The notes below the pieces were generated by a model. That model worked only from the letters and a program-made list of their open reading frames with translations, was not told the DNA's origin and did not search any database. DNA of 64,000 bases from Clostridioides sp. ES-S-0010-02 (GTDB taxonomy: Bacteria; Bacillota; Clostridia; Peptostreptococcales; Peptostreptococcaceae): the NCBI GenBank assembly GCA_020641055.1, contig CP067345.1, positions 1,295,317 through 1,359,316 on the forward strand. The letters are read 5' to 3'. Positions 1 through 64,000 of the stretch are shown piece by piece. The translations under genes were made by a program, and so were the position numbers. Each line of letters begins with the position of its first letter. Within the stretch, counting starts at the first letter, position 1.

Positions 1-1
1 T

Positions 2-1711
2 AATGGAAAAGGATATTCTTATATAGCTAATAGTAATGGTGATATTGTTTTAAATCCAAGTAGCAAAAACGCAAACTCTAATATGGAAAATTTATTTTCA
101 TATATAAATAAAAGTAATGCCTTATCAAAATCTACTCTTAATGATATGAAGTTAAATATAAAAAATTCTAAATCAGGTTCATTAAGTTATAATATGTCTG
201 GAAAAGGATATTATTTAAGTTATGCTCCAATAGGAATTAATGATTGGTATCTTTTTTCTGAAGTTCCTAGAACTGCTGTATCTGAAAAATCATATGCTAT
301 TATAAAACTTACACTATCAGCATGTATAGTTTTAATTGTGATATTTACATCATTAATAATTTATATCTTGATTATGCAAAAAAAGAGTAAGGAAAGGTTA
401 GAAGAATTTGCGTTTAAAGACAGTATTACAGGAATTGGAAATTCAAATAAATTTAATCTGGAAGGTGGTAAATTTTTATCCACTCATGAGAAAAAAAATC
501 TAGTTTTAATTTATTTTGATATAGATAAATTTAAGTTAGTAAATGATAGATTTGGATATGAAGAGGGAGATCGAGTATTAAGAAAAATTGCAGAGATGAT
601 TGAAAATATGTTTAAAGAAGAGTCTGTATTTTCAAGAATTTCAAATGATAATTTTGCTATAATATTTGAAAAAAAGAAGGATAAAGAATCAGTTATAGAG
701 ATATGTGAAATTATGCGTAAAAAATTATCTATGATAAAAACTAGCTTAGATGTAGAACTTAATCTGATACCATCTATAGGAGTGTATTTTATTGAAGAGG
801 GAGAAACAAATATATCTACTTGTCTTGATAAGGCTATGATTGCAAAGACTACAGTAAAAAGAAAATACTTAAAAGTGTATGAAATTTATGCTGAGAATTT
901 AAAGGAAACTCTTATAGAAGAACGTGATATTGAGCAAGAGATGCACGATGCTTTAAAAAATGAACAATTTAAGGTGTATTTGCAACCTAAAATTGAATTA
1001 TCTACAGGTAAAATAGTAGGTTCTGAAGCTCTTGTACGTTGGCAACATCCAAAAAAGGGATTAATAAGTCCAGGTGTGTTTATTCCTATTTTTGAAAAGA
1101 ATGGTTTTATAACAGAATTGGATATGTTTGTATTTATTCAAGTTTGTAAAAACTTTAAACGTTGGGAAAATGAAGGCTTACCTAGATTTCCTATATCAGT
1201 AAATTTATCAAGAGTACATCTTGAAAATCCAGACTTTATAGAAAAGTTTGAAAACATTGCAAAAGAATATGATATTGAACCAAATTTAATTGAAATTGAA
1301 CTAACAGAGAGTGCAATATTTGATAATACAAAAATGTTATTTAAAATAATGCAGAATTTAAAATCTGTAGGATTTAAAATATCTATGGATGATTTTGGCT
1401 CAGGGTATTCTTCTTTAAATATGCTTAAAGATATGCCAATTGATGTATTGAAATTAGATAGACAATTTTTTATAACAGTAGAAGATACAAAAAAGAGTCA
1501 AATTGTGGTTTCAAGCATTGTTCAGATGGCAAAGCAACTTGATATAAAAGTTGTTTCAGAGGGAGTTGAAACCTTAGAACAAGCAGAGTTTTTAAGATTT
1601 ATAGGATGTGATATGGCTCAAGGCTTTTTATTTGCAAAACCAATGCCAATAGAAGAATACGAAAAGTTGATATTAAATAGGAATGATATTGAAGGTATGA
1701 GTACAAATTAA
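2..1711 (+). CDS. Membrane-bound cyclic-di-GMP phosphodiesterase, degenerate GGDEF plus EAL (5' partial)
   Basis: The frame is open from base 2 through the ATG at 83, so the gene begins upstream of the window. Numbering from the Met at 83: the end of an extracytoplasmic Cache-type sensor precedes a transmembrane segment at about 71-98. A GGDEF-fold domain spans roughly 105-275, and an EAL domain about 285-535. The GGDEF signature is replaced by SNDNF (187-191), so diguanylate cyclase activity is unlikely. The EAL domain keeps EALVRW (315-320), N374, E406, DDFGSGYSSL (436-445), KLDR (457-460) and SEGVE (492-496), the residues expected of an active metal-dependent phosphodiesterase hydrolysing c-di-GMP to pGpG. 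I infer a sensor-controlled phosphodiesterase in which the dead GGDEF may bind GTP allosterically, as in other proteins of this build. A hairpin terminator follows. Confidence 0.9.
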   Translation, partial: NGKGYSYIANSNGDIVLNPSSKNANSNMENLFSYINKSNALSKSTLNDMKLNIKNSKSGSLSYNMSGKGYYLSYAPIGINDWYLFSEVPRTAVSEKSYAIIKLTLSACIVLIVIFTSLIIYILIMQKKSKERLEEFAFKDSITGIGNSNKFNLEGGKFLSTHEKKNLVLIYFDIDKFKLVNDRFGYEEGDRVLRKIAEMIENMFKEESVFSRISNDNFAIIFEKKKDKESVIEICEIMRKKLSMIKTSLDVELNLIPSIGVYFIEEGETNISTCLDKAMIAKTTVKRKYLKVYEIYAENLKETLIEERDIEQEMHDALKNEQFKVYLQPKIELSTGKIVGSEALVRWQHPKKGLISPGVFIPIFEKNGFITELDMFVFIQVCKNFKRWENEGLPRFPISVNLSRVHLENPDFIEKFENIAKEYDIEPNLIEIELTESAIFDNTKMLFKIMQNLKSVGFKISMDDFGSGYSSLNMLKDMPIDVLKLDRQFFITVEDTKKSQIVVSSIVQMAKQLDIKVVSEGVETLEQAEFLRFIGCDMAQGFLFAKPMPIEEYEKLILNRNDIEGMSTN

Positions 1712-1749
1712 AAAACTTAGTACAAAATGAAATAAAGATTTGTAAGAAG

Positions 1750-1785
1750 AGTGAACTTTGTATAGTCAAAGTTCACTTTATTTAT
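1750..1785 (+). terminator. Intrinsic terminator after the GGDEF/EAL gene
   Basis: A perfect 11-bp stem (1750-1760 with 1767-1777) closes a 6-nt loop and runs into a T-rich tract. Confidence 0.75.
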
Positions 1786-1969
1786 GTAAAAATACTTTGG
1801 TATAAAAATATGAATTAGGTTTAGAGTATTACTTTACATTATATGGAGCATATAATATTTTCTAAAAGAGATATAATTTTTCCGTGGCTAGAAGTTTTTA
1901 ATTTGAGTGTAACAGTTTGTGAATATAAGAATATCAGCAATTATGCAAGTACTTAAGGGAGGAAAATTT

Positions 1970-2068
1970 TTGAGTAATATAACAATTAGGGAAATGGTAA
2001 ATGATGAAAGAAAGCTTGTTTTGGTGGAAAGCGTATTTGGGATTACAGTAAAGTACTGTCATTGTTGA
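1970..2068 (+). CDS. Possible 32-residue small protein or gene remnant
   Basis: A TTG codon at 1970 follows a strong AGGGAGG-type ribosome binding site (about 1956-1962) at suitable spacing and opens a 32-codon frame ending in TGA at 2066-2068. The predicted peptide starts MSNITIREMVNDERK and ends with two cysteines around a histidine (KYCHC). It lies alone in a 538-base gap between two terminators. I do not recognise it. It may be a real small protein, the degraded start of a longer gene, or chance. The rest of the 1712-2249 gap shows only the two hairpins. Confidence 0.3.
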   Translation: MSNITIREMVNDERKLVLVESVFGITVKYCHC

Positions 2069-2095
2069 CAATCATAATTTCTGTGGGAATACTAT

Positions 2096-2155
2096 AAAAA
2101 AGAGAGCTTCTATTATGATTTTTAAAAATCATTTAGAAAAACTCTCTTTTTTATA
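2096..2155. terminator. Bidirectional terminator between small ORF and ychF
   Basis: An 11-bp A/T-flanked stem (2096-2106 with 2142-2152) encloses a second small palindrome around 2115-2132. Runs of A on the left and T on the right would let it act on both strands, ending ychF on the minus strand. Confidence 0.7.
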
Positions 2156-2249
2156 AAATCTAAATAGCTATTATAATATAATAGAAGTTTCTATTATTCT
2201 AATTTTCTTATTGTAATACAATAGTTAAGATTGTAGATAAATAAGCATT

Positions 2250-3347
2250 TTAAACATTAAATCTAAATAATATTACGTCTCCATCTTTAACTATGTATTC
2301 TTTACCTTCTAATTTAACTAATCCTTTTTCTTTTGCAGCTGCCATAGTACCATGTTCAACTAAATCATTAAAAGCAATTGTTTCAGCCCTGATAAATCCT
2401 CTTTCTATGTCAGAATGTATCTTTCCTCCTGCTTGAGGTGCTTTACTTCCAATCTTTATAGTCCATGCTCTGACTTCTTTTGGACCAGCTGTTAAGAATG
2501 AAATTAGACCAAGTAAGGCATAAGATGATTTTATAAGTTTATCAAGCCCTGATTGTTCAAGCCCTAATGTTTCTAAAAATTCTTTCTTTTCTTCAGCAGA
2601 ATCAAGTTCAGAAATTTCTGCTTCTATTTGTGCACATACAACAACAACTTCAGCATCTTCTGTTTCTGCAAATACTTTAACTTGTTGAACATACTTATTA
2701 CTTTCTCCATCATCTGCCAAATCATCTTCTGATACATTTGCAGCGTATATTACAGGTTTAGATGTAAGTAAATCTAATGAATTTACAAAGCTTTGTTCAT
2801 CTTCTGTAAATTGCATAGTTCTTACACACTTACTATTTTCTAAAGTAGCCATGATTGAATTTAACAAATCAAGCTCAGAAACTAAAGTTTTATCAGCTTT
2901 AGCGGCTTTTTGAGTTTTATGAATTCTTCTTTCAAGAATCTCTATATCAGAGAAAATTAATTCTAAATTTATAGTTTCTATATCGCGAAGTGGTTCAACA
3001 GAACCATCTACATGTATAACATTTTCATCTTCAAAACATCTGACAACATGTACGATTGCATCAACTTCTCTTATATGTGATAAAAATTTATTTCCTAAGC
3101 CTTCTCCTTTAGAAGCACCTCTAACTAAACCAGCTATGTCACAAAATTCTATAGCAGTAGGAACTATTTTTTCAGAGTTGTACAATTCTTTTAGTTTATC
3201 TAATCTTTCATCTGGAACAGATACAACTCCAACGTTTGGGTCTATTGTACAAAAAGGGTAATTTGCAGATTCTGCGCCTGCTTGAGTTATTGCGTTAAAT
3301 AGTGTGCTTTTACCTACATTTGGTAAACCAACTATACCTAATTTCAT
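2250..3347 (-). CDS. ychF: Redox-responsive ATPase/GTPase YchF (Obg-like family)
   Basis: The 365-residue product has the expected length for YchF/OLA1. The N-terminal Walker A is GLPNVGKST (about 7-15). The switch region includes DIAGLVRGASKGEGLGNKF (about 69-87), a coiled-coil arm follows around 130-200, and a C-terminal TGS domain includes RAWTIKIGSKAPQAGGKIHSD. The family binds ATP in preference to GTP, associates with ribosomes and has been tied to stress and redox responses. The start is preceded by a GAGAGGA ribosome binding site on the minus strand. It is convergent with the upstream genes and divergent from yfmF, so it appears monocistronic. Confidence 0.95.
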   Translation of the reverse strand: MKLGIVGLPNVGKSTLFNAITQAGAESANYPFCTIDPNVGVVSVPDERLDKLKELYNSEKIVPTAIEFCDIAGLVRGASKGEGLGNKFLSHIREVDAIVHVVRCFEDENVIHVDGSVEPLRDIETINLELIFSDIEILERRIHKTQKAAKADKTLVSELDLLNSIMATLENSKCVRTMQFTEDEQSFVNSLDLLTSKPVIYAANVSEDDLADDGESNKYVQQVKVFAETEDAEVVVVCAQIEAEISELDSAEEKKEFLETLGLEQSGLDKLIKSSYALLGLISFLTAGPKEVRAWTIKIGSKAPQAGGKIHSDIERGFIRAETIAFNDLVEHGTMAAAKEKGLVKLEGKEYIVKDGDVILFRFNV

Positions 3348-3662
3348 ATTAATCGTCCTCTCTCTTATTCTTTTTATATTCTTTATATAACTTTAAACAA
3401 TCAATCTATGGGATTGTAAAATTGTTTTAATTATAGACATACATATTGATTATACATCATATATATGAAGCTTGTAAACTAGACTTTAAAGCAGACTGCT
3501 CTAAATAACTTTATATTTAAATTTAAATAAAAATATTACTTTTAGAAAATAATAAAAAGGATATAATTAAATAGAAGGTTTTTATATATAAGTATATACA
3601 ATCAAAAAATGAATAAATTTCAATTTTAAAATTGATGTTTAAATAAAAAATAGGAGGTACAT
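3348..3662. other. Divergent intergenic region ychF/yfmF
   Basis: These 315 AT-rich bases must hold the promoters for ychF (minus) and yfmF (plus). A TATAAT at 3562-3567 is a plausible -10 for yfmF, but no good -35 sits at standard spacing. A short palindrome AGCAGACTGCT lies at 3490-3500. Nothing else was recognised. Confidence 0.4.
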
Positions 3663-4928
3663 ATGGTTAATACTAAGAAAATAATAAATTTAGGTAATAA
3701 TATTAATTTGACTTTGATAAAAACAGAAAAGTTTAAATCAAATCTTATAAGTTTGTATGTTCAGAGATTGTTGGATAAAAAAGAAACTACAAAAAATGCT
3801 TTGATACCATCAATAATAGCAAGTGGAAGTGAAAAATATCCTAGTGCCAGAGCAATATCCAATAAACTAGATGATTTATATGGTTCGTCTATGGGAGCTG
3901 ATGCTGTAAAACGTGGAGAGCGTCAAGTACTAAGTTTTAAAATAATTAATATAAGTGAAAAGTATTTAGATGAAAATATATTTGAAGAAGTAGTAGAATT
4001 TTTTAATGAAGTAATAAATAATACACTTGTTGTAGATGGTGGATTTAAAGAAGAATATTTAAATATTGAAAAAGAAAATTTAAGAGATAAGATACAATCA
4101 ATAATAAATGATAAAAAAGAATATGCACAAGATAAATGTATAGAAGCTATGTGTGGAAATGAAAGATACAGTATAAGTGAGTTTGGTTACGAAGATGAAA
4201 TAGATAACATAACTTCAAAAGAGCTATATGAGCATTATAGAAATATACTTAAAACATCTCCAATAGACATAGTTGTAGAAGGTAATTTTGATGAAGATAA
4301 GGTTGTAGACATAATAAGTAAGAATTTAAAATTCGAAAGAGAAGATATTATAGATATACCAAAAGAAGATTTCATAAAACATGTAGATGAAGTAAAAGTA
4401 ATAGACGAAAAAATGGAAATAACTCAAGGTAAATTAGTTATGGGGTATAGAGCAAATGTAGATTATGTAGATAATGATAAATATTATGCCCTTGTGGTCG
4501 GAAGTAATGTATTAGGTGGTGGTCCACACTCTAAACTATTTGTGAATGTAAGAGAAAAGGAAAGCTTATGCTATTATATTTTCTCTTCAATAGAGAAGTA
4601 TAAAAGTATTATGCTTATATCATCTGGAATAGAAACTAAAGATTATGATAAAGCTGTAAAATTAATAAAAGAACAATTAGAAAGTTTAAAAGCAGGAGAT
4701 ATATCTGATGAAGAGTTAGAAAATAGTAAGCTTGCTTTAGTTAACTCTATGAAATCTATAACAGATAATATAGGTGGAATGTCTGATTTTGCTTTTTCTC
4801 AGTCTATGGCAAAGACAAATTCTGAAGTAGAAGACATAATATCTAGCATAGAGAAAGTTACTAAAAAAGATATAGTTGAGGCTGTAAAAGATATAGAACT
4901 TGATACTGTATACTTTTTAAGAAATTAA
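3663..4928 (+). CDS. yfmF: M16-family peptidase-like protein YfmF
   Basis: This 421-residue protein has the two-lobed M16 architecture but lacks the HxxEH zinc motif in its first lobe (the matching stretch reads ALIPSIIASGSEKYP). It is therefore likely the non-catalytic partner of the next gene, as in mitochondrial processing-peptidase pairs. Conserved C-lobe features include the glycine-rich segment GSNVLGGGPHSKLFVNVREK followed by CYYIFSS. In Bacillus subtilis, YfmF and YfmH have been linked to 5-aminopentanol modification of elongation factor P; transfer of that role here is inference. The ribosome binding site TAGGAGGT lies just upstream. The stop codon overlaps a potential ATG of the next gene, so the two are co-translated. 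Confidence 0.88.
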   Translation: MVNTKKIINLGNNINLTLIKTEKFKSNLISLYVQRLLDKKETTKNALIPSIIASGSEKYPSARAISNKLDDLYGSSMGADAVKRGERQVLSFKIINISEKYLDENIFEEVVEFFNEVINNTLVVDGGFKEEYLNIEKENLRDKIQSIINDKKEYAQDKCIEAMCGNERYSISEFGYEDEIDNITSKELYEHYRNILKTSPIDIVVEGNFDEDKVVDIISKNLKFEREDIIDIPKEDFIKHVDEVKVIDEKMEITQGKLVMGYRANVDYVDNDKYYALVVGSNVLGGGPHSKLFVNVREKESLCYYIFSSIEKYKSIMLISSGIETKDYDKAVKLIKEQLESLKAGDISDEELENSKLALVNSMKSITDNIGGMSDFAFSQSMAKTNSEVEDIISSIEKVTKKDIVEAVKDIELDTVYFLRN

Positions 4929-4942
4929 TGGAGGAGATGTCT

Positions 4943-6229
4943 ATGGAAAAAATAGTTAATGATATATTAAGAGAAGAAGTTTATTATGAAAAATTACAAA
5001 ATGGCTTAGATGTATATTTTATGCCAAAGAGAGGCTTTACAAAAAAATATGCTATTTTAGCTACTAATTATGGTTCAAATGACTTAGAATTTATTCCAAT
5101 AGGAGAAGATAAAAAGATTAGAGTAAATGAAGGAATTGCACATTTTTTAGAACATAAGATGTTTGAACAACCTGATGGAGGAGATGCTTTTGAAAAATTT
5201 TCTAAATTAGGTGTAAGTGCAAATGCATTTACTAACTTTACAATGACAGCATACTTATTTTCAGCTACGGAAAATTTTTATGAAAGTTTAGAGCACTTAA
5301 TTGATTATGTTCAAACACCTTATTTTACAGATGAAAATGTTGAAAAGGAAAAAGGGATAATAGCACAAGAGATAAAAATGTACAATGATGATCCAGACTG
5401 GAATGTGTATTTTAATTGTCTAAAGGCTATGTATGTAAATTATCCTGCTAGAATTGATATAGCTGGTACAGTAGATAGTATATATAAGATAACTAAGGAA
5501 GAACTATATAAGTGTTACAATACTTTCTATAATCCAGGAAATATGGCTTTGTTTGTTGTAGGTGATTTGGATGTAGAAAAGGTAATAGATGTAACTAAAA
5601 AAGCAAACAATTATGATGTGGATAAACTTTCTAAGAATATAGAAAGATTTTATCCTGAAGAACCAGCAACTGTAAAGGAAAAAGAAGTTATAGAAAAGTT
5701 TCCTATATCTATACCTATGTTTAACATAGGTTTTAAAGATAATAATGTAGGTGTAAAAGGAAAAGAACTTTTACGTAAAGAAATTGTAACTGATATCCTT
5801 ATAGGTATGTTATTTAAAAAGGGCAGTAAACTTTATGAAGATTTGTATATGCAAGGTCTAATAAATGAAAATTTTGGAGCTGGATTTTCATCTCAAGTAG
5901 ACTATGCTTTTAGCGTAATTGCTGGAGATTCTAAGGAACCTAAAAAAGTAAAAGAGATAATTCTTGAATATATAGAAAGAGCTAAAAAAGAAGGATTATC
6001 TAAAGAGGAGTTTGAAAGAACTAAAAAGAAAAAAATTGGTTCATTTATTAAATGTTTTGATTCTATAAACTTTATAGGAAATAGTTTTATATCTTATATC
6101 TTTAAAGATATAAATATATTGGATTATTTAGATATTATTAAGGCTGTTGCTTTTGAGGAAGTTGAAGAGAGATTAAAAGAACACTTTAAAGAAGAGTATT
6201 GTGTTATTTCTATTGTAGAACCTAAGTAG
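4943..6229 (+). CDS. yfmH: M16-family zinc peptidase YfmH
   Basis: Catalytic partner of YfmF. Numbering from the ATG at 4943, HFLEH at 67-71 is the inverted zinc motif, with the distal glutamate in EKEKGIIAQEI near residue 143. The C-terminal half is a second M16 lobe. An in-frame ATG overlaps the yfmF stop at 4928, but the GGAGGAG immediately after it makes a well-spaced ribosome binding site for the ATG at 4943, giving 428 residues; I prefer that start. The pair forms a two-gene operon ended by a hairpin at 6373-6405. Family knowledge links the pair to EF-P maturation; the true substrate here is unknown. Confidence 0.88.
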   Translation: MEKIVNDILREEVYYEKLQNGLDVYFMPKRGFTKKYAILATNYGSNDLEFIPIGEDKKIRVNEGIAHFLEHKMFEQPDGGDAFEKFSKLGVSANAFTNFTMTAYLFSATENFYESLEHLIDYVQTPYFTDENVEKEKGIIAQEIKMYNDDPDWNVYFNCLKAMYVNYPARIDIAGTVDSIYKITKEELYKCYNTFYNPGNMALFVVGDLDVEKVIDVTKKANNYDVDKLSKNIERFYPEEPATVKEKEVIEKFPISIPMFNIGFKDNNVGVKGKELLRKEIVTDILIGMLFKKGSKLYEDLYMQGLINENFGAGFSSQVDYAFSVIAGDSKEPKKVKEIILEYIERAKKEGLSKEEFERTKKKKIGSFIKCFDSINFIGNSFISYIFKDINILDYLDIIKAVAFEEVEERLKEHFKEEYCVISIVEPK

Positions 6230-6372
6230 AACGTTTGAATATTACAAATAAGTAGCTAAAGGCCAAATAGTTAATTTTGATACTTGTTTTATTTAGGTAG
6301 CAAGTGATTTTGTTGAATATACTTATACAAATTAAGTTAGTAAAAATTAAATATTATTAATAAAAATTTGTA

Positions 6373-6408
6373 GAGAGATTGGTGTATAATATACACCAAT
6401 TTCTTTGC
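6373..6408 (+). terminator. Terminator after yfmFH
   Basis: A perfect 10-bp stem (6378-6387 with 6391-6400) closes a 3-nt loop and is extended by AGAGA pairing with TTTCT, followed by T-rich sequence. Confidence 0.7.
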
Positions 6409-6466
6409 TTGTAAATAATTTATGCATAATTTTGTTGAGACAGCATGTATAATATATTTTAAGTAT

Positions 6467-6514
6467 TTGTAGAATCAACATCAATATGTTTTGTAGAATT
6501 AACATTAATATGTT
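6467..6514. repeat. Two 24-bp tandem repeats upstream of lgt
   Basis: Units at 6467-6490 and 6491-6514 differ at two positions, both C to T. They sit within the 369-base gap before lgt, just upstream of a TATAAT at 6527-6532. The gap otherwise holds the yfmFH terminator and AT-rich sequence. Confidence 0.8.
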
Positions 6515-6598
6515 ATCATAATTTAGTATAATTACAATTAATTGTAAACATGGTGTATTGCTTTGGAAATATTTTAATTAAGATAAAGAGGTGGAGTT

Positions 6599-7345
6599 AT
6601 GGATAGAGTCGCATTTACACTGTTTGGGATAGACATAATGTGGTATGGAATACTTATGGCTAGTGGCATGATTTTGGGAACTTTAATAGCAATAAAAGAG
6701 TCGAAAAGAGTTGGGCTTAAAGAAGATGATGTATTAAATATAGCTATCATAGCAATTCCTGTTGGATTAATATGTGCAAGAATATATTATGTTATATTTA
6801 ATTGGAGTTATTATGCTCAAAATCTATTTCAAATACTTAATTTCAGAGGTGGTGGACTTGCTATACATGGAGGGTTAATAGGTGGAATCTTAGCTGGCTA
6901 TATATACACTAAGGTTAAAAATATTAATTTCTTAAAAATGGCTGATACTGTCATACTTGGAATGCCTTTAGCACAAGCTATAGGAAGATGGGGGAACTTT
7001 ATTAACGGAGAAGCTCATGGAGGTACAACTAATTTACCATGGGGAATAATGGTTGATGGAGTAAAGGTTCATCCAACTTTTCTATATGAGTCTATATGGG
7101 ATTTTGGAATATTTATAGTTTTATTATTGTTTAGAAAAAATAAAAAATACGAAGGACAAGTTATAGTGACTTATATAACCCTTTATTCAATAGGAAGATT
7201 TTTTATAGAAGGACTAAGAACAGATAGTTTAATGTTAGGACCACTTAGAATGGCTCAAGTGATAAGTTTAGTTGGTGTTATTGGTGGTATAATAGCACAT
7301 ATTTATTTATCAAAGAGAAATAAAAGCAACAGTATTGAAGAATAA
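6599..7345 (+). CDS. lgt: Prolipoprotein diacylglyceryl transferase
   Basis: Transfers diacylglycerol from phosphatidylglycerol to the lipobox cysteine of prolipoproteins in the cytoplasmic membrane. The 248-residue product is a polytopic membrane protein with the family signatures FRGGGLAIHGGLIGG (about 81-95) and AIGRWGNFINGEAHGG (about 126-141); these carry the essential histidine and the arginine/asparagine lipid-binding residues. A further conserved segment is HPTFLYESIWD. The ATG follows GAGGTGGAG. The solute-binding lipoprotein at 22.5 kb is one likely substrate. rsmH starts 29 bases downstream, suggesting co-transcription. Confidence 0.95.
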   Translation: MDRVAFTLFGIDIMWYGILMASGMILGTLIAIKESKRVGLKEDDVLNIAIIAIPVGLICARIYYVIFNWSYYAQNLFQILNFRGGGLAIHGGLIGGILAGYIYTKVKNINFLKMADTVILGMPLAQAIGRWGNFINGEAHGGTTNLPWGIMVDGVKVHPTFLYESIWDFGIFIVLLLFRKNKKYEGQVIVTYITLYSIGRFFIEGLRTDSLMLGPLRMAQVISLVGVIGGIIAHIYLSKRNKSNSIEE

Positions 7346-7374
7346 TTTAAATAGTAAGTTTGAAGGAGGTAGTT

Positions 7375-8310
7375 ATGGAATTTCATCATGTATCAGTTCT
7401 TTTAAATGAATGTATAGAAAATTTAAAGATAAAACCAGATGGAGTATATGTTGACTGTACTATGGGTGGTGCAGGACATTCCAAAGAAATAGTAAAAAAA
7501 TTATCAGATAAAGGATTATTTATAGGGTTTGACCAAGATAAAAATGCTATAAATACAGCAAGAGAAAGATTAAGTGAATATGAAAGCAGAGTAAAATTTG
7601 TTCATAGCAATTTTGAAAATATAAAAGAAGAATTGGAAAAAATCGGAGTTTATAAGATAGATGGTGTATTAGCAGATTTAGGAGTTTCATCTCATCAACT
7701 TGATGAAGCTGAGAGAGGATTTTCTTATATGCAAGATGCACCACTTGATATGAGGATGGATGTTAGGTGTGAATTTTCAGCATATGATGTTGTAAACACC
7801 TATGCAGAAGATGAGCTAGCTAAGATAATTAAAGATTATGGTGAAGATAACTGGGCTAAACGTATAGCTAAATTTATAGTTGAGGAAAGAGTGAACAAAC
7901 CAATAGAAACTACAGGTGAATTGGTTGATATAATTAAAAAAGCTATTCCTAAAAAAGCTAGAATAGATGGGCCTCATCCAGCTAAAAGGACTTTTCAAGC
8001 TATACGAATAGAAGTAAATAATGAACTTGGAGTAATTACAAAAATGATAAATGATGCCTCTTCTATAATGAATGAAGATGGTAGAATTTGTATAATAACA
8101 TTTCATTCGTTAGAAGATAGAATAGTAAAGAATGCATTTAAATATCTCGCATCAGATTGTATATGCCCACAGCATTTACCAATATGTCAATGTGATAAAG
8201 AATCTGAAGTAAAAATAATAACTAGAAAACCAATATTACCTAGTGCTGAAGAAATAGAAGTAAATCCACGTTCAAGAAGTGCTAAATTGAGAGTAGCGGA
8301 AAAAATATAA
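7375..8310 (+). CDS. rsmH: 16S rRNA (cytosine1402-N4)-methyltransferase RsmH
   Basis: SAM-dependent methyltransferase acting on 16S rRNA C1402 at the ribosomal P site. The N-terminal [11 protein letters not shown] and SAM-binding loop [14 protein letters not shown] are characteristic. [15 protein letters not shown], the DMRMD region, [18 protein letters not shown] and the C-terminal [13 protein letters not shown] are also conserved. A longer frame from a TTG at 7360 is possible, but AAGGAGGT at 7363-7370 positions the ATG at 7375 perfectly, giving 311 residues. In many Firmicutes this gene opens the division/wall cluster after mraZ. No mraZ is present here, and lgt is the upstream neighbour. 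Confidence 0.95.
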
Positions 8311-8485
8311 TTTATATAGTTTGAGAGTAAGGACTAGCGATGTAATAAAATAATAAACTTCTTAATTATAGTTAAAACCTATTATAGTTTTTATTAGAAT
8401 AGAAAACAACTATGATATAATCGACAATATAGAAAAATATTTTCTGTTATAATATAACTAAAGTAGATATTAGGAGTGGAGAAAA

Positions 8486-9169
8486 ATAGAGAATAAGCAT
8501 AAAAAATTATTAATAAAAATTTGTATTATATTGGGGGTATTTGGTATTTACTTTTTTATACCTCCTGTTAAAAAAATGGTAAATCAGATGATATTTTATC
8601 TGAGTATGTTAAATCTAGATGCAATTAAGGAGTACATATTATCATTTGGAGTTTGGGCACCGATAATATCATTTGCACTTATGATATTACAATCAATAGC
8701 TGCACCTCTTCCTGCATTTTTAATTACTTTTGCAAATGCAGCCTTATTTGGATGGGTAAATGGTGCTATACTGTCATGGATTAGTGCAATGGCAGGTGCT
8801 GCAATTTGTTTTGTAATTGGAAGATTTTTAGGTAGAGATGTAGTTGTAAAACTTACAAGCAAATTTGCACTAGAAAGTATAGATGGTTTTTTTGATAAGT
8901 ATGGAAAACATACGATTTTAATTGCAAGATTGCTTCCTTTTATATCTTTTGACCTTGTGAGCTATGCAGCAGGTCTAACATCCATGAGTTTTATATCTTT
9001 CTTTATAGCTACTGGAGTAGGACAATTACCAGCAACCATTGTATATTCTTATGTTGGTGGTATGTTGACTGGTGGAGCTAAAGTCATGATGACAGGACTT
9101 TTAATATTATTTGCTTTAAGTGTATTGATTTATATGTTAAAGAAAATATATAGTGATAAAAATAAATAA
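8486..9169 (+). CDS. TVP38/TMEM64 (DedA-like) family membrane protein, probable ATA start
   Basis: A polytopic membrane protein of the VTT/SNARE-associated-Golgi superfamily, with the re-entrant core QSIAAPLPAFLITFANAALF and GRFLGRDVV, then RLLPFISFDLVSYAAGL. Members are linked to lipid scrambling or flipping and membrane homeostasis; the substrate here is unknown. The conventional start would be TTG at 8531, but that has no ribosome binding site and would cut the first membrane helix. AGGAG at 8472-8476 lies nine bases before ATA at 8486. Reading from there gives a positive N-terminus and complete helix (MENKHKKLLIKICIILGVFG), 227 residues. No ATG, GTG or TTG lies between that site and 8531 in frame. 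A terminator follows. Confidence 0.8.
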   Translation: MENKHKKLLIKICIILGVFGIYFFIPPVKKMVNQMIFYLSMLNLDAIKEYILSFGVWAPIISFALMILQSIAAPLPAFLITFANAALFGWVNGAILSWISAMAGAAICFVIGRFLGRDVVVKLTSKFALESIDGFFDKYGKHTILIARLLPFISFDLVSYAAGLTSMSFISFFIATGVGQLPATIVYSYVGGMLTGGAKVMMTGLLILFALSVLIYMLKKIYSDKNK

Positions 9170-9180
9170 AAATTAGTGTA

Positions 9181-9230
9181 AAATCTATAGGTTTGAATTC
9201 AAGAATTAGTGAATCTATAGATTTTTTGTT
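9181..9230 (+). terminator. Terminator after the TVP38-like gene
   Basis: A perfect 10-bp stem (9181-9190 with 9215-9224) is followed by a run of T. Confidence 0.65.
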
Positions 9231-9365
9231 GTGTATAGAAAAAATTACAAATAGATTGTGTAACAGTGTATTAATTTAGCGATGAAATTTTAAAGGAAGA
9301 GATATGATTAATAACAAATATAGTATAGAGGAAAATCTAAAAATCTATATTATCGGGGTGATAAT

Positions 9366-9713
9366 TTGAAAAAAAATTATAAAATACATAATCTAAATGA
9401 ATATAAAAATAAAAAAAAGAATAATTATAAAAAGAGAATTAATAAAAAAATAGGGGCTAAATGTATTTTATTGATTACAACTTTCGTAGTAATAATATTG
9501 AATCTATGTGGTTATTCAAAAATTTCAGAAATGAAATATGATATTCATTATTTACAAAAAGATTTAAGAAAAAAAGAGATAGTACTAGAGGAACTAAAGG
9601 CAAAAGAAACTGAAAAAACATCAATAAAAGAAATTGAGTTAAAAGCAAAGGAATTGCTCAATATGGACTATCCAAAAGATGGACAAATAAAGTATATAAA
9701 TGTGGATAACTAG
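9366..9713 (+). CDS. ftsL: FtsL-like cell-division protein
   Basis: A 115-residue bitopic protein: a lysine/asparagine-rich cytoplasmic tail (1-33), one transmembrane segment (about 34-52), then an extracytoplasmic coiled coil (about 53-95, ISEMKYDIHYLQKDLRKKE). This is the FtsL/DivIC build. FtsL proteins bridge FtsQ/DivIB and FtsB/DivIC and activate the synthase pair at the septum. Sequence conservation in the family is poor, so the call rests on topology and position directly before the transpeptidase gene. The TTG start follows CGGGGTGAT, and only 11 bases separate it from spoVD. The 196-base gap upstream contains the previous terminator and nothing else recognised. Confidence 0.75.
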   Translation: MKKNYKIHNLNEYKNKKKNNYKKRINKKIGAKCILLITTFVVIILNLCGYSKISEMKYDIHYLQKDLRKKEIVLEELKAKETEKTSIKEIELKAKELLNMDYPKDGQIKYINVDN

Positions 9714-9724
9714 GGGGAATAGGT

Positions 9725-11704
9725 TTGAGAAAAGTAAAAAGGATAAGCAAAAAAAGATTGGTACTTGTTCTTGTTTTAGCATGTGCACTGTTTTTTTGCC
9801 TTGTTATTAGGACTGGATACCTACAACTTATGAAAGGTAATTGGTTAAGTACAAAAGCATTAGAACAACAAACAAGAGATATACCTATAGAGCCTAAAAG
9901 AGGAACTATATATGATAGAAACATGAAAGAATTGGCAGTAAGTGTAACTAAATATACAGTTTGGTGCAAACCTGTAGAAGTTGAAGATAAAAAAGAAGCG
10001 GCTGAAAAAGTGGCTGAAATTTTGGACGAAGATTATAAAGATATTTATGCTTTAATAAGCAAAAAAAATATGGCTCTTGTAAAGGTCAAAAGATGGATAG
10101 ATGATGATAAGGCAAGTAAAATAAGAGATGCTAAATTAGGTGGAATATGGGTAGCAGAAGACAATCAAAGATATTATCCTTATGGAAATTTTGCACCATA
10201 TGTAATAGGTCATACTTCTTCAGATGCAACAGGGATATCTGGTATAGAAATGCAATATGATAAAAAATTAAAAGGAAAAGCTGGAAAATTAATAGTAAGT
10301 ACTGATGCTTCAGGTAGAGAAATTCCACAAGGTATGGAAAAATATTATGAACCTGTTCAGGGGAATGGTCTTGTATTGTCTATAGATGAAGTAATCCAAC
10401 ATTATACTGAAAAAGCAGTACAAAAGGCTTATGAAATAAATAATGCAAAGAAAGTCACTGCAATAGCAATGAATCCTAAAACTGGCGATATACTTGCTCT
10501 AGCATCAAAACCAGATTATGACCCTAATGACTCAAGAACGCCAATATATCCATATTATCAAGAAGAACTTGAAAAATATAGCGATAAAGACAAAATAAAG
10601 GGTTATTATCAAATGTGGAGAAATCCAGCAGTAAGTGATACATATGAACCAGGTTCTACATTTAAACTTATTACATCTTCCAGTGCTCTTGAAGAAGGAG
10701 TAATAAAAGATGGTGAGAAATTCACATGTACAGGTAGTGTAACTGTAGGAGGAAGAAAGATTAAATGTTGGAGACACTATAGACCTCATGGAACACAAGA
10801 GTTTAAACAAGCAGTACAAAATTCTTGTAACCCTGTGTTTGTTGAATTAGGAAGTAGATTAGGTGTTGGTAAAATGTATGATTATATAGAATCTTTTGGT
10901 CTTATGAATAAGACAGGTATAGATTTACCAGGAGAAGCTAAAGGAATATTGTATAATGAAAAAAATGTAGGTCCAGTTGAGTTAGCTACAATATCATTTG
11001 GTCAATCAATATCAGTAACTCCAATACAACTTATAACAGCTATATCATCAATAGCAAATGGTGGAGATTTAATGCAACCAAGAGTAGTAAAATCTTATAC
11101 TGATAACAAAGGTAATATAACTGAGACAGTAAAACCAAAAAAAGTAAGAAATGTTATATCTAAAGAAACATCTAAAAAAATGTTAGAGATTGCAGAGTCA
11201 GTTGTAACTGATGGTGGAGGGAAAATTGCATATATACCAGGATATAGACTAGGTGGGAAAACAGGTACAGCTCAAAAGGTTATAGATGGTAAATATGCTC
11301 AAGGAAAATATATATGTTCATTCGTGGGAATAGCACCTTGTGATGACCCACAAATTGTAGTTCTTGCTATTGTTGATGAGCCAACAGGAGTAAGTGCATT
11401 TGGTAGTACTACAGCAGGACCTATAGTAAAAGAAATAATGAATGATTCTCTAAAATATTTAGGGGTCAAACCAGTATATAAAGAAGAAGAAAAAGCTGAA
11501 TATGAAAAGAAACAAGTCAAAGTACCAGATGTAAGAAATTTAAAAATTGGGGATGCAGTGAAAGCATTAGAAGATGCGAAGTTAAAACCAAATTTAGATA
11601 CAGATATAGAAATTCCAAAGGATACAAAAGTAAAGGATGTTTTTCCAAAACCTGGAATAAAAGTTAATGAAGATTCAAGTATAACACTATATTTTGAAAA
11701 CTAA
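9725..11704 (+). CDS. spoVD: Class B penicillin-binding protein SpoVD
   Basis: A 659-residue bitopic transpeptidase: an N-terminal membrane helix (about 10-30), a dimerisation/pedestal region (50-210), a transpeptidase domain (about 240-570) and one C-terminal PASTA domain (about 598-658, from VPDVRNLKIGDAVKALEDA). Active-site motifs are S311-TFK, SCN (367-369) and KTGTAQK (512-518). The PASTA domain and the adjacent spoVE favour SpoVD, the enzyme that crosslinks spore-cortex peptidoglycan, over a vegetative FtsI. In C. difficile this protein is required for cortex synthesis and is a cephamycin target (recalled knowledge). The start is TTG after GGGGGAATAGG. A terminator-like hairpin lies between it and murF. 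Confidence 0.92.
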   Translation: MRKVKRISKKRLVLVLVLACALFFCLVIRTGYLQLMKGNWLSTKALEQQTRDIPIEPKRGTIYDRNMKELAVSVTKYTVWCKPVEVEDKKEAAEKVAEILDEDYKDIYALISKKNMALVKVKRWIDDDKASKIRDAKLGGIWVAEDNQRYYPYGNFAPYVIGHTSSDATGISGIEMQYDKKLKGKAGKLIVSTDASGREIPQGMEKYYEPVQGNGLVLSIDEVIQHYTEKAVQKAYEINNAKKVTAIAMNPKTGDILALASKPDYDPNDSRTPIYPYYQEELEKYSDKDKIKGYYQMWRNPAVSDTYEPGSTFKLITSSSALEEGVIKDGEKFTCTGSVTVGGRKIKCWRHYRPHGTQEFKQAVQNSCNPVFVELGSRLGVGKMYDYIESFGLMNKTGIDLPGEAKGILYNEKNVGPVELATISFGQSISVTPIQLITAISSIANGGDLMQPRVVKSYTDNKGNITETVKPKKVRNVISKETSKKMLEIAESVVTDGGGKIAYIPGYRLGGKTGTAQKVIDGKYAQGKYICSFVGIAPCDDPQIVVLAIVDEPTGVSAFGSTTAGPIVKEIMNDSLKYLGVKPVYKEEEKAEYEKKQVKVPDVRNLKIGDAVKALEDAKLKPNLDTDIEIPKDTKVKDVFPKPGIKVNEDSSITLYFEN

Positions 11705-11790
11705 AAAGTAACAGATAATTAACATATATCCATAAACATCTTCAAAAAAACAGAAATATAGTATATAATTATAAAGTTAAGAGTTATCGT

Positions 11791-11828
11791 AGGCAATGTA
11801 TATGTAACGGTATACATTGCCTTTTGTT
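11791..11828 (+). terminator. Terminator or attenuator between spoVD and murF
   Basis: A perfect 11-bp stem (11792-11802 with 11811-11821), 8-nt loop, then TTTT. It may uncouple spoVD from the mur genes, or be partly read through. Confidence 0.75.
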
Positions 11829-11871
11829 GCTAAGATAATATAGCTAATGTTTTATAAGGAGGAGTTTGAGA

Positions 11872-13245
11872 ATGGAGTGCTTAACAATAAAGGAGTTAGT
11901 ACTTGCAACTAATGGAAAGTTAATATATGGAGATTATAATGACTGTGTAAGTGATATAGTTATAGATAGCAGGGAAGCAAATGCACAAAATGCATTTGTA
12001 GCCATAGTTGGAGAAAATTTAGATGGGCATACCTTTATAAAGTCTGCATATGATAGTGGATGCAAAACTTTTATAAAAAATGAAAGTAATGGAATAAAAT
12101 TAGAAAGTTCGGATATAAATTTAATAGAGGTAAAAGATACAACTTTGGCTCTAGGAAATATTTCCAGATATTATAAAGAAAAATTTGACATCCCATTTAT
12201 AGGTGTTACAGGTAGTGTAGGAAAAACAACTACTAGAGATATGATATATGCAGCTATTTCTGCAAAATTAAACATCTTGAAAAATGAAAAGAACCTAAAT
12301 AATCATTTTGGGGTTCCTTTGACTTTGTTTAATTTAAATAAAGAACATGAGTGTGCTGTAATAGAAATGGGAATGTCTGGATTTAATGAAATAAAGTATT
12401 TGGTGGACATAGTAAATCCTAAAATTGCAGTTATATCAAATATAGGATTGTCACACATAGAAAACCTAGGTTCACAGGAAGGGATTTTAAAGGCAAAGCT
12501 GGAGATTGCTTCAAATTTTGATGATACAAATACTTTGATTGTAAATGGGGATGATAAATTTTTATCTACATTAAAAGAAAAAGAGCATGTATATAAGTTA
12601 AAAACATTTGGATTTAAGAAAGATAATGACATTTATTGTGAAGATTATACTATGGAAGAAGATAGTTTGACATTTACGTGTGTCATAAATGGAAAAAAAG
12701 AGGAAATATTTATACCAACAATAGGAGAGCATAATATATATAATGCTATGTCGGCGATATTAGTTGGCATGAGTTTAAATATTTCTTTGGATTGTATAAA
12801 AACAGGTTTAAAAAACTTCAAAGGGACAAAAATGAGATTAGATATAATAAAAAATGAAAGATTAACAATAATTAATGACTCATATAATGCCAGTCCAGAT
12901 TCTATGGAAGCAGCCTTGAAAATACTTGGTAGATATAAAGGTAGAAAAGTAGCAATACTTGGAGATATGCTTGAGATGGGTGAAATTTCAGAGTATGGTC
13001 ATAGATTAGTTGGAAAATCATCTATGAATAATACTGATATCATAATAACTATAGGTGAAAACTCAGTGTTTATTGGAGACGAAGCAAAACGATTAGGATT
13101 CGATTCATCCAATATATATCACTTTAAAAATAGAGACGATGTATTTAATCGATTAGATGAATTAATAAAAACAGGAGACACTATTTTAGTGAAAGGCTCA
13201 AGAGGCATGAAATTAGAAAAAATAGTTGAATATCTAAATAAATAA
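11872..13245 (+). CDS. murF: UDP-MurNAc-tripeptide:D-Ala-D-Ala ligase MurF
   Basis: Adds D-Ala-D-Ala to UDP-MurNAc-tripeptide with ATP in the cytoplasm. Mur-ligase features in order: the N-terminal substrate domain with DIVIDSREA, the ATP loop GVTGSVGKTTTRDM, AVIEMGMSGFNEI, NIGLSHIENLGS, NIYNAMSAILVGM and the C-terminal NDSYNASPDSMEAAL and AILGDMLEMGE. AAGGAGG at 11856-11862 best fits the ATG at 11872 (457 residues); a TTG two codons earlier is too close to that site. The usual partner murE is absent, although murD and murG follow. Confidence 0.93.
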   Translation: MECLTIKELVLATNGKLIYGDYNDCVSDIVIDSREANAQNAFVAIVGENLDGHTFIKSAYDSGCKTFIKNESNGIKLESSDINLIEVKDTTLALGNISRYYKEKFDIPFIGVTGSVGKTTTRDMIYAAISAKLNILKNEKNLNNHFGVPLTLFNLNKEHECAVIEMGMSGFNEIKYLVDIVNPKIAVISNIGLSHIENLGSQEGILKAKLEIASNFDDTNTLIVNGDDKFLSTLKEKEHVYKLKTFGFKKDNDIYCEDYTMEEDSLTFTCVINGKKEEIFIPTIGEHNIYNAMSAILVGMSLNISLDCIKTGLKNFKGTKMRLDIIKNERLTIINDSYNASPDSMEAALKILGRYKGRKVAILGDMLEMGEISEYGHRLVGKSSMNNTDIIITIGENSVFIGDEAKRLGFDSSNIYHFKNRDDVFNRLDELIKTGDTILVKGSRGMKLEKIVEYLNK

Positions 13246-13285
13246 GCTTAAACTAATGAGTTGATTGACAAGGGAGAGGAGTTTT

Positions 13286-14254
13286 ATGATGTTAGGAATA
13301 ACAGAGCTTACGTACACCGCATTGATTGCGTTTTTGATAGTAATTATAATAGGACCAATATTTATACCAATGCTTAGGAAATTTAAATTTGGTCAGACAG
13401 TTAGAGATGATGGACCTCAAACACATCTAGCTAAGAATGGAACACCTACTATGGGTGGAATTATAATGATTGTTGCAATTCTAATAACTGGACTTACAAG
13501 AGTAAAAGTTAGTCATGACATGGCAGTAGGTCTTATATGTATTGCTGGTTTTGGTTTTATTGGTTTTTTAGATGACTTTATAAAAATAAAGCTAAAAAGG
13601 TCACTTGGACTAAAAGCATATCAAAAAATAATCCTTCAAGTTGCATTATCTTTTTATGTTGCTTTTTATCAGTATACATCGTCATCAAGTGCTTCGCAAC
13701 TTATGATACCATTTACAGATTTTGTAATAAATGTTGGAATACTATATATACCAATAATGATGTTTATAATAGTAGCAATAGTAAATGCTGTAAATTTAAC
13801 TGATGGTCTAGATGGTCTAGCATCAGGAGTGACTTTAGTTGTTTCTGTATTTTTTATGTTGTTTGCAAGTTCAGTTGCAGGCAATACAGAAGTTGCAGTT
13901 TTAGCAGCAGCAACTGTTGGAGCATGTCTAGGCTTTTTAGGATTTAATTCATATCCAGCTAGAGTGTTTATGGGAGATACAGGTTCAATGGCATTAGGTG
14001 GTGCGGTTGTAGCATTTTCAGTTTTAACTAATTCAGTGCTTATAATACCTATAATTGGAGGCATTTATTTTGCAGAAGCTCTATCAGTTTTAATTCAAGT
14101 TGGATATTTTAAAGTAACTAGAAAGAGATTCTTTAAGATGGCTCCAATACACCATCATTTTGAACAATGTGGTTGGCCAGAAACAAGAGTTGTATTTGTT
14201 TTTTGGATTATTACAGTTGTTTTAGCTTGGATAAGTATAATAGCAGTATTTTAG
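13286..14254 (+). CDS. mraY: Phospho-MurNAc-pentapeptide transferase MraY
   Basis: Integral membrane enzyme that makes lipid I from UDP-MurNAc-pentapeptide and undecaprenyl phosphate. Signatures: DDGPQTHLAKNGTPTMGG, DDFIKIKLKRSLGLKAYQK, NLTDGLDGLASG and FMGDTGSMALGG, which hold the catalytic and Mg2+-binding aspartates, and MAPIHHHFEQCGW, the HHH motif of this family. About ten membrane helices are visible. Two adjacent ATGs (13286, 13289) follow GGGAGAGGAG. A longer TTG start at 13265 would run through that ribosome binding site and is rejected. It lies 40 bases after murF and 18 before murD. Confidence 0.95.
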   Translation: MMLGITELTYTALIAFLIVIIIGPIFIPMLRKFKFGQTVRDDGPQTHLAKNGTPTMGGIIMIVAILITGLTRVKVSHDMAVGLICIAGFGFIGFLDDFIKIKLKRSLGLKAYQKIILQVALSFYVAFYQYTSSSSASQLMIPFTDFVINVGILYIPIMMFIIVAIVNAVNLTDGLDGLASGVTLVVSVFFMLFASSVAGNTEVAVLAAATVGACLGFLGFNSYPARVFMGDTGSMALGGAVVAFSVLTNSVLIIPIIGGIYFAEALSVLIQVGYFKVTRKRFFKMAPIHHHFEQCGWPETRVVFVFWIITVVLAWISIIAVF

Positions 14255-14272
14255 GCCTAGGGGGAATAAAAA

Positions 14273-15628
14273 ATGGACTTAAATGGAAAAAAAGTTTTAT
14301 TAGTAGGGCTTGCAAAAACTGGTATATCTACAATTAAACATTTAGATAAATTAGGAGCAAGTATAATTGTAAATGATATTAAAGATGAAAATAAATTAAA
14401 AAACATACTTGATGAATTAAAATCTATAAATGACATAGAATACATATTAGGATGCCATCCAGAGGCTGTAGACGATGTAGATATGGTTGTAGTATCTCCA
14501 GGAGTACCATTAGACTTGCCATTTATTTTGAAGCTAAAAAATTCAGGCAAGTATATAATTGGTGAGGTAGAATTAGCTTTTAAATTGTCAAATAATCCAA
14601 CTTTTATAGGGATTACAGGTACAAATGGTAAGACAACTACAACTAGCTTAGTAGGAGAAATTTTTTCAAGTGCCAAAAAAGATACATATGTAGTTGGTAA
14701 TATAGGGAATCCTGTAATAGATACTATAGAAACTTCAAATGAAGAATCTATACTTGTAACTGAACTGAGTAGTTTCCAACTTGAAAGTGTGGATGAATTT
14801 AGACCTAAAGTAAGTGCAATATTAAATATTACAGAAGATCATTTAAATAGACATCATACTATGGAAAAGTACATAGAAGCTAAATCAAAAATATTTATGA
14901 ATCAAAATGATGAAGATTTTTGTATATTAAATTATGATGATGAAATAGTGAGAGGCCTAGCTGATAAATGTAATGCCAAAGTAATTTACTTTTCAAGAAC
15001 TCATAGAGTAAATGGAGGAGTATATTTAGAAAATAATGACATAATAATAGATATAGAGGATAAGATTAAGTTTCTAAATAAAGATGATGTAAGTTTGCCT
15101 GGAGGCCATAATTTAGAAAATTGTATGGCAGCAATAGCAATAGCATATGTTTGTAAAGTAGATTTAGAAGTAATAAAAGATGTATTGATGACATTTAAAG
15201 GAGTTGAACACAGACAAGAGTTTGTAAGAAACTTAGATAATGTAATATATGTAAATGACTCAAAGGGAACTAATCCAGATTCTACTATAAAAGCTGTACA
15301 GTCTTATAATAGACCAATAGTGCTTATAGCAGGAGGAATGGATAAGGGAAGCAACTTTGATGAACTTCTTGAAATTGCAAAATCATATGTCAAATCATTA
15401 ATCTTATTAGGAGAAACTGCACCAAAGATAGAAAATTGTGCTAAAAATAAAGGATTTAATGACATACATATAGTAAAAGATATGGAGGAAGCAGTTAAGA
15501 CTTCTCATGAGATTTCAAAAAATGGAGATATAGTGCTTCTTTCACCAGCTTGTGCAAGTTGGGATATGTATGAAAGTTTTGAAGTAAGAGGAAAAGACTT
15601 CAAAGATAATGTAAACAATTTAAAATAA
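14273..15628 (+). CDS. murD: UDP-MurNAc-L-alanine:D-glutamate ligase MurD
   Basis: Adds D-glutamate to UDP-MurNAc-L-alanine. The 451-residue protein starts with a Rossmann-like UDP-binding domain (KKVLLVGLAKTGIST). The central ATP loop GITGTNGKTTTTSLVGEI is near 107-124, followed by NIGNPVIDT, TELSSFQLESV and NITEDHLNRHHTMEKY. The C-terminal domain has HRQEFVRNLDNVIYVNDSKG and LLSPACASWDMYESFEVRG, the MurD-type end. GGGGGAAT precedes the ATG. It lies in the mur run between mraY and spoVE. Confidence 0.95.
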   Translation: MDLNGKKVLLVGLAKTGISTIKHLDKLGASIIVNDIKDENKLKNILDELKSINDIEYILGCHPEAVDDVDMVVVSPGVPLDLPFILKLKNSGKYIIGEVELAFKLSNNPTFIGITGTNGKTTTTSLVGEIFSSAKKDTYVVGNIGNPVIDTIETSNEESILVTELSSFQLESVDEFRPKVSAILNITEDHLNRHHTMEKYIEAKSKIFMNQNDEDFCILNYDDEIVRGLADKCNAKVIYFSRTHRVNGGVYLENNDIIIDIEDKIKFLNKDDVSLPGGHNLENCMAAIAIAYVCKVDLEVIKDVLMTFKGVEHRQEFVRNLDNVIYVNDSKGTNPDSTIKAVQSYNRPIVLIAGGMDKGSNFDELLEIAKSYVKSLILLGETAPKIENCAKNKGFNDIHIVKDMEEAVKTSHEISKNGDIVLLSPACASWDMYESFEVRGKDFKDNVNNLK

Positions 15629-15679
15629 TCTCTTACCTCTAAACTTACTTAGATGGAAGAATGGAGGTAGATTAGTTGG

Positions 15680-16810
15680 ATGCCTAAAGAAAATTTGAAA
15701 AAACAAATTGACATAAGGATGAAGACTGAATTTGATGGAGTAGTATTTTATACTACTATGCTTTTAGTATTTGTAGGAATAGTTATGGTGTTTAGTGCAA
15801 GTTTTATACAATCTTCATTTAAACACAATGATGCATACTATTTTCTAAAGAAAAATGTAATATATGCTATACTAGGATTTATAGTTATGATTATTACATC
15901 TAGAATAGACTATAATTTTTGGAAGAAAAATGCTACAGCAATTGGAGCTATAGCAGTAGTATTATTATTGTTGGTTTTAACTCCTTTGGGAATAGAAGCA
16001 AACGGAGCAAAAAGATGGTTAGGGATAGGTGCTTTAACATTTCAGCCTGCAGAAATTGCAAAGTTTGCTACAATAATATTAACTGCAAAATTGATTGAGA
16101 AAAATTATGATAAAATAAAATCTTTGACAAAAGGTGTTGTACCACTTCTCGTAGTTCCAGGAATATTTTTTGCGTTGATAATACTTCAACCAAATTTGTC
16201 AACAGCAGGTACTGTAATTCTAGTTACATTTGTAATGATATTTGTTGCTGGAATGGATATGAAAATTGTATTTGCTATGATAGGAAGTGGGGCTGCTTTA
16301 TTTGCTGCATTAGTAATTGCTGAACCGTATAGACTTAGTCGTGTTACATCTTTTTTAGACCCATTTCAAGACCCACTTGGTAAGGGGTATCAGGTAATAC
16401 AAGGTTTATATGCATTAGGTTCAGGAGGACTGTTTGGTTTAGGCTTAGGAAAGAGTAAGCAAAAGTATTTTTATATACCAGAGCCACAAAATGACTTTAT
16501 ATTTGCTATAATAGGAGAAGAGTTAGGATTAATTGGTTGTATAATAGTTATAATGCTATTTGTAGCCTTAGTCTACAGATGTGTAAGAATAGCTTTGAAG
16601 ACTTCTAATGTATTTGCTTGTATGGTTGTCATAGGTATAGGGGCACAAATTGGAATACAAGCAGCTTTAAATATAGCAGTTGCAACATCATCAATGCCAG
16701 CTACAGGTGTAGCACTACCATTTATAAGTTATGGAGGTACCTCACTCACCATCTTTATGGGGGCTGTAGGTATAGTGTTGAACATCTCAAAGCATGTCAA
16801 AATTAATTAA
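15680..16810 (+). CDS. spoVE: SEDS-family glycosyltransferase SpoVE (FtsW/RodA/SpoVE)
   Basis: A polytopic SEDS peptidoglycan polymerase of 376 residues. Conserved blocks include VFSASFIQSS, NGAKRWLGIGALTFQPAEIAK (split here for length as NGAKRWLGIG then ALTFQPAEIAK), LQPNLSTAGT, GKGYQVIQGLYALGSGGLFG in the extracytoplasmic loop, and the C-terminal PFISYGGTSLTIFM. SEDS proteins polymerise lipid II with a cognate class B PBP; the partner here should be SpoVD. FtsW and SpoVE are hard to separate by sequence. The name follows the spoVD context and recalled C. difficile annotation. GGAGGT lies 11 bases before the ATG. murG begins 17 bases after the stop. Confidence 0.9.
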   Translation: MPKENLKKQIDIRMKTEFDGVVFYTTMLLVFVGIVMVFSASFIQSSFKHNDAYYFLKKNVIYAILGFIVMIITSRIDYNFWKKNATAIGAIAVVLLLLVLTPLGIEANGAKRWLGIGALTFQPAEIAKFATIILTAKLIEKNYDKIKSLTKGVVPLLVVPGIFFALIILQPNLSTAGTVILVTFVMIFVAGMDMKIVFAMIGSGAALFAALVIAEPYRLSRVTSFLDPFQDPLGKGYQVIQGLYALGSGGLFGLGLGKSKQKYFYIPEPQNDFIFAIIGEELGLIGCIIVIMLFVALVYRCVRIALKTSNVFACMVVIGIGAQIGIQAALNIAVATSSMPATGVALPFISYGGTSLTIFMGAVGIVLNISKHVKIN

Positions 16811-16827
16811 CAGGAGATGATGATTTG

Positions 16828-18045
16828 ATGAAAGTTTTATTATCAGGCGGTGGAACTGGAGGACACGTATATCCAGCTATAGCTATTGCTAACAAAATAA
16901 GAGATGAACATCCAGACGCCGAGATAATGTTTGTTGGGACGGAAAAAGGAATAGAATCAGAAATAGTTCCTAAGTATGGATTTGAATTGAAAACTGTAAC
17001 AGTACAAGGATTTAAGAGAAAAATAGACTTCGATAATGTAAAAAGAGTTTTTAAGCTTTTTAAAGGATTGGAACAATCAAGAAAAATTGTTAAAAAATTT
17101 AAGCCAGATGTAGTCATAGGAACTGGTGGATATGTCAGTGGACCTGTTTTATTTAATGCGTCTATGGGAAAAATACCAGCTATAATACATGAGCAAAATT
17201 CTTTTCCTGGGGTAACTAATAAGATTTTATCTAAAACAGTTACAAAGGTACTTACAAGTTTTGAAGATTCACATAAAAGATTCCCTGAGGCAGCAGAAGA
17301 AAAATTAGTTTTTACAGGAAATCCAGTTAGAAAAGAAATTTTGTTATCAAGAAAAAATATCGCAAGAAAAAATTTAGGAATAAGTGAAGAGAAAAAAATG
17401 GTACTTTGCTACGGTGGTAGTGGAGGTTCAAGAAAAATAAATGATGCAATGAGACTTGTCATTAAAAATATGGTAAATGAAGATATAGCTTTTATATTTG
17501 CAACAGGAAAAAGCTATTATGAAGAATTTATGGAAAGTATCAGTAATATAAATCTTAAACCATACCAAAAAGTAGTACCTTATTTAGAAGATATGGCAAA
17601 TGCACTTGCAGCAAGTGATTTAGTTATAGGTAGTGCAGGAGCAATTTCATTAGCTGAAATAACAGCTCTTGGCAAACCTTCTATAATAATACCTAAAGCA
17701 TATACTGCTGAAAATCATCAAGAGTACAATGCTAAGAGTATAGAGAAGCAAGGGGCAGGGGTTGCAATCTTGGAAAAAAACTTAACTCCAGAAAGCCTGA
17801 ATACAGCCGTATTTAAACTTTTAGGAGATAGAGAACTTCTAGTTGATATGGCAAATGCAAGTAAAACTATAGGTAGACCTGAGGCTATAGACCTTATATA
17901 TGATGAGATAATAAAGGTATATAACTCAACACAAAAATCAACAGCTAAGAAACCAAAAAAAGAAAAAGCTATTGAGGAAGTAAAGAAAGAAGCAGCTCCA
18001 AGTATAGAAGGTCAGGCTAAAGTAATAGGAATAAAGAAACGATAA
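16828..18045 (+). CDS. murG: Lipid II synthase MurG with lysine/glutamate-rich C-terminal tail
   Basis: Transfers GlcNAc from UDP-GlcNAc to lipid I on the inner membrane face. The GT-B fold is shown by GGGTGGHVYPAIAIA (about 7-21), GTGGYVSGPV, HEQNSFPGVTNK, the second-domain loop GGSGGSRKIN and SAGAISLAEITALGKPSI with NHQEYNAK. After the normal end at about residue 365 there is a tail of about 40 residues rich in K, E and A (STAKKPKKEKAIEEVKKE), longer than typical MurG. The ATG at 16828 gives the usual N-terminus; a TTG one codon earlier is better spaced from AGGAG, so the true start may be 16825. A strong terminator follows. Confidence 0.94.
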   Translation: MKVLLSGGGTGGHVYPAIAIANKIRDEHPDAEIMFVGTEKGIESEIVPKYGFELKTVTVQGFKRKIDFDNVKRVFKLFKGLEQSRKIVKKFKPDVVIGTGGYVSGPVLFNASMGKIPAIIHEQNSFPGVTNKILSKTVTKVLTSFEDSHKRFPEAAEEKLVFTGNPVRKEILLSRKNIARKNLGISEEKKMVLCYGGSGGSRKINDAMRLVIKNMVNEDIAFIFATGKSYYEEFMESISNINLKPYQKVVPYLEDMANALAASDLVIGSAGAISLAEITALGKPSIIIPKAYTAENHQEYNAKSIEKQGAGVAILEKNLTPESLNTAVFKLLGDRELLVDMANASKTIGRPEAIDLIYDEIIKVYNSTQKSTAKKPKKEKAIEEVKKEAAPSIEGQAKVIGIKKR

Positions 18046-18055
18046 ATAAATATTT

Positions 18056-18112
18056 ACCCCTAATTTATAATATATTAGATTTTCTAAATTATTCTAAATT
18101 AGGGGTTTATTT
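18056..18112 (+). terminator. Terminator after murG
   Basis: A perfect 12-bp stem (18056-18067 with 18095-18106) with a 27-nt AT-rich loop, then TTATTTAT. It separates the mur genes from divIB. Confidence 0.75.
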
Positions 18113-18308
18113 ATGTGTATATAAGTTTTAAGTTATAAAATACATATAGTATTTTATATTTATTTTGATGAAATATCAATTTAATCCTCTTTTTTAATGT
18201 TTTATTAGATTGTTTTGTAAGAAAATGAGAAAATTTGACTTTAAATATTATATTTTTTTTGTAGGGAATATAAACTCGAAAGGTGTATTTATTAACCAAA
18301 GGGGTTGA

Positions 18309-19055
18309 TTGTATTTGAAGAGGAGAAAGAAGCTAAATACGAATAATGTTATGATAGTTTTAGTTTTTATACTTATGCTATCTTTTGGGATATGTATTAT
18401 TGTAGGGAGTGATTTATTTGATGTAAATAGGATAGATGTGATTGGAAATAAAAGAGTCACCAAGTCAAATATAATGAAATCGTTAAATGTAAGTTCACAT
18501 GAAAATATATTTGCATACAATTTTAAAGACATGAAAAGTAAGCTTATGAAAAATCCGTATATAGAAGATGTAGAAATAAAAAGGAAACTTCCAAATAAGA
18601 TAATTATAAGCTTAAAAGAAAAAGAAATTTTTGCGGTATTAAAGGATGAAGATAACTATTGTTATATAGATAAAAAAGGGAACTTATTAGAGGAATTAAA
18701 AGGCACTAATGAAAGTAAAAATGATTTGATAGTGGAAGTAGATTATAGTATTAATGATACAAAATCAATAAAATTTAAAAATTATAAAACTAAAGAGAGT
18801 GTATTTAAGACTTTAAATTATTTAAAAGAAGAAGGTATTTATAGAAAAATAAATTATGTAAACTTTAAAAAAGAAGGGAATGTAGATATGCTTACGAGAA
18901 GCAATATAAAAATCTTACTTTCTAATGATGATAACTTAGATTATAATATATCTAGGGTAAATAAAATTTTGATTGACCTGCAAAATAAAAATACCAATGG
19001 TGGGACTATAAATCTAAATTATGGAAAGCTAGCTGTATATAGTCCAGAAGGATAG
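18309..19055 (+). CDS. ftsQ: Cell-division protein FtsQ/DivIB
   Basis: A bitopic protein of 248 residues: a short basic N-terminus (LKRRKKLN), a transmembrane helix (about 14-35), then a POTRA domain (about 37-110, FDVNRIDVIGNKRVTKSNI and MKNPYIEDVEIKRKLPNKI), followed by the beta domain to about 230. FtsQ/DivIB recruits FtsL and FtsB/DivIC to the septum. Both TTG at 18309 and TTG at 18315 are possible starts after AAAGGGG. The downstream partners are two DUF881 genes, a Firmicute arrangement for division-associated proteins. The 263-base gap before it holds the murG terminator. Confidence 0.87.
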   Translation: MYLKRRKKLNTNNVMIVLVFILMLSFGICIIVGSDLFDVNRIDVIGNKRVTKSNIMKSLNVSSHENIFAYNFKDMKSKLMKNPYIEDVEIKRKLPNKIIISLKEKEIFAVLKDEDNYCYIDKKGNLLEELKGTNESKNDLIVEVDYSINDTKSIKFKNYKTKESVFKTLNYLKEEGIYRKINYVNFKKEGNVDMLTRSNIKILLSNDDNLDYNISRVNKILIDLQNKNTNGGTINLNYGKLAVYSPEG

Positions 19056-19077
19056 ACAATTGTAAGGAAGTGATATT

Positions 19078-19776
19078 TTGAAAAAAAGGTTTATAAATAA
19101 GAGTATAATTATAGGAAGTATTGTATTGGGAGTTCTCGTTAGTTTACAACTAAAAATTATTAATATAGAAAATAGAGGAATGACGACTTTTAAGAGAGGC
19201 GAGCAACTTACAGAAGAACTTAAATCTCTAAAAAAAGAAAAAGAAAATCTTCAATCAGAAATTAATAGTGTAAAAAAAGATATAGAGACATATAGAGGTA
19301 AAAGTGAAAAAGGAGAGCAAGATATACTTAAATCAGAAATAGAAAAATATGAAACTTTAGCTGGATATACAGATGTAGAAGGAAAAGGTATTGAAGTTGA
19401 AATAAATTCTACAAAAACTTTAGGAAGCTTTGATAAAAATGACAGTATACTATATAATTATGATTTATTACTGTCAATGATAAATAAATTAAATTCAGCA
19501 CAAGCAAGTGCCATATCTATAAATAATCAAAGAGTAGTTTCAAATACATATATGTATTTGAAAGAAGATAAACTTTATATGAATGACACTGTTATAAAGG
19601 AGCCAATTACAATAAAGGCAATTGGTGATTCTGATACATTAGCTTCTGCGCTCAATATAAAGTATGGTATTGTCTGGGAAATAGAAACGTATTATAATGC
19701 AAAGGTAAAAGTAATTAAAGAAGATAATGTAAAAATAAATGGACATGGTGATACAGATAAAGTAGAGAGGAAATAA
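19078..19776 (+). CDS. DUF881 family protein (first of tandem pair)
   Basis: A 232-residue protein with an N-terminal membrane helix (about 8-24), a coiled coil (about 40-90, rich in EELKSLKKEKENLQSEINS) and a DUF881 domain (about 95-225) that includes AGYTDVEGKGIEVEI, ASAISINNQRVVSNTY and ITIKAIGDSDTLASAL. DUF881 proteins (YlxW/YlxX in Bacillus) sit beside divIB, sbp and ftsZ, but no biochemical role is established. The TTG start follows AAGGAAGTGAT. It ends 4 bases before the next DUF881 gene. Confidence 0.85.
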   Translation: MKKRFINKSIIIGSIVLGVLVSLQLKIINIENRGMTTFKRGEQLTEELKSLKKEKENLQSEINSVKKDIETYRGKSEKGEQDILKSEIEKYETLAGYTDVEGKGIEVEINSTKTLGSFDKNDSILYNYDLLLSMINKLNSAQASAISINNQRVVSNTYMYLKEDKLYMNDTVIKEPITIKAIGDSDTLASALNIKYGIVWEIETYYNAKVKVIKEDNVKINGHGDTDKVERK

Positions 19777-19780
19777 TAAT

Positions 19781-20455
19781 ATGAAAAAGAAAATGATTAT
19801 ATTAGGAGCATTCATATTAGGCATTTTCATATCAACTTATATAAAATCACTGAACCCAAATAAAGTGTATATAACATTGAGCCAGACTAAAAATATTGAA
19901 AGTGAGATAGAAAATACAAATAAGGAAATAAAAAATCTAAAAGAAGCTCTTAAAAGTAACAAAAAGACTTTAGATGAATATAAGCAAGCAGAAAATAATG
20001 GAAATGAATCTATTCAAACATTAATGAAAAAAGAACTTGAAGAAGTTAAAGAGTTAAGTGGTTATTCAGCTGTCACAGGTCCAGGAATAACTATTACTAT
20101 GAAGGATAGTGAAAGAGAATTAAAAGATGGACAAAATCCAAACGACCTGATTATACATGATATTGACATTCTAAGAGTTTTAAATGATTTGAAAAAAGCA
20201 GGTGCAAAAGCAATATCTATAAATGGAGAAAGAGTATTGTCAACAAGTAAGATAAAATGTTCAGGAGCAACTATTACAGTGAATGATACTACATATGGAC
20301 AACCATTTATAATAAAAGCTATAGGAGATATAGATTTATTGAGTGCAGCTATAAATTCTCCAGAATCATATGCTAAATCTCTAAAGGATATATATGGGAT
20401 TAATATAAAAATAGAGGAAAATAATGGAAATAGAGTGAATTTATTTGCAAAATAA
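19781..20455 (+). CDS. DUF881 family protein (second of tandem pair)
   Basis: A 224-residue paralogue of the preceding gene: an N-terminal helix (about 3-20), a coiled coil (30-75, IESEIENTNKEIKNLKEAL) and the DUF881 core with LSGYSAVTGPGITITMKDSE, AKAISINGERVLS and FIIKAIGDIDLLSAAI. The ATG sits just after the previous stop, so the two are co-translated. The shared build and close sequence suggest an old tandem duplication, possibly forming a hetero-oligomer. The gap after it (20456-20553) is nearly pure purine/A-rich for about 55 bases. Confidence 0.85.
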   Translation: MKKKMIILGAFILGIFISTYIKSLNPNKVYITLSQTKNIESEIENTNKEIKNLKEALKSNKKTLDEYKQAENNGNESIQTLMKKELEEVKELSGYSAVTGPGITITMKDSERELKDGQNPNDLIIHDIDILRVLNDLKKAGAKAISINGERVLSTSKIKCSGATITVNDTTYGQPFIIKAIGDIDLLSAAINSPESYAKSLKDIYGINIKIEENNGNRVNLFAK

Positions 20456-20553
20456 AACGAAAAATACAAAAAAATAAAGAAAAAATAAAAAAAATTAATA
20501 AAAAGGATTGTAATATAGTTGTGTTTCAAAGTAAAATAAAGAGGTGAGGATTT

Positions 20554-20907
20554 ATGATATGGATTTTAGGAGGATTGGCATTTGGTGTGGTAGTAGGTTA
20601 CTACATTCCATTTACATATTCTATGGATTATTCGATATATATGTCAGTAGCTATTCTTGCAATAATGGATTCTATATTTGGAGCTATAAAATCCAGTTTT
20701 GAAGATAACTATGATAATGTAATTTTTGTTACTGGTTTCATAGGTAATGCTATCTTGGCTATATTATTGACTTATATAGGAGAAAAGTTGGGAATTTCAC
20801 TTTACTACGTGGCAGTATTAGTTTTTGGGATGAGACTATTTAATAATTTATCTATAATTAGACGTTATATCATTGCCAATATTATGAATAAAAAACATAA
20901 AAATTAA
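20554..20907 (+). CDS. sbp: Small basic protein Sbp (DUF1290)
   Basis: A 117-residue membrane protein with three or four hydrophobic segments. It starts MIWILGGLAFGVVVGYYIPF and contains the family block AILAIMDSIFGAIKSSFEDN near residues 31-50. It matches the Sbp/DUF1290 family encoded beside ftsZ in many Firmicutes, whose function is not defined. GAGGTGAGG precedes the ATG. It is probably co-transcribed with the DUF881 genes; ftsZ has a separate likely promoter. Confidence 0.85.
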   Translation: MIWILGGLAFGVVVGYYIPFTYSMDYSIYMSVAILAIMDSIFGAIKSSFEDNYDNVIFVTGFIGNAILAILLTYIGEKLGISLYYVAVLVFGMRLFNNLSIIRRYIIANIMNKKHKN

Positions 20908-21043
20908 AGAACTTTTGAGATATACATAAAATATTTTATACTTAAAGAGTAATATTTGACAATATAAGTAAGAAAATTAAAAAGGAAAATTTACGTTTTT
21001 GTGGAATATGTTACTTAAAGGTTAACAAAATAAAAGAAGAAAA

Positions 21044-21052
21044 TGATATAAT
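21044..21052 (+). promoter_or_regulatory. Extended -10 promoter element upstream of ftsZ
   Basis: TGATATAAT at 21044-21052 matches an extended -10 (TGnTATAAT). TTAACA at 21022-21027 is a loosely spaced -35. It suggests ftsZ has its own sigma-A promoter. Confidence 0.5.
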
Positions 21053-21096
21053 TAATACATACGATAACTTTGAATCATGAGATAAGGGGGTTTATG

Positions 21097-22257
21097 ATGC
21101 TAAACTTTGACGTAGAATTAGAAGAATGTGCACAAATTAAAGTAATAGGTGTAGGTGGCGGTGGAAACAATGCTGTCAATAGAATGGTAGAAGCTCAACT
21201 TAAAGGCGTTGAATTTATATCAGTAAATACAGATAAACAAGCTTTATATACATCAAAGGCTGAATATAAAGTTCAAATAGGAGAAAAATTAACTAGAGGA
21301 CTTGGTGCAGGAGCTAATCCAGAAGTAGGAAAAAGAGCTGCAGAAGAAAGTAAAGATGAAATAGTAAAACTACTTCAAGGAGCTGATATGGTATTTGTTA
21401 CAGCTGGAATGGGTGGTGGTACTGGTACAGGAGCTGCCCCAGTAGTTGCAGGCCTAGCTAAAGAAATGGGTATCCTTACAGTAGGTGTAGTTACAAAACC
21501 TTTTGCATTTGAAGGTAAGATAAGAATGAAAAATGCTGAAGGTGGAATAGCTGAGCTTAAGTCAAAGGTAGATACTCTTATAACAATACCAAATGATAGA
21601 CTTTTACAAATAGTACAAAAGAATACTTCAATGCTGGATGCTTTTGCAGTTGCAGACGATGTGTTAAAACAAGGTATACAATCAATTTCTGACCTTATAG
21701 CAGTTGAAGGATTAATAAACTTAGACTTTGCAGATGTTACTACTATAATGAAAGATAAAGGTCTTGCTCATATGGGTATAGGTAGTGCTAGTGGAGAAAC
21801 TAGAGCTATAGATGCTGCTAGACAAGCTATCCAATCACCACTTTTAGAAACATCAATACAAGGAGCAAAAGGAGTACTTCTTAATGTTACAGGTGGTCCT
21901 AACTTAGGATTATTTGAAGTTAATGAAGCATCTACTTTAGTTATGGAATCTTGTGACCCAGAAGCAAATGTTATATTTGGTGCTTCTATAAAAGAAGATT
22001 TAGGCGATGAAATAATGATTACAGTAATCGCAACAGGATTTGAAGGTTTACAAGGTGGGATTTTAGATTTGGATACTAAGCCTAAATCAAGTATAAGGTC
22101 TTCTCTGAATACAACTGTAAAACAAGTTGTAAAAGAAATAGAAGAAGAAGAAATTGTGGTTGAAGAAAAGATAGAAGCTCCTAAAAAGGCAAGTATAATA
22201 GAAGAAGATGATGATGAGAGCATGGAAATACCTACATTTTTAAGAAGAAGAAGATAA
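21097..22257 (+). CDS. ftsZ: Cell-division GTPase FtsZ
   Basis: Tubulin-like GTPase forming the cytokinetic ring. It has [17 protein letters not shown] at the N-terminus, the tubulin signature [13 protein letters not shown], the T7 synergy-loop region ([20 protein letters not shown]) and a C-terminal acidic linker ending in the conserved tail [13 protein letters not shown], which binds FtsA/SepF/ZapA-type partners. GGGGG at 21086-21090 sits before two ATGs; the one at 21097 has better spacing (386 residues). An in-frame TTG at 21070 has no ribosome binding site. FtsA is not encoded nearby. SepF (53.1 kb) may be the membrane anchor. Confidence 0.96.
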
Positions 22258-22270
22258 TATGTAAACTTAT

Positions 22271-22300
22271 AAAGAAGTCAATAGACTTCTTTTTATTTTT
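22271..22300 (+). terminator. ftsZ terminator
   Basis: A 9-bp stem (22271-22279 with 22284-22292) with a tetraloop and a following T-rich run. Confidence 0.85.
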
Positions 22301-22303
22301 TGT

Positions 22304-22368
22304 ACTTTAATCTCCTATTTTTTTTAACATATTTTAATATCAAAAAAAATAGGAGATTAAAGTTTTTT
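22304..22368. repeat. Perfect 22-bp inverted repeat downstream of ftsZ
   Basis: Arms 22304-22325 and 22342-22363 are exact reverse complements with a 16-nt spacer, ending in a T run at 22363-22368. It could be a second, bidirectional-looking terminator placed immediately after the first. Confidence 0.85.
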
Positions 22369-22518
22369 CTACTGAGTATAGAAAAAAATGATAGTTATAT
22401 AAATGGTTATAGTTTTTTATAATTAGACAATGACATTTTTATTTGGTAATATTAAACCTGAATTGAATTGTAAAAATTTGAGGAAAAAGAGAAATTAAAG
22501 TCTGAAAGGGGATTAAGT

Positions 22519-23793
22519 ATGATTAAGCTAAAAAAAATTCTTTCTTTAGCCATGGTTGCTATTTTGTCAACATCACTTCTTGCTGGATGTACAAAAAAAG
22601 AAGAATCTAAAGGCAAAGATGGCAAAGAAAAATTAGTTGTATGGTCTGCACCGTTAACAGATCATGATGCAGATGCATGGAAACCAATACTTGAGAAATT
22701 TGAAAAGGAAAATAACTGTGAAATTGAATTCCAAATAGTACCATGGGATAATTATGCAGAAAAATATGCTACTGCAATCAGTGCAGGTGAGGGGCCAGAT
22801 ATAGGGTATATGTATGCAGAAATGTTTCCTCAATTTATAGAAATGGGAGCAGTTGAAGATTTAACTCCTTATTTAGAAAAATCAGGAACTTCAGATAATT
22901 ATTTATACTTAGATAATGCAAAAATGATGGGTGGAATTTACGGTTTACCTATAGAAGCTGCTAATCCAGGTGTATTATACTATAATAAAGATATACTAGA
23001 AAAATTGGGAGAAAAACCTCCTAAAACGTGGGAAGATTTTAAAAGAATATGTGAAAAAGCAACAAAAGATACTGATGGAGATGGAAAAATAGACCAATGG
23101 GGTCTTGCACAAGGTTGGGGTTCTAAAGTGTTTGGTAGTTTGAACTGGAACTGGTATCCATATCTATGGCAAGCTGGTGGAGATATATATAATGATGATT
23201 TAAAATCAGTTAAATTTAACAATAAAGAAGGATTAAAAGCTGCAAACTTTATAAATGATATGAAAAAATATATACCAGATAATGCTTTATCAAAAGACAG
23301 TAATGAGATGGTTGAAAGTGTATTTGGACCAGGAAAAGCTGCATTTACTATAATGCTGTCTTCTGCTGCTACAAGTACTTTTGATAAATCATTCCCAGAC
23401 TTAAACTGGGGATATGTAACTTCATTAGAAGATAAAACAGTTGGTAGTTTTGCCTCAGTAGATGATTTAACTTTAATGTCAGCGTGTAAAAACAAAGAAC
23501 TTGGATTTAAACTTCTTGAATATATGTTAAGCAAAGACTCAATGGAAGCTTTCCATAAAGAGATACCAAGAGCACCAGTTGCTAAAGGTGAAAAATATCA
23601 AGGAGATCCAAGATTTGAAGAAATGGTAACAAAAGATAAAAATATGTACAGACCATTAACAGTTGGACCTCATGGAGTAGAAATATATGAACACTTATGG
23701 AAACAACTTCAAATGATGATAGCTGGAGACAAAACTCCAGAACAAGCACTAAACGAATCTGCAAAATATGCAAATGAATTGTTAGCACAATAA
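22519..23793 (+). CDS. Sugar-type ABC transporter solute-binding lipoprotein
   Basis: A 424-residue cluster-1 solute-binding protein. The signal peptide ends in the lipobox LLAGC (C24-26 region), so the mature protein is lipid-anchored. The body shows WSAPLTDHDADAWKPILEKF, AISAGEGPDIGYMYAE, YGLPIEAANPGVLYYNKDIL, WEDFKRICEKA and an EF-hand-like loop DTDGDGKIDQWGLA (about 192-205) that could bind calcium, as in related glucan/maltose-binding proteins. No permease or ATPase gene adjoins it: the neighbours are ftsZ and spoIIGA, each behind its own terminator or promoter. The ligand is unknown, probably a saccharide. The start follows AAAGGGG. Confidence 0.88.
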   Translation: MIKLKKILSLAMVAILSTSLLAGCTKKEESKGKDGKEKLVVWSAPLTDHDADAWKPILEKFEKENNCEIEFQIVPWDNYAEKYATAISAGEGPDIGYMYAEMFPQFIEMGAVEDLTPYLEKSGTSDNYLYLDNAKMMGGIYGLPIEAANPGVLYYNKDILEKLGEKPPKTWEDFKRICEKATKDTDGDGKIDQWGLAQGWGSKVFGSLNWNWYPYLWQAGGDIYNDDLKSVKFNNKEGLKAANFINDMKKYIPDNALSKDSNEMVESVFGPGKAAFTIMLSSAATSTFDKSFPDLNWGYVTSLEDKTVGSFASVDDLTLMSACKNKELGFKLLEYMLSKDSMEAFHKEIPRAPVAKGEKYQGDPRFEEMVTKDKNMYRPLTVGPHGVEIYEHLWKQLQMMIAGDKTPEQALNESAKYANELLAQ

Positions 23794-23816
23794 TTTAATT
23801 TTATATTTGATTTATA

Positions 23817-23887
23817 GACTATGCAATTTAATTTTATACAAGTAAACGATTTACTTGCTATATTATTAAGTCGCATAGTCTTTTTTT
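23817..23887 (+). terminator. Terminator after the solute-binding protein gene
   Basis: A 9-bp outer stem (23817-23825 with 23873-23881) encloses an inner hairpin (AAGTAAA with TTTACTT, 23840-23856) and is followed by seven T. Confidence 0.75.
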
Positions 23888-24042
23888 ATGGAAATATTCC
23901 AAAGGTAGAGTTGAATAACTTCTACCTAGATATATTGAATTCTACAAAAAAGTCTATTTCTTTGATGCTAAAAAAATATCTTTTGACGACATAAAGTATA
24001 AGACATATATCATTGTTATTTTTAAATAGAATTTGTTTTGGA

Positions 24043-24090
24043 TTCGACTGTCAAAAGTGACATAAAATTTTGTACATACTATCTTATAAT
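24043..24090 (+). promoter_or_regulatory. spoIIGA promoter with Spo0A-box-like sites and 22-bp spacing
   Basis: TATAAT at 24085-24090 is preceded, 22 bases upstream, by GTGACA (24057-24062). Just upstream, TTCGACT (24043-24049, bottom-strand AGTCGAA) and TGTCAAA (24049-24055) each match the Spo0A box TGTCGAA at 6 of 7 positions. Long 22-bp spacing with 0A boxes near the -35 is the known layout of the B. subtilis spoIIG promoter. The rest of the 23794-24117 gap holds the previous terminator and a 7-bp hairpin at 23903-23927. Confidence 0.65.
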
Positions 24091-24117
24091 ATGTTTAAAG
24101 GTTTTAAGGGGGGATAC

Positions 24118-24963
24118 ATGGTGTATATTGAGTACTATGTTATAGAAAACCTAGTAATAAATTATATTATTATAAGTTGTACTTCTATTCTTACTAAAAA
24201 ATATAATCCTAGAAAAAATAAGTTGCTGGGGGCTAGTTTAGGAGGAGCCTACTCTGTTGCTTATTTATACCCATCAATGGATATACTATTTACAGTGCCA
24301 TTTAAAATAATAATCATGAGTATTATAACTTTAATTTCATTTAGGACTAAGAGCAAAAAAGATTATGCTCATGTAGCATTAGTTTTTTATTTAGTAAATA
24401 TTTTTATTTCTGGAAGTACTTATTTTGTAATTTATTTTACAGGAATAAGCCATTTAAAAATATCTTTTTTAATTGCATGTACTTATGTAAGTTGTGAACT
24501 ATTAAAGTACATTTACAAAGACTTGAAGATGCTTAAATACATCAAAGAGCTTACGAAGACCATAAATATAAACTTATTAGAAAAAAGCTTTTGCTGTAAG
24601 GCATTAGTTGATAGTGGAAATTTATTAAAAGACCCAATAAGTCAAAGTGATGTAATAATAGTCAAATCAAGTGTATTAGAAGGATTGATTCCAGAAAATC
24701 TATTAAATATTAACTATGAAGATATAGATATGAAAAAAGCTCAGGAAATTATATGTAGTTTAGATGACAGAACTTCAGGGAGAGTTAGAATAATACCTTA
24801 TAAACATGCTGGAAGTAATAAGACAAGCATAATAATTGGTCTAAAAGCTGATTATGTAGAGGTAGATGAGCAAAAGATAGGAAATATAATACTTGGTATT
24901 TCAAATTTTAATGATAGAGAATATGGGGCAATAATGAATCCAAATATATTGCCTGGATTCTAG
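24118..24963 (+). CDS. spoIIGA: Sigma-E processing aspartic peptidase SpoIIGA
   Basis: Membrane aspartic protease that cleaves pro-sigma-E in the mother cell after a signal from the forespore. From the ATG at 24118 the protein is 281 residues: about five membrane helices in residues 1-130, then a cytoplasmic protease domain with the catalytic motif ALVDSGNLLKDP (D165). A C-terminal IIGLKADYVEVDE segment is also typical. AAGGGGGG precedes the start; the longer frame from 24070 runs through that site and is unlikely. sigE, its substrate, begins 24 bases downstream. Confidence 0.92.
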   Translation: MVYIEYYVIENLVINYIIISCTSILTKKYNPRKNKLLGASLGGAYSVAYLYPSMDILFTVPFKIIIMSIITLISFRTKSKKDYAHVALVFYLVNIFISGSTYFVIYFTGISHLKISFLIACTYVSCELLKYIYKDLKMLKYIKELTKTININLLEKSFCCKALVDSGNLLKDPISQSDVIIVKSSVLEGLIPENLLNINYEDIDMKKAQEIICSLDDRTSGRVRIIPYKHAGSNKTSIIIGLKADYVEVDEQKIGNIILGISNFNDREYGAIMNPNILPGF

Positions 24964-24987
24964 CTAAAAATTTAAGGGGGACAAAGG

Positions 24988-25710
24988 ATGTTACGATTAA
25001 AAGAAAGAATCATAAGCTTTATTACGATGTTAGGTATTAAATTAAAAATAATAAAGCCAAAAGGAATATACTATATGGGTGGAGCCAATATTCTTCCTCC
25101 ACCACTAAAACCAGCAGAAGAAATGGAACTTTTGCAAAAGCTAGAAACTGATGAAACCGTAAAATCAATTTTAATAGAAAGAAATTTGAGATTAGTAGTC
25201 TACATATCAAGAAAATTTGAAAATACAGGGATAGATGTAGAGGATTTAATTTCTATAGGGACTATAGGTTTGATAAAGGCAGTCAATACTTTTAAATTAA
25301 ATAAAAATATAAAATTAGCAACCTATGCTTCGAGATGTATAGAAAATGAAATACTAATGTATCTAAGAAAAAATAATAAAAAGAAAACGGAGGTATCATT
25401 TGATGAGCCTTTAAATATAGACTTAGATGGAAATGAACTTCTATTATCAGATGTTTTAGGTACAGAAAATGATGAAATATATAAAATAATCGAAGAAGAA
25501 ATAGATAGAGATTTATTGGTTATGGCACTTGACAGATTAAGTGACAGAGAAAAGCAAATTATGGAATTAAGGTTTGGACTTATAGATAAAGGTATTGAAA
25601 AAACACAAAAGGAAGTTGCTGGAATGCTTGGAATATCTCAATCCTACATATCTAGACTTGAAAAGAAAATAATTTCAAGATTACAAAAAGAAATGAAAAA
25701 ATTTGTATAA
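24988..25710 (+). CDS. sigE: RNA polymerase sigma-E (mother cell, early)
   Basis: Sporulation sigma factor of 240 residues made as a precursor. The N-terminal pro-sequence (about 1-30, amphipathic [20 protein letters not shown]) precedes [18 protein letters not shown], the region where SpoIIGA cleaves. Region 2 has [37 protein letters not shown] and [17 protein letters not shown]. Region 4 has [15 protein letters not shown] and the helix-turn-helix [20 protein letters not shown]. It shares the spoIIGA promoter. AAGGGGGACAAAGG precedes the ATG. Confidence 0.96.
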
Positions 25711-25801
25711 TGCTAAATTAATTCTTCTTAAAAAGTATAAAAAAATTGGAAATGTAAATAATTTCAATAGATGAATACTTTTTGAGAGAGGACTGAAATG
25801 T

Positions 25802-26575
25802 ATGCAAGTTAATAAGGTTGAAATATGTGGTGTTAATACATCTGAACTTCCAGTTCTTAAAAATAAGCAAATGAAGGAACTTTTATTACAAATAAAAAGT
25901 GGTGATGAAGAAGCCAGACAACAATTTGTAAGAGGAAATTTAAGGTTAGTCTTGAGTGTAATAAAAAAATTTAACAACAGAGGAGAAAATATAGACGATT
26001 TATTTCAAATAGGTTGTATTGGTCTTATAAAAGCTATAGATAATTTTGATTTAAGTCAAAATGTCAGATTTTCAACTTATGCTGTTCCTATGATTATAGG
26101 AGAAATTAGAAGATACTTAAGAGACAATAATCCAATCAGAGTTAGTAGATCATTAAAAGATATAGCATATAAGGCACTACAAGTTAGAGAAAGATTAATT
26201 AGAACAAATTCAAAAGAACCAACAGTATCAGAAATAGCAAAGGAATTAGAATTAGAAGTAGAGTCAGTTGTAATGGCACTTGATGCTATACAAGATCCAA
26301 TATCTTTATTTGACCCAGTATATCAAGATAATGGAGATGCCATATTTGTAATGGATCAGGTTCAAGACAAAAAAGATACTGATGAAAACTGGTTGCAAGA
26401 AATATCACTTAAGGAAGCTATTAAAAAATTAAATAGTAGAGAAAAGTTGGTATTAGATTTAAGATTTTACAAAGGAAGAACTCAGATAGAAGTTGCTGAT
26501 GAAATCGGTATATCTCAAGCACAAGTATCAAGAATTGAAAAAAATGCTTTAAAAAATATGAGAAAGTATGTATAA
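25802..26575 (+). CDS. sigG: RNA polymerase sigma-G (forespore, late)
   Basis: Forespore sigma factor of 257 residues. The N-terminus MQVNKVEICGVNTSELPVLK is diagnostic of SigG. Region 2 includes RGNLRLVLSVIKKFNNRGEN, DLFQIGCIGLIKAIDNFDLS and FSTYAVPMIIGEIRRYLRDN. Region 3 has ISRSLKDIAYKAL-like sequence (VSRSLKDIAYKALQVRERL). Region 4 ends DEIGISQAQVSRIEKNALKN. It lies 91 bases after sigE, in the conserved spoIIGA-sigE-sigG order, so read-through and a forespore promoter are both expected. I could not place a convincing sigma-F promoter in the gap. A strong terminator follows. Confidence 0.96.
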   Translation: MQVNKVEICGVNTSELPVLKNKQMKELLLQIKSGDEEARQQFVRGNLRLVLSVIKKFNNRGENIDDLFQIGCIGLIKAIDNFDLSQNVRFSTYAVPMIIGEIRRYLRDNNPIRVSRSLKDIAYKALQVRERLIRTNSKEPTVSEIAKELELEVESVVMALDAIQDPISLFDPVYQDNGDAIFVMDQVQDKKDTDENWLQEISLKEAIKKLNSREKLVLDLRFYKGRTQIEVADEIGISQAQVSRIEKNALKNMRKYV

Positions 26576-26610
26576 GTAATCCATGGAATGTAAACATAAT
26601 TTTAAATTTA

Positions 26611-26638
26611 AATGACCTATATAGGTCATTTTTTTTTA
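26611..26638 (+). terminator. sigG terminator
   Basis: A perfect 20-bp palindrome (26611-26630) is followed by an uninterrupted T run. Confidence 0.9.
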
Positions 26639-26679
26639 TCCAAATACATATTTATTTTTAAAGGAAGGGTGAGTATAAT

Positions 26680-26943
26680 ATGATTAGAGTTTCTGATATA
26701 ATGGAAAAAGAAATTATAAATGTAAAAAATGGAAAAAGGATGGGTTTCATAATCGACATAGATATGGATATTCATGAGGGAAAAGTAGTCTCATTTACCA
26801 TTTTTGGAGATGGAAGTAGAAGTTTTTTTTCAAGAGGAGGGGATGAAGAAGTTATATTTTGGAATGATATACTTAAAATAGGTTGTGATACAATAATAGT
26901 AAATATAGGTTCAGAATTAAGCTTAGATGAATTTGATATATAG
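26680..26943 (+). CDS. ylmC: YlmC/YmxH family PRC-barrel protein
   Basis: An 87-residue single PRC-barrel domain protein, from RVSDIMEKEIINVKNGKRMG through the GDGSRSFF and DEEVIFWNDILKIGCDTI segments. The YlmC/YmxH family is encoded beside sporulation sigma factors or the ylm division genes in Firmicutes and is annotated as sporulation-associated, though its molecular role is not settled. AAGGAAGGGTGAG precedes the ATG. nrdR follows 21 bases later, so ylmC, nrdR and pgeF look co-transcribed. Confidence 0.88.
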   Translation: MIRVSDIMEKEIINVKNGKRMGFIIDIDMDIHEGKVVSFTIFGDGSRSFFSRGGDEEVIFWNDILKIGCDTIIVNIGSELSLDEFDI

Positions 26944-26964
26944 CTAAACAAAGGAGGAATACAG

Positions 26965-27426
26965 ATGCAATGTCCTTATTGCAATTATAAAGAATCAAAG
27001 GTAATAGATTCTAGACATACAGATTTAAAATCTATTAGAAGAAGACGTGAATGTGAATTATGTAAAAAGAGATTTACTACTTATGAAAAAATAGAAACTA
27101 CTCCTTTAATGGTTATTAAAAAAGATAATAGTAGAGAGTATTTTGATAGAGAAAAAATAAAATATGGACTATTAAAGGCATGTGAAAAAAGACCTGTATC
27201 TGTTGAAGATATTGAGAATATAGTTGTACATATTGAAAATGAAATAAATAAATGCTTTATAGAAGAAATCGAAACCAAAAGAATTGGTGAAATGGTAATG
27301 GATAAATTGAAAGATTTAGATGAAGTTGCCTATGTAAGATTTGCTTCTGTGTATAGACAATTTAAAGATATAAATACTTTTGTAAATGAACTTAAAAGTA
27401 TACTAATAGAAAAAGGAGACAAATGA
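26965..27426 (+). CDS. nrdR: Transcriptional repressor NrdR
   Basis: Zinc-ribbon/ATP-cone repressor of ribonucleotide reductase genes, 153 residues. Zinc ligands are C3, C6, C30 and C33 in [16 protein letters not shown] and [14 protein letters not shown]. The ATP-cone follows (about 46-136, [20 protein letters not shown]). It senses nucleotide pools through ATP/dATP binding and represses at NrdR boxes in nrd promoters elsewhere in the genome. AAAGGAGG precedes the ATG. Its stop overlaps the next start as ATGA. Confidence 0.96.
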
Positions 27427-28184
27427 TGAAAGATTATATAAATCTAAAAAGTGTAGAAGATATTAAAGAGTATGTTAACTTAAGTAGCAATTGTAAAGAA
27501 ATTGATGAAAAATTAAATTCTATAAATCTAGTTATAACTTGTAAAAATATAGATGCAAAAAGTAAAGAAGACATGTTAAGGGTTTGCAAGGAATGCGATT
27601 TAATGTTTGAAAATTTAACTAGTAATTCTCAAATACATTCAGACATAGTTAACATAGTTAGTAGAGAGAATATAGGACAAAAAATAGAAGGAGATGCACT
27701 TATAACAAACTTAGAGAAAGTACCACTTTTATTGTTTACAGCAGATTGCGTACCTATATCAATTATAGATGCTAAAAATAAAGCCATAGGACTGGCACAT
27801 GCTGGCTGGAAAGGTACTTTTAGTAATATAGGTCACAAAACAATAAAATTGATGTCTGAGACTTATAAAACAGCTCCTGAAGATTTGATATGTATAATTG
27901 GACCATCAATTGGACCTTGTTGTTATGAAGTTTCTGAGGAGTTAGTAGAAAAATTTAACACAATTCTTACAAATAATGATGAAAAGTTCTATATAATAAA
28001 AGAGGGAAGTTACTATTTAGATTTATGGAAAATTAATGAGTATATGCTGAGATGTAGTGGAGTCAAAAAAGAAAATATAATAAATTTAAATCTATGCACT
28101 AGTTGTAGAGCAGATGAATTCCACTCTTATAGAAAACATAATAAGGCATCAGAGCGAATAGGAACGGTACTACAGATAAAATAG
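27423..28184 (+). CDS. pgeF: Peptidoglycan editing factor PgeF / YfiH-family (multicopper-polyphenol-oxidase-like)
   Basis: A 253-residue YfiH/YlmD/LACC1-family protein. Conserved pieces: NSQIHSD (first zinc histidine), [20 protein letters not shown] (zinc cysteine), [10 protein letters not shown] (zinc histidine) and [11 protein letters not shown], then [15 protein letters not shown]. Members have been reported as purine-nucleoside phosphorylase/adenosine deaminases, and in E. coli as a factor preventing L-Ser misincorporation into wall precursors. Its activity here is not resolved by sequence. The start overlaps the nrdR stop by four bases; adjacent ATGs (27423, 27426) follow AAAAGGAGA. Confidence 0.9.
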
Positions 28185-28198
28185 AGAGGAGCTTTTTA

Positions 28199-28891
28199 AT
28201 GAATACTAAAGTGCTTGTTATAGACGATGAAATGCATATAGTTGAGCTATTAAAATTCAATTTGGAGGTGTCAAACTACGAAGTTAGTTATTCATATGAT
28301 GGATTTGATGGATTTATAAAAGCTAAGGAAGTTAAACCAGATTTAATACTTTTAGATTGGATGCTACCAAATATAAGTGGAATAGAAGTATTGAGAAAAA
28401 TAAGAAGTGATAAAGACTTGAAAAATATTCCTGTTATAATGCTTACTGCTAAAAATATGGAAAATGACAAGGTTGAAGGGCTTGAAGTAGGTGCTGATGA
28501 TTATATAACCAAGCCATTTAGTATAAAAGAATTGTTAGCTAGGGTTAGCTCTGTTTTAAGAAGATATAACTTAACTAGTACAGGCGAAGAAAATAATATA
28601 CTTACCACAGGTAATTTAAAACTAGATTTATCAAAACATGAAGTTACTAAAGGTTCTGAAAAGATAGAGTTAACACTTAAAGAGTTTGAACTGTTAAAAT
28701 TATTAATTCAGAATAAAGGTAAAGTACTTTCAAGAAACTATCTTTTAGATAAAATATGGGGCTATGAATACTATGGAGAAACTAGAACAGTAGATGTCCA
28801 TATAAGATATTTAAGAAAAAAAATAGAAGATGAAGATAAATCAGAAAAATATATAGAAACTATAAGAGGTGTAGGATACAAAATAGATTAG
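28199..28891 (+). CDS. PhoB/OmpR-family response regulator
   Basis: A 230-residue two-domain regulator. The receiver domain (1-120) has acidic residues D9/D10 and the phospho-acceptor D53 in LILLDWMLPNISGIEVL, T85-type MLTAKN, and the lysine in DDYITKPFSIKELL. The C-terminal winged helix (about 132-228) ends RTVDVHIRYLRKKIEDEDKS and IRGVGYKI. It is most like PhoP/PhoB phosphate-type regulators, but that signal is not provable here. It lies 14 bases after pgeF and 29 before its kinase. Confidence 0.93.
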   Translation: MNTKVLVIDDEMHIVELLKFNLEVSNYEVSYSYDGFDGFIKAKEVKPDLILLDWMLPNISGIEVLRKIRSDKDLKNIPVIMLTAKNMENDKVEGLEVGADDYITKPFSIKELLARVSSVLRRYNLTSTGEENNILTTGNLKLDLSKHEVTKGSEKIELTLKEFELLKLLIQNKGKVLSRNYLLDKIWGYEYYGETRTVDVHIRYLRKKIEDEDKSEKYIETIRGVGYKID

Positions 28892-28920
28892 AAAAAGTTA
28901 TATTTTAGGAGTGTTATCTT

Positions 28921-30210
28921 GTGGAAGAATTAAATAGCATATATTTTTTTATTGTTATGTTGTCTATAGCCATTGTAATATTGTCTGTAAGATATACAGT
29001 AACACTGAGAAAATATTTAAAAGAGTTTATATACGTTTCAAAAAAAGTAAGTAACAAGGAATTTCATGCTAGGTTGAATATATCAGCTAAAGGCGAATTA
29101 GGCGAATTAGCCAGAAATTTTAATCATATGATAAAAAATATGGATGATACATTGGAAGAAGTACAATATAAACATTTACAATTAAGGTCTATATTAAAGA
29201 GTATATCTCATGGAATTTTAGCTATAGATGTAAATGGAAACATATTATTGATAAATGATGAAGCTAAAGAAATGATAAAGAGTGAACCAAACAAACTAGT
29301 TGAAGGACATAATATCAATGCTGTAATAAAAGAAGAAGAAATATTAAAGCAGATACTTCAATTTATAGGTTCTAAAGAAAATGAAACTGCAAAGATTACT
29401 ACTAAAGATGATATAGTATACAAAATAAAAGTGGATCCAGTTTATCTTCAAAATACCAATAATGTAATAATTGGCTCAATAGTAAACATAGAAGATATTA
29501 CTAAAAAAGTGAAGCTTGAAAATATGAGAAGTGATTTTGTTGCTAATGTAAGTCATGAACTTAAAACACCACTTACATCTATAAGTGGATTTGTTGAAAC
29601 GTTAAAATCCAATGAAAATATAGATGCAAACACTAGAAATAGGTTTTTGGAAATAATAGAAAGTGAATCAGACAGATTAAAAAGATTGATTGACGACATA
29701 TTATTATTATCATTTGTAGAAAATAAAGACACTCTTCTAATGGAAGATGTTGTAATATACGATGTATTTAGAGAAGTATATGAAATAACTCAACGTTCAG
29801 CTAGTGAAAAAAACATAGAAGTTTTATATAAATGTGATGATAAATCAATAAACATACTTTCTAATAGAGATTATATCAAACAAGTATTTTTAAATTTAGT
29901 TGATAATGCTATAAAATATACTCAAGATAATGGTATTGTACAAGTGGTAGTTTTAAAAGATGAAGAAAAAATAATAATCAAAGTTATAGATAATGGTGTT
30001 GGAATACCAAAAGAAGATGTAGAACGTATCTTTGAACGCTTCTATAGAGTAGATAAAGCAAGAAGTAGAGATGTAGGAGGAACGGGTTTAGGATTGGCTA
30101 TAACGAAGCATATAGTCAAATCATTAAATGGATGTATAAAAGTAAAAAGTGAACTTGGTATTGGTAGCGAATTTATTGTTACAATCCTACAAAAAAATTT
30201 CCTTAAATAG
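28921..30210 (+). CDS. PhoR-like sensor histidine kinase
   Basis: A 429-residue kinase with a single N-terminal membrane helix (about 6-28) and almost no extracytoplasmic domain. A HAMP-like linker spans about 30-85 and a PAS domain about 86-197. HisKA contains H212 in DFVANVSHELKTPLTS. The ATPase domain has the N box NLVDNAIKYT, G1 DNGVGIP, F box FERFYRVDKARSR and G2 GGTGLGLAI. The lack of an outer sensory loop suggests sensing inside the cell, through the PAS domain, or via a membrane partner. The GTG start follows AGGAG. The stop codon lies in the loop of its own terminator. Confidence 0.92.
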   Translation: MEELNSIYFFIVMLSIAIVILSVRYTVTLRKYLKEFIYVSKKVSNKEFHARLNISAKGELGELARNFNHMIKNMDDTLEEVQYKHLQLRSILKSISHGILAIDVNGNILLINDEAKEMIKSEPNKLVEGHNINAVIKEEEILKQILQFIGSKENETAKITTKDDIVYKIKVDPVYLQNTNNVIIGSIVNIEDITKKVKLENMRSDFVANVSHELKTPLTSISGFVETLKSNENIDANTRNRFLEIIESESDRLKRLIDDILLLSFVENKDTLLMEDVVIYDVFREVYEITQRSASEKNIEVLYKCDDKSINILSNRDYIKQVFLNLVDNAIKYTQDNGIVQVVVLKDEEKIIIKVIDNGVGIPKEDVERIFERFYRVDKARSRDVGGTGLGLAITKHIVKSLNGCIKVKSELGIGSEFIVTILQKNFLK

Positions 30211-30230
30211 AAGGAAATTTTTTTTGTTTT
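30191..30230 (+). terminator. Terminator overlapping the histidine kinase stop codon
   Basis: A 14-nt arm, 30191-30204, pairs with 30211-30224. The TAG stop (30208-30210) is in the loop, and a T-rich run follows. Confidence 0.85.
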
Positions 30231-30264
30231 TTGCACAAACTATATAAGAGAAGGAGCTGAGAAA

Positions 30265-31197
30265 ATGGAAGAAAGCTTATTAGGTGCCAATTTATTTAGA
30301 CACTCTTTTATAGTAGCAGTAATTATAGGAATATTATGTAGAGGATTAGTTTTAAGAGTTACAGACAAGCAATACCCATCGAGACCACAAGATTATTTAG
30401 AGCAAATAATAATATCAGGGCTTTCAGCTTCATTGGGTGCAATAGCATTACCTGCACTTATAGATAAGGAGTTTGCAGCATTAACATTTTTTGCAGTAGC
30501 GATACAACAATTTCAAGGTCTTGCAGAGCAGGAAAGAATAACATTAAAAAATATAGACAATGAAGAATTAGTACCAAAGGGAGATGCTTATGTAGAAGAA
30601 ATAGCATCTACGTATGAATCTAGAAGTTATATCAGTCTTTTTTCTGCATTAGTATCTTCTATAGTTTATATTACTGTTTCAAAACGATATGACCTTAGCT
30701 TTATTTATTGTACAATACTAGCTGTTATAGCAGGAGCTTTGGTTGGTTTAATTTTTAGAAGGTTTCTAAGACGAAATAGTATAGCAGATATAGCAGATAT
30801 AGTTCCTGCTGAAGTAAGTTTTGAAGGGCCTATTTTAAAAGTAAATGGTGTAATAATAACCAATATAGGTTTAGAGAATACAAGAGAAAAATATAAAAAT
30901 GAATGTTTAGCTATAGAAATTATACCAAGAGATTTGGGTGCATTTGGGATAGTAAATGATATAGGACAAAGACAAGCTATAATACATAATCTATTTATTC
31001 ATATGGGTATAGATAAAGATGTAGATGAGGTTGATATTGTAGCTATATCTAAAACTAACTTAGAAAAAAGCACTGTGGTTATACCATATATACCAATAAT
31101 CAAGGATATAGATGTAATGATAGATGTAGTAAAAAGTACTCCTATCATAGAGACATCAAAAGGAAAACAGAGTGATTTTTCTAGAAAGACTTTGTAG
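30265..31197 (+). CDS. YIEGIA family membrane protein, copy 1
   Basis: A 310-residue membrane protein of the family named after a YIEGIA-like motif (here YVEEIAST, about 111-118). Hydrophobic segments: about 12-28, 48-66, 120-137 and 145-163. The C-terminal soluble half includes ADIADIVPAEVSFEGPILKV, NIGLENTREKYKNECLAIEI and DIGQRQAIIHNLF. In Bacillus the homologous locus lies beside der and gpsA and has been associated with spore envelope formation; I recall this only generally and treat the function as unproven. der and gpsA follow within 6 kb here, and spoIVA lies downstream. The second copy starts 45 bases later. Confidence 0.8.
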   Translation: MEESLLGANLFRHSFIVAVIIGILCRGLVLRVTDKQYPSRPQDYLEQIIISGLSASLGAIALPALIDKEFAALTFFAVAIQQFQGLAEQERITLKNIDNEELVPKGDAYVEEIASTYESRSYISLFSALVSSIVYITVSKRYDLSFIYCTILAVIAGALVGLIFRRFLRRNSIADIADIVPAEVSFEGPILKVNGVIITNIGLENTREKYKNECLAIEIIPRDLGAFGIVNDIGQRQAIIHNLFIHMGIDKDVDEVDIVAISKTNLEKSTVVIPYIPIIKDIDVMIDVVKSTPIIETSKGKQSDFSRKTL

Positions 31198-31242
31198 ATT
31201 TATAAGTGAACATTTTATATTAGATATTTTAGGAGTGATTTA

Positions 31243-32175
31243 ATGGATAGAGTATTTTTTGTTGCAGTTATTATTGGTATAACATCAAGAGTTATAATGT
31301 TGAATTTAGACCAAAAACAGTACCCTACACAACCAAATGTTTTACTATCTCAGCTCATATTAGCCTTTGTTGCTTCGGCATTAGGAGCATTACTAGTTCC
31401 AGCTCTTATAAATCGTTCTTATACATCGATAACATTTTTATCTTTGGCAGCAGAACAGTTTAGACAAGTAAGAGCAAATAGAAGGAATACATTACAAAAC
31501 TTAGAAGAAGTTCAACTTGTAAAAAGAGGAGCTGCATTTATAGAAGAGATAGCTAGAACTTATGAAGTAAGAAATTATATGTGCATAGTTACATCTTTTT
31601 TAACAATAGGATTATATTATGTAATTATTGAAGAAACTAAAATAAGTGAAGGTATGAGTTTGATAATAAGTTCAATTTGTGGTTTATTATTAGCTTTCAT
31701 ACTTAAAAAACTTCTTACTAGAAAAAGTATTGGAGATATAGCTGATGTAATGCCTGCTGATATTAGCTTCGTAAATGAATCTATATTGAAGGTGGGAGAT
31801 TTAAAAGGAATAACAAATATAGGTCTAAAAAGTGATAGAGAAGTATATATTAATAGAGGTGTAGGAATACAAATAATTCCTAAAAATAGAGATTATGCTA
31901 ATGCAGGAATATTATTTGATTCGGGTCAAAGACAAGCTATAGTGTACAATATATATTCAAGATTAGGTTTATATGGAGATTATGAAGAACCTGCATTTGT
32001 ACCATTACCTAGACGAAATAAAGATGATGAAAGTATAATGATTGCTTATTTACCAATAGATAGGAATGTTGAAAAGGTAATGGAAGCTGTAAAATCATGT
32101 CCAATACTTTCAAGTTCTAAAGGTAAAAACTTATCACTGAAAAACTATAAAATAGGAAAGAAAGGAAGTGCATAA
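31243..32175 (+). CDS. YIEGIA family membrane protein, copy 2
   Basis: A 310-residue paralogue of the previous gene, aligned end to end: VAVIIGITSRVIMLNLDQKQ at the N-terminus, AAFIEEIARTYEVRNY as the family motif, two further hydrophobic segments (about 118-160), and SIGDIADVMPADISFVNESI plus DSGQRQAIVYNIYSRLG in the soluble half. Equal length and colinear motifs mark a tandem duplication. The two may form a heteromeric complex closed by the small protein that follows one base later. AGGAGTG precedes the ATG. Confidence 0.8.
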   Translation: MDRVFFVAVIIGITSRVIMLNLDQKQYPTQPNVLLSQLILAFVASALGALLVPALINRSYTSITFLSLAAEQFRQVRANRRNTLQNLEEVQLVKRGAAFIEEIARTYEVRNYMCIVTSFLTIGLYYVIIEETKISEGMSLIISSICGLLLAFILKKLLTRKSIGDIADVMPADISFVNESILKVGDLKGITNIGLKSDREVYINRGVGIQIIPKNRDYANAGILFDSGQRQAIVYNIYSRLGLYGDYEEPAFVPLPRRNKDDESIMIAYLPIDRNVEKVMEAVKSCPILSSSKGKNLSLKNYKIGKKGSA

Positions 32176-32176
32176 A

Positions 32177-32377
32177 ATGGGAATGGATATAGGTCTAAAT
32201 GAATATACCCTAGCAATAGTTACACTAGATAAAAATATGAGAAATGGTGGAGGTTGTCCAATATTTTATGCAAATGATGAAAAAGACTTGCAAAATAAGG
32301 CGATGCTCATGTCAAAGTGTGTAGGTGGAATGGTTCACGATATGACTAATGGAACATTAATAATAGTAAAGCATTAA
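32177..32377 (+). CDS. Small capping subunit for YIEGIA proteins
   Basis: A 66-residue soluble protein, MGMDIGLNEYTLAIVTLDKN then GGGCPIFYANDEKDLQNKAM and VGGMVHDMTNGTLIIVKH. It matches the family known as the capping complex subunit for YIEGIA by size, sequence style and its fixed position behind YIEGIA genes. A GTG at 32168 is an alternative start but falls inside the AAAGGAAGTG ribosome binding site, so the ATG at 32177 is preferred. That puts it one base after the preceding stop, implying translational coupling. Confidence 0.75.
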   Translation: MGMDIGLNEYTLAIVTLDKNMRNGGGCPIFYANDEKDLQNKAMLMSKCVGGMVHDMTNGTLIIVKH

Positions 32378-32399
32378 AACGATAAGATACTTTTAAGAG

Positions 32400-32456
32400 C
32401 AAATAATGTTCAAATTTATAAAATATTTAAATTTGAATATTATTTGTTTTAATCTT
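32400..32456 (+). terminator. Terminator after the YIEGIA operon
   Basis: A 19-bp stem (32400-32418 with 32428-32446) with one G-U pair, followed by T-rich sequence. Confidence 0.8.
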
Positions 32457-32613
32457 TTTATAGCTATTTACTTATATTGACTATTAGAATTAAAATGTGT
32501 TATTATGACATGAAATGTTTAAAAATGCTATTGTAAAATATAATAAAGTAATAAACTGTATATGAAAATATATTATAATAAATATTGATGAATATAAAAG
32601 AGTGGTGAAAAAA

Positions 32614-33942
32614 ATGGAAGTAAATGTAAAAAAAATAAATAATATTATAAGTAAAGTTTACAAAGATAGTATTGCAGAAGAAATAGGTATAGAAGTAGGA
32701 GATTTACTTATATCTGTAAATGAACAGCCAATACATGATATAATAGAGTATAGATTCTTACTAAGTGATGAGTATTTAGAGGTAGAGATACAAAAAAAAG
32801 ATGGCGAAGTCTACATATATGAGATAGAAAAAGACTATGATGAAGATTTGGGTGTTGAATTTACAAATCCAATAATTGACCAAGCTAAAAGTTGTAGAAA
32901 TAAATGTATGTTTTGTTTTATAGACCAATTGCCAGAAGGAATGAGAGAAACACTTTATTTTAAAGATGATGACTCAAGATTGTCTTTTTTACAAGGAAAT
33001 TTTGTTACACTTACAAATATGAGCGAAGAAGATATAAATAATATAATTAAATACAGAATAAGTCCTATAAATATATCTGTGCACACAACTAATCCAGAAT
33101 TAAGACAAAAAATGATAAGTAATAAATTTGCAGGAAAATTATATGGTATAATGAAGAGATTGGCAGATGCTCATATAGAGATGAACTGTCAAATTGTTTT
33201 ATGTCCAGGTATAAATGATGGAAAGGAATTGGATAGAACAATAAAAGAATTAGCTCAACTTTATCCATATGTAAATAGTGTTGCTATAGTTCCAGTTGGA
33301 ATTACAAAGCATAGAGAAAATTTAGTAGAATTAAATATATTTGATAATAAGGGTGCAAGTAAAACTATAGAGCAAATACATGAAATACAACAGATATATC
33401 TTGAGAAAATAGGAACTCGATTTGCATTTTTATCAGATGAATTTTATATATTATCTAGTAGAGAATTGCCTGGATATGAAGAGTATGAAGGATTTTTACA
33501 GTTTGAAGATGGTGTAGGTATGATACGTAAGTTAAAAACAGATATTGAAGAGTATCTAAACACATTGTCTGAGAATATTCTCAAAAGAGATAAAAAGGTA
33601 TCAATAGCTACTGGACATTCTGCATATGAATTTATACAAAGTATGGCAGATGCTATGATGGACAAGTTTAAAAATCTTCAAATAGATGTTTATGAAATAA
33701 AAAACAAGTTTTTTGGAGAAACAATAACAGTATCAGGCCTTTTAACAGCTAAAGATTTAAAAGAGCAACTTGAGCATAAGGAATTGGGAGAAGCTCTTTA
33801 TATAACAAGAAGTATGTTAAAAGCAGATGAAGAAATTTTCTTAGATAATATTGAACTAAATCAGTTAGAAGAACTTATGAAAATAAAAATTATCCCATGT
33901 TTAAATGAAGGAAAAGATTTTGTGGATAAAATTTTAAAATAG
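32614..33942 (+). CDS. DUF512/radical-SAM-like iron-sulfur protein with N-terminal PDZ domain
   Basis: A 442-residue protein. A PDZ-like domain (about 1-70, SIAEEIGIEVGDLLISVN) precedes a radical-SAM-type cluster motif CRNKCMFCFIDQLPEGMR (near residue 92). The barrel continues with FLQGNFVTLTNM, ISPINISVHTTNPELRQKM and CQIVLCPGINDGKELDRT, then the DUF512 C-terminal domain. The Cx3Cx2C spacing fits a SAM-cleaving 4Fe-4S cluster. Family members commonly precede der in clostridia, as here (27 bases), but no reaction is established. ATG at 32614 follows GAGTGGTGA, a good ribosome binding site; a GTG four codons earlier lies within it. Confidence 0.85.
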   Translation: MEVNVKKINNIISKVYKDSIAEEIGIEVGDLLISVNEQPIHDIIEYRFLLSDEYLEVEIQKKDGEVYIYEIEKDYDEDLGVEFTNPIIDQAKSCRNKCMFCFIDQLPEGMRETLYFKDDDSRLSFLQGNFVTLTNMSEEDINNIIKYRISPINISVHTTNPELRQKMISNKFAGKLYGIMKRLADAHIEMNCQIVLCPGINDGKELDRTIKELAQLYPYVNSVAIVPVGITKHRENLVELNIFDNKGASKTIEQIHEIQQIYLEKIGTRFAFLSDEFYILSSRELPGYEEYEGFLQFEDGVGMIRKLKTDIEEYLNTLSENILKRDKKVSIATGHSAYEFIQSMADAMMDKFKNLQIDVYEIKNKFFGETITVSGLLTAKDLKEQLEHKELGEALYITRSMLKADEEIFLDNIELNQLEELMKIKIIPCLNEGKDFVDKILK

Positions 33943-33969
33943 AAAACAAAAGATGGAAGGAGAAACAAC

Positions 33970-35295
33970 ATGAGTATAAGTAGGCCAGTTGTAGCTGTAG
34001 TTGGGAGACCAAATGTTGGTAAGTCTACAATATTTAATAAATTTGCAGGAAAAAGGATATCAATAGTTGAAGATACACCAGGAGTTACAAGAGATAGAAT
34101 ATTTGCAGAAGTAGAATGGTTAGATAAATATTTTACATTAGTAGATACAGGAGGTATTGAGCCTGATAGCGAAGATATAATATTATCTCAAATGAGAAAT
34201 CAAGCTATGCTTGCAATGGATATGTCACATGTAATACTTTTTATAGTTGATGGCAAGGCTGGAATAACAGCTGCTGATAAAGAAATTGCTCAGATACTTA
34301 GAAAAACAAAAAAACCAGTAATTTTAGTGGTTAATAAAATTGATAGTCAAAGTCAGTTTGATAATATATACGATTTTTATGAATTAGGTTTTGGAACTCC
34401 TTTTGGAGTGTCAGGAGCCAATAGTATGGGATTTGGAGACTTATTAGATGAGATAGTTCAAAATTTTCCAGCAGGATTAGATACAGAGTATGAAGAAGAT
34501 ATAATAAGAGTAGCTATAACAGGTAAGCCAAATGCAGGAAAGAGTTCTATACTTAATAAGATATTAGGAGAAGAAAGAGTAATTGTAAGTCCAATTGCAG
34601 GAACTACTAGGGATGCAATAGATACTTATTTTGAAAAAAATGGACAGAAGTTTCTTCTTATAGATACAGCAGGGCTTAGAAGAAAGAGCAAAATATATGA
34701 GACAATAGAAAAATACAGCGTAATAAGAGCTATGAGTGCTGTAGATAGAGCAGATGTTGTGTTAATAGTTATAGACGCTTTGGAAGGCGTTACAGAACAG
34801 GATACAAAAGTTGCAGGTATAGCACATGATGAAGGCAAGGGATGTATATTTGTAGTCAATAAATGGGACTTAATAGAAAAAGATAATAAGACAATGAGTA
34901 ATTACACAAAAGATATAAAAGAAAAATTCCCATTTATGATGTATGCTCCAATAGTATTTGTTTCTGCAAAGACTAATCAAAGAATGAATAAAATATTAGA
35001 CACAGTTGAATATGTATCAAATGAGCATTCTAAGAGAATATCAACTTCAGCATTAAATGAAGTAATTGGAGAAGCTGTAATGTTAAATCAGCCACCATCT
35101 GATAAAGGTAGAAGATTAAAAATTTACTATGGAACTCAAACAGACATTAGACCTCCTAAAATTACTTTATTTATAAATGACAAGAACTTAACTCACTTCT
35201 CATATCAAAGATACCTTGAAAATAAGATAAGAGAAAACTTTGGATTTGAAGGAACTTCTATAAAGTTTGAGTATAGACAAAAAAATAAAAAGTAA
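33970..35295 (+). CDS. der: Ribosome-assembly GTPase Der (EngA)
   Basis: Double-GTPase of 441 residues needed for 50S subunit maturation. The first G domain has GRPNVGKSTIFN (about 12-23), DTPGVTRDR, DTGG and NKID. The second has GKPNAGKSSILN (about 182-193), AGTTRDAIDT, DTAGLRRKS and NKWD. A C-terminal KH-like domain (about 355-441) closes the protein. AAGGAGAAACAAC precedes the ATG. It starts a der-plsY-gpsA run; spoIVA, next in Bacillus, lies further downstream beyond an inserted transport cluster. Confidence 0.97.
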   Translation: MSISRPVVAVVGRPNVGKSTIFNKFAGKRISIVEDTPGVTRDRIFAEVEWLDKYFTLVDTGGIEPDSEDIILSQMRNQAMLAMDMSHVILFIVDGKAGITAADKEIAQILRKTKKPVILVVNKIDSQSQFDNIYDFYELGFGTPFGVSGANSMGFGDLLDEIVQNFPAGLDTEYEEDIIRVAITGKPNAGKSSILNKILGEERVIVSPIAGTTRDAIDTYFEKNGQKFLLIDTAGLRRKSKIYETIEKYSVIRAMSAVDRADVVLIVIDALEGVTEQDTKVAGIAHDEGKGCIFVVNKWDLIEKDNKTMSNYTKDIKEKFPFMMYAPIVFVSAKTNQRMNKILDTVEYVSNEHSKRISTSALNEVIGEAVMLNQPPSDKGRRLKIYYGTQTDIRPPKITLFINDKNLTHFSYQRYLENKIRENFGFEGTSIKFEYRQKNKK

Positions 35296-35328
35296 ATATC
35301 TAAAATATAACTAAAGGGGGTAAGTTCA

Positions 35329-35943
35329 GTGGAAATATTTAGTTATATAATTATTGCTGTAATTGCATACTTATTAGGCAATATATCAACTTCGTATATA
35401 GTTGCAAAGCGAATTGCTGGGGTTGATATAAGGACTCAAGGTTCGGGTAATGCAGGCTCGACAAATGTACTTAGAACACTTGGGAAAAGAGCAGGAGCAA
35501 TGACTTTTTTAGGTGATGTTTTTAAAGGTGTAATTGCTGTTTTGATATCGGAAATTGCAGCAAAGTTGGTTGGTATAGATACTCTTTTAGCTGGATATCT
35601 AGCAGTTATATGTGTTGTAGCAGGTCATAATTGGCCAGCAGTTTTAGGATTTAGAGGGGGTAAAGGTGTTGCAACTTCGCTAGGTGCAATGCTTGCTGTA
35701 AATCCAGCAATAACATTAATGTGTTTGGCAGTGTTTATATTGGTGGTAATTATAACAAAATATGTCTCATTAGGTTCTGTTGTTGGTATAGGTTGTTCAC
35801 CAATATTTATGATTATAGCAAAAAATAAAGCAGGGTTAGTTGTAGCTTTGTTTTTAACCATATCAGTAATATATAATCACAGAGCAAATATAAAGCGATT
35901 GTTAAATGGGACAGAAAGAAAAATTGGTCAAAAGAAAGAATAG
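35329..35943 (+). CDS. plsY: Acyl-phosphate:glycerol-3-phosphate acyltransferase PlsY
   Basis: A 204-residue membrane enzyme for the first acylation of glycerol 3-phosphate. Motifs: YLLGNISTSYIVAKR with DIRTQGSGNAGSTNVLRTLG (motif 1), GHNWPAVLGFRGGKGVATSL (motif 2) and a third near NHRANIKRLLNGTERKIGQK. Five or six membrane helices are visible. The GTG start follows AAAGGGGGT. Its neighbour GpsA makes its substrate, so the pair forms a lipid-precursor unit. Confidence 0.96.
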   Translation: MEIFSYIIIAVIAYLLGNISTSYIVAKRIAGVDIRTQGSGNAGSTNVLRTLGKRAGAMTFLGDVFKGVIAVLISEIAAKLVGIDTLLAGYLAVICVVAGHNWPAVLGFRGGKGVATSLGAMLAVNPAITLMCLAVFILVVIITKYVSLGSVVGIGCSPIFMIIAKNKAGLVVALFLTISVIYNHRANIKRLLNGTERKIGQKKE

Positions 35944-35973
35944 TAAATATATTATACTCAGGTGGTGTTAAAC

Positions 35974-36993
35974 ATGGAGAAAGTATGTGTATTAGGTACT
36001 GGAAGTTGGGGAAGTGCATTAGCTTTAGGCCTTGCAAATAAAGGTAATGATGTTAGCATGTGGACTCGAAAAGAAGAACAAGCTAAAAAAATAAACAGGA
36101 CTAAAGAAAATACAGACTATTTACCAGGAGTATTATTTCCACATAATATAACTATAAGTACTGATATAGAAAAAACTATAGAAAATTGCAAAGTAATAGT
36201 TTTAGCAGTTCCATCTCAAGCAGTAAGAAGTACTTGTGAAAAAATAAAACCCTTTGTAAAAGCTGGACAGATTATCGTTAATGTAGCAAAAGGTCTTGAA
36301 AAAGGCACTGGACTTAGATTGTCTCAGGTATGTGAAGAAGAATTGCCACAAAATCCATATGTAATACTATCTGGTCCATCTCATGCTGAAGAAGTAGCAA
36401 GAAATATACCTACTACAGTAGTAGTAGCCTCTAAAGAATTAAAAATAGCACAGAGTATACAGGATTTATTTATGAGCCCTAAACTTAGAGTTTATACAAA
36501 TCCAGATATAGTTGGAGTTGAACTTGGAGGAGCATTAAAAAATATTATAGCTTTCGGTGCTGGTATATGTGATGGTTTAGGGTATGGTGACAATGCAAAA
36601 GCAGCTCTTATGACAAGAGGAATTAGTGAAATGAGTAGACTTGGTACTGCTATGGGAGCTAACATGTCTACATTTGCAGGCCTTTCAGGCATTGGAGATT
36701 TAATAGTTACTTGTACAAGCATGCATAGTAGAAATAGAAGAGCGGGTATACTTATAGGTCAAGGTATGAGCTTAGAAGATACATTAAAAGAAGTAAAGAT
36801 GGTTGTAGAAGGAATAACGGCTACTGAAGTAGCACATGATGTTGCTGAAAAGCTGAATATAGATATGCCAATAACTAATGCTATATATTCTGTGATAACT
36901 AAAGGTGCAAATCCTAAAGAAGTTGGAATAGAGCTAATGATGAGAAGTAAAAAGCACGAAATGGAAGAAGTAGTTTTAGGTGATGATATATAA
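35974..36993 (+). CDS. gpsA: NAD(P)H-dependent glycerol-3-phosphate dehydrogenase GpsA
   Basis: Reduces dihydroxyacetone phosphate to sn-glycerol 3-phosphate for phospholipid synthesis. The Rossmann motif GTGSWGSALALGLANKG is at 8-24, with AVPSQAVRS, the NVAKGLEKGTG and LSGPSHAEEVA stretches, and the catalytic lysine in GVELGGALKNIIAFGAGICD. GLSGIGDLIVTCTSMHSRNR is also typical. A longer frame from a GTG at 35962 is likely wrong, since CAGGTGGTG forms the ribosome binding site for the ATG at 35974 (339 residues). A strong terminator follows. Confidence 0.96.
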   Translation: MEKVCVLGTGSWGSALALGLANKGNDVSMWTRKEEQAKKINRTKENTDYLPGVLFPHNITISTDIEKTIENCKVIVLAVPSQAVRSTCEKIKPFVKAGQIIVNVAKGLEKGTGLRLSQVCEEELPQNPYVILSGPSHAEEVARNIPTTVVVASKELKIAQSIQDLFMSPKLRVYTNPDIVGVELGGALKNIIAFGAGICDGLGYGDNAKAALMTRGISEMSRLGTAMGANMSTFAGLSGIGDLIVTCTSMHSRNRRAGILIGQGMSLEDTLKEVKMVVEGITATEVAHDVAEKLNIDMPITNAIYSVITKGANPKEVGIELMMRSKKHEMEEVVLGDDI

Positions 36994-37033
36994 ACTTATT
37001 GCATAATAAAATAAAAAAATAATAGACGTGTTT

Positions 37034-37063
37034 TAGCCCTCTTTATATAAAGAGGGCTATTTT
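37034..37063. terminator. Bidirectional terminator between gpsA and tetR
   Basis: A perfect 26-base palindrome (37034-37059) with GC-rich core AGCCCTC/GAGGGCT, flanked by T on both outgoing strands. Confidence 0.88.
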
Positions 37064-37067
37064 AATA

Positions 37068-37718
37068 TTACTTAGCATGTTTTATTATGTATTCAATAGA
37101 AGAAATCATTTTCATAGTTAATTCATCATCATTAGAATTTTTTCCTGTGTTCTTTTTTGAGAATAATAGATTTTGATAAAAAGAAATAATTATATCATTG
37201 ATTATGTCTAAATCTTTAGCTGGTATATATCCAGTATCTACAAGATTGTTCAACAGTATTTTATTTCTTTCTTTTATACTTTTTCCTGTAATCATTAAAG
37301 ATATATCACTGTCATGAATACCCAAATCTTCTGGAAACATATCATAATATTGTTTTGTTATATAACTAAGCTCATAACTGGACAAGTTAAAAAATACCTG
37401 ATAAAAAGCTTGGGCATTTTCAAAAGAATGTTTACAAAATAATTTCCACATAATTATATATTTCTTATATTCATCATTTACATTCTCTATACACCTCGAA
37501 ATATTCAAGTTATAATCTTTAAAATATTTTATAGATGCAAATGATATTAGATGGTCTAAATTTTTAAAGTAGTTGTATAGGGTTGAACTGTTATAGCCAG
37601 CCATATCTGCAACCTTACGAAGTGTAATATTTTCTATTCCTTCATTTTCCATAATGTTTTGAGCAGCTTCTATGAAATACATCAATATCCTTTTCTTTTG
37701 TAACTCTTTATTTGTCAT
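37068..37718 (-). CDS. TetR-family transcriptional regulator (divergent to peptidase/permease genes)
   Basis: A 216-residue TetR protein. The N-terminal helix-turn-helix (about 10-60) has NIMENEGIENITLRKVADMA and GYNSSTLYNYFKNLDHLI, and a helical ligand domain follows. The ATG at 37718 sits five bases after AGGTGA on the minus strand; the longer GTG start lies inside that site. It diverges from the M24-APC-MFS cluster. Three copies of an AATCATGATT-like box lie in the shared 318-base gap, so it probably represses both directions. Ligand unknown. Confidence 0.88.
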   Translation of the reverse strand: MTNKELQKKRILMYFIEAAQNIMENEGIENITLRKVADMAGYNSSTLYNYFKNLDHLISFASIKYFKDYNLNISRCIENVNDEYKKYIIMWKLFCKHSFENAQAFYQVFFNLSSYELSYITKQYYDMFPEDLGIHDSDISLMITGKSIKERNKILLNNLVDTGYIPAKDLDIINDIIISFYQNLLFSKKNTGKNSNDDELTMKMISSIEYIIKHAK

Positions 37719-37753
37719 TTTATTCACCTACAAATAATCAATATAGTTTATAT

Positions 37754-37763
37754 AATCGTGATT
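37754..37763. promoter_or_regulatory. Putative TetR box near the tetR start
   Basis: AATCGTGATT differs by one base from the boxes at 37874 and 37892 and lies close to the tetR start, suiting autoregulation. Confidence 0.5.
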
Positions 37764-37873
37764 TTATCATTAAATTTACCATAAATCAAGAATAATATTC
37801 CAAAATATAATGTATACTTGTTATATTTTAGATAATTTAAAATCATAATAATATAAAAAATATTTTAAAATTA

Positions 37874-37911
37874 AATCATGATTGACAAAATAATCATGAT
37901 TATGATAAAAT
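37874..37911 (+). promoter_or_regulatory. Promoter with embedded TetR operators for the M24/APC cluster
   Basis: TTGACA (37882-37887), an 18-bp spacer and TAAAAT (37906-37911) form a sigma-A-type promoter. AATCATGATT occurs at 37874-37883, overlapping the -35, and again at 37892-37901 inside the 14-bp palindrome 37890-37903 in the spacer. Repressor bound there would block polymerase. Confidence 0.65.
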
Positions 37912-38036
37912 AATCACAAATAAATTTAATTTACATACGAATACAACAATTAATAAAAATGTTAATAATTTTAAAATAATATGTTTATCTTTGTTGTGTT
38001 GAATAAATTATCTAAATATTGAGAAAGAGGTGCACT

Positions 38037-39176
38037 ATGTCAAATAATATGAGACTAGAAAGATTAAGAAAGTATATGAATGAAAAAAACATTGAAATTG
38101 CCCTAATATTTGAACCAGACAACCAATTTTATATTAGTGGATTTAAAGCAATAACTTACTCTAGACCAATTGTAACAGTAGTAACTCAAGATAAAATAGA
38201 ATTAATAGTACCTGGATTAGAGGAGCTACATGCTAAAGAAGTTGCAAAAGTTGATAATGTATATGTATATTATGAAATACCAGAGATGAAAGAACATGGA
38301 ATATCACATAAACATTACTTAGATATAATTTTAAATAGATATCCTAAAGGAATAACTGTTGGGATAGAAAAAGATATAGTATCTGCAAGCTTTTCAGAAT
38401 ATATAACTGAGAAATCATTTGCTATTAAAGATGTTGGAAGTAAAATATTTGAAATGAGATATGTAAAAGATGCAAGAGAGATAGAATTTTTAAAGATAGC
38501 TGGTTACTTATCTGATATAGGAATAAAAGGTTCTTTGGAAAATGTTAGAGTTGGGATGAGTGAATTGGAATTTGACGTTGCAGGGGATAATGCTTTACTA
38601 AAATATGTATCTGAAAATTATCCTGATACATATATCGGATTTGCAAACTGGACTTGTTCAGGCATCGATAGAACAGCACAACCACATTTAGACTCCAATA
38701 CTAGGATACTTCAAAGAGGAGATATAGTAATACATAGTAGACAGGTTTGGTATGAAAACTATAGAGCAGAAAATGAAAGAACTTTTATTATAGGTAAGCC
38801 AACAGAAAGACAAAAAGAAGTATTTAAGATTGCAGTAGAAGCTCAACAAGCTGGATTAGATACAATAAAAGCTGGTATACCAGCAAGAATGGTGGATGAA
38901 GCAGCAAGAGCTGTTGTTGCAAAGCATGGTCTAGAGTTATATTCAAATCACAGAATAGGTCATGGTTTAGGTTTATCAGAACATGAGGAACCATATTTAA
39001 GATTTGACAATGAATTAATATTAGAAGAAGGAATGGTATTTTCTATGGAACCAGGAATATATATACCTGGAATTGGAGGATTTAGACATTCAGATACAGC
39101 AATAGTAGGTAAAAATAGTGCTACAATTATAACTAATTATCCAAGAAGTGTTGAAGAGCTTATACTTGATATTTAA
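38037..39176 (+). CDS. M24/creatinase-fold hydrolase with degenerate metal site
   Basis: A 379-residue pita-bread-fold protein: a creatinase N-terminal domain (about 1-130) and an M24 catalytic domain (140-379). Histidine motif HRIGHGLGLSEHEEP and SMEPGIYIPG are kept. However, the two aspartates that bind metal in aminopeptidase P (normally DxG, then DxTRTF) are replaced in GDIVIHSRQVWYENYRAENE, and the final glutamate is replaced in GGFRHSDTA. It therefore may not be a metallopeptidase and may act more like metal-free creatinase. Compare the complete motifs in the protein at 62210-63286. AAAGAGGTG precedes the ATG. The APC permease follows. Confidence 0.8.
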   Translation: MSNNMRLERLRKYMNEKNIEIALIFEPDNQFYISGFKAITYSRPIVTVVTQDKIELIVPGLEELHAKEVAKVDNVYVYYEIPEMKEHGISHKHYLDIILNRYPKGITVGIEKDIVSASFSEYITEKSFAIKDVGSKIFEMRYVKDAREIEFLKIAGYLSDIGIKGSLENVRVGMSELEFDVAGDNALLKYVSENYPDTYIGFANWTCSGIDRTAQPHLDSNTRILQRGDIVIHSRQVWYENYRAENERTFIIGKPTERQKEVFKIAVEAQQAGLDTIKAGIPARMVDEAARAVVAKHGLELYSNHRIGHGLGLSEHEEPYLRFDNELILEEGMVFSMEPGIYIPGIGGFRHSDTAIVGKNSATIITNYPRSVEELILDI

Positions 39177-39226
39177 ATTAGTACATATGTATGAATTTAA
39201 GTAAATTTGAAATTGGAGGAATTACA

Positions 39227-40645
39227 GTGAAAAAGAAGATTGGATTTTGGGATTTAGTATTTATGAATATATCAGCATTATTTGGGATTAGATGGATAGC
39301 TAAATCTACTGCCTCTAGTTTTGGGTTGGGTCTTGGTTCGATACCAGTTTGGTTATTGTTTGCTTTTATATTCTTTGTTCCAGCATCACTTATATGTGCA
39401 GAGTTGGCTGCAACATATCCAAAAGATGGTGGACTTGGAGAATGGGTTAAACAGGCTTATGGAGAGAAGTGGGGATTTATGGTGTCATGGTTAAATTGGA
39501 CATCAAAGATATTTTGGTATTCCTCATTCTTGACATTCTTAGCTATAAATATTGCTTATATGCTTGGAAATCCAGCTCTATCAAACAATAAGATGTTTAT
39601 TTTAGTGCTTTCACTCATAATATTCTGGATGTTATCCTTAGTAAGTACTCGTGGAATGGCATTTGGAAAATTCTTTACAAATACAGGAGCATTAGGTTCT
39701 ACAATTCCTGCTATATTACTTATAGTGATGGCATTTATGTCTGTAGTTATTCTCAAAAAAGCTCCATCAGCATCTGTATATACAATCCAAAATATAATAC
39801 CAAAGATAGATGCTAATTCACTAGTTTCTATATCTGCTATAATATTTGCACTATCAGGAGCTGAAACAACTGCTAATTTCATAACCGAAATGGATAATGC
39901 TAAGAAAAACTTCCCTAAAGCTATATTGACAGTAGCTGTTTTAATAGGAGGAATCTATATCCTAGGTTCAGTAGCAATAACAATGATACTTCCTCCAGAT
40001 GAAATTGCAGCATCGACAGGAATACTAGATGCGCTAGCTAAAGTTGCACAAGATTTAGGAATAGGAAGCTGGTTTATAAGAGTAGTAGCATTTGGGATAA
40101 CTTTATCAGTACTTGGAGCACTAATACTTTATATAGCAGGTCCAGTAAAGATGCTTTTTGGCAATGTAAAAGAAGGTGTATTTCCTAAGCAATTAACTGT
40201 TACAAATAAACACAATATACCATCAAATGCTGTAGTAATTCAAGCTATAATAGTGAGTCTACTTCTTATAGGAACAAATTTACTGCCATCAGTAGATAAT
40301 ATATATAATGTCCTTGTAACTATGACAGCATTAACAGCCTTGTTTCCATATGTATTACTTTTTACGTCATATATAAGACTTAGAAAGACAAGACCAAACG
40401 AAGAAAGACCATACTCAATTGCAAAAAGTGATTCAGTTTGTATCAATATAGCCAGAATGGTACTTGTAGTGACTGTAGTAGGGATACTTTTCTCAACAGC
40501 ACCAGTTATGGAGACTTTAAAGGATAATATAGTCTATGAGATTGAAATGATAGGTGGAGGTCTTTTTGTTATAATAACAGGTTTAATGATATGGAAGAAC
40601 TATGAAAAGAAGGTATCTAATAATTCTGGAGATTCCTATAAATAA
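39227..40645 (+). CDS. APC-superfamily amino acid permease, copy 1
   Basis: A 472-residue transporter with about twelve membrane helices. The first helices include GFWDLVFMNISALFGIRWIA and SSFGLGLGSIPVWLLFAFIF; ATYPKDGGLGEWVKQAYGEK and ALSGAETTANFITEMDNAKK are typical of the glutamate:GABA antiporter/YjeM-like branch. Start choice: TTGGAGGA at 39213-39220 positions the GTG at 39227; an ATG at 39191 lacks a ribosome binding site. It lies 50 bases after the M24-fold gene, suggesting import of the product or substrate of that enzyme. The N-terminus is nearly duplicated by the gene starting at 63825. Confidence 0.9.
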   Translation: MKKKIGFWDLVFMNISALFGIRWIAKSTASSFGLGLGSIPVWLLFAFIFFVPASLICAELAATYPKDGGLGEWVKQAYGEKWGFMVSWLNWTSKIFWYSSFLTFLAINIAYMLGNPALSNNKMFILVLSLIIFWMLSLVSTRGMAFGKFFTNTGALGSTIPAILLIVMAFMSVVILKKAPSASVYTIQNIIPKIDANSLVSISAIIFALSGAETTANFITEMDNAKKNFPKAILTVAVLIGGIYILGSVAITMILPPDEIAASTGILDALAKVAQDLGIGSWFIRVVAFGITLSVLGALILYIAGPVKMLFGNVKEGVFPKQLTVTNKHNIPSNAVVIQAIIVSLLLIGTNLLPSVDNIYNVLVTMTALTALFPYVLLFTSYIRLRKTRPNEERPYSIAKSDSVCINIARMVLVVTVVGILFSTAPVMETLKDNIVYEIEMIGGGLFVIITGLMIWKNYEKKVSNNSGDSYK

Positions 40646-40656
40646 AAATATAATTA

Positions 40657-40696
40657 TTTTAGTGAACTAAAAGCGTATCTCTTTAGTTCACTAAAA
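40657..40696. repeat. 15-bp inverted repeat between permease and MFS genes
   Basis: Arms 40657-40671 and 40682-40696 are exact reverse complements. No clean T run follows on either strand, so terminator function is uncertain. Confidence 0.6.
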
Positions 40697-40807
40697 ATTA
40701 TGGATAAATTAACTTAACATATCAATAAATCTATAATATATTGAAATGTTAAAAAATCAATAATTAGTTGTCATAAAAATTTATGAGTATTTACATAAGG
40801 AGGAAAT

Positions 40808-42103
40808 ATGTCAGTTGAAGTGAATAAACCAAGCATTTGGAAAAATTTCAAAGTCTTGATAATACTCTTTGTAGCAGGAGCCTTTATATATGCTTTACCA
40901 TATTTAAAGAATTATTACTATGACACTTTTGCACAAGCATTTAATCTTACAAATACACAAATGGGGAGTTTAGGAAGCATTTATGGTCTACTTGCAATGG
41001 TATCATACCTTTTTGGTGGTTTCTTAGCAGACCGTATTTCAGCCAGAAAACTACTTTCAGGTTCTTTAATTATTACAGGGGTATCTGGTCTTGTATTAAC
41101 GCTTTATCCTCCATATATTGTTGTATTTTTAATCCATGCTTTATGGGGAATAACAACAATACTTACTTTTTGGCCAGCTCTTGTAAAAGCTGTCAGGATG
41201 TTAGCATCTGAAAATGAACAAGGAAAAGCTTTTGGATTTATGGAAAGTGGTCGTGGAATTACCAATGCAATTCATTTATCTATAGTCTTAATATTATTTG
41301 GATATATTTCATCAAAAGTAAGTGATAAATCTGGTCTTACAGCTATTATAGTACTGTATTCAGCTATAAATGTAATAGTTGGATTATTAGTATTTTTTAA
41401 GTTAAAAGATAATGAAAAAGAGGTATCAGCCAAATTTGATAAAGAAGCTTTCTTTACAGTAATAAAAATGCCTCATACATGGATAATAACAATAATAATG
41501 TTTTGCTCATATTCAGCTAATATGTCATTTTATTATTTTACGCCGTATTCAACTGAAGCATTTGGAGCTACTGTAGTATTTGCATCTGCAATATCAATAT
41601 TAGCTCAGTACTGTAGACCAGTAGCATCAGCTGCTTCTGGATTGCTTGGAGATAAAGTTGGTTCATCAAAGATTATATCTTATGGATTTATACTTATGAT
41701 TGCAGGACTTTTAGGTGTAATCTTTACACCAACGAAATCTTCTATGATTTATGTACTATTGATTGGATGTGTTGCAATATATGTATCTATGTATGCAATT
41801 CAAGGTTTACATTATTCATTACTTGAAGAAGGTAATTATTCACTATCAATATCAGGAACTGCTATAGGTATAGTTGCTACATTAGGATATCTTCCAGAAG
41901 TACTTTGTCCTCTAGCAGCAGGAAAGATATTAGATGCATTTCCAGGTGTAACTGGATATAAGTACTACTTCATTGTTCTTACTATAGTAGCCATAATTGG
42001 ATTGGTGTTTACATTTATATGGATGAATATGACTAAAGAAAGACGTAAAGAGCTTATTGAAATGAATAGTAAGTCAAATGAAAATACTACTAAAGTTAGT
42101 TAA
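40808..42103 (+). CDS. Major facilitator superfamily transporter
   Basis: A 431-residue MFS protein with about twelve helices. Features: NTQMGSLGSIYGLLAMVSYL, the loop-2 motif GGFLADRISARKLLSG (MFS motif A), WGITTILTFWPALVKAVRML, FMESGRGITNAIHLS and the second-half loop GLLGDKVGSSKII. The substrate is unknown; an organic acid or peptide-related compound is possible given the neighbours. AAGGAGG precedes the ATG. It lies 162 bases after the permease, with an inverted repeat between, so co-transcription is uncertain. Confidence 0.88.
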   Translation: MSVEVNKPSIWKNFKVLIILFVAGAFIYALPYLKNYYYDTFAQAFNLTNTQMGSLGSIYGLLAMVSYLFGGFLADRISARKLLSGSLIITGVSGLVLTLYPPYIVVFLIHALWGITTILTFWPALVKAVRMLASENEQGKAFGFMESGRGITNAIHLSIVLILFGYISSKVSDKSGLTAIIVLYSAINVIVGLLVFFKLKDNEKEVSAKFDKEAFFTVIKMPHTWIITIIMFCSYSANMSFYYFTPYSTEAFGATVVFASAISILAQYCRPVASAASGLLGDKVGSSKIISYGFILMIAGLLGVIFTPTKSSMIYVLLIGCVAIYVSMYAIQGLHYSLLEEGNYSLSISGTAIGIVATLGYLPEVLCPLAAGKILDAFPGVTGYKYYFIVLTIVAIIGLVFTFIWMNMTKERRKELIEMNSKSNENTTKVS

Positions 42104-42123
42104 TATAATACATTACTATTTAG

Positions 42124-42206
42124 GCTAGCATTATAATTTAATTTACATTGAAATTTGCAAATTTCTATATGTAAACTAAATTAATATTGCTGGTCTTTAT
42201 TTTTCT
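42124..42206 (+). terminator. Probable terminator between MFS gene and spoIVA
   Basis: A long imperfect stem (about 42127-42148 with 42169-42192) encloses the perfect 16-bp palindrome GAAATTTGCAAATTTC (42150-42165), then GGTCTTTATTTTTC. Confidence 0.5.
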
Positions 42207-42273
42207 ATTTTAAGAATATTAACCTCGAAATCTAAATATAATTTAATAAGATTAGATGTATAGGAGGAATAAT

Positions 42274-43749
42274 ATGAATAATAACATATACGAAGATATA
42301 TCCAAAAGGACTCAGGGGGATATATATATTGGAGTAGTGGGGCCTGTAAGAACAGGAAAATCAACTTTTATAAGAAAGTTTATGGAAAAGTTGGTTATCC
42401 CAAATATAGACAATGAGTTCAAAAAAGATAGAACAAGAGATGAGATACCTCAAAGTGGTTCAGGCAAAACTATAATGACAGTAGAGCCAAAATTTGTACC
42501 AGCAGATGGTGTAGAAATTAAAATAAAAGACACAGTATCTTTAAAAGTGAGAATGGTAGATTGTGTTGGATACATAGTTGAAGGAGCTTTAGGTCATGAG
42601 GAAGGTGGAAAGCAAAGATTAGTATCCACTCCTTGGTCACAAGAAGCTATGACATTTGAGAAAGCAGCAGAGATAGGGACTAAAAAAGTTATAAAAGACC
42701 ATTCTACAATAGGAATAGTTGTCTTGACAGATGGCTCAGTTACTGGTATTGATAGAAAAAGCTATGTAGAGCCAGAAGAGAGAGTTATACAAGAATTAAA
42801 AAATCTTAAAAAACCATTTGCTGTAGTTTTAAATACGTTAAGTCCTAGAAGTGAAGAAACAAGTCTGCTTAGAAATGAATTAGAGGAAAAATATGAAGTT
42901 CCAGTCCTTCCAATGAATATAGTTGAAATGGAAGATGAGGATATAGAAGAAGTTATGGAAACTGTACTATATGATTTCCCACTTACAGAAATAAGAATAA
43001 ACTTACCTAAATGGGTGGAAGGTCTTGAGAGAAATCACTGGATAAAAAGTAGTATAATAACAACATTAAAACAGAGCATTATAGATATAGGTAAAATAAG
43101 AGATATAGAAGGAATTATGCAAGGTTTCTCTGAGTTAGATTTTTTAGATGATACAGGTGTTGACCATGTAGAGTTAGGGGAAGGTGTCATAAACATTGAC
43201 TTACAAACAAAGCAAGATTTATTCTATAATGTCCTTGAAGAAAAAAGTGGATTTAAAATTGAAGGGGATTATCAATTACTTAGCCTGATAACTAGACTAT
43301 CTAAAGTTAAAAATGAGTATGATAAGATAGAAAGCGCTTTAATAGATGCTAAGATAAAAGGATATGGAGTAGTAGCCCCTTCTTTAGAAGAACTTAGCTT
43401 GGAAGAACCAGAAATAATGAAACAAGGAAAACAGTATGGTATTAAGTTAAAAGCTAATGCACCATCACTTCACATTATAAAAGCAGATATATCTACAGAA
43501 GTTTCTCCTATAGTTGGAAATCAAAATCAAGGTGAGGAGATGATAAAATATCTTATGGAGGTATTTGAAGAGCAACCAGCAGATTTATGGGAATCAAATA
43601 TGTTTGGGAAGTCACTTCATGATTTAGTAAAAGAACAGCTTCAAAGTAAATTGTATACTATGCCAGAGGAAATAAGAGTCAAGATGCAAAAGACTCTACA
43701 AAAAATTGTAAATGAAGGAAGTTCTAATATCATAACTATTTTGTTATAA
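42274..43749 (+). CDS. spoIVA: Spore coat basement ATPase SpoIVA
   Basis: Morphogenetic ATPase that polymerises on the forespore outer membrane and anchors the coat. Length (491 residues) matches the family. The N-terminus IYEDISKRTQGDIYIGVVGP continues into Walker A GPVRTGKSTFIRKF (about 24-37). The GTPase-like domain has VDCVGYIVEGALGHEEGGK, and the conserved C-terminal region (about 400-491) ends in NEGSSNIITILL. TAGGAGGA fits the ATG at 42274; the longer frame from 42256 reads through that site. Expected to be sigma-E controlled; I could not place the promoter firmly. A strong terminator follows. Confidence 0.97.
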   Translation: MNNNIYEDISKRTQGDIYIGVVGPVRTGKSTFIRKFMEKLVIPNIDNEFKKDRTRDEIPQSGSGKTIMTVEPKFVPADGVEIKIKDTVSLKVRMVDCVGYIVEGALGHEEGGKQRLVSTPWSQEAMTFEKAAEIGTKKVIKDHSTIGIVVLTDGSVTGIDRKSYVEPEERVIQELKNLKKPFAVVLNTLSPRSEETSLLRNELEEKYEVPVLPMNIVEMEDEDIEEVMETVLYDFPLTEIRINLPKWVEGLERNHWIKSSIITTLKQSIIDIGKIRDIEGIMQGFSELDFLDDTGVDHVELGEGVINIDLQTKQDLFYNVLEEKSGFKIEGDYQLLSLITRLSKVKNEYDKIESALIDAKIKGYGVVAPSLEELSLEEPEIMKQGKQYGIKLKANAPSLHIIKADISTEVSPIVGNQNQGEEMIKYLMEVFEEQPADLWESNMFGKSLHDLVKEQLQSKLYTMPEEIRVKMQKTLQKIVNEGSSNIITILL

Positions 43750-43755
43750 AAATAT

Positions 43756-43806
43756 AGCTACTTGTTAAAGTAAAATATTTGTTTACTTTAACAAGTAGCT
43801 TTTTAT
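43756..43806 (+). terminator. spoIVA terminator
   Basis: A perfect 19-bp stem (43756-43774 with 43782-43800), 7-nt loop, then TTTTATTTAT. Confidence 0.9.
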
Positions 43807-43931
43807 TTATAAAAATCAATAAAAGTTTTTATATAAATTGACAATAATTGATAATTGTGGAAAAATTATAATGAGTAAAGTATATTTTTAGACAAGGCTG
43901 TTTTAAGCTAAAAAAATTCTAGAGGTGTAGT

Positions 43932-45863
43932 ATGAGAAAGTATGAGATATTTATTTTTGTAAATATAATATTTTTATGTTTTATAAGTTTTCCACATAAA
44001 GTCTTTGGACAAGAGGATAATTGCCTTGAAGATTTTAAAATATGGTATCAAGAAAATAAAAACAATACTGGAGAGATGGTCTACACTCTTTCTTGTGATA
44101 TGGTGATAGATGAAGAATATAGGTTTTTCACTCCAGATGAAGCTAAACTCACAATAGATACTAATAAATATAAAATTTTAATAAAAGACCAAGGGAATTT
44201 TATAATTCAAGAAAATGAATTGAATATAGTAGGAGAGGGTGGAGAAGATGGAGTAATACATGTAGAAAAAGGAGGAAGATTAAATATAGGTATAGATAAT
44301 ATAATTGCTACCAACGGAACTGCTTTATATATTGAAGAAGGAGGTTATTTAAGATTTAGTTCATACTATGAAAGTATTGGAAATATAAGGGCAAATGGAA
44401 ATAATGCTATAGGAATTTATTCTGAAAATGACATTAGAGTGCCATATAAGGATATAGAGGTAAGAGGGAAAAATGCTGTAGGAGTATATTGTAAAGGTGA
44501 TATTGAGTTGGAAAGTACATCAGTAAGAGCTTATGATAATGACAACAAAACTAGATTATTAAGAAGTTCAGATAAAACTGTTAAATCAATTGTATCAAAA
44601 AGTAAAAATATTTATATAATTGATAGTTATAATGAGTTTATACCAGCCATATCTGAAGATTCTGGATATAATATTGTAAAATGTTGTCATAGGGGAATTA
44701 ATGTATTTAGTGAAGAAATAAAAGTAAGTAAAGATGATAAAATAGAAAATATAAAATTTCCCAAAGATATGATATTAGAAACATCTAGTAGTAATCAAAT
44801 AGATATAGATGTAGAATGGGATTTTACTGATTATTATGAAAAGCTAAAAAAAGAAGAAAATTTTAGTATAACAGGAAAGTTTAAAACAGAAACATTAAAT
44901 AAAGAAAAAATTATAATAAATGATGATGTTGTTCCTATTTTGAATATATCTGTTATAGAGAAAAAACCAATAGATAATTTGGAATTGGAATTTCAAAATA
45001 CAAGAAATGGATATGTAGCTGCTTTGTATTATGACATGCCATATAGTGCAAGTAAAGTTTTTGTTGAATATTCAAGTGACGGAATAAATTGGATATCTGA
45101 AGAACAGGAGGATATTAGAGACCAAGCTATACTTTTCTTTGAAGATTTTAAGCTGCGTTGTTTTAGAGTAAGAGTGGAAGGAGGATTAAAAGAAGGGTAT
45201 TCAAATATAGTTTTTAAACCAGGATTTATAACGGGAGGTGGCGATAGCCAAGAGACACCAGATGATGAACAGGAAAATGATGATATTGATGGAGACCGTG
45301 GTGGTGGCGGTAGAGATGACCCAGATAGAGAAGATTCTGAGATTATTGGAGATACAAATGACAATAATGAGAATGAAGCTATTGATAAGCAAAGACCTGA
45401 AGATTCTAATAAAGATACAGAATCTAATGATGAAGAAAAAGACAATAAACTTCAGCAAGATGAAAAAAATGATAAGTCAGATGAAAAAGATATTAAGACA
45501 GAGAATGAAACAAACAAAAACATTAATAATCAAGACAAAAACTTTAAAAGCAATGATTTAATCATGAAAAATAAAATTGAAAGTAGTTTAAAGGAAATAT
45601 TAACAGAAAGTCATAATGAAAATTATAAATCTCCTCAAAATACATTTAATGACGATAATGCCTTAAATCGAGAAGATACTTCTGAAGTAGGTAAGTTTAA
45701 TGATAAATTAGACTCTCCTTCTCAATCACAGAATAAAACTCAAAATTTTAATAGTGGAATTATCATTGGAATTGGAATTGTAGTTTTAAGCATGCTATGT
45801 TCAATAATAGCAGTAAATCCTGGTATCATAAAGTATATAAATAAATTTATAAAATTTAAATAG
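43932..45863 (+). CDS. Secreted, membrane-anchored beta-solenoid-like protein, copy 1 (unrecognised family)
   Basis: I do not recognise a characterised family. The 643-residue protein has a signal peptide (about 1-26, ending FGQEDN). A region of beta-solenoid-like rungs (about 90-205) follows, with repeated segments such as NGTALYIEEGGYLRF, NNAIGIYSENDIRV and KNAVGVYCKGDIEL. A further domain (about 340-430) carries VEYSSDGINW and FKLRCFRVRVEGGLKEGYSN. A Gly/Arg/Asp motif GDRGGGGRDDPDRED opens a long acidic, Asn/Lys-rich disordered linker (about 435-605). One C-terminal membrane helix (about 609-630) is followed by a short basic tail. The topology is type I, with the bulk outside the cell or between forespore membranes. 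AGAGGTG precedes the ATG. The position after spoIVA hints at a spore-envelope role. Confidence 0.8.
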   Translation: MRKYEIFIFVNIIFLCFISFPHKVFGQEDNCLEDFKIWYQENKNNTGEMVYTLSCDMVIDEEYRFFTPDEAKLTIDTNKYKILIKDQGNFIIQENELNIVGEGGEDGVIHVEKGGRLNIGIDNIIATNGTALYIEEGGYLRFSSYYESIGNIRANGNNAIGIYSENDIRVPYKDIEVRGKNAVGVYCKGDIELESTSVRAYDNDNKTRLLRSSDKTVKSIVSKSKNIYIIDSYNEFIPAISEDSGYNIVKCCHRGINVFSEEIKVSKDDKIENIKFPKDMILETSSSNQIDIDVEWDFTDYYEKLKKEENFSITGKFKTETLNKEKIIINDDVVPILNISVIEKKPIDNLELEFQNTRNGYVAALYYDMPYSASKVFVEYSSDGINWISEEQEDIRDQAILFFEDFKLRCFRVRVEGGLKEGYSNIVFKPGFITGGGDSQETPDDEQENDDIDGDRGGGGRDDPDREDSEIIGDTNDNNENEAIDKQRPEDSNKDTESNDEEKDNKLQQDEKNDKSDEKDIKTENETNKNINNQDKNFKSNDLIMKNKIESSLKEILTESHNENYKSPQNTFNDDNALNREDTSEVGKFNDKLDSPSQSQNKTQNFNSGIIIGIGIVVLSMLCSIIAVNPGIIKYINKFIKFK

Positions 45864-45872
45864 TAAAATAAG

Positions 45873-45904
45873 TAAAATTGTTTAAAATAACTCAATTTTA
45901 TTTG
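45873..45904 (+). terminator. Weak hairpin between the paralogous surface genes
   Basis: An 8-bp A/T-rich stem (45873-45880 with 45893-45900) followed by TTTG. It may be only a partial terminator. Confidence 0.35.
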
Positions 45905-45929
45905 ATAAGAGAATTAGTAGGAGAAAAAT

Positions 45930-47912
45930 ATGAGCAAAACAAACAAAGCTTTTATTCTTATAAATTTGTTAATTATGATTTTTGCACTTTTCCCAAATAA
46001 GAGTTTTTCCCAAGAAAATAATTGTCTGAATGATTTTAAAAGTTGGATTTTGAAAAATGAATATAATAATAAAAAAATAGTTTACACTCTTTCTTGTGAT
46101 ATGGTAATAGATGGTTATTTTGAACTTAGTATTCCATATGGAACTAAGATTACAATAGATACCAATAAGTATAAAATACTCATAAAAGATAAAGGGAACT
46201 TTTTTATCAATGGGAATGAATTAAATATAATTGGAGAAGGTGAAACAGACGGTGTAATTCATGTAGAACGAGGAGGAAAGCTAAGGATAGGGATAGATAA
46301 TATAACTGCTTTAAATGGAACTGCTTTGTATGCAGAAGAAGAAGCTGATTTAATTATAGATACATATTATGGTGAGGTTGGAAACATAAAAGCAAGTGGA
46401 GAAAACGCTATAGGAATTTATTCGGAAAATAATGTTAGAGTAGACTGTAAAACGATTGAAGTTGATGGAGAAAATGCTATAGGAATTTATTCTAAGGGAG
46501 AAGTCGAAATAGAGGATACTTCAGTAATTGTCAATGATGATAATAAACAGCAAAGTTTAGGGTTAAGAAGTAACAATAAAAAAGGACAGTCAATTGTATC
46601 AGAGATCAAGAATGTCTATATTATAGGAGAGCAAAATACAATAATGCCAGATATACCTCAAGATGATGATTATAATATTATAAGGTGTAATTGCAGAGGT
46701 ATTGGAGTCTTTGAAGAGGAAATAATGATAACAAAAGAAGATAAAATAGAAGATTTAAAATTTCCTCAAACTGTAACTTTAAAAACTTCTAGTGGAAAGT
46801 TTAAAAGGTTAGATGTGGACTGGGATTTATCAAATTACTATACTGATTTAAATAAAAATGCAGAGTTCGTGATAAAAGGAAAATTTAAAGAAGAATATCT
46901 AAATGAAAATAATATAGTGCTAAATCATAATGTTGCGCCTATTTTATATGTTCATGTTACAAATAAAGGACCTATAAACGATTTAGAAGTATCTTTTATA
47001 AACTCAAAAAAGGGTTATTCAGCTATTTTAGATTACAGTATGCCATATAATGCCAAGAAGGTATTTGTAGAATATTCTGATGATGGTATAAATTGGGTAA
47101 GCAAAGAATTAAATTATATTAGTAACCAAACTATACTTGATTTTGAAGATTTTAAATTGAGATGTTTTAGAGTAAATGTAGAAGGTGGATTAAGGGACGG
47201 ATATTCAAATATATTTTTAAAACCAGGATTTGTGATGGGTGGAGGCAATGGTCAGATGACACCAGAAGATGACCGAGACGTTATTATAGATGGAGGTGAT
47301 CGTGGAGGTGGTGGTAGAGATGACCCAGATAGAGATGGCAGTAGTGAAAATGAGGGTAATAACAATAAAAATAAAGAAGAAGATAATAATGAAAATAAAG
47401 AAAATACTGACAATGGTAGTAATGAAAATAATGATTCTAATGGAGGAAAACCAAATGATTCAGAAGATAACATAGGACCAAGTGCTGGTGGTGTCGATAA
47501 TAAAAATCATCAAAATAATAAAGAAAATACTGATATAAATGCTGATAAAGAAAATGATTATGAGTATAAAAATAAATTTAATAGTAAAAATTTAATGATA
47601 GAAGATGATAGCAATTGTAATTTAAAACAGAAATCAGTATTTAGCAATAATAATCAATATTTCTCTTATGGAGAGGCTTTTGTAAACGGAAATAAAGAAA
47701 TAAACAATGAAAAATCAGGAGTAAATAATTATGATGAAATAGCAAATGACAATGAGAATCTTAAATCTATATTTAAAAAATATAATTTAAATAGAGAGAT
47801 TTTCTTTTTACTTTGTATATTAACTCCAACTATGATTGTTTCTATATTAGCTGTAAATCCAAGTGTAAGAAAAAATGTAATAGAATTCATACAAATAAAA
47901 AATAATTTTTAA
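45930..47912 (+). CDS. Secreted, membrane-anchored beta-solenoid-like protein, copy 2 (unrecognised family)
   Basis: A 660-residue paralogue of the preceding gene with the same order. Signal peptide (about 1-27, FSQENN), then VYTLSCDMVIDGYF, solenoid-like rungs (NGTALYAEEEADLII, ENAIGIYSENNVRV, ENAIGIYSKGEVEI) and the domain with VEYSDDGINW and FKLRCFRVNVEGGLRDGYSN. Next come GDRGGGGRDDPDRDG, a longer acidic linker rich in Asn, Glu and Lys (about 455-615), a C-terminal membrane helix (about 630-650) and a basic tail. The folded part and the Gly/Arg/Asp motif are conserved between copies while the linkers have diverged. The cysteines in NCLNDF, LSCDM, CNC and RCF are mostly matched in copy 1 and may form disulfides. 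AGGAGA precedes the ATG; a terminator follows. Confidence 0.8.
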   Translation: MSKTNKAFILINLLIMIFALFPNKSFSQENNCLNDFKSWILKNEYNNKKIVYTLSCDMVIDGYFELSIPYGTKITIDTNKYKILIKDKGNFFINGNELNIIGEGETDGVIHVERGGKLRIGIDNITALNGTALYAEEEADLIIDTYYGEVGNIKASGENAIGIYSENNVRVDCKTIEVDGENAIGIYSKGEVEIEDTSVIVNDDNKQQSLGLRSNNKKGQSIVSEIKNVYIIGEQNTIMPDIPQDDDYNIIRCNCRGIGVFEEEIMITKEDKIEDLKFPQTVTLKTSSGKFKRLDVDWDLSNYYTDLNKNAEFVIKGKFKEEYLNENNIVLNHNVAPILYVHVTNKGPINDLEVSFINSKKGYSAILDYSMPYNAKKVFVEYSDDGINWVSKELNYISNQTILDFEDFKLRCFRVNVEGGLRDGYSNIFLKPGFVMGGGNGQMTPEDDRDVIIDGGDRGGGGRDDPDRDGSSENEGNNNKNKEEDNNENKENTDNGSNENNDSNGGKPNDSEDNIGPSAGGVDNKNHQNNKENTDINADKENDYEYKNKFNSKNLMIEDDSNCNLKQKSVFSNNNQYFSYGEAFVNGNKEINNEKSGVNNYDEIANDNENLKSIFKKYNLNREIFFLLCILTPTMIVSILAVNPSVRKNVIEFIQIKNNF

Positions 47913-47964
47913 AAAGGTATTATTTAGTAAATTATAAAGCTACTAAGTAATGCCTTTCATTATT
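47913..47964 (+). terminator. Terminator after the paralogous pair
   Basis: A 17-bp stem with two G-U pairs (47913-47929 with 47941-47957) follows immediately on the stop codon. Confidence 0.7.
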
Positions 47965-48052
47965 ATGAAAACTATATATAACTATTAATAAAATGATATA
48001 TAATATACAGTTTGGTTAAATAGTATAAAAATAATAGAATATTGAAAAAAAA

Positions 48053-48081
48053 TTGACAAATGAATATATAGGTATTAAAAT
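48053..48081 (+). promoter_or_regulatory. Sigma-A-type promoter for the ACT/PFL operon
   Basis: TTGACA (48053-48058), 17-bp spacer, TAAAAT (48076-48081), 115 bases before the ACT-domain gene. Confidence 0.65.
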
Positions 48082-48196
48082 ATATTAAATATATACATAA
48101 AAAGTGATTTACCAACAAATAAATGAAATATATGTTAGCAACTAGTTCAATTTGTAAAAATGTAAGATTTATAAAAAAATAAGGGAGGATATTATT

Positions 48197-48466
48197 ATGA
48201 GAGCAATTTTAACAGTGATTGGAAAGGATAAACCAGGTATAGTAGCAGGAATTAGTGATGAGCTATACAAGCAAAATATTAATATAGTAGATATTTCACA
48301 AAAAATACTTCAAGAATATTTTACAATGATTATGGTAGTTGATTTAGAAAAAGCATTAAATTCTTTTGAGCAAACGGTTGAAGATTTAATTGAAAGAGGA
48401 AAGAAATTATCAGTAGATGTAAAAATTCAAAGAGAAGAAATCTTTAATTCAATGCATAATCTGTAG
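48197..48466 (+). CDS. ACT domain protein (UPF0237 family)
   Basis: An 89-residue protein made of one ACT domain: RAILTVIGKDKPGIVAGISD, then NINIVDISQKILQEYFTMIM and MVVDLEKALNSFE. ACT domains bind amino acids to control metabolism. This stand-alone type is regularly encoded directly before a PFL-family (DUF711) gene, as here, suggesting they work as a pair; the effector is unknown. AGGGAGGATATT precedes the ATG. Confidence 0.92.
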   Translation: MRAILTVIGKDKPGIVAGISDELYKQNINIVDISQKILQEYFTMIMVVDLEKALNSFEQTVEDLIERGKKLSVDVKIQREEIFNSMHNL

Positions 48467-48491
48467 TAAATAGTAAGGGGAGGTGATAACA

Positions 48492-49847
48492 GTGAATGTA
48501 GGAAATATACTTGAAACAATCAAGATGATAGATGAAGAACAGTTAGATATAAGAACTATAACTATGGGGATTTCATTACTAGATTGTATAGACCCTGATG
48601 GAGATAAAGCGAGAGAAAAAATATATAATAAAATTATGAATTCTGCTAAAGACTTAGTAAAAGTTGGTAAGGATATAGAACGTGAATTTGGTATTCCAAT
48701 TGTAAATAAAAGAGTATCAGTAACTCCAATATCCATTATTGCAGGTGCAACAGATGAAGAAGATTATGTGAAATTCGCACAGACATTAGATAAAGCAGCA
48801 GAGGATTTAGGAATAGACTTTATTGGTGGATTCTCAGCATTGGTTCAAAAGGGATATACAAAAGGTGATAAGATATTAATTAAATCAATTCCAAGAGCTT
48901 TGGCAAGTACTAATAAGGTATGTGCTTCAGTAAATGTAGGTTCTACACGATGTGGTATAAATATGGATGCAGTAAAAGAAATGGGAGAAATTATAAAAGA
49001 AACTGCAGAAATGACAAAAGATGCAAAAGGATTTGGTTGTGCAAAACTAGTAGTATTTTGTAATGCAGTAGAAGATAATCCATTTATGGCAGGAGCATTC
49101 CATGGTGTTGGTGAAGCAGATAGAATTATCAATGTTGGTGTAAGTGGTCCTGGTGTTGTTAAGAGAGCTTTAGAAAAGGTAAAAGGAGAGCCATTTGATG
49201 TTGTTGCAGAAACTGTTAAAAAGACAGCATTTAAAATTACAAGAGTTGGACAACTTGTAGCGAAAGAAGCTTCTAGTAGACTAAATGTTCCATTTGGAAT
49301 AATAGACCTATCATTAGCCCCTACACCTGCAATTGGAGATTCAGTAGCAAATATATTAGAAGAGATGGGACTTGAAGTTGTTGGTACTCATGGTACTACA
49401 GCAGCACTAGCTCTTTTAAATGATGCAGTTAAAAAGGGTGGAGTTATGGCATGTTCACATGTTGGAGGACTCAGTGGAGCGTTTATACCAGTATCTGAAG
49501 ATGCAGGTATGATTGATGCTGTTATTAAGGGTGCTTTAAGTATAGATAAACTTGAAGCTATGACTGCAATTTGTTCTGTAGGTCTTGATATGATAGCTGT
49601 GCCAGGAGATACTACAGCAGGTACACTTGGAGCTATGATAGCTGATGAAGCAGCAATAGGTATGATTAATAATAAGACTACAGCAGTTAGAATTATACCA
49701 GCACCAGGATGTGATGTAGGTGATATGGTCGAGTTTGGAGGTCTTTTAGGACGAGCACCAGTAATGCCTATAAATAAAAATTCATCTGAACTGTTTACTC
49801 AAAGAGGAGGAAGAATTCCAGCTCCTATACATTCATTTAAAAACTAA
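48492..49847 (+). CDS. PFL family protein (DUF711/UPF0210)
   Basis: A 451-residue protein related in fold to pyruvate formate-lyase-like barrels. Conserved stretches: [78 protein letters not shown] and [20 protein letters not shown]. No catalytic activity has been firmly assigned. I saw no glycyl-radical loop, so radical chemistry should not be assumed from the name. GGGGAGGTGATAACA places the GTG at 48492 as start; a GTG at 48483 lies within the ribosome binding site. Confidence 0.9.
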
Positions 49848-49980
49848 GTACATTACATATAATAATATTCAAATAAAGATTTATATGACAGAATTAAAGT
49901 TGTCTATGTGAGTCTATATATTGAAAGATTATAATTAAAATAATAAATTTTAAAATTTTTGTTGAGATTGTGATAACAAC

Positions 49981-50030
49981 AAAGCGATACATAGACTTTT
50001 TAAAAGGTCATGTATCGCTTTTATTTTTTA
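49981..50030. terminator. Bidirectional terminator after the PFL gene
   Basis: A 12-bp stem (49981-49992 with 50010-50021) with an inner pairing ACTTTTTAAAAGGT-like, followed by a long T-rich stretch. Confidence 0.8.
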
Positions 50031-50311
50031 ATATTATCTAATTATTAAATAGAACTTTTTATGTACCTTAAAAGTTATGATATCTAATAGTAATAAATTA
50101 TACTAACATTTATTTTTAATACATCAACTAAATAAAAAACTAAATAAAAAGTAAATTAAAAAAATAAAAAACTATCTAAATATTTAACACACATAATAAT
50201 CATAAATAAATATAAAAATAAAACGCTTGCAATTAATAAAATTGCCTACAATATAAAACTTTATCATTTAAAATATTAACTTAAAATATTAATTTATAAA
50301 TCTTATTATTT
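50031..50311. other. Low-complexity AT-rich gap
   Basis: Convergent spacer between the PFL gene and the EIIC gene. It is nearly all A/T with short direct repeats (ACTAAATAAAAA twice near 50123-50148, TTAAAATATTAA twice near 50268-50292). No ORF or RNA was recognised. Confidence 0.5.
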
Positions 50312-51352
50312 TTAAGCAATTTCTTTTTCTACATCAGTACCACGTATTTCACCAGCAGTAAGAACTTTAAAAGTACTGAATATTTTCGAGCCTAAAAATC
50401 CTGCAGCTACATTAAATAAGGCACATAAGCCAGCTGTTATGAGTACTTGATTAACTGGATTATAGGCAAACATTATAGCAAATCCAGCTACAGGTGTAGC
50501 TGTACCTGGAGTCATATTTACAAGACCCATCAAAGCTACAATGATACCAGAAAAAGCACCTCCAAAGAAATTAGTACAATATATAGGTATTGGATTTGCC
50601 GAAATTATGTCTGATTGAGTCAATGGTTCAATAGCAACAGATATAATATCTTTTTTAGATCCTAACTTCAATCTTGCAAATAATGTTGAGTTCATAAAAG
50701 CTGAACCAAAAGCACCTAATGCTCCTATTGCCATAGGAAGACCAGTAAGACCAATTATAGACGTAAGCGCCATTGAACTAAGTGGAGATGTACCAACTAC
50801 TGTTATTAAGCCTCCTAATATAATTCCCATTACTATAGGACTAATATTAGTAGCCTCTATTAAAACTTGTCCGATTTGTAGTAGTGTACTATTAACTAAT
50901 GGGTCTACATTTGATGCTATAAGACGAGATAGTGGTGCACATAGAAGGATTACAACTACTAAATCCACTCCAGGTGGTACCTTTTTCTCTATAAACTTAA
51001 TTAAGAAAGAAACAAAGTATCCAGCAACGAATCCAGATAATATAGAAAAATCTAAACATGATAATCCTATTAAAACAGCATAAACTGGAGATACACCAAG
51101 AGCTAATGGCACAAGTATAGCAGCAGCAACTCCACCAAGGCTACCATTAGCGGCTCCAACACTTCTAAAAAATTCCATACCTAAAACGTCGCCAAGTAAA
51201 GAAAGATTGAATGCCTCGACTAAGAAAGTAGCACAAGCAGCACTTGCAAGAGCTCCCATAGCTTTCATACCATATGGAGCTTTGTAACTAAAAATTGTGA
51301 AACAACATAGAACCAATAAAAGTAAACCTGTTCCTAATAAAATTTCTGACAT
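50312..51352 (-). CDS. PTS EIIC-type membrane protein (EIIC_2 family)
   Basis: A 346-residue polytopic membrane protein with about nine or ten helices. It matches the stand-alone PTS_EIIC_2-type family: SEILLGTGLLLLVLCCFTIF, YKAPYGMKAMGALASAACAT, GAANGSLGGVAAAILVPLAL and NPIPIYCTNFFGGAFSGIIV are characteristic. No EIIA, EIIB or catabolic enzyme is adjacent, so transport coupling to the PTS is not shown and the substrate is unknown. On the minus strand AAGGAGGA precedes the ATG. A 12-bp palindrome (51400-51411) lies about 50 bases upstream. Confidence 0.82.
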   Translation of the reverse strand: MSEILLGTGLLLLVLCCFTIFSYKAPYGMKAMGALASAACATFLVEAFNLSLLGDVLGMEFFRSVGAANGSLGGVAAAILVPLALGVSPVYAVLIGLSCLDFSILSGFVAGYFVSFLIKFIEKKVPPGVDLVVVILLCAPLSRLIASNVDPLVNSTLLQIGQVLIEATNISPIVMGIILGGLITVVGTSPLSSMALTSIIGLTGLPMAIGALGAFGSAFMNSTLFARLKLGSKKDIISVAIEPLTQSDIISANPIPIYCTNFFGGAFSGIIVALMGLVNMTPGTATPVAGFAIMFAYNPVNQVLITAGLCALFNVAAGFLGSKIFSTFKVLTAGEIRGTDVEKEIA

Positions 51353-51399
51353 AAGAAAATCCTCCTTGTATTTTTTTTAGGACATAAACTTTTGCTTAT

Positions 51400-51411
51400 G
51401 ATAACGTTATC
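51400..51411. promoter_or_regulatory. Palindromic possible operator upstream of the EIIC gene
   Basis: GATAACGTTATC is a perfect 12-bp palindrome in the 359-base divergent gap (51353-51711). It partly resembles a catabolite-response (cre) site. The remainder of the gap is AT-rich with no recognised element. Confidence 0.4.
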
Positions 51412-51711
51412 CTAATGTGTAAATAATTAACTAATTAATGACAACAGAACAAAAGTAATTTTAAATTTTAATTGGTTTTATATTGTATCTAAAAATAAAA
51501 ATAACTATAAAGGTATATAAAGCAAGTTTAAAATCTAAGTTAAACTTATACTTTACAATATAATTATATATAAATAATACAATCTTGTATAGGAAGATTG
51601 ATAAAAAATAAATTTAATATGAAAAAAAACAATTATTATCATATAAAAAAGGAATAAACCTTTTTTAGAAGAAGTATTTATAATGAAAGAAATTATATAG
51701 GGGGAGAGTCT

Positions 51712-52347
51712 TTGAAAAAGGTTAAATATACCAGATTAGTGATACTTGGTATTCTTATATATTTAGTATTTAATATTTTAGTAATGATTATTAGTAAGAA
51801 TGTAGATACATTAGTATTAAAATCTGAAGTAGTCGATGCAAAAATTAGTACAGAAGGTACTCTAGAAAAAGACTTTAATGACCAGAGTAGTTATTTATCA
51901 ATATATGTTGATAAAGAAGATTATAAAAGATTTGAAAAAAATCAAGATGTCGTAATTGAATATGACAAACAAAAAATAGATGCAAAAGTTTACAAAATAT
52001 ATAAAAATAATAATAAAATAATGGTAAAATTAAAAATAAGTAACCAAATTATTGGAAATCAGGATACAAGTGTCGAAGAATTTGATATAATATATAATCA
52101 GATGGAATGTTTAAAAATACCTAAAACTTCTATAAAAACAAAAGACAATAAACGTGGTGTATATGTAATTGATGAACAATCACAAAGTGTAAAATTTGTC
52201 ATACTAGAAGGGATAACTTATGAAAATGAATCTTCTGTATTTGTGGATTATTATAAAAATGACATAAATGGAGTTAAAAGTGTTAATCTATATGACAAAA
52301 TAATTTTAAGACCTAACAAAATAAACACAAATATAAGGATAAAGTAG
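51712..52347 (+). CDS. HlyD-like membrane-fusion-type protein in the ylm cluster
   Basis: A 211-residue protein with a basic N-terminus and one membrane helix (about 8-28). An extracytoplasmic region of beta-rich sequence follows, including SEVVDAKISTEGTLEKDF, DIIYNQMECLKIPKTSIKTK and NKRGVYVIDEQ, which resembles the barrel/adaptor part of HlyD-family proteins without the long coiled coil. No ABC transporter or exporter is adjacent. It directly precedes the yggS-sepF-yggT-ylmH-divIVA run, so a septal or envelope role is a fair guess. The TTG start follows GGGGGAG. Confidence 0.65.
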   Translation: MKKVKYTRLVILGILIYLVFNILVMIISKNVDTLVLKSEVVDAKISTEGTLEKDFNDQSSYLSIYVDKEDYKRFEKNQDVVIEYDKQKIDAKVYKIYKNNNKIMVKLKISNQIIGNQDTSVEEFDIIYNQMECLKIPKTSIKTKDNKRGVYVIDEQSQSVKFVILEGITYENESSVFVDYYKNDINGVKSVNLYDKIILRPNKINTNIRIK

Positions 52348-52356
52348 GTGATAATA

Positions 52357-53061
52357 ATGGGTTCTGTTAAAGAGAATTTATCTGAAATAAGAAGTAAAAT
52401 TGATGAAGCTGCAAAAAAAGTAAATAGAGATAGTAAAGAAATTACTCTTTTAGCAGTTACTAAAACTGTTGATGTAGATTTAGTTAATGAAGCAATGGAA
52501 GAAGGAATTACTTCTGTTGGTGAAAATAAACCTCAAGAATTAGCTAGAAAGTATGATATTATAGGTGACAAACTAAATTGGCACTTAATAGGAACTTTGC
52601 AAACAAATAAAGTTAAGTACATAATAGATAAAGTTTGTATGATACATTCTTTAGATAGAGTCGCATTATGCGAGGAAATTCAAAAACGGGCTGAGCAAAT
52701 AAATAGAGAAATAGATTGCTTAGTACAAGTGAATATATCTAAAGAAGAATCTAAACATGGACTTGATAAAGGAGAAGTTATAGATTTTGTCAAAGAAGTG
52801 TCAGAAAAATATAAAAATATAAAAATAAAAGGTCTAATGACAATGGCACCTTTTGTAGCAGATGAAGATGAAATAAGAGGTGTATTCAAAGGTCTTAAAG
52901 ATTTATCAACACAAATAAAAGAATTAAACATATCTAATGTAGGTATGGATGTTTTATCAATGGGAATGAGTCACGATTATGAAATTGCTATAGAGGAAGG
53001 GGCTACCATTGTTAGAGTTGGAACATCAATCTTTGGAGAAAGAAATTACAATAAAAAATAA
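52357..53061 (+). CDS. ylmE: PLP homeostasis protein YggS/YlmE
   Basis: A 234-residue PLP-binding TIM-barrel protein. The PLP lysine is in LLAVTKTVD (about residue 34); other motifs are GENKPQELARKYD, WHLIGTLQTNKVKYI, VQVNISKEESKHG, GLMTMAPF and SMGMSHDYEIAIEEGATIVR (phosphate-binding region). The family controls vitamin B6 and amino-acid pools; no enzymatic reaction is known. TAGGTGATAATA favours the ATG at 52357 over a GTG at 52348 that lies inside the site. The gene sits ahead of sepF as in Bacillus. Confidence 0.94.
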   Translation: MGSVKENLSEIRSKIDEAAKKVNRDSKEITLLAVTKTVDVDLVNEAMEEGITSVGENKPQELARKYDIIGDKLNWHLIGTLQTNKVKYIIDKVCMIHSLDRVALCEEIQKRAEQINREIDCLVQVNISKEESKHGLDKGEVIDFVKEVSEKYKNIKIKGLMTMAPFVADEDEIRGVFKGLKDLSTQIKELNISNVGMDVLSMGMSHDYEIAIEEGATIVRVGTSIFGERNYNKK

Positions 53062-53100
53062 TTACTCAAATCTGAATAAATTCTAAGGAGGAAGTTAATA

Positions 53101-53559
53101 ATGTCAAATGGAATAATATCTAAATTTAAGAACTGGATAGTTGATGAAGATGAAGATTATGTTGAAGATGAATATGAAGGTGGTATGGAAGATATAGTTC
53201 AAGAGGAAGAAATAAATGGAGGATTTAGTGCTGCAAAGGCAAATAAAATTGTAAATTTACATACAACTTCTCAAATGAAAGTTGTAATAGTTGAACCTAA
53301 AGTTTATGATGAAGCTGCAACTATAGCAGACCATCTAAAACAAAGAAGGGCAGTTATAGTGAATTTGGAAGGATTGACTAATTCTGAAGTTCGTAAATCT
53401 ATATTTAATTTTATGAATGGAGCGGTTTATGTTTTAGATGGAAGTATACAAAAGGTTTCTAAGTCAATATTTATACTAGCTCCTAATAATGTAGATATAG
53501 ATGCAAATATGAAAAAAGAATTAGAAAGCAAAGCATTCTTCCCTTGGCAAAATAAATAG
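53101..53559 (+). CDS. sepF: Cell-division protein SepF
   Basis: A 152-residue FtsZ-associated protein. The amphipathic N-terminal membrane-binding helix is SNGIISKFKNWIVDEDEDYV. An acidic linker follows, then the SepF domain (about 58-145) with EPKVYDEAATIADHLKQRRA, VNLEGLTNSEVRKSIFNF and NGAVYVLDGSIQKVSKSIFI. SepF anchors and bundles FtsZ filaments at the membrane; no ftsA appears in the visible cluster, so SepF may be a principal anchor here. AAGGAGGAAG precedes the ATG. Confidence 0.95.
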   Translation: MSNGIISKFKNWIVDEDEDYVEDEYEGGMEDIVQEEEINGGFSAAKANKIVNLHTTSQMKVVIVEPKVYDEAATIADHLKQRRAVIVNLEGLTNSEVRKSIFNFMNGAVYVLDGSIQKVSKSIFILAPNNVDIDANMKKELESKAFFPWQNK

Positions 53560-53577
53560 TAAAAAGGCGGTTAATGT

Positions 53578-53835
53578 ATGGGAACAATAAGAATTGCACT
53601 ATATTATCTTTTAGACATAATAGCATGGATGATAGTTATAAAAAGCTTGATGACTTGGTTTCCAAATGGAAGACAAAGCAAAATTTTTGAGATTTTAGAA
53701 AATCTTACAGAGCCAATAGAAGGTCCAATCAGGTCTATAATGTACAAATACACAAATGGGCCGATAGATTTTTCTCCTTTAATTGCAATAGTATTATTGA
53801 TGTTCCTAAGACAATTAGTATTGGTTATATTCTAA
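53578..53835 (+). CDS. YggT family membrane protein
   Basis: An 85-residue two-helix membrane protein. The signatures are MIVIKSLMTWFPN and LENLTEPIEGPIRSIM, then GPIDFSPLIAIVLLMFLRQL. YggT/YlmG proteins are encoded between sepF and ylmH in most Firmicutes and have been linked to envelope or nucleoid organisation without a defined mechanism. AAAAAGGCGG precedes the ATG. Only nine bases separate it from ylmH. Confidence 0.93.
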   Translation: MGTIRIALYYLLDIIAWMIVIKSLMTWFPNGRQSKIFEILENLTEPIEGPIRSIMYKYTNGPIDFSPLIAIVLLMFLRQLVLVIF

Positions 53836-53844
53836 GGTGATAAC

Positions 53845-54630
53845 ATGGACAAATTGAAATTGACAAATCACATAAAGGATGTAGACTTGAAAAATAAAAT
53901 GTTTAAAGTAATAGACAAGGCTAATAGTTGTATAAAAAACTATGATGTTAAGTCTACTGAGTTTCTTAATCCATATGAAGTGAGAAATGCTGTAGATATA
54001 TTAAATTCTACTAATGAAATAAAATACAGTGTGGATGGAGGTTATGAACAAGCTGAAAGAAGCACTGTATTTATTTATCCATTTTACATGGAATATGAGG
54101 ATATAGAAGATACTCTTAGATTTTTACAAATAGAAGGAAATTTTAAATTTAAAAGTATATCTCATAAAGATTATTTAGGAGCAATTTTGAATCTAGGTAT
54201 AAAAAGAGACAAAATTGGAGATATAATTATACATGATAGTTTTTGTCAAGTAGTTGTAAGTAGTGATATTTGTGATTTTATAATCATAAATTTAGAGAAA
54301 GTTTCAAGAAATAGTGTAATTGTAAAGGAAATTTCCAGAGAAAATATTGTTAATAGTTCTTCAAAATATAAAGAAGTATCATTTACAGTATCTTCAGATA
54401 GGTTAGATTGTATCATAAGTAGTCTTTACAATATATCTAGGCAAGATAGTGCAAAATACATAAATGGAGAAAAAGTCCATGTCAATTATGAAAAGATAAC
54501 TTCAACTTCTAAAATAATTAAAAATGATGATTTAATTTCTATTAGAGGTAAAGGAAGAGCTAAAGTAACACAAATAGGAGATATTACTAAAAAAGGAAGA
54601 ATAAAAGTTCAAGCAAAATTAATTGTATAA
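53845..54630 (+). CDS. ylmH: YlmH family RNA-binding protein (S4 domain)
   Basis: A 261-residue protein with an N-terminal YlmH domain (about 1-175, LNPYEVRNAVDILN, and GAILNLGIKRDKIGDIIIHD) and a C-terminal S4 domain (about 180-250, DRLDCIISSLYNISRQDSAK then NGEKVHVNYEK). S4 domains bind structured RNA; YlmH has been connected with ribosome rescue/tRNA recycling on stalled subunits (recalled). It is placed between yggT and divIVA in the standard Firmicute order. AAGGTGATAAC precedes the ATG. Confidence 0.94.
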   Translation: MDKLKLTNHIKDVDLKNKMFKVIDKANSCIKNYDVKSTEFLNPYEVRNAVDILNSTNEIKYSVDGGYEQAERSTVFIYPFYMEYEDIEDTLRFLQIEGNFKFKSISHKDYLGAILNLGIKRDKIGDIIIHDSFCQVVVSSDICDFIIINLEKVSRNSVIVKEISRENIVNSSSKYKEVSFTVSSDRLDCIISSLYNISRQDSAKYINGEKVHVNYEKITSTSKIIKNDDLISIRGKGRAKVTQIGDITKKGRIKVQAKLIV

Positions 54631-54664
54631 GGACTAATTAAAATTATAGCTGGGAGGAAATGTA

Positions 54665-55192
54665 ATGCTAACTCCAATTGAGATAGAAAATAAAGAGTTT
54701 AAAAAAGGTTTAAGAGGTTATAGAGATGAAGAAGTTGATGAGTTTTTAGATATTATCAAAGAAGATTATGAATCTCTATGTAGAGAGAATACAGCTCTTA
54801 AAGAAAAATTAGGATTATATCAAGATCAAGTAAATAAATATGAAAATATTGAAGAAACACTAAAAGCTACTTTAATAACTGCTCAAAGTGCAGCAGAAGA
54901 CACTTGTAGTGCAGCAAATAAAAAGGCTAAGATAATCGTTGAAGAAGCAGATTTAAAGGCTAGACAAATTATAGAACAAGCTAATAATCGTGTTATAGAG
55001 ATAAGAAAAGAGTACGATGCTTTAGTTAAAGAATTTAAGATATTTAGAAATAAATTTAAATCATTGTTAGAAGATGAAATAAGAAGTGTCGATGAGATTT
55101 TTTATGATGTAGATGAAAAATGTGTAAATGCATTTGAAGGTACATCAGTGTATAATTATAGTAATGATGAAGCTGCTACAACTTTAGAATAA
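54665..55192 (+). CDS. divIVA: Polar/septal curvature-sensing protein DivIVA
   Basis: A 175-residue coiled-coil protein with the DivIVA lipid-binding N-terminus (MLTPIEIENKEFKKGLRGYR then EEVDEFLD). A first coiled coil lies at about 30-60, a linker follows, and a second coil at about 70-145 contains EEADLKARQIIEQANNRVIE. DivIVA binds negatively curved membrane at poles and septa and recruits partners. GGGAGGAAATGTA precedes the ATG. An inverted repeat overlapping the stop (55191-55205 with 55216-55230) probably ends the sepF-divIVA operon. Confidence 0.95.
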   Translation: MLTPIEIENKEFKKGLRGYRDEEVDEFLDIIKEDYESLCRENTALKEKLGLYQDQVNKYENIEETLKATLITAQSAAEDTCSAANKKAKIIVEEADLKARQIIEQANNRVIEIRKEYDALVKEFKIFRNKFKSLLEDEIRSVDEIFYDVDEKCVNAFEGTSVYNYSNDEAATTLE

Positions 55193-55234
55193 ACAATAAT
55201 TTTACTGGATTTTAGGTAGAATTATTGTTTAAGT
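55191..55234 (+). terminator. Probable divIVA terminator
   Basis: A 15-bp stem with one G-U pair starting within the divIVA stop codon. Only a weak T tract is present. Confidence 0.5.
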
Positions 55235-55313
55235 TTGAGAATACTATAACAAAAACAAAAAATAGGATAAATATGTAAGAAAAATATAAATTATTATATT
55301 TTTCAAAAATATA

Positions 55314-55342
55314 TTGACTATTCAAATTATTTGTTATAGAAT
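55314..55342 (+). promoter_or_regulatory. ileS promoter
   Basis: TTGACT (55314-55319), 17-bp spacer, TAGAAT (55337-55342), about 25 bases before the T-box leader. Confidence 0.6.
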
Positions 55343-55368
55343 TTCATATAAACACAGATAAATTTTTA

Positions 55369-55620
55369 AAAGCGTTGATAGAGACAATTATCTTTAGATA
55401 ATTTTACAGAGAATTGGGTATGCTGAGAACCAAGGAATTTATAAAGATGAGAATCACTCTTGAGCTGCAGGCTGAACGATTAAACTTTATTAAGCTGTGC
55501 CGGTTAGTGCCGTTATACTATTAGAGTGTTATATGTGACTATTGTTAAGTTCACATATAGAATTAGGGTGGTAACGCGATTGATAACTCGTCCCTTTGTT
55601 TAAAGGGGACGAGTTTTTTA
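55369..55620 (+). promoter_or_regulatory. T-box riboswitch (isoleucine) with terminator, upstream of ileS
   Basis: The leader has the T-box sequence AGGGTGGTAACGCG at 55565-55578, whose bulge pairs with the tRNA acceptor end, and a terminator helix from AACTCGTCCCTT (55585) to AAGGGGACGAGTT followed by T6. In Stem I the segment GAGAATCACTC near 55450-55460 offers AUC as specifier codon, matching isoleucine and the downstream gene. Uncharged tRNA-Ile should stabilise the antiterminator. Confidence 0.92.
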
Positions 55621-55687
55621 TTATTCAAATTTACGTAAAAGAATAAAAACTTTGGAATTATAATAACTGTAGGAAAGGGTGATTTAC

Positions 55688-58600
55688 ATGGCAAAATTTA
55701 AGCCATTGGTGGACAGTTCTGTGAAACAAGCAGAAGCACAAGTTTTTGACTATTGGAAAGACATAGATATACTTGAAAAAACTCTAGAAAAAGGTAAAGA
55801 CGACCCAAGTTTTGTATTTTATGAAGGACCTCCAACAGCTAATGGAAATCCTGGAGTACATCACGTTTTATCTAGAACACTTAAAGATTCTGTTTGTAGA
55901 TATAAAACAATGTCTGGTTATCAAGTAAAGAGAAAAGCTGGTTGGGATACACACGGATTGCCAGTTGAAATACAAGTAGAAAAAGAATTAGGTCTTACTA
56001 GCAAGCAACAAATAGAAGAATATGGAATAGCTGAATTTAACCAAAAATGTAGAGAGTCAGTTTTCTCATTTGAAAAACAATGGAGAATAATGACTGAGAG
56101 AATGGCTTATGAAGTTGACTTAGATAATCCATATATAACTTTAGATAATAACTATATAGAATCTGTATGGTGGATATTGAATAAGTTCAATAAAGAAGGA
56201 TATATATATGAAGGGCATAAAATACTTCCTTATTGCCCAAGATGTGGAACTGGTCTTGCTAGTCATGAGGTTGCACAAGGATATAAAGAAGTAAAGACAA
56301 ATACAGTTGTAGCTAAATTTAAGAAAAAAGATGCTGATGAATATTTCTTAGCATGGACAACTACTCCATGGACTTTACCATCAAATGTTTCATTAACAGT
56401 GAATGCTGATGTTGATTACTTAAAAGTTAAAAAAGGTGATGAGGTATATTATGTATCTAAACCTTTAGCTAATAAAGTACTAGGTGAAGACTATGAAGTT
56501 TTAGAAGAAATGAAAGGTAAAGATTTAGAAGGCTTAGAATATGAACAATTAATGCCTTTTGTAGAAGTTGATAAAAAAGCATTTTTCATTACAGTAGGAG
56601 ATTATGTAACTACTGAAGATGGTACTGGAATAGTTCATACAGCACCAGCATTTGGTGAAGATGACTACAATACAGGTAAAAGATACGATTTACCAGTTGT
56701 ACAGCCAGTAGATGAAACTGGTAAATTTACAACTACTCCTTGGGAAGGTAGATTTGTAATGGAAGATGGGCTAGATGTTGAAATAATAAAATGGCTAGCT
56801 TCTGAAAATAAACTATATAGTAAAGAAAAAGTAGTTCATAATTATCCACATTGTTGGAGATGCCAAACTCCACTTGTGTACTATGCAAAACCAAGCTGGT
56901 ATATAGAAATGACTAAGCTTAAGGATAAATTAATAGAAAATAATAATGGTGTAAAATGGTTCCCAGGCTTTGTAGGTGAAAAGAGATTTGGAAACTGGTT
57001 AGAAAATCTAAATGACTGGGCAATATCAAGAACTAGATATTGGGGAACTCCACTTCCTATATGGAGATGTGAATGCGGTCATACAGATTCAGTTGGTTCA
57101 AGAGCAGAATTAGCTGAAAAAGCTATAGAAGATGTAAACCCAGAAACTGTAGAACTTCATAGACCATATGTAGATGATATACACTTGAAGTGTGAAAAAT
57201 GTGGAAAACCAATGACAAGAGTAACAGAAGTTATAGATTGCTGGTTTGATAGTGGAGCTATGCCATTTGCACAACACCACTATCCATTTGAAAACAAAGA
57301 AAACTTTGATGAGCTATTCCCAGCTGATTATATATCAGAAGGTATAGACCAAACTAGAGGTTGGTTCTACTCATTACTTGCAGTATCAACATTTGTATTA
57401 GGAAAAGCACCGTATAAGAGTGTCTTAGTTCCAGACCTTGTACTTGATAAAGATGGAAAGAAAATGAGTAAATCAAGAGGAAATACAGTAAATCCTATGC
57501 AGTTGTTTGATCAATATGGAGCAGATGCGCTAAGATGGTATTTACTATATGTTTCTCCACCATGGACTCCAACTAAATTTGATATGGATGGATTAAAAGA
57601 AATCCAAAGTAAATTTATAGGTACTATGAAAAATGTATATAACTTCTTTACTTTATATGCAAATACAGATGATATAAATCCAACTGAATTCTTTGTAGAA
57701 TACAAAGATAGACCAGAACTTGACAGATGGATACTATCTAAATTCAATAATTTAATGAAAGATGTAGAAGAAAATTTAGAGATATTTGAATTAAATAAAA
57801 CTTTAAGAATGATACAAGATTTCATAAATGATGATTTATCTAACTGGTATATAAGACGTTCAAGAAGAAGATTCTGGGCAACTGAATTAACAGAAGATAA
57901 AAAAGCTGTATACAATACAACTTATGAATTATTACATGGACTTTGCAGAGCTATAGCACCATTTGCTCCATATATGTCAGAAGAAATGTATAGAAACCTA
58001 ACTGGAGAAGTATCTGTTCATTTAGCTGAATATCCTAAGTTTAATGAGAGTTTAGTTGATACTAAATTAGAAGAAAAAATGGATTTAGCTAAGAATCTAG
58101 TTACTTTAGGTAGAGCTTCAAGAGAAGTTGAGAGAATAAAAGTTCGTCAACCATTACAAAAAGTATTAGTAGATGGTAAATTTGAAGACACAATAAGTGA
58201 TGTAGTTGATTTAATAAAAGAAGAGCTTAATGTTAAAGAGGTAGTATTTGCTAAAGATTTAGATGAATATATGAACTTTAGCCTAAAACCAAACTTTAAA
58301 GAAGCTGGACCAATATTAGGCGCTAAGATGAACTTATTTGTAGGAGCATTAAACAAGTTAAATGCACATGAAACTGCTAATAAACTTGAAAATGGTGAAA
58401 CTTTAACAGTTGATTTAAATGGAGAAGCATTTGAATTTAATAAAGACTTAGTATTAATAGGTATAACTGCTAAAGAAGGATTTAATGTATCTGTTGAAAA
58501 TAATCTTTTTGTTATACTAGATACTAAATTAACTGATGAGTTAGTTGATGAAGGATATGCTAGAGAATTTATATCTAAAGTACAACAATTGAGAAAATCT

Positions 58601-58795
58601 AATAACTTTGAAGTACTAGACAACATAGTAATAGATTACTGTGGTGATGATGAGATTGCTAAAGCTGTTGAGCATTTTGATGAATACATCAAGTCTGAGA
58701 CTTTAGCTTTAGAAATAAATAGAGTGGATGATAAATCTTTAGAAGAACAAAACTTAAATGACCATATGACAGGTATAAAAGTTACAAGAAAATAA
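55688..58795 (+). CDS. ileS: Isoleucyl-tRNA synthetase (eukaryote-like type)
   Basis: Charges tRNA-Ile and edits valine. The 1035-residue class I synthetase has its HIGH-equivalent as PGVHHVL (about 55-61) within YEGPPTANGNPGVHHV. The CP1 editing region includes AWTTTPWTLPSNVSLT, and DWAISRTRYWGTPLPIWRCE follows. Zinc-ribbon-like cysteines occur around 57062-57213 (CECGH, CEKCGK). KKMSKSRGN lies at about 591. The GVHH signature and length point to the eukaryote-like IleS type, a group often poorly inhibited by mupirocin (family knowledge, not tested). GGAAAGGGTGAT places the ATG at 55688. The gene is under T-box control. Confidence 0.97.
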   Translation: MAKFKPLVDSSVKQAEAQVFDYWKDIDILEKTLEKGKDDPSFVFYEGPPTANGNPGVHHVLSRTLKDSVCRYKTMSGYQVKRKAGWDTHGLPVEIQVEKELGLTSKQQIEEYGIAEFNQKCRESVFSFEKQWRIMTERMAYEVDLDNPYITLDNNYIESVWWILNKFNKEGYIYEGHKILPYCPRCGTGLASHEVAQGYKEVKTNTVVAKFKKKDADEYFLAWTTTPWTLPSNVSLTVNADVDYLKVKKGDEVYYVSKPLANKVLGEDYEVLEEMKGKDLEGLEYEQLMPFVEVDKKAFFITVGDYVTTEDGTGIVHTAPAFGEDDYNTGKRYDLPVVQPVDETGKFTTTPWEGRFVMEDGLDVEIIKWLASENKLYSKEKVVHNYPHCWRCQTPLVYYAKPSWYIEMTKLKDKLIENNNGVKWFPGFVGEKRFGNWLENLNDWAISRTRYWGTPLPIWRCECGHTDSVGSRAELAEKAIEDVNPETVELHRPYVDDIHLKCEKCGKPMTRVTEVIDCWFDSGAMPFAQHHYPFENKENFDELFPADYISEGIDQTRGWFYSLLAVSTFVLGKAPYKSVLVPDLVLDKDGKKMSKSRGNTVNPMQLFDQYGADALRWYLLYVSPPWTPTKFDMDGLKEIQSKFIGTMKNVYNFFTLYANTDDINPTEFFVEYKDRPELDRWILSKFNNLMKDVEENLEIFELNKTLRMIQDFINDDLSNWYIRRSRRRFWATELTEDKKAVYNTTYELLHGLCRAIAPFAPYMSEEMYRNLTGEVSVHLAEYPKFNESLVDTKLEEKMDLAKNLVTLGRASREVERIKVRQPLQKVLVDGKFEDTISDVVDLIKEELNVKEVVFAKDLDEYMNFSLKPNFKEAGPILGAKMNLFVGALNKLNAHETANKLENGETLTVDLNGEAFEFNKDLVLIGITAKEGFNVSVENNLFVILDTKLTDELVDEGYAREFISKVQQLRKSNNFEVLDNIVIDYCGDDEIAKAVEHFDEYIKSETLALEINRVDDKSLEEQNLNDHMTGIKVTRK

Positions 58796-58818
58796 AAAAT
58801 AACAAGCTGTTAATTAAG

Positions 58819-58864
58819 AGCCCTATAGAAAATGATTTGTAAATTTCTATAGGGCTTTTTTTAA
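58819..58864 (+). terminator. ileS terminator
   Basis: A perfect 13-bp stem (58819-58831 with 58844-58856) followed by seven T. The remaining 58865-59121 is AT-rich with no recognised element. Confidence 0.9.
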
Positions 58865-59121
58865 AAAGATAGCTTATTTCTTTATTTAATTAATTGTTTT
58901 TGTACTTCAATAATTAAATGTTTTAATATTCCAAAATTTACAACAAATAAATTTATATAAATCATATAAATTATTTATAGCATATGATAAAATGTTAGTG
59001 AATAAACGTTTAAGTGAGGATGAATAATATTTTAGAGTGAACTACTTCTGGTAAATTTATTTTTAAATTTATTGTGTATTATGCAGGGTGGTTTATTTAT
59101 TATGCAAAGGGGTGCGTTTTG

Positions 59122-59994
59122 ATGTATGGTGAAAGCAAAAAACTAAGTATTGATAATAACATATTTTTGCAATATGGTCTTATTATATTGGGAATGATTT
59201 TATCAACCTTAGGAATAAATTTATATCTAGCACCAGCCAAGTTGTTAAGTGGAGGAGTAGCTGGAATTTGTGTTATATTATATAAGTTATTTGGTATAAA
59301 TCAGGGATTATCTAGTTTTTTGATGAATATACCAATATTTATTATAGCTAAGAAGTATTTTGATAATAAATTTTTGTTAATAAGTTTTGTAAATATGTTA
59401 CTATTTTCTGTTGCACTTGGTTTAACACAAGATATTGCTAAATATTTTCCAATAGATGATACTATGCTACAATCTATTTATGGTGGTGTTTTAACTGGTA
59501 TAGGTATGGGATTGACCTTTAAAGCAAGAGCTACTGCTGGAGGGCTTGATATAATAGCAGCTATAATGAAAAGAAAGTACGATATACCAATGAAAAATAC
59601 ATTTTTATTTATTAATTTCTTTGTAGTATGTGCAGGTGCATTTTTATTTGGAGCAAAATTGGTAATGTACACTCTAATTACTATGTATATAATTTCTTTT
59701 ACAATGGATATAGCAAAAGATTGCTTTGATAGAAAAAAATCTATACTTTTAATATCAAATAGATATGAAGAAATATCAAAAGTAATAATGAATAAGATGG
59801 GTAGAGGAGTAACTTTTTTAGAAGCAGAAGGAGCATATACGCAGAATAAGAAAAAAATGATTTACTGTATCATATCTGCAAATGAAGTAGGTAAATTTAA
59901 GGATTTAATTTATGATATGGATAGTGAAGCTTTTATTTCTGTAAACAATGTAGAAGAAGTAAAAGGTGGAGGTTTTAAGGATAAATTTTTATAA
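59122..59994 (+). CDS. YitT family membrane protein with C-terminal DUF2179 domain
   Basis: A 290-residue protein with five or six membrane helices (about 15-185), including GMILSTLGINLYLAPAKLLS, GGVAGICVILYKLFG and LTFKARATAGGLDIIAAIMK. A cytoplasmic DUF2179 domain follows (about 200-285, with GRGVTFLEAEGAYTQNKKKM). YitT proteins are widespread in Firmicutes with no confirmed substrate. AAAGGGGTG (59106-59114) supports the ATG at 59122; an upstream ATG at 59074 has no ribosome binding site. Confidence 0.92.
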   Translation: MYGESKKLSIDNNIFLQYGLIILGMILSTLGINLYLAPAKLLSGGVAGICVILYKLFGINQGLSSFLMNIPIFIIAKKYFDNKFLLISFVNMLLFSVALGLTQDIAKYFPIDDTMLQSIYGGVLTGIGMGLTFKARATAGGLDIIAAIMKRKYDIPMKNTFLFINFFVVCAGAFLFGAKLVMYTLITMYIISFTMDIAKDCFDRKKSILLISNRYEEISKVIMNKMGRGVTFLEAEGAYTQNKKKMIYCIISANEVGKFKDLIYDMDSEAFISVNNVEEVKGGGFKDKFL

Positions 59995-60105
59995 GATATA
60001 AGTGTTAAAAAATACCATATATCTTGTTATTGTACCTAGTTAGATGTATACTGTAACTAATGGGGCACATGAAGTGCTCAATAATATACTAGGAGGTATA
60101 ATAAT

Positions 60106-60378
60106 ATGTTAAGAGAGAGATTTGTAGTAAGAAATCATCATAATCCACATGCTAATGGATGCTGTGGAACTGGAGGAGAAGGATGCTGTGGGGGAGATAA
60201 CCATCAACATTCACACGAGCATTCTCACAGTCATGGACATGAACATGAGCATGTAAATGGTGTAGGTCATGACCATAATCATGATGATGGATTTTCAGGA
60301 ACTCATGAGCATGGGCATGAACATACACATATACATGGGCATGAACATTTAGATGGGCATACACATCAACATAAATAG
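60106..60378 (+). CDS. Histidine-rich small protein, likely metal-binding
   Basis: A 90-residue protein with 26 histidines, mostly in alternating H-x-H patterns from residue 33 to the end (NHQHSHEHSHSHGHEHEH and similar). A paired cysteine cluster CCGTGGEGCCGG lies at about 19-30. There is no signal peptide or membrane helix, so it is probably cytoplasmic. Such composition usually means binding of Ni, Zn, Co or Cu for storage or delivery; the metal and client cannot be told from sequence. TAGGAGGT gives a strong start. No urease, hydrogenase or transporter gene adjoins it. Confidence 0.85.
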   Translation: MLRERFVVRNHHNPHANGCCGTGGEGCCGGDNHQHSHEHSHSHGHEHEHVNGVGHDHNHDDGFSGTHEHGHEHTHIHGHEHLDGHTHQHK

Positions 60379-60456
60379 AAGTATTTTAAACTAATAAAAT
60401 GATTTTTATTTTGTTATTCCATGAAGGTTTAAATAAAAATTATTCATAGCAAATAA

Positions 60457-60505
60457 AAAAGTGAGCTGTTAAATTAAAAAACTTTAATAGTTCACTTTTA
60501 TTAAT
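60457..60505. terminator. Terminator between the His-rich gene and tetR
   Basis: A 17-bp stem with two G-U pairs (60457-60473 with 60483-60499) lies between convergent genes, with A-rich and T-rich flanks. Confidence 0.7.
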
Positions 60506-60521
60506 TATTAAAATATCAAGT

Positions 60522-61094
60522 TTAAATCCAATGGTTAACTAAAAAAGAAGCGATATTTTCATAAGGCATTTTTTCTGTTTTTAACAAGCTTTGGACAACT
60601 AAACCATCAACTATAGACATAAGTAAAAAAGAAAAGGATTCAGCATCCTGTTCATTCTCATCACCACTATATTTTTCAAGAGATTCAATAATTTCAGATT
60701 TAAGGGTAGCTCGCCATTCAATATATTTCAATCTCATTCTTTCTTTTAAATCATCATTTGAAGTAATAGCTTCACAAATAAGATACATATGTACTCTACC
60801 ACGACTTTCTATAGTAGATATTTTTTCTAGTATTAAGTTGACCATTTCTATTTGAGAATTTTTGGATTTGACATTTTTTACACAGTTTAATATAGCACTA
60901 GTTATAACTTCTAAATGAGTATCAGCAATGTTATATATAATATCATTTTTAGATGAGTAGTGATAATATAGTGTACCCTTACTTATATTCACATCTTTTG
61001 CAATATCAGCAAGACTGGTATTTTGAACTCCATTTTTGGCTATTAAATTAGTAGCAGATAATAAAATAGCTTGTTTCATATTATTTGTTTTCAT
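60522..61094 (-). CDS. TetR-family regulator divergent from degV
   Basis: A 190-residue TetR repressor. The N-terminal DNA-binding domain (about 5-52) has ATNLIAKNGVQNTSLADIAK and DVNISKGTLYYHYSSKNDII; a ligand-binding helical domain follows. GAAAGGTAGG precedes the ATG on the minus strand. It diverges from degV, and a GC-rich 16-bp palindrome sits at the likely degV transcription start, so degV is its probable target. Since DegV/FakB proteins bind fatty acids, a fatty-acid or acyl effector is a reasonable hypothesis. Confidence 0.9.
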   Translation of the reverse strand: MKTNNMKQAILLSATNLIAKNGVQNTSLADIAKDVNISKGTLYYHYSSKNDIIYNIADTHLEVITSAILNCVKNVKSKNSQIEMVNLILEKISTIESRGRVHMYLICEAITSNDDLKERMRLKYIEWRATLKSEIIESLEKYSGDENEQDAESFSFLLMSIVDGLVVQSLLKTEKMPYENIASFLVNHWI

Positions 61095-61185
61095 AAAACC
61101 TACCTTTCTATGTATATTTATAACAAATTAATAACATTATAAGCTTATAGAAAATTATTGTCAATAAAGCAAGAATCTATATCTA

Positions 61186-61240
61186 TTGACTTTTTTTCAT
61201 CCAAAATATAAAATAATAATTAAATCGGTCGTACGACCGA
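61186..61240 (+). promoter_or_regulatory. degV promoter and TetR operator
   Basis: TTGACT (61186-61191), 17-bp spacer, TAAAAT (61209-61214). The perfect palindrome TCGGTCGTACGACCGA (61225-61240) lies just downstream, at or after the expected start site. Its GC content stands out sharply from the surroundings. Confidence 0.8.
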
Positions 61241-61278
61241 CTGAATAAACAAAAACAATATCTTATAGTGAGGTTAAT

Positions 61279-62121
61279 ATGGATAAAATAAAATTGATAG
61301 TAGACAGTGCATGTGACTTACCTAATCATATAATAGAGAAATACAATATTGAAGTTATTGGTTTAAATGTATCTTTTGGAGAAGAGAACTATATATCTGG
61401 GAAGGAAATAGATAATGAAACTTTCTACAGAAAAATGGATGAAAGTAAATTATTGCCAAAAACATCATGTCCTTCACCAGATAAGTTTTTAGAAGCATAT
61501 CAATGCGAAGAGGAAAGTATATTAGTAATTAGCATAAGTTCAGGATTATCTGGAACTTATAATAGTGCACTTTTGGCAAAAGACATGTTCGAAAAAGAAG
61601 GAAATAATAAAAAAATTGAAATTATAGATTCACTTAGTGGGTCAATTGGCATAGGACAATTAGTATTAAAAGCGGCAATATTAATAAAAGAAGGAAAAGA
61701 ACTTGAAGAAATTGTTTCAATAATAGATAGATATAAAGACAATCCACCATTTTATGGAACTCTAGAGACATTAGAAAATGCTATAAAAGGAGGTAGAATA
61801 AATCCAATAGCAGGAAAAATTATAAATACATTAAATTTTAAGGCTATAATACAAGTTGCAGATGGGATTGTAACTCCAATAGATAAGGCAAGGGGTGAAG
61901 GGAATAGCTTGAAAAAACTGATTCAGTTAGTAGAATCAAAAATTATAGATAAAGAAGAGAAGGTTTTATTTATAGGACATGCTAACTGCCCTGAAAAAGC
62001 TCAAAAAGTAAGAGAAACTATGGAAAAAGATGTTAAATATAAAGACGTTGTAATCTGTGAAGTTGGTTCAGTAATGGGAACATATACTTCAAAAGGTGCA
62101 ATTTTGATAACTGCAATATAA
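61279..62121 (+). CDS. DegV family fatty-acid-binding protein (FakB-like)
   Basis: A 280-residue DegV-fold protein that binds a fatty acid for phosphorylation by FakA. Features: KIKLIVDSACDLPNHIIEKY, PKTSCPSPDKFLEAYQ, the SISSGLSGTYNSALLAKDMF lipid-pocket segment, IDSLSGSIGIGQLVLKA, GGRINPIAGKIINTLNFK and the C-terminal GSVMGTYTSKGAI with the phosphate-site region. No fakA is in the window, so the kinase would be elsewhere. AGTGAGGTTAAT precedes the ATG. Control by the divergent TetR is likely. Confidence 0.93.
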   Translation: MDKIKLIVDSACDLPNHIIEKYNIEVIGLNVSFGEENYISGKEIDNETFYRKMDESKLLPKTSCPSPDKFLEAYQCEEESILVISISSGLSGTYNSALLAKDMFEKEGNNKKIEIIDSLSGSIGIGQLVLKAAILIKEGKELEEIVSIIDRYKDNPPFYGTLETLENAIKGGRINPIAGKIINTLNFKAIIQVADGIVTPIDKARGEGNSLKKLIQLVESKIIDKEEKVLFIGHANCPEKAQKVRETMEKDVKYKDVVICEVGSVMGTYTSKGAILITAI

Positions 62122-62140
62122 ACAACAAACTAAAAAGTTA

Positions 62141-62188
62141 AAGCTGTATAAAAATGAATAAAATCATTTTTATACAGCTTATTTTGAT
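62141..62188. terminator. Bidirectional terminator between degV and the M24 gene
   Basis: A perfect 17-bp stem (62141-62157 with 62164-62180) with a 6-nt loop between convergent genes. Confidence 0.85.
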
Positions 62189-62209
62189 GTTATTAAGTTA
62201 ATCTTATAA

Positions 62210-63286
62210 TCAACCAACCACACATATTTCTTTGTCATATTTGTTTAGTATTTCGCAACCATCTTCAGTAACTAGTACTAAATCTTCTATTCTAACTCCA
62301 AACTCTCCTGGTAAATATATACCTGGTTCTATAGAGAATATCATTCCTGGTTGTACAGTATCTGTATTTATAGAAGATACATCTCCCTTATCATGAACTT
62401 CAAGTCCTATAGAGTGACCAGTTCTATGAGTGAAGTATTGTCCATATCCTTTTTCAGTTATGTAATCACGAGCAGCTGCATCTATATCACAGAATCTAAC
62501 TCCTGGTTTTACAATAGCTTCAGCTCTCTTATTGGCTTCAAGAACTATTTCAAATATTTCTCTACCTTTTTCAGGTATTTCTTTATAGAATACAGTTCTT
62601 GTCATATCAGCACAATAATTATCTTTTATGCAACCTATATCTAATATTATTGCATCACCAGGTTTTACAAGAGCATTTCCTGGTTCTCCATGTGGATTAG
62701 CTCCATTAGGACCAAATCCTATTATAGGGTCAAATGAAAATCCATCAGCACCTAAGTCTTCATATATTTTAGATAATTTACCAACAAGTTGTTTTTCTGT
62801 AAGTTCACCAGAAACAGTAGCTTTAAGTTGTTCCATACCTTTGTCATTTAATCTTGAAGCTATTCTCATTAATTCTTTTTCTTCTTCATCTTTACACATT
62901 CTTAAAGTATCTATTATATAAGATGAGTTTACAAATTTACTTCCTCCACCTGATTCTATTAAGCTTAATAAGAATCTAGCTGGCCAGTTTTTGTCAACAC
63001 CCATAGTAGCATTTTTGTCTACATGTTCAGTTACTATTTCTATTGGATTTTGAGTATCATTAAACCAAACCATTTCAACACCTAAATCTTCTGCAACTGG
63101 GAATAATTCATTTATAAATAATTTATTATTACCATTTAAATTTAAGTATAAAGCTAACAGTCTTTCACCTGGGTGGATTAGTAATCCTGTTAAATAAAAT
63201 ATTGAAGTAGGATCACTTACCAACATTTGAGAAATATCATCTTTTTTCATTTGTTCAAGTACAGCATTTAATCTTTGAGTCTTCAT
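62210..63286 (-). CDS. Xaa-Pro aminopeptidase family M24 metallopeptidase
   Basis: A 358-residue peptidase: creatinase N-terminal domain (about 1-125) and M24 domain (about 135-358). All five metal ligands are visible: the two aspartates in GDAIILDIGCIKDNYCADMT, H in HRTGHSIGLEVHD, and E in FSIEPGIYLPG and VRIEDLV. It should remove N-terminal residues before proline, releasing proline-containing products useful to a Stickland fermenter. TTAGGAGGAAAT precedes the ATG on the minus strand. It diverges from the second APC permease, paralleling the arrangement at 38-40.6 kb. Confidence 0.94.
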   Translation of the reverse strand: MKTQRLNAVLEQMKKDDISQMLVSDPTSIFYLTGLLIHPGERLLALYLNLNGNNKLFINELFPVAEDLGVEMVWFNDTQNPIEIVTEHVDKNATMGVDKNWPARFLLSLIESGGGSKFVNSSYIIDTLRMCKDEEEKELMRIASRLNDKGMEQLKATVSGELTEKQLVGKLSKIYEDLGADGFSFDPIIGFGPNGANPHGEPGNALVKPGDAIILDIGCIKDNYCADMTRTVFYKEIPEKGREIFEIVLEANKRAEAIVKPGVRFCDIDAAARDYITEKGYGQYFTHRTGHSIGLEVHDKGDVSSINTDTVQPGMIFSIEPGIYLPGEFGVRIEDLVLVTEDGCEILNKYDKEICVVG

Positions 63287-63678
63287 AATAATTTCCTCCT
63301 AATCAAAATTCGATACAAATCAATTTTAGCACTATTAAACAAAAATTAGTATACTTTTCTTCTAGAAATATAAAAAAATTTTAACATATATTTTTTATAT
63401 TAAATTTAATTCCCTATTTTACATTAAAAGAAAAGTAAAATAAGTTTATATTGTGAAAATTTTATAAAAATAATAACTTGAATAAGTAAAAATATATATT
63501 TGAGATAGTTATATAATTATGAAAATTAATAAAAAAATTTTTATATTAAAATAATATTGAAACAATTTTAATAATTTAGTATCATTAAAGAGAAAGTGAT
63601 AGAACTTTCAAAATTTATCACTTTTAGTAAATTTTGATTTCAAAATATCTAAATTTGAGGTATAAATATTTTTATTTA

Positions 63679-63763
63679 AAGTATTTTATAGGTTAAATTG
63701 AAGTATTTTATAGGTTAAATTGAAGTATTTTATAGGTTAAATTGAAGTATTTTATAGGTTAAA
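63679..63763. repeat. 22-bp tandem repeat, nearly four copies
   Basis: Exact 22-bp units start at 63679, 63701 and 63723, with a fourth truncated copy at 63745-63763. It lies in the 538-base divergent gap (63287-63824), about 60 bases before the permease start. A small hairpin (63593-63601 with 63616-63624) lies upstream; the rest of the gap is AT-rich. Confidence 0.95.
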
Positions 63764-63824
63764 GTTATTTTAACTGTTATGAAATCAATTTTTAATTAAT
63801 AAAGAGAGGGGAAATTATAATAGG

Positions 63825-64000
63825 ATGGAAAAGAAAAAAATAGGCCTATGGAGTTTGGTATTTATGAATGTATCAGCTTTATATGGTATAAGATGGATAG
63901 CTAAGTCGACAGCGTCAAGCTTCGGTTTAGGATTAGGTGCAATACCTATGTGGTTATTATTCTCATTTATATATTTCGTACCAGGAGCTTTAATTTGTGC
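63825..64000 (+). CDS. APC-superfamily amino acid permease, copy 2 (3' partial)
   Basis: The first 58 residues before the window ends. They closely follow the permease at 39227: KKKIGLWSLVFMNVSALYGI, then RWIAKSTASSFGLGLGAIPM and WLLFSFIYFVPGALIC. AATAGGATGG and the GAGAGGGGAA upstream provide the ribosome binding site. It is a clear paralogue, likewise next to an M24-fold gene. Confidence 0.9.
   Translation, partial: MEKKKIGLWSLVFMNVSALYGIRWIAKSTASSFGLGLGAIPMWLLFSFIYFVPGALIC

Follow-up and report, generated by a model that had tools for sequence, protein, structure and literature searches.

The window analyzed here is a 64,000-nucleotide stretch of the genome of Clostridioides sp. ES-S-0010-02, a relative of the gut bacterium Clostridioides difficile, and it carries two tandem genes on the forward strand that the initial annotation had described as a pair of membrane-anchored surface proteins, a description that their sequences confirm. 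ORF1 (43932..45863) is the first gene of the array and encodes a secreted, membrane-anchored β-helix/Ig/Fn3 protein of 643 residues; ORF2 (45930..47912), the second gene, encodes a 660-residue paralogue. The two proteins are 47% identical over the full alignment and 58% over the head, and both consist of a signal peptide, a right-handed β-helix, a Big_4 Ig domain, an Fn3-like domain, the junction GDRGGGGRDDPDR, a disordered stalk and a C-terminal membrane anchor, in that order. In ORF2, the right-handed parallel β-helix covers 46011..46664 (residues ~28-245), with an internal variable loop (residues ~199-222) in which 1 of 24 columns is invariant, and is followed by the Big_4 domain (46749..46883, residues 274-318) and the Fn3-like domain (46965..47228, residues ~346-433), which holds the invariant run FEDFKLRCFR. 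The junction motif, found at 47295..47333 in ORF2 (residues 456-468) and at 45291..45329 in ORF1, is invariant and forms the longest invariant run of the eight-copy alignment, and in ORF2 it falls in a stretch with pLDDT below 50. The ORF2 stalk (47334..47774) is acidic and Asn-rich, and the C-terminal membrane segments (47793..47867 in ORF2, 45744..45839 in ORF1) are each followed by a basic tail; all these features lie on the forward strand. The earlier proposal of a β-solenoid head on a flexible, membrane-anchored stalk is supported, and structure prediction with structural alignment of the head gave a right-handed parallel β-helix over most of the domain.

In profile searches, Big_4 (PF07532) scored 23.6 bits with ORF2, above the Pfam cut-off of 22.1, and matched six of the eight heads at E ≤ 1, with no match for ORF1 at E ≤ 10. 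DUF7305 (PF23981) gave a weak match in all eight heads (best E 0.0014), the ORF2 head scoring 16.6 bits and ORF1 15.6 bits, below the cut-off of 27. Neither protein had a Pfam match to a CWB2 domain or a sorting signal at E ≤ 10. The sortase sorting signal in C. difficile is (S/P)PxTG, and the absence of PxTG throughout ORF1 and ORF2 places both outside the sortase-anchored class; they also fall outside the lipoprotein class, with no lipobox ([LVI][ASTVI][GAS]C) within residues 1-45 of ORF1 or ORF2. Among solved structures, phmmer found no relatives and the family profile gave just two MotA chains (E 0.44). NCBIfam returned six chance-level matches for ORF1 (best E 0.77) and none for ORF2, and Pfam matches to Gasdermin (E 0.001) and DUF2947 (E 0.0038), each in one of the eight heads, were likewise taken as chance. 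A phage or mobile origin was rejected: there was no match among 50,697 phage records, and 17 viral-contig stretches fitted a pattern, none of them encoding a relative. The best PHROGs E-value was 0.051, and BFVD gave one viral match at E ≤ 0.001, to the minor tail protein of a phage (query TM-score 0.16).

The head shares its fold with pectate lyases, tailspikes and autotransporter passengers, and many of its best fold matches (7-18% identity in aligned rows) are polysaccharide lyases, esterases and tailspikes, as a polysaccharide-degrading β-helix enzyme of the pectate or alginate lyase type might be expected to show. However, the helix residues invariant across distant members are mostly Gly, Ala, Pro and hydrophobic, with D30 and E109 (head numbering) as the only acidic invariants, and no enzyme family was matched at the curated cut-off in Pfam or NCBIfam. 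Unlike known β-helix proteins, ORF1 and ORF2 add Ig and Fn3 domains, a stalk and an anchor, and no catalytic signature was seen. An enzymatic role is very unlikely.

The neighbouring spoIVA gene (42256..43749, forward strand) had led the initial annotation to place the pair on the spore or mother-cell surface. CD2629 (spoIVA) is listed under sigma-E in PMC3789822; CD2628, the single C. difficile orthologue of the pair (CDR20291_2512 in strain R20291), does not appear in the main text of that sigma regulon paper. Between spoIVA and ORF1, the sequence reads as a terminator-like hairpin with a T-run (43756..43806, forward strand), followed by a putative promoter of ORF1 (43838..43866, forward strand; TTGACA, 17 bp, AAAAAT, with a TG just upstream), the TTGACA being kept in all six gene-bearing Clostridioides genomes and in neither of the two that lack the genes. 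The spoIVA gene is full-length in all eight genomes, array present or absent. Since the hairpin and a separate conserved promoter set the pair apart, and since the two array-less congeners, G006 and G010, keep spoIVA, the placement looks incidental. In other families, moreover, the homologues are flanked by the genes of a two-component system, a response regulator on one side and a sensor kinase on the other. Location still favours a sigma-E/K-dependent role in the spore coat or on the mother-cell surface, which we nevertheless regard as extremely improbable.

Comparison of the Clostridioides genomes revealed a mosaic array of variable copy number, so that the two copies noted initially are present in this genome but not fixed in the genus, where the number ranges from 0 to 3. 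Its distribution follows that of the regulator and kinase of the CmrRST system of C. difficile. In the genome of the window (G000), cmrR and cmrS lie at about 579029-581800 of contig C1, unlinked to the array and about 0.76 Mb from it, in the order cmrR-cmrS-cmrT, with a c-di-GMP-II riboswitch upstream of the operon. Both genes are present in the six gene-bearing genomes (86-100% identity), and in both array-less genomes they survive only as non-nested fragments, giving concordance in 8/8. In the latter two, cmrT (93-94%) and pstC (96-97%) are full-length, and the survival of cmrT indicates that the lost part is the CmrR/CmrS branch; CmrT is described as the main effector in PMC12694794. A tree built from nine genes, all from the array and cmr regions, had the topology ((G006,G004),G010), which implies two independent loss events, and a sister grouping of G006 and G010 was rejected (AU p = 0.008). 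Head sequences change more quickly than that of the kinase, with ORF2 80% and CmrS 97% identical between G000 and G008, which counts against the co-sensor role proposed below.

The search for distant homologues found whole-architecture relatives beyond Clostridioides, and in all five such genomes, from two other clostridial families, the gene lies antisense between homologues of CmrR and CmrS. Four of these (G759, G794, G795 and G796) are the genomes with matches among 67 in one order, with CmrR and CmrS homologues 55-56% and 46-48% identical; the fifth, G461 (41% and 33%), has the sole whole-architecture match of four matching genomes among 200 in another order. At loci L059 and L060, the gap between the two start codons, of homologue and kinase, is 38 and 36 bp, respectively, and that between the convergent stops 17 bp. 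In gene order, the arrangement resembles a noncontiguous operon, in which an opposite-strand gene lies inside a same-direction gene pair, with almost no intergenic room; in Clostridioides, by contrast, the gene lies outside the cluster. The G759 kinase as query had one match in the genome of the window (44% identical, E 5e-135). Across 391 genomes of the class, kinases of at least 690 bits were found in G000, G759 and G461, exactly the genomes with whole-architecture homologues, the next kinase scoring 164; these three kinases are themselves rows of the profile used. The family profile matched 12 of the 391 genomes, with the whole architecture in three; the GxRGGG junction was absent at the other nine loci and in G877, G937 and G967. 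Loci L047, L050 and L069 share the Fn3-like segment, and the remaining nine checked loci miss the wider profile. Around 31 kinase loci (~1.5 kb each side), a family member was found only at L116 (G759) and L117 (G461), although absence is not proof, as few candidates in each genome are scored in the first step of these searches. G796 carries, in addition, an operon of overlapping same-strand genes that comprises a distant relative, a LytTR-type regulator and a 7TM kinase.

Judged from gene order and gene loss, the solenoid family and the CmrR/CmrS two-component system are evolutionary partners, and a functional link between them is very probable. Alternatively, these may be independent surface proteins of the same lifestyle, with the gene order elsewhere an old accident. 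The co-loss count rests on just two losses in eight genomes, and a mosaic array of varying copy number is often seen for dispensable surface genes. Against this, the three-gene arrangement is found, closely spaced, in two families, the distant relative shares an operon with another 7TM kinase, and the APC/MFS accessory pair beside spoIVA is distributed differently, being absent from that site in G005 and G009 alone. Ecological co-loss is an unlikely explanation. Still, the joint losses could stem from a common ecology and not from contact, a point that counts against a role of the family in signal input.

The promoter of ORF1 contains, within its -35/-10 spacer, the 18-mer ACAATAATTGATAATTGT (43841..43858, no strand assigned), reported in PMC12548384 as a CmrR box 75 bp upstream of CDR20291_2512 in strain R20291, where CmrR bound weakly in EMSA. 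This is the sole paper found to name the C. difficile orthologue, which it calls a 'putative exported protein', and the initial view of the genes as undescribed holds for function, as far as the literature was searched. The 18-mer is exact in two of the eight Clostridioides genomes, G000 and G004, where its overlap with the promoter points to regulation by CmrR, as output or feedback. It has 1-2 mismatches in the other four gene-bearing genomes and one in each gene-less genome. Degeneracy is thus seen with and without CmrR, conservation of the box does not follow that of the regulator, and we dropped the box as proof of regulation since the eight-genome table shows no discrimination. Genome-wide box counts against a reversed-pattern control were 17 v 7 (G000), 12 v 8 (G004), 17 v 6 (G005), 14 v 9 (G006), 19 v 12 (G007), 12 v 10 (G008), 11 v 12 (G009) and 7 v 9 (G010). 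G006 shows an excess despite having no CmrR.

These data bear on whether the two proteins serve as effectors at the cell surface, as an adhesin or aggregation factor, under CmrR control, and were lost because they are useless without CmrR/CmrS. The exact box and its weak shift, the displayed-head architecture and the riboswitch ahead of the cmr operon fit such an output, and PMC6143707 presumes that CD3267 is over-produced in biofilms. However, besides the failure of the box to track CmrR, none with fewer than three mismatches was found in G759, either ahead of the regulator gene or in the solenoid/kinase gap, and CDR2512 is absent from the CmrR/CmrT overexpression genes in Table 1 of PMC12694794 (cut-off log2FC 2), so that the orthologue is not an evident output. 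No riboswitch was found upstream of ORF1, the sole Rfam match in the window being a T-box at 55366-55598. An output role is possible but rather doubtful.

We lean, by a modest degree, towards the input side, with the family serving CmrS as a co-sensor or accessory receptor. CmrR is reported to autoregulate cmrRST, PMC12694794 describes the signal that CmrS senses as unknown, and the published model, in the accessible text of PMC12548384 and PMC12694794, includes no extracytoplasmic partner; given the evolutionary tie to this phase-variable sensor kinase, the surface proteins may be the missing part of the sensor. The architecture, the three-gene order conserved in other families and the recurrent joint loss are read directly from sequence, and the mechanism that we suggest builds on them. 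The β-helix head would capture an extracellular ligand, a glycan being the obvious guess, and the Fn3-like domain and GDRGGGGRDDPDR linker might present it to, or dock on, the CmrS ectodomain or 7TM part. Contact at the membrane would then set kinase activity toward CmrR, the direction of action being input rather than output. LuxP/LuxQ and ChvE/VirA are accessory-protein sensor kinases that would work alike, a separate extracytoplasmic protein relaying the ligand signal to a membrane kinase. The likeness is one of working principle: LuxP and ChvE are soluble periplasmic binding proteins of Gram-negatives, whereas here a membrane-anchored β-helix/Ig/Fn3 protein would pair with a 7TM kinase in a Gram-positive.

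More tentatively, CmrS could read the outside via a plug-in array of one to three fast-diverging, recombining stalked receptors docked by GDRGGGGRDDPDR, whose exchange would re-tune the response. Changes in the number of copies beside spoIVA, and mosaic recombination among them, would then adjust what a phase-variable, c-di-GMP-controlled system responds to. If this is true, the locus of response regulator, antisense receptor and 7TM kinase seen in other clostridia, together with its LytTR/GHKL-type version, would represent a new three-part sensory class.

CmrRST switches the colony forms of C. difficile and has been linked to disease in an animal model as well as to motility and biofilm, according to PMC12694794. 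The evolutionary partner 0.76 Mb away is a concrete candidate for the missing CmrS input, with a conserved motif, and two 'hypothetical' surface proteins are moved out of spore biology. The findings also suggest that the teaming of a 7TM kinase with a β-helix surface protein is a recurrent design in clostridia.

A profile built from eight heads (the N-terminal beta-helix/Ig/Fn3 parts of the surface proteins, whose structure models are predictions from eight sequences) was run against 391 genomes of the class and matched 12 at E <= 0.01; the whole-genome scans score few candidates in each genome, and the sample holds one genome per species. The whole architecture was found outside Clostridioides sp. 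ES-S-0010-02 (G000) in two of these genomes, G759 and G461, which come from other families, and was not found at the loci checked in the remaining nine. The junction motif, the invariant stretch between the Fn3-like domain and the disordered stalk, reads GTRGGGGRIEPDR in G759 and GGNRGGGTDILEPD in G461, and the anchor is the same as in ORF1 and ORF2. The G759 homologue lies antisense, with the gene of an OmpR-family regulator on one side and, on the other, that of a 7TM sensor kinase carrying HisKA and HATPase_c domains (7TMR-DISM_7TM at E 5e-6, under the Pfam cut-off); there are 38 bp between the start codons of homologue and kinase and 17 bp between the convergent stops. G461 has the mirror arrangement (36 bp between starts, 17 bp between stops), and the same triad occurs in three more members of the G759 genus. 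Proteins from other clostridia at L047, L050 and L069 have the Fn3-like segment (DG..W ... G.SN) in common with the heads, the rest being absent; those at L047 and L050 look BspA-type and repeat-rich.

As a single query, the G759 kinase gave one match in G000 (579788-581104, E 5e-135), with 44% identity across its sensor region and ~0.76 Mb from ORF1 and ORF2. The rows of the kinase profile include G000, G759 and G461, which are also its three best matches. Upstream of the G000 kinase lies a regulator that shares 56% identity with its G759 counterpart; downstream come another regulator and a pst operon. According to published passages, CD3267 and CD3265 of strain 630 are response regulators, the former controlled by a class II c-di-GMP riboswitch (PMC6143707, PMC8428550, PMC6200980), CD3266 stands in a list of sensor kinases and response regulators (PMC3408451), and cmrRST is operon 3128-3126 of R20291 (PMC12548384; PMC12694794 Table 1). 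Our mapping of CD3267-CD3265 to cmrRST uses gene order and the riboswitch. The G000 c-di-GMP-II riboswitch lies at L072 6369-6452. Between it and cmrR, a pair of 31-nt inverted repeats (L072:6565-6835), 81% complementary and 209 bp apart, probably marks the invertible cmr switch of this species and agrees with the switch described in print. The cmrR autoregulatory box (L072:6870-6887) of G000 and G004 is mismatched against the 18-mer published for R20291, once per half-site.

The initial annotation had taken the position of ORF1 (43932..45863, + strand) and ORF2 (45930..47912, + strand) after spoIVA, and their two copies, to suggest spore- or mother-cell-surface biology. Their membership of the spoIVA unit is contradicted by a terminator-like hairpin (43756-43806, read from sequence) and a promoter-like TTGACA-N17-AAAAAT before ORF1. 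The TTGACA is present in all six gene-bearing Clostridioides genomes and in neither gene-less one; spoIVA is full-length in all eight. The two copies also noted earlier hold for G000 and G008, while elsewhere in the genus the number varies from none to three: G005 and G007 have three each, G004 one, and G006 and G010 zero, with scars only. G009, with partial genes at two contig ends, was scored as gene-bearing without a copy number. The single G004 gene (L019:6420-8390) is a mosaic hybrid of a gene-1 head and the tail of the last gene of an array. Some of its blocks match G000 gene 1 at 92-93% identity (72-83% there for G008), and another part of the head is 96-97% like G007 gene 1; the gene records recombination between copies and between species. 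Genes for an amino acid permease (APC) and an MFS transporter (window 39191-42103) adjoin spoIVA in six Clostridioides genomes; in G005 and G009 plsY-gpsA stands before spoIVA instead. A T-box leader (RF00230, 120.7 bits) lies at window 55366-55598.

Among 71 family genomes, CmrS scored > 860 bits in six, and these are precisely the Clostridioides genomes that have the surface genes; G034 and G064 gave CmrS matches of 23-27% only. G006 retains CmrS remnants at 412-489 and 581-675 and a CmrR remnant at 1-116 that is split over two frames; those of G010 are CmrR 35-120 and 162-178 and CmrS 480-523 and 611-674. Because the two sets are non-nested, the later deletions, at least, differ. Both genomes keep full-length cmrT (93-94%; L093:1471-2157 in G006, L094 in G010) and pstC (96-97%), pstS and the expected c-di-GMP-II riboswitch place of G006 lying past the end of the contig stretch examined. 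A nine-gene tree (8178 columns, some taxa incomplete), which is a tree of the pst and spoIVA regions from which all its genes come, gave ((G006,G004)92,G010)100, and G006+G010 sisterhood was rejected (delta lnL 18.7, AU p = 0.008). The central result is that, on this tree, loci separated by 0.76 Mb in G000 were lost together on two independent occasions. The control, the APC/MFS pair beside spoIVA, differs in pattern, being absent at its site in G005 and G009 only. Retention of cmrT where cmrR and cmrS decayed is in line with the published view of CmrT as a pseudoreceiver that probably works independently of phosphorylation. G010 still has its c-di-GMP-II riboswitch, and G006 has a c-di-GMP-I riboswitch (L093:3773-3869) in a longer cmrT-pstC gap than other genomes; scans of the other pst-locus stretches gave no c-di-GMP-I match.

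In G796, L076:3402-7956 encodes on one strand, in overlapping ORFs, a LytTR-type regulator, a solenoid-like 646-aa membrane protein and a 7TM GHKL-type kinase, regulator and kinase types being read from sequence rather than a domain scan. The 646-aa protein is taken as a distant relative on the basis of E 6.6e-5, 31% over 89 residues and a common layout, and this second module suggests that solenoid proteins pair with 7TM kinases beyond CmrRS as well.

The CmrR box is defined as ACAATNNNNNNNNATTGT, with 12 exact copies in R20291, one of them 75 bp upstream of CDR20291_2512, a 'putative exported protein'; EMSA shifts were weak (PMC12548384). As CDR20291_2513 is spoIVA (PMC5864091) and an 18-mer identical to the R20291 site precedes gene 1 in G000 and G004, CDR20291_2512 is evidently the R20291 orthologue. 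In strain 630 this would be CD2628, from tag order and coordinates in published passages (those consulted include PMC3510511, PMC4320837, PMC5626343, PMC6616478, PMC7576604, PMC3754575 and PMC6837544). Our search of open-access main texts found no paper giving the CD2628/CDR20291_2512 protein a function or tying it to CmrS. Across the box sites compared for G004 to G008 and a part of G009, G004 comes nearest to R20291: of the 12 sites published, 10 recur in it. The box lies inside the -35/-10 interval of the ORF1 promoter-like element, a position that points to regulation by CmrR, whether as output or as feedback. It is exact before gene 1 in only two of eight genomes, with one mismatch in both gene-less ones, and the gene table of PMC12694794 does not include CDR2512 among genes altered by cmrR or cmrT overexpression; its authors allow CmrR a possible strictly autoregulatory role and describe the CmrS signal as unknown. 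On these grounds we consider the output reading rather unlikely. An input role is favoured also because the homologues in other families are embedded between regulator and kinase, the ORFs of the G796 operon overlap, the junction is invariant, and loss accompanied CmrR and CmrS, not CmrT. The surface family is very probably linked functionally to CmrRS, and we lean somewhat towards its members acting as an accessory receptor or co-sensor.
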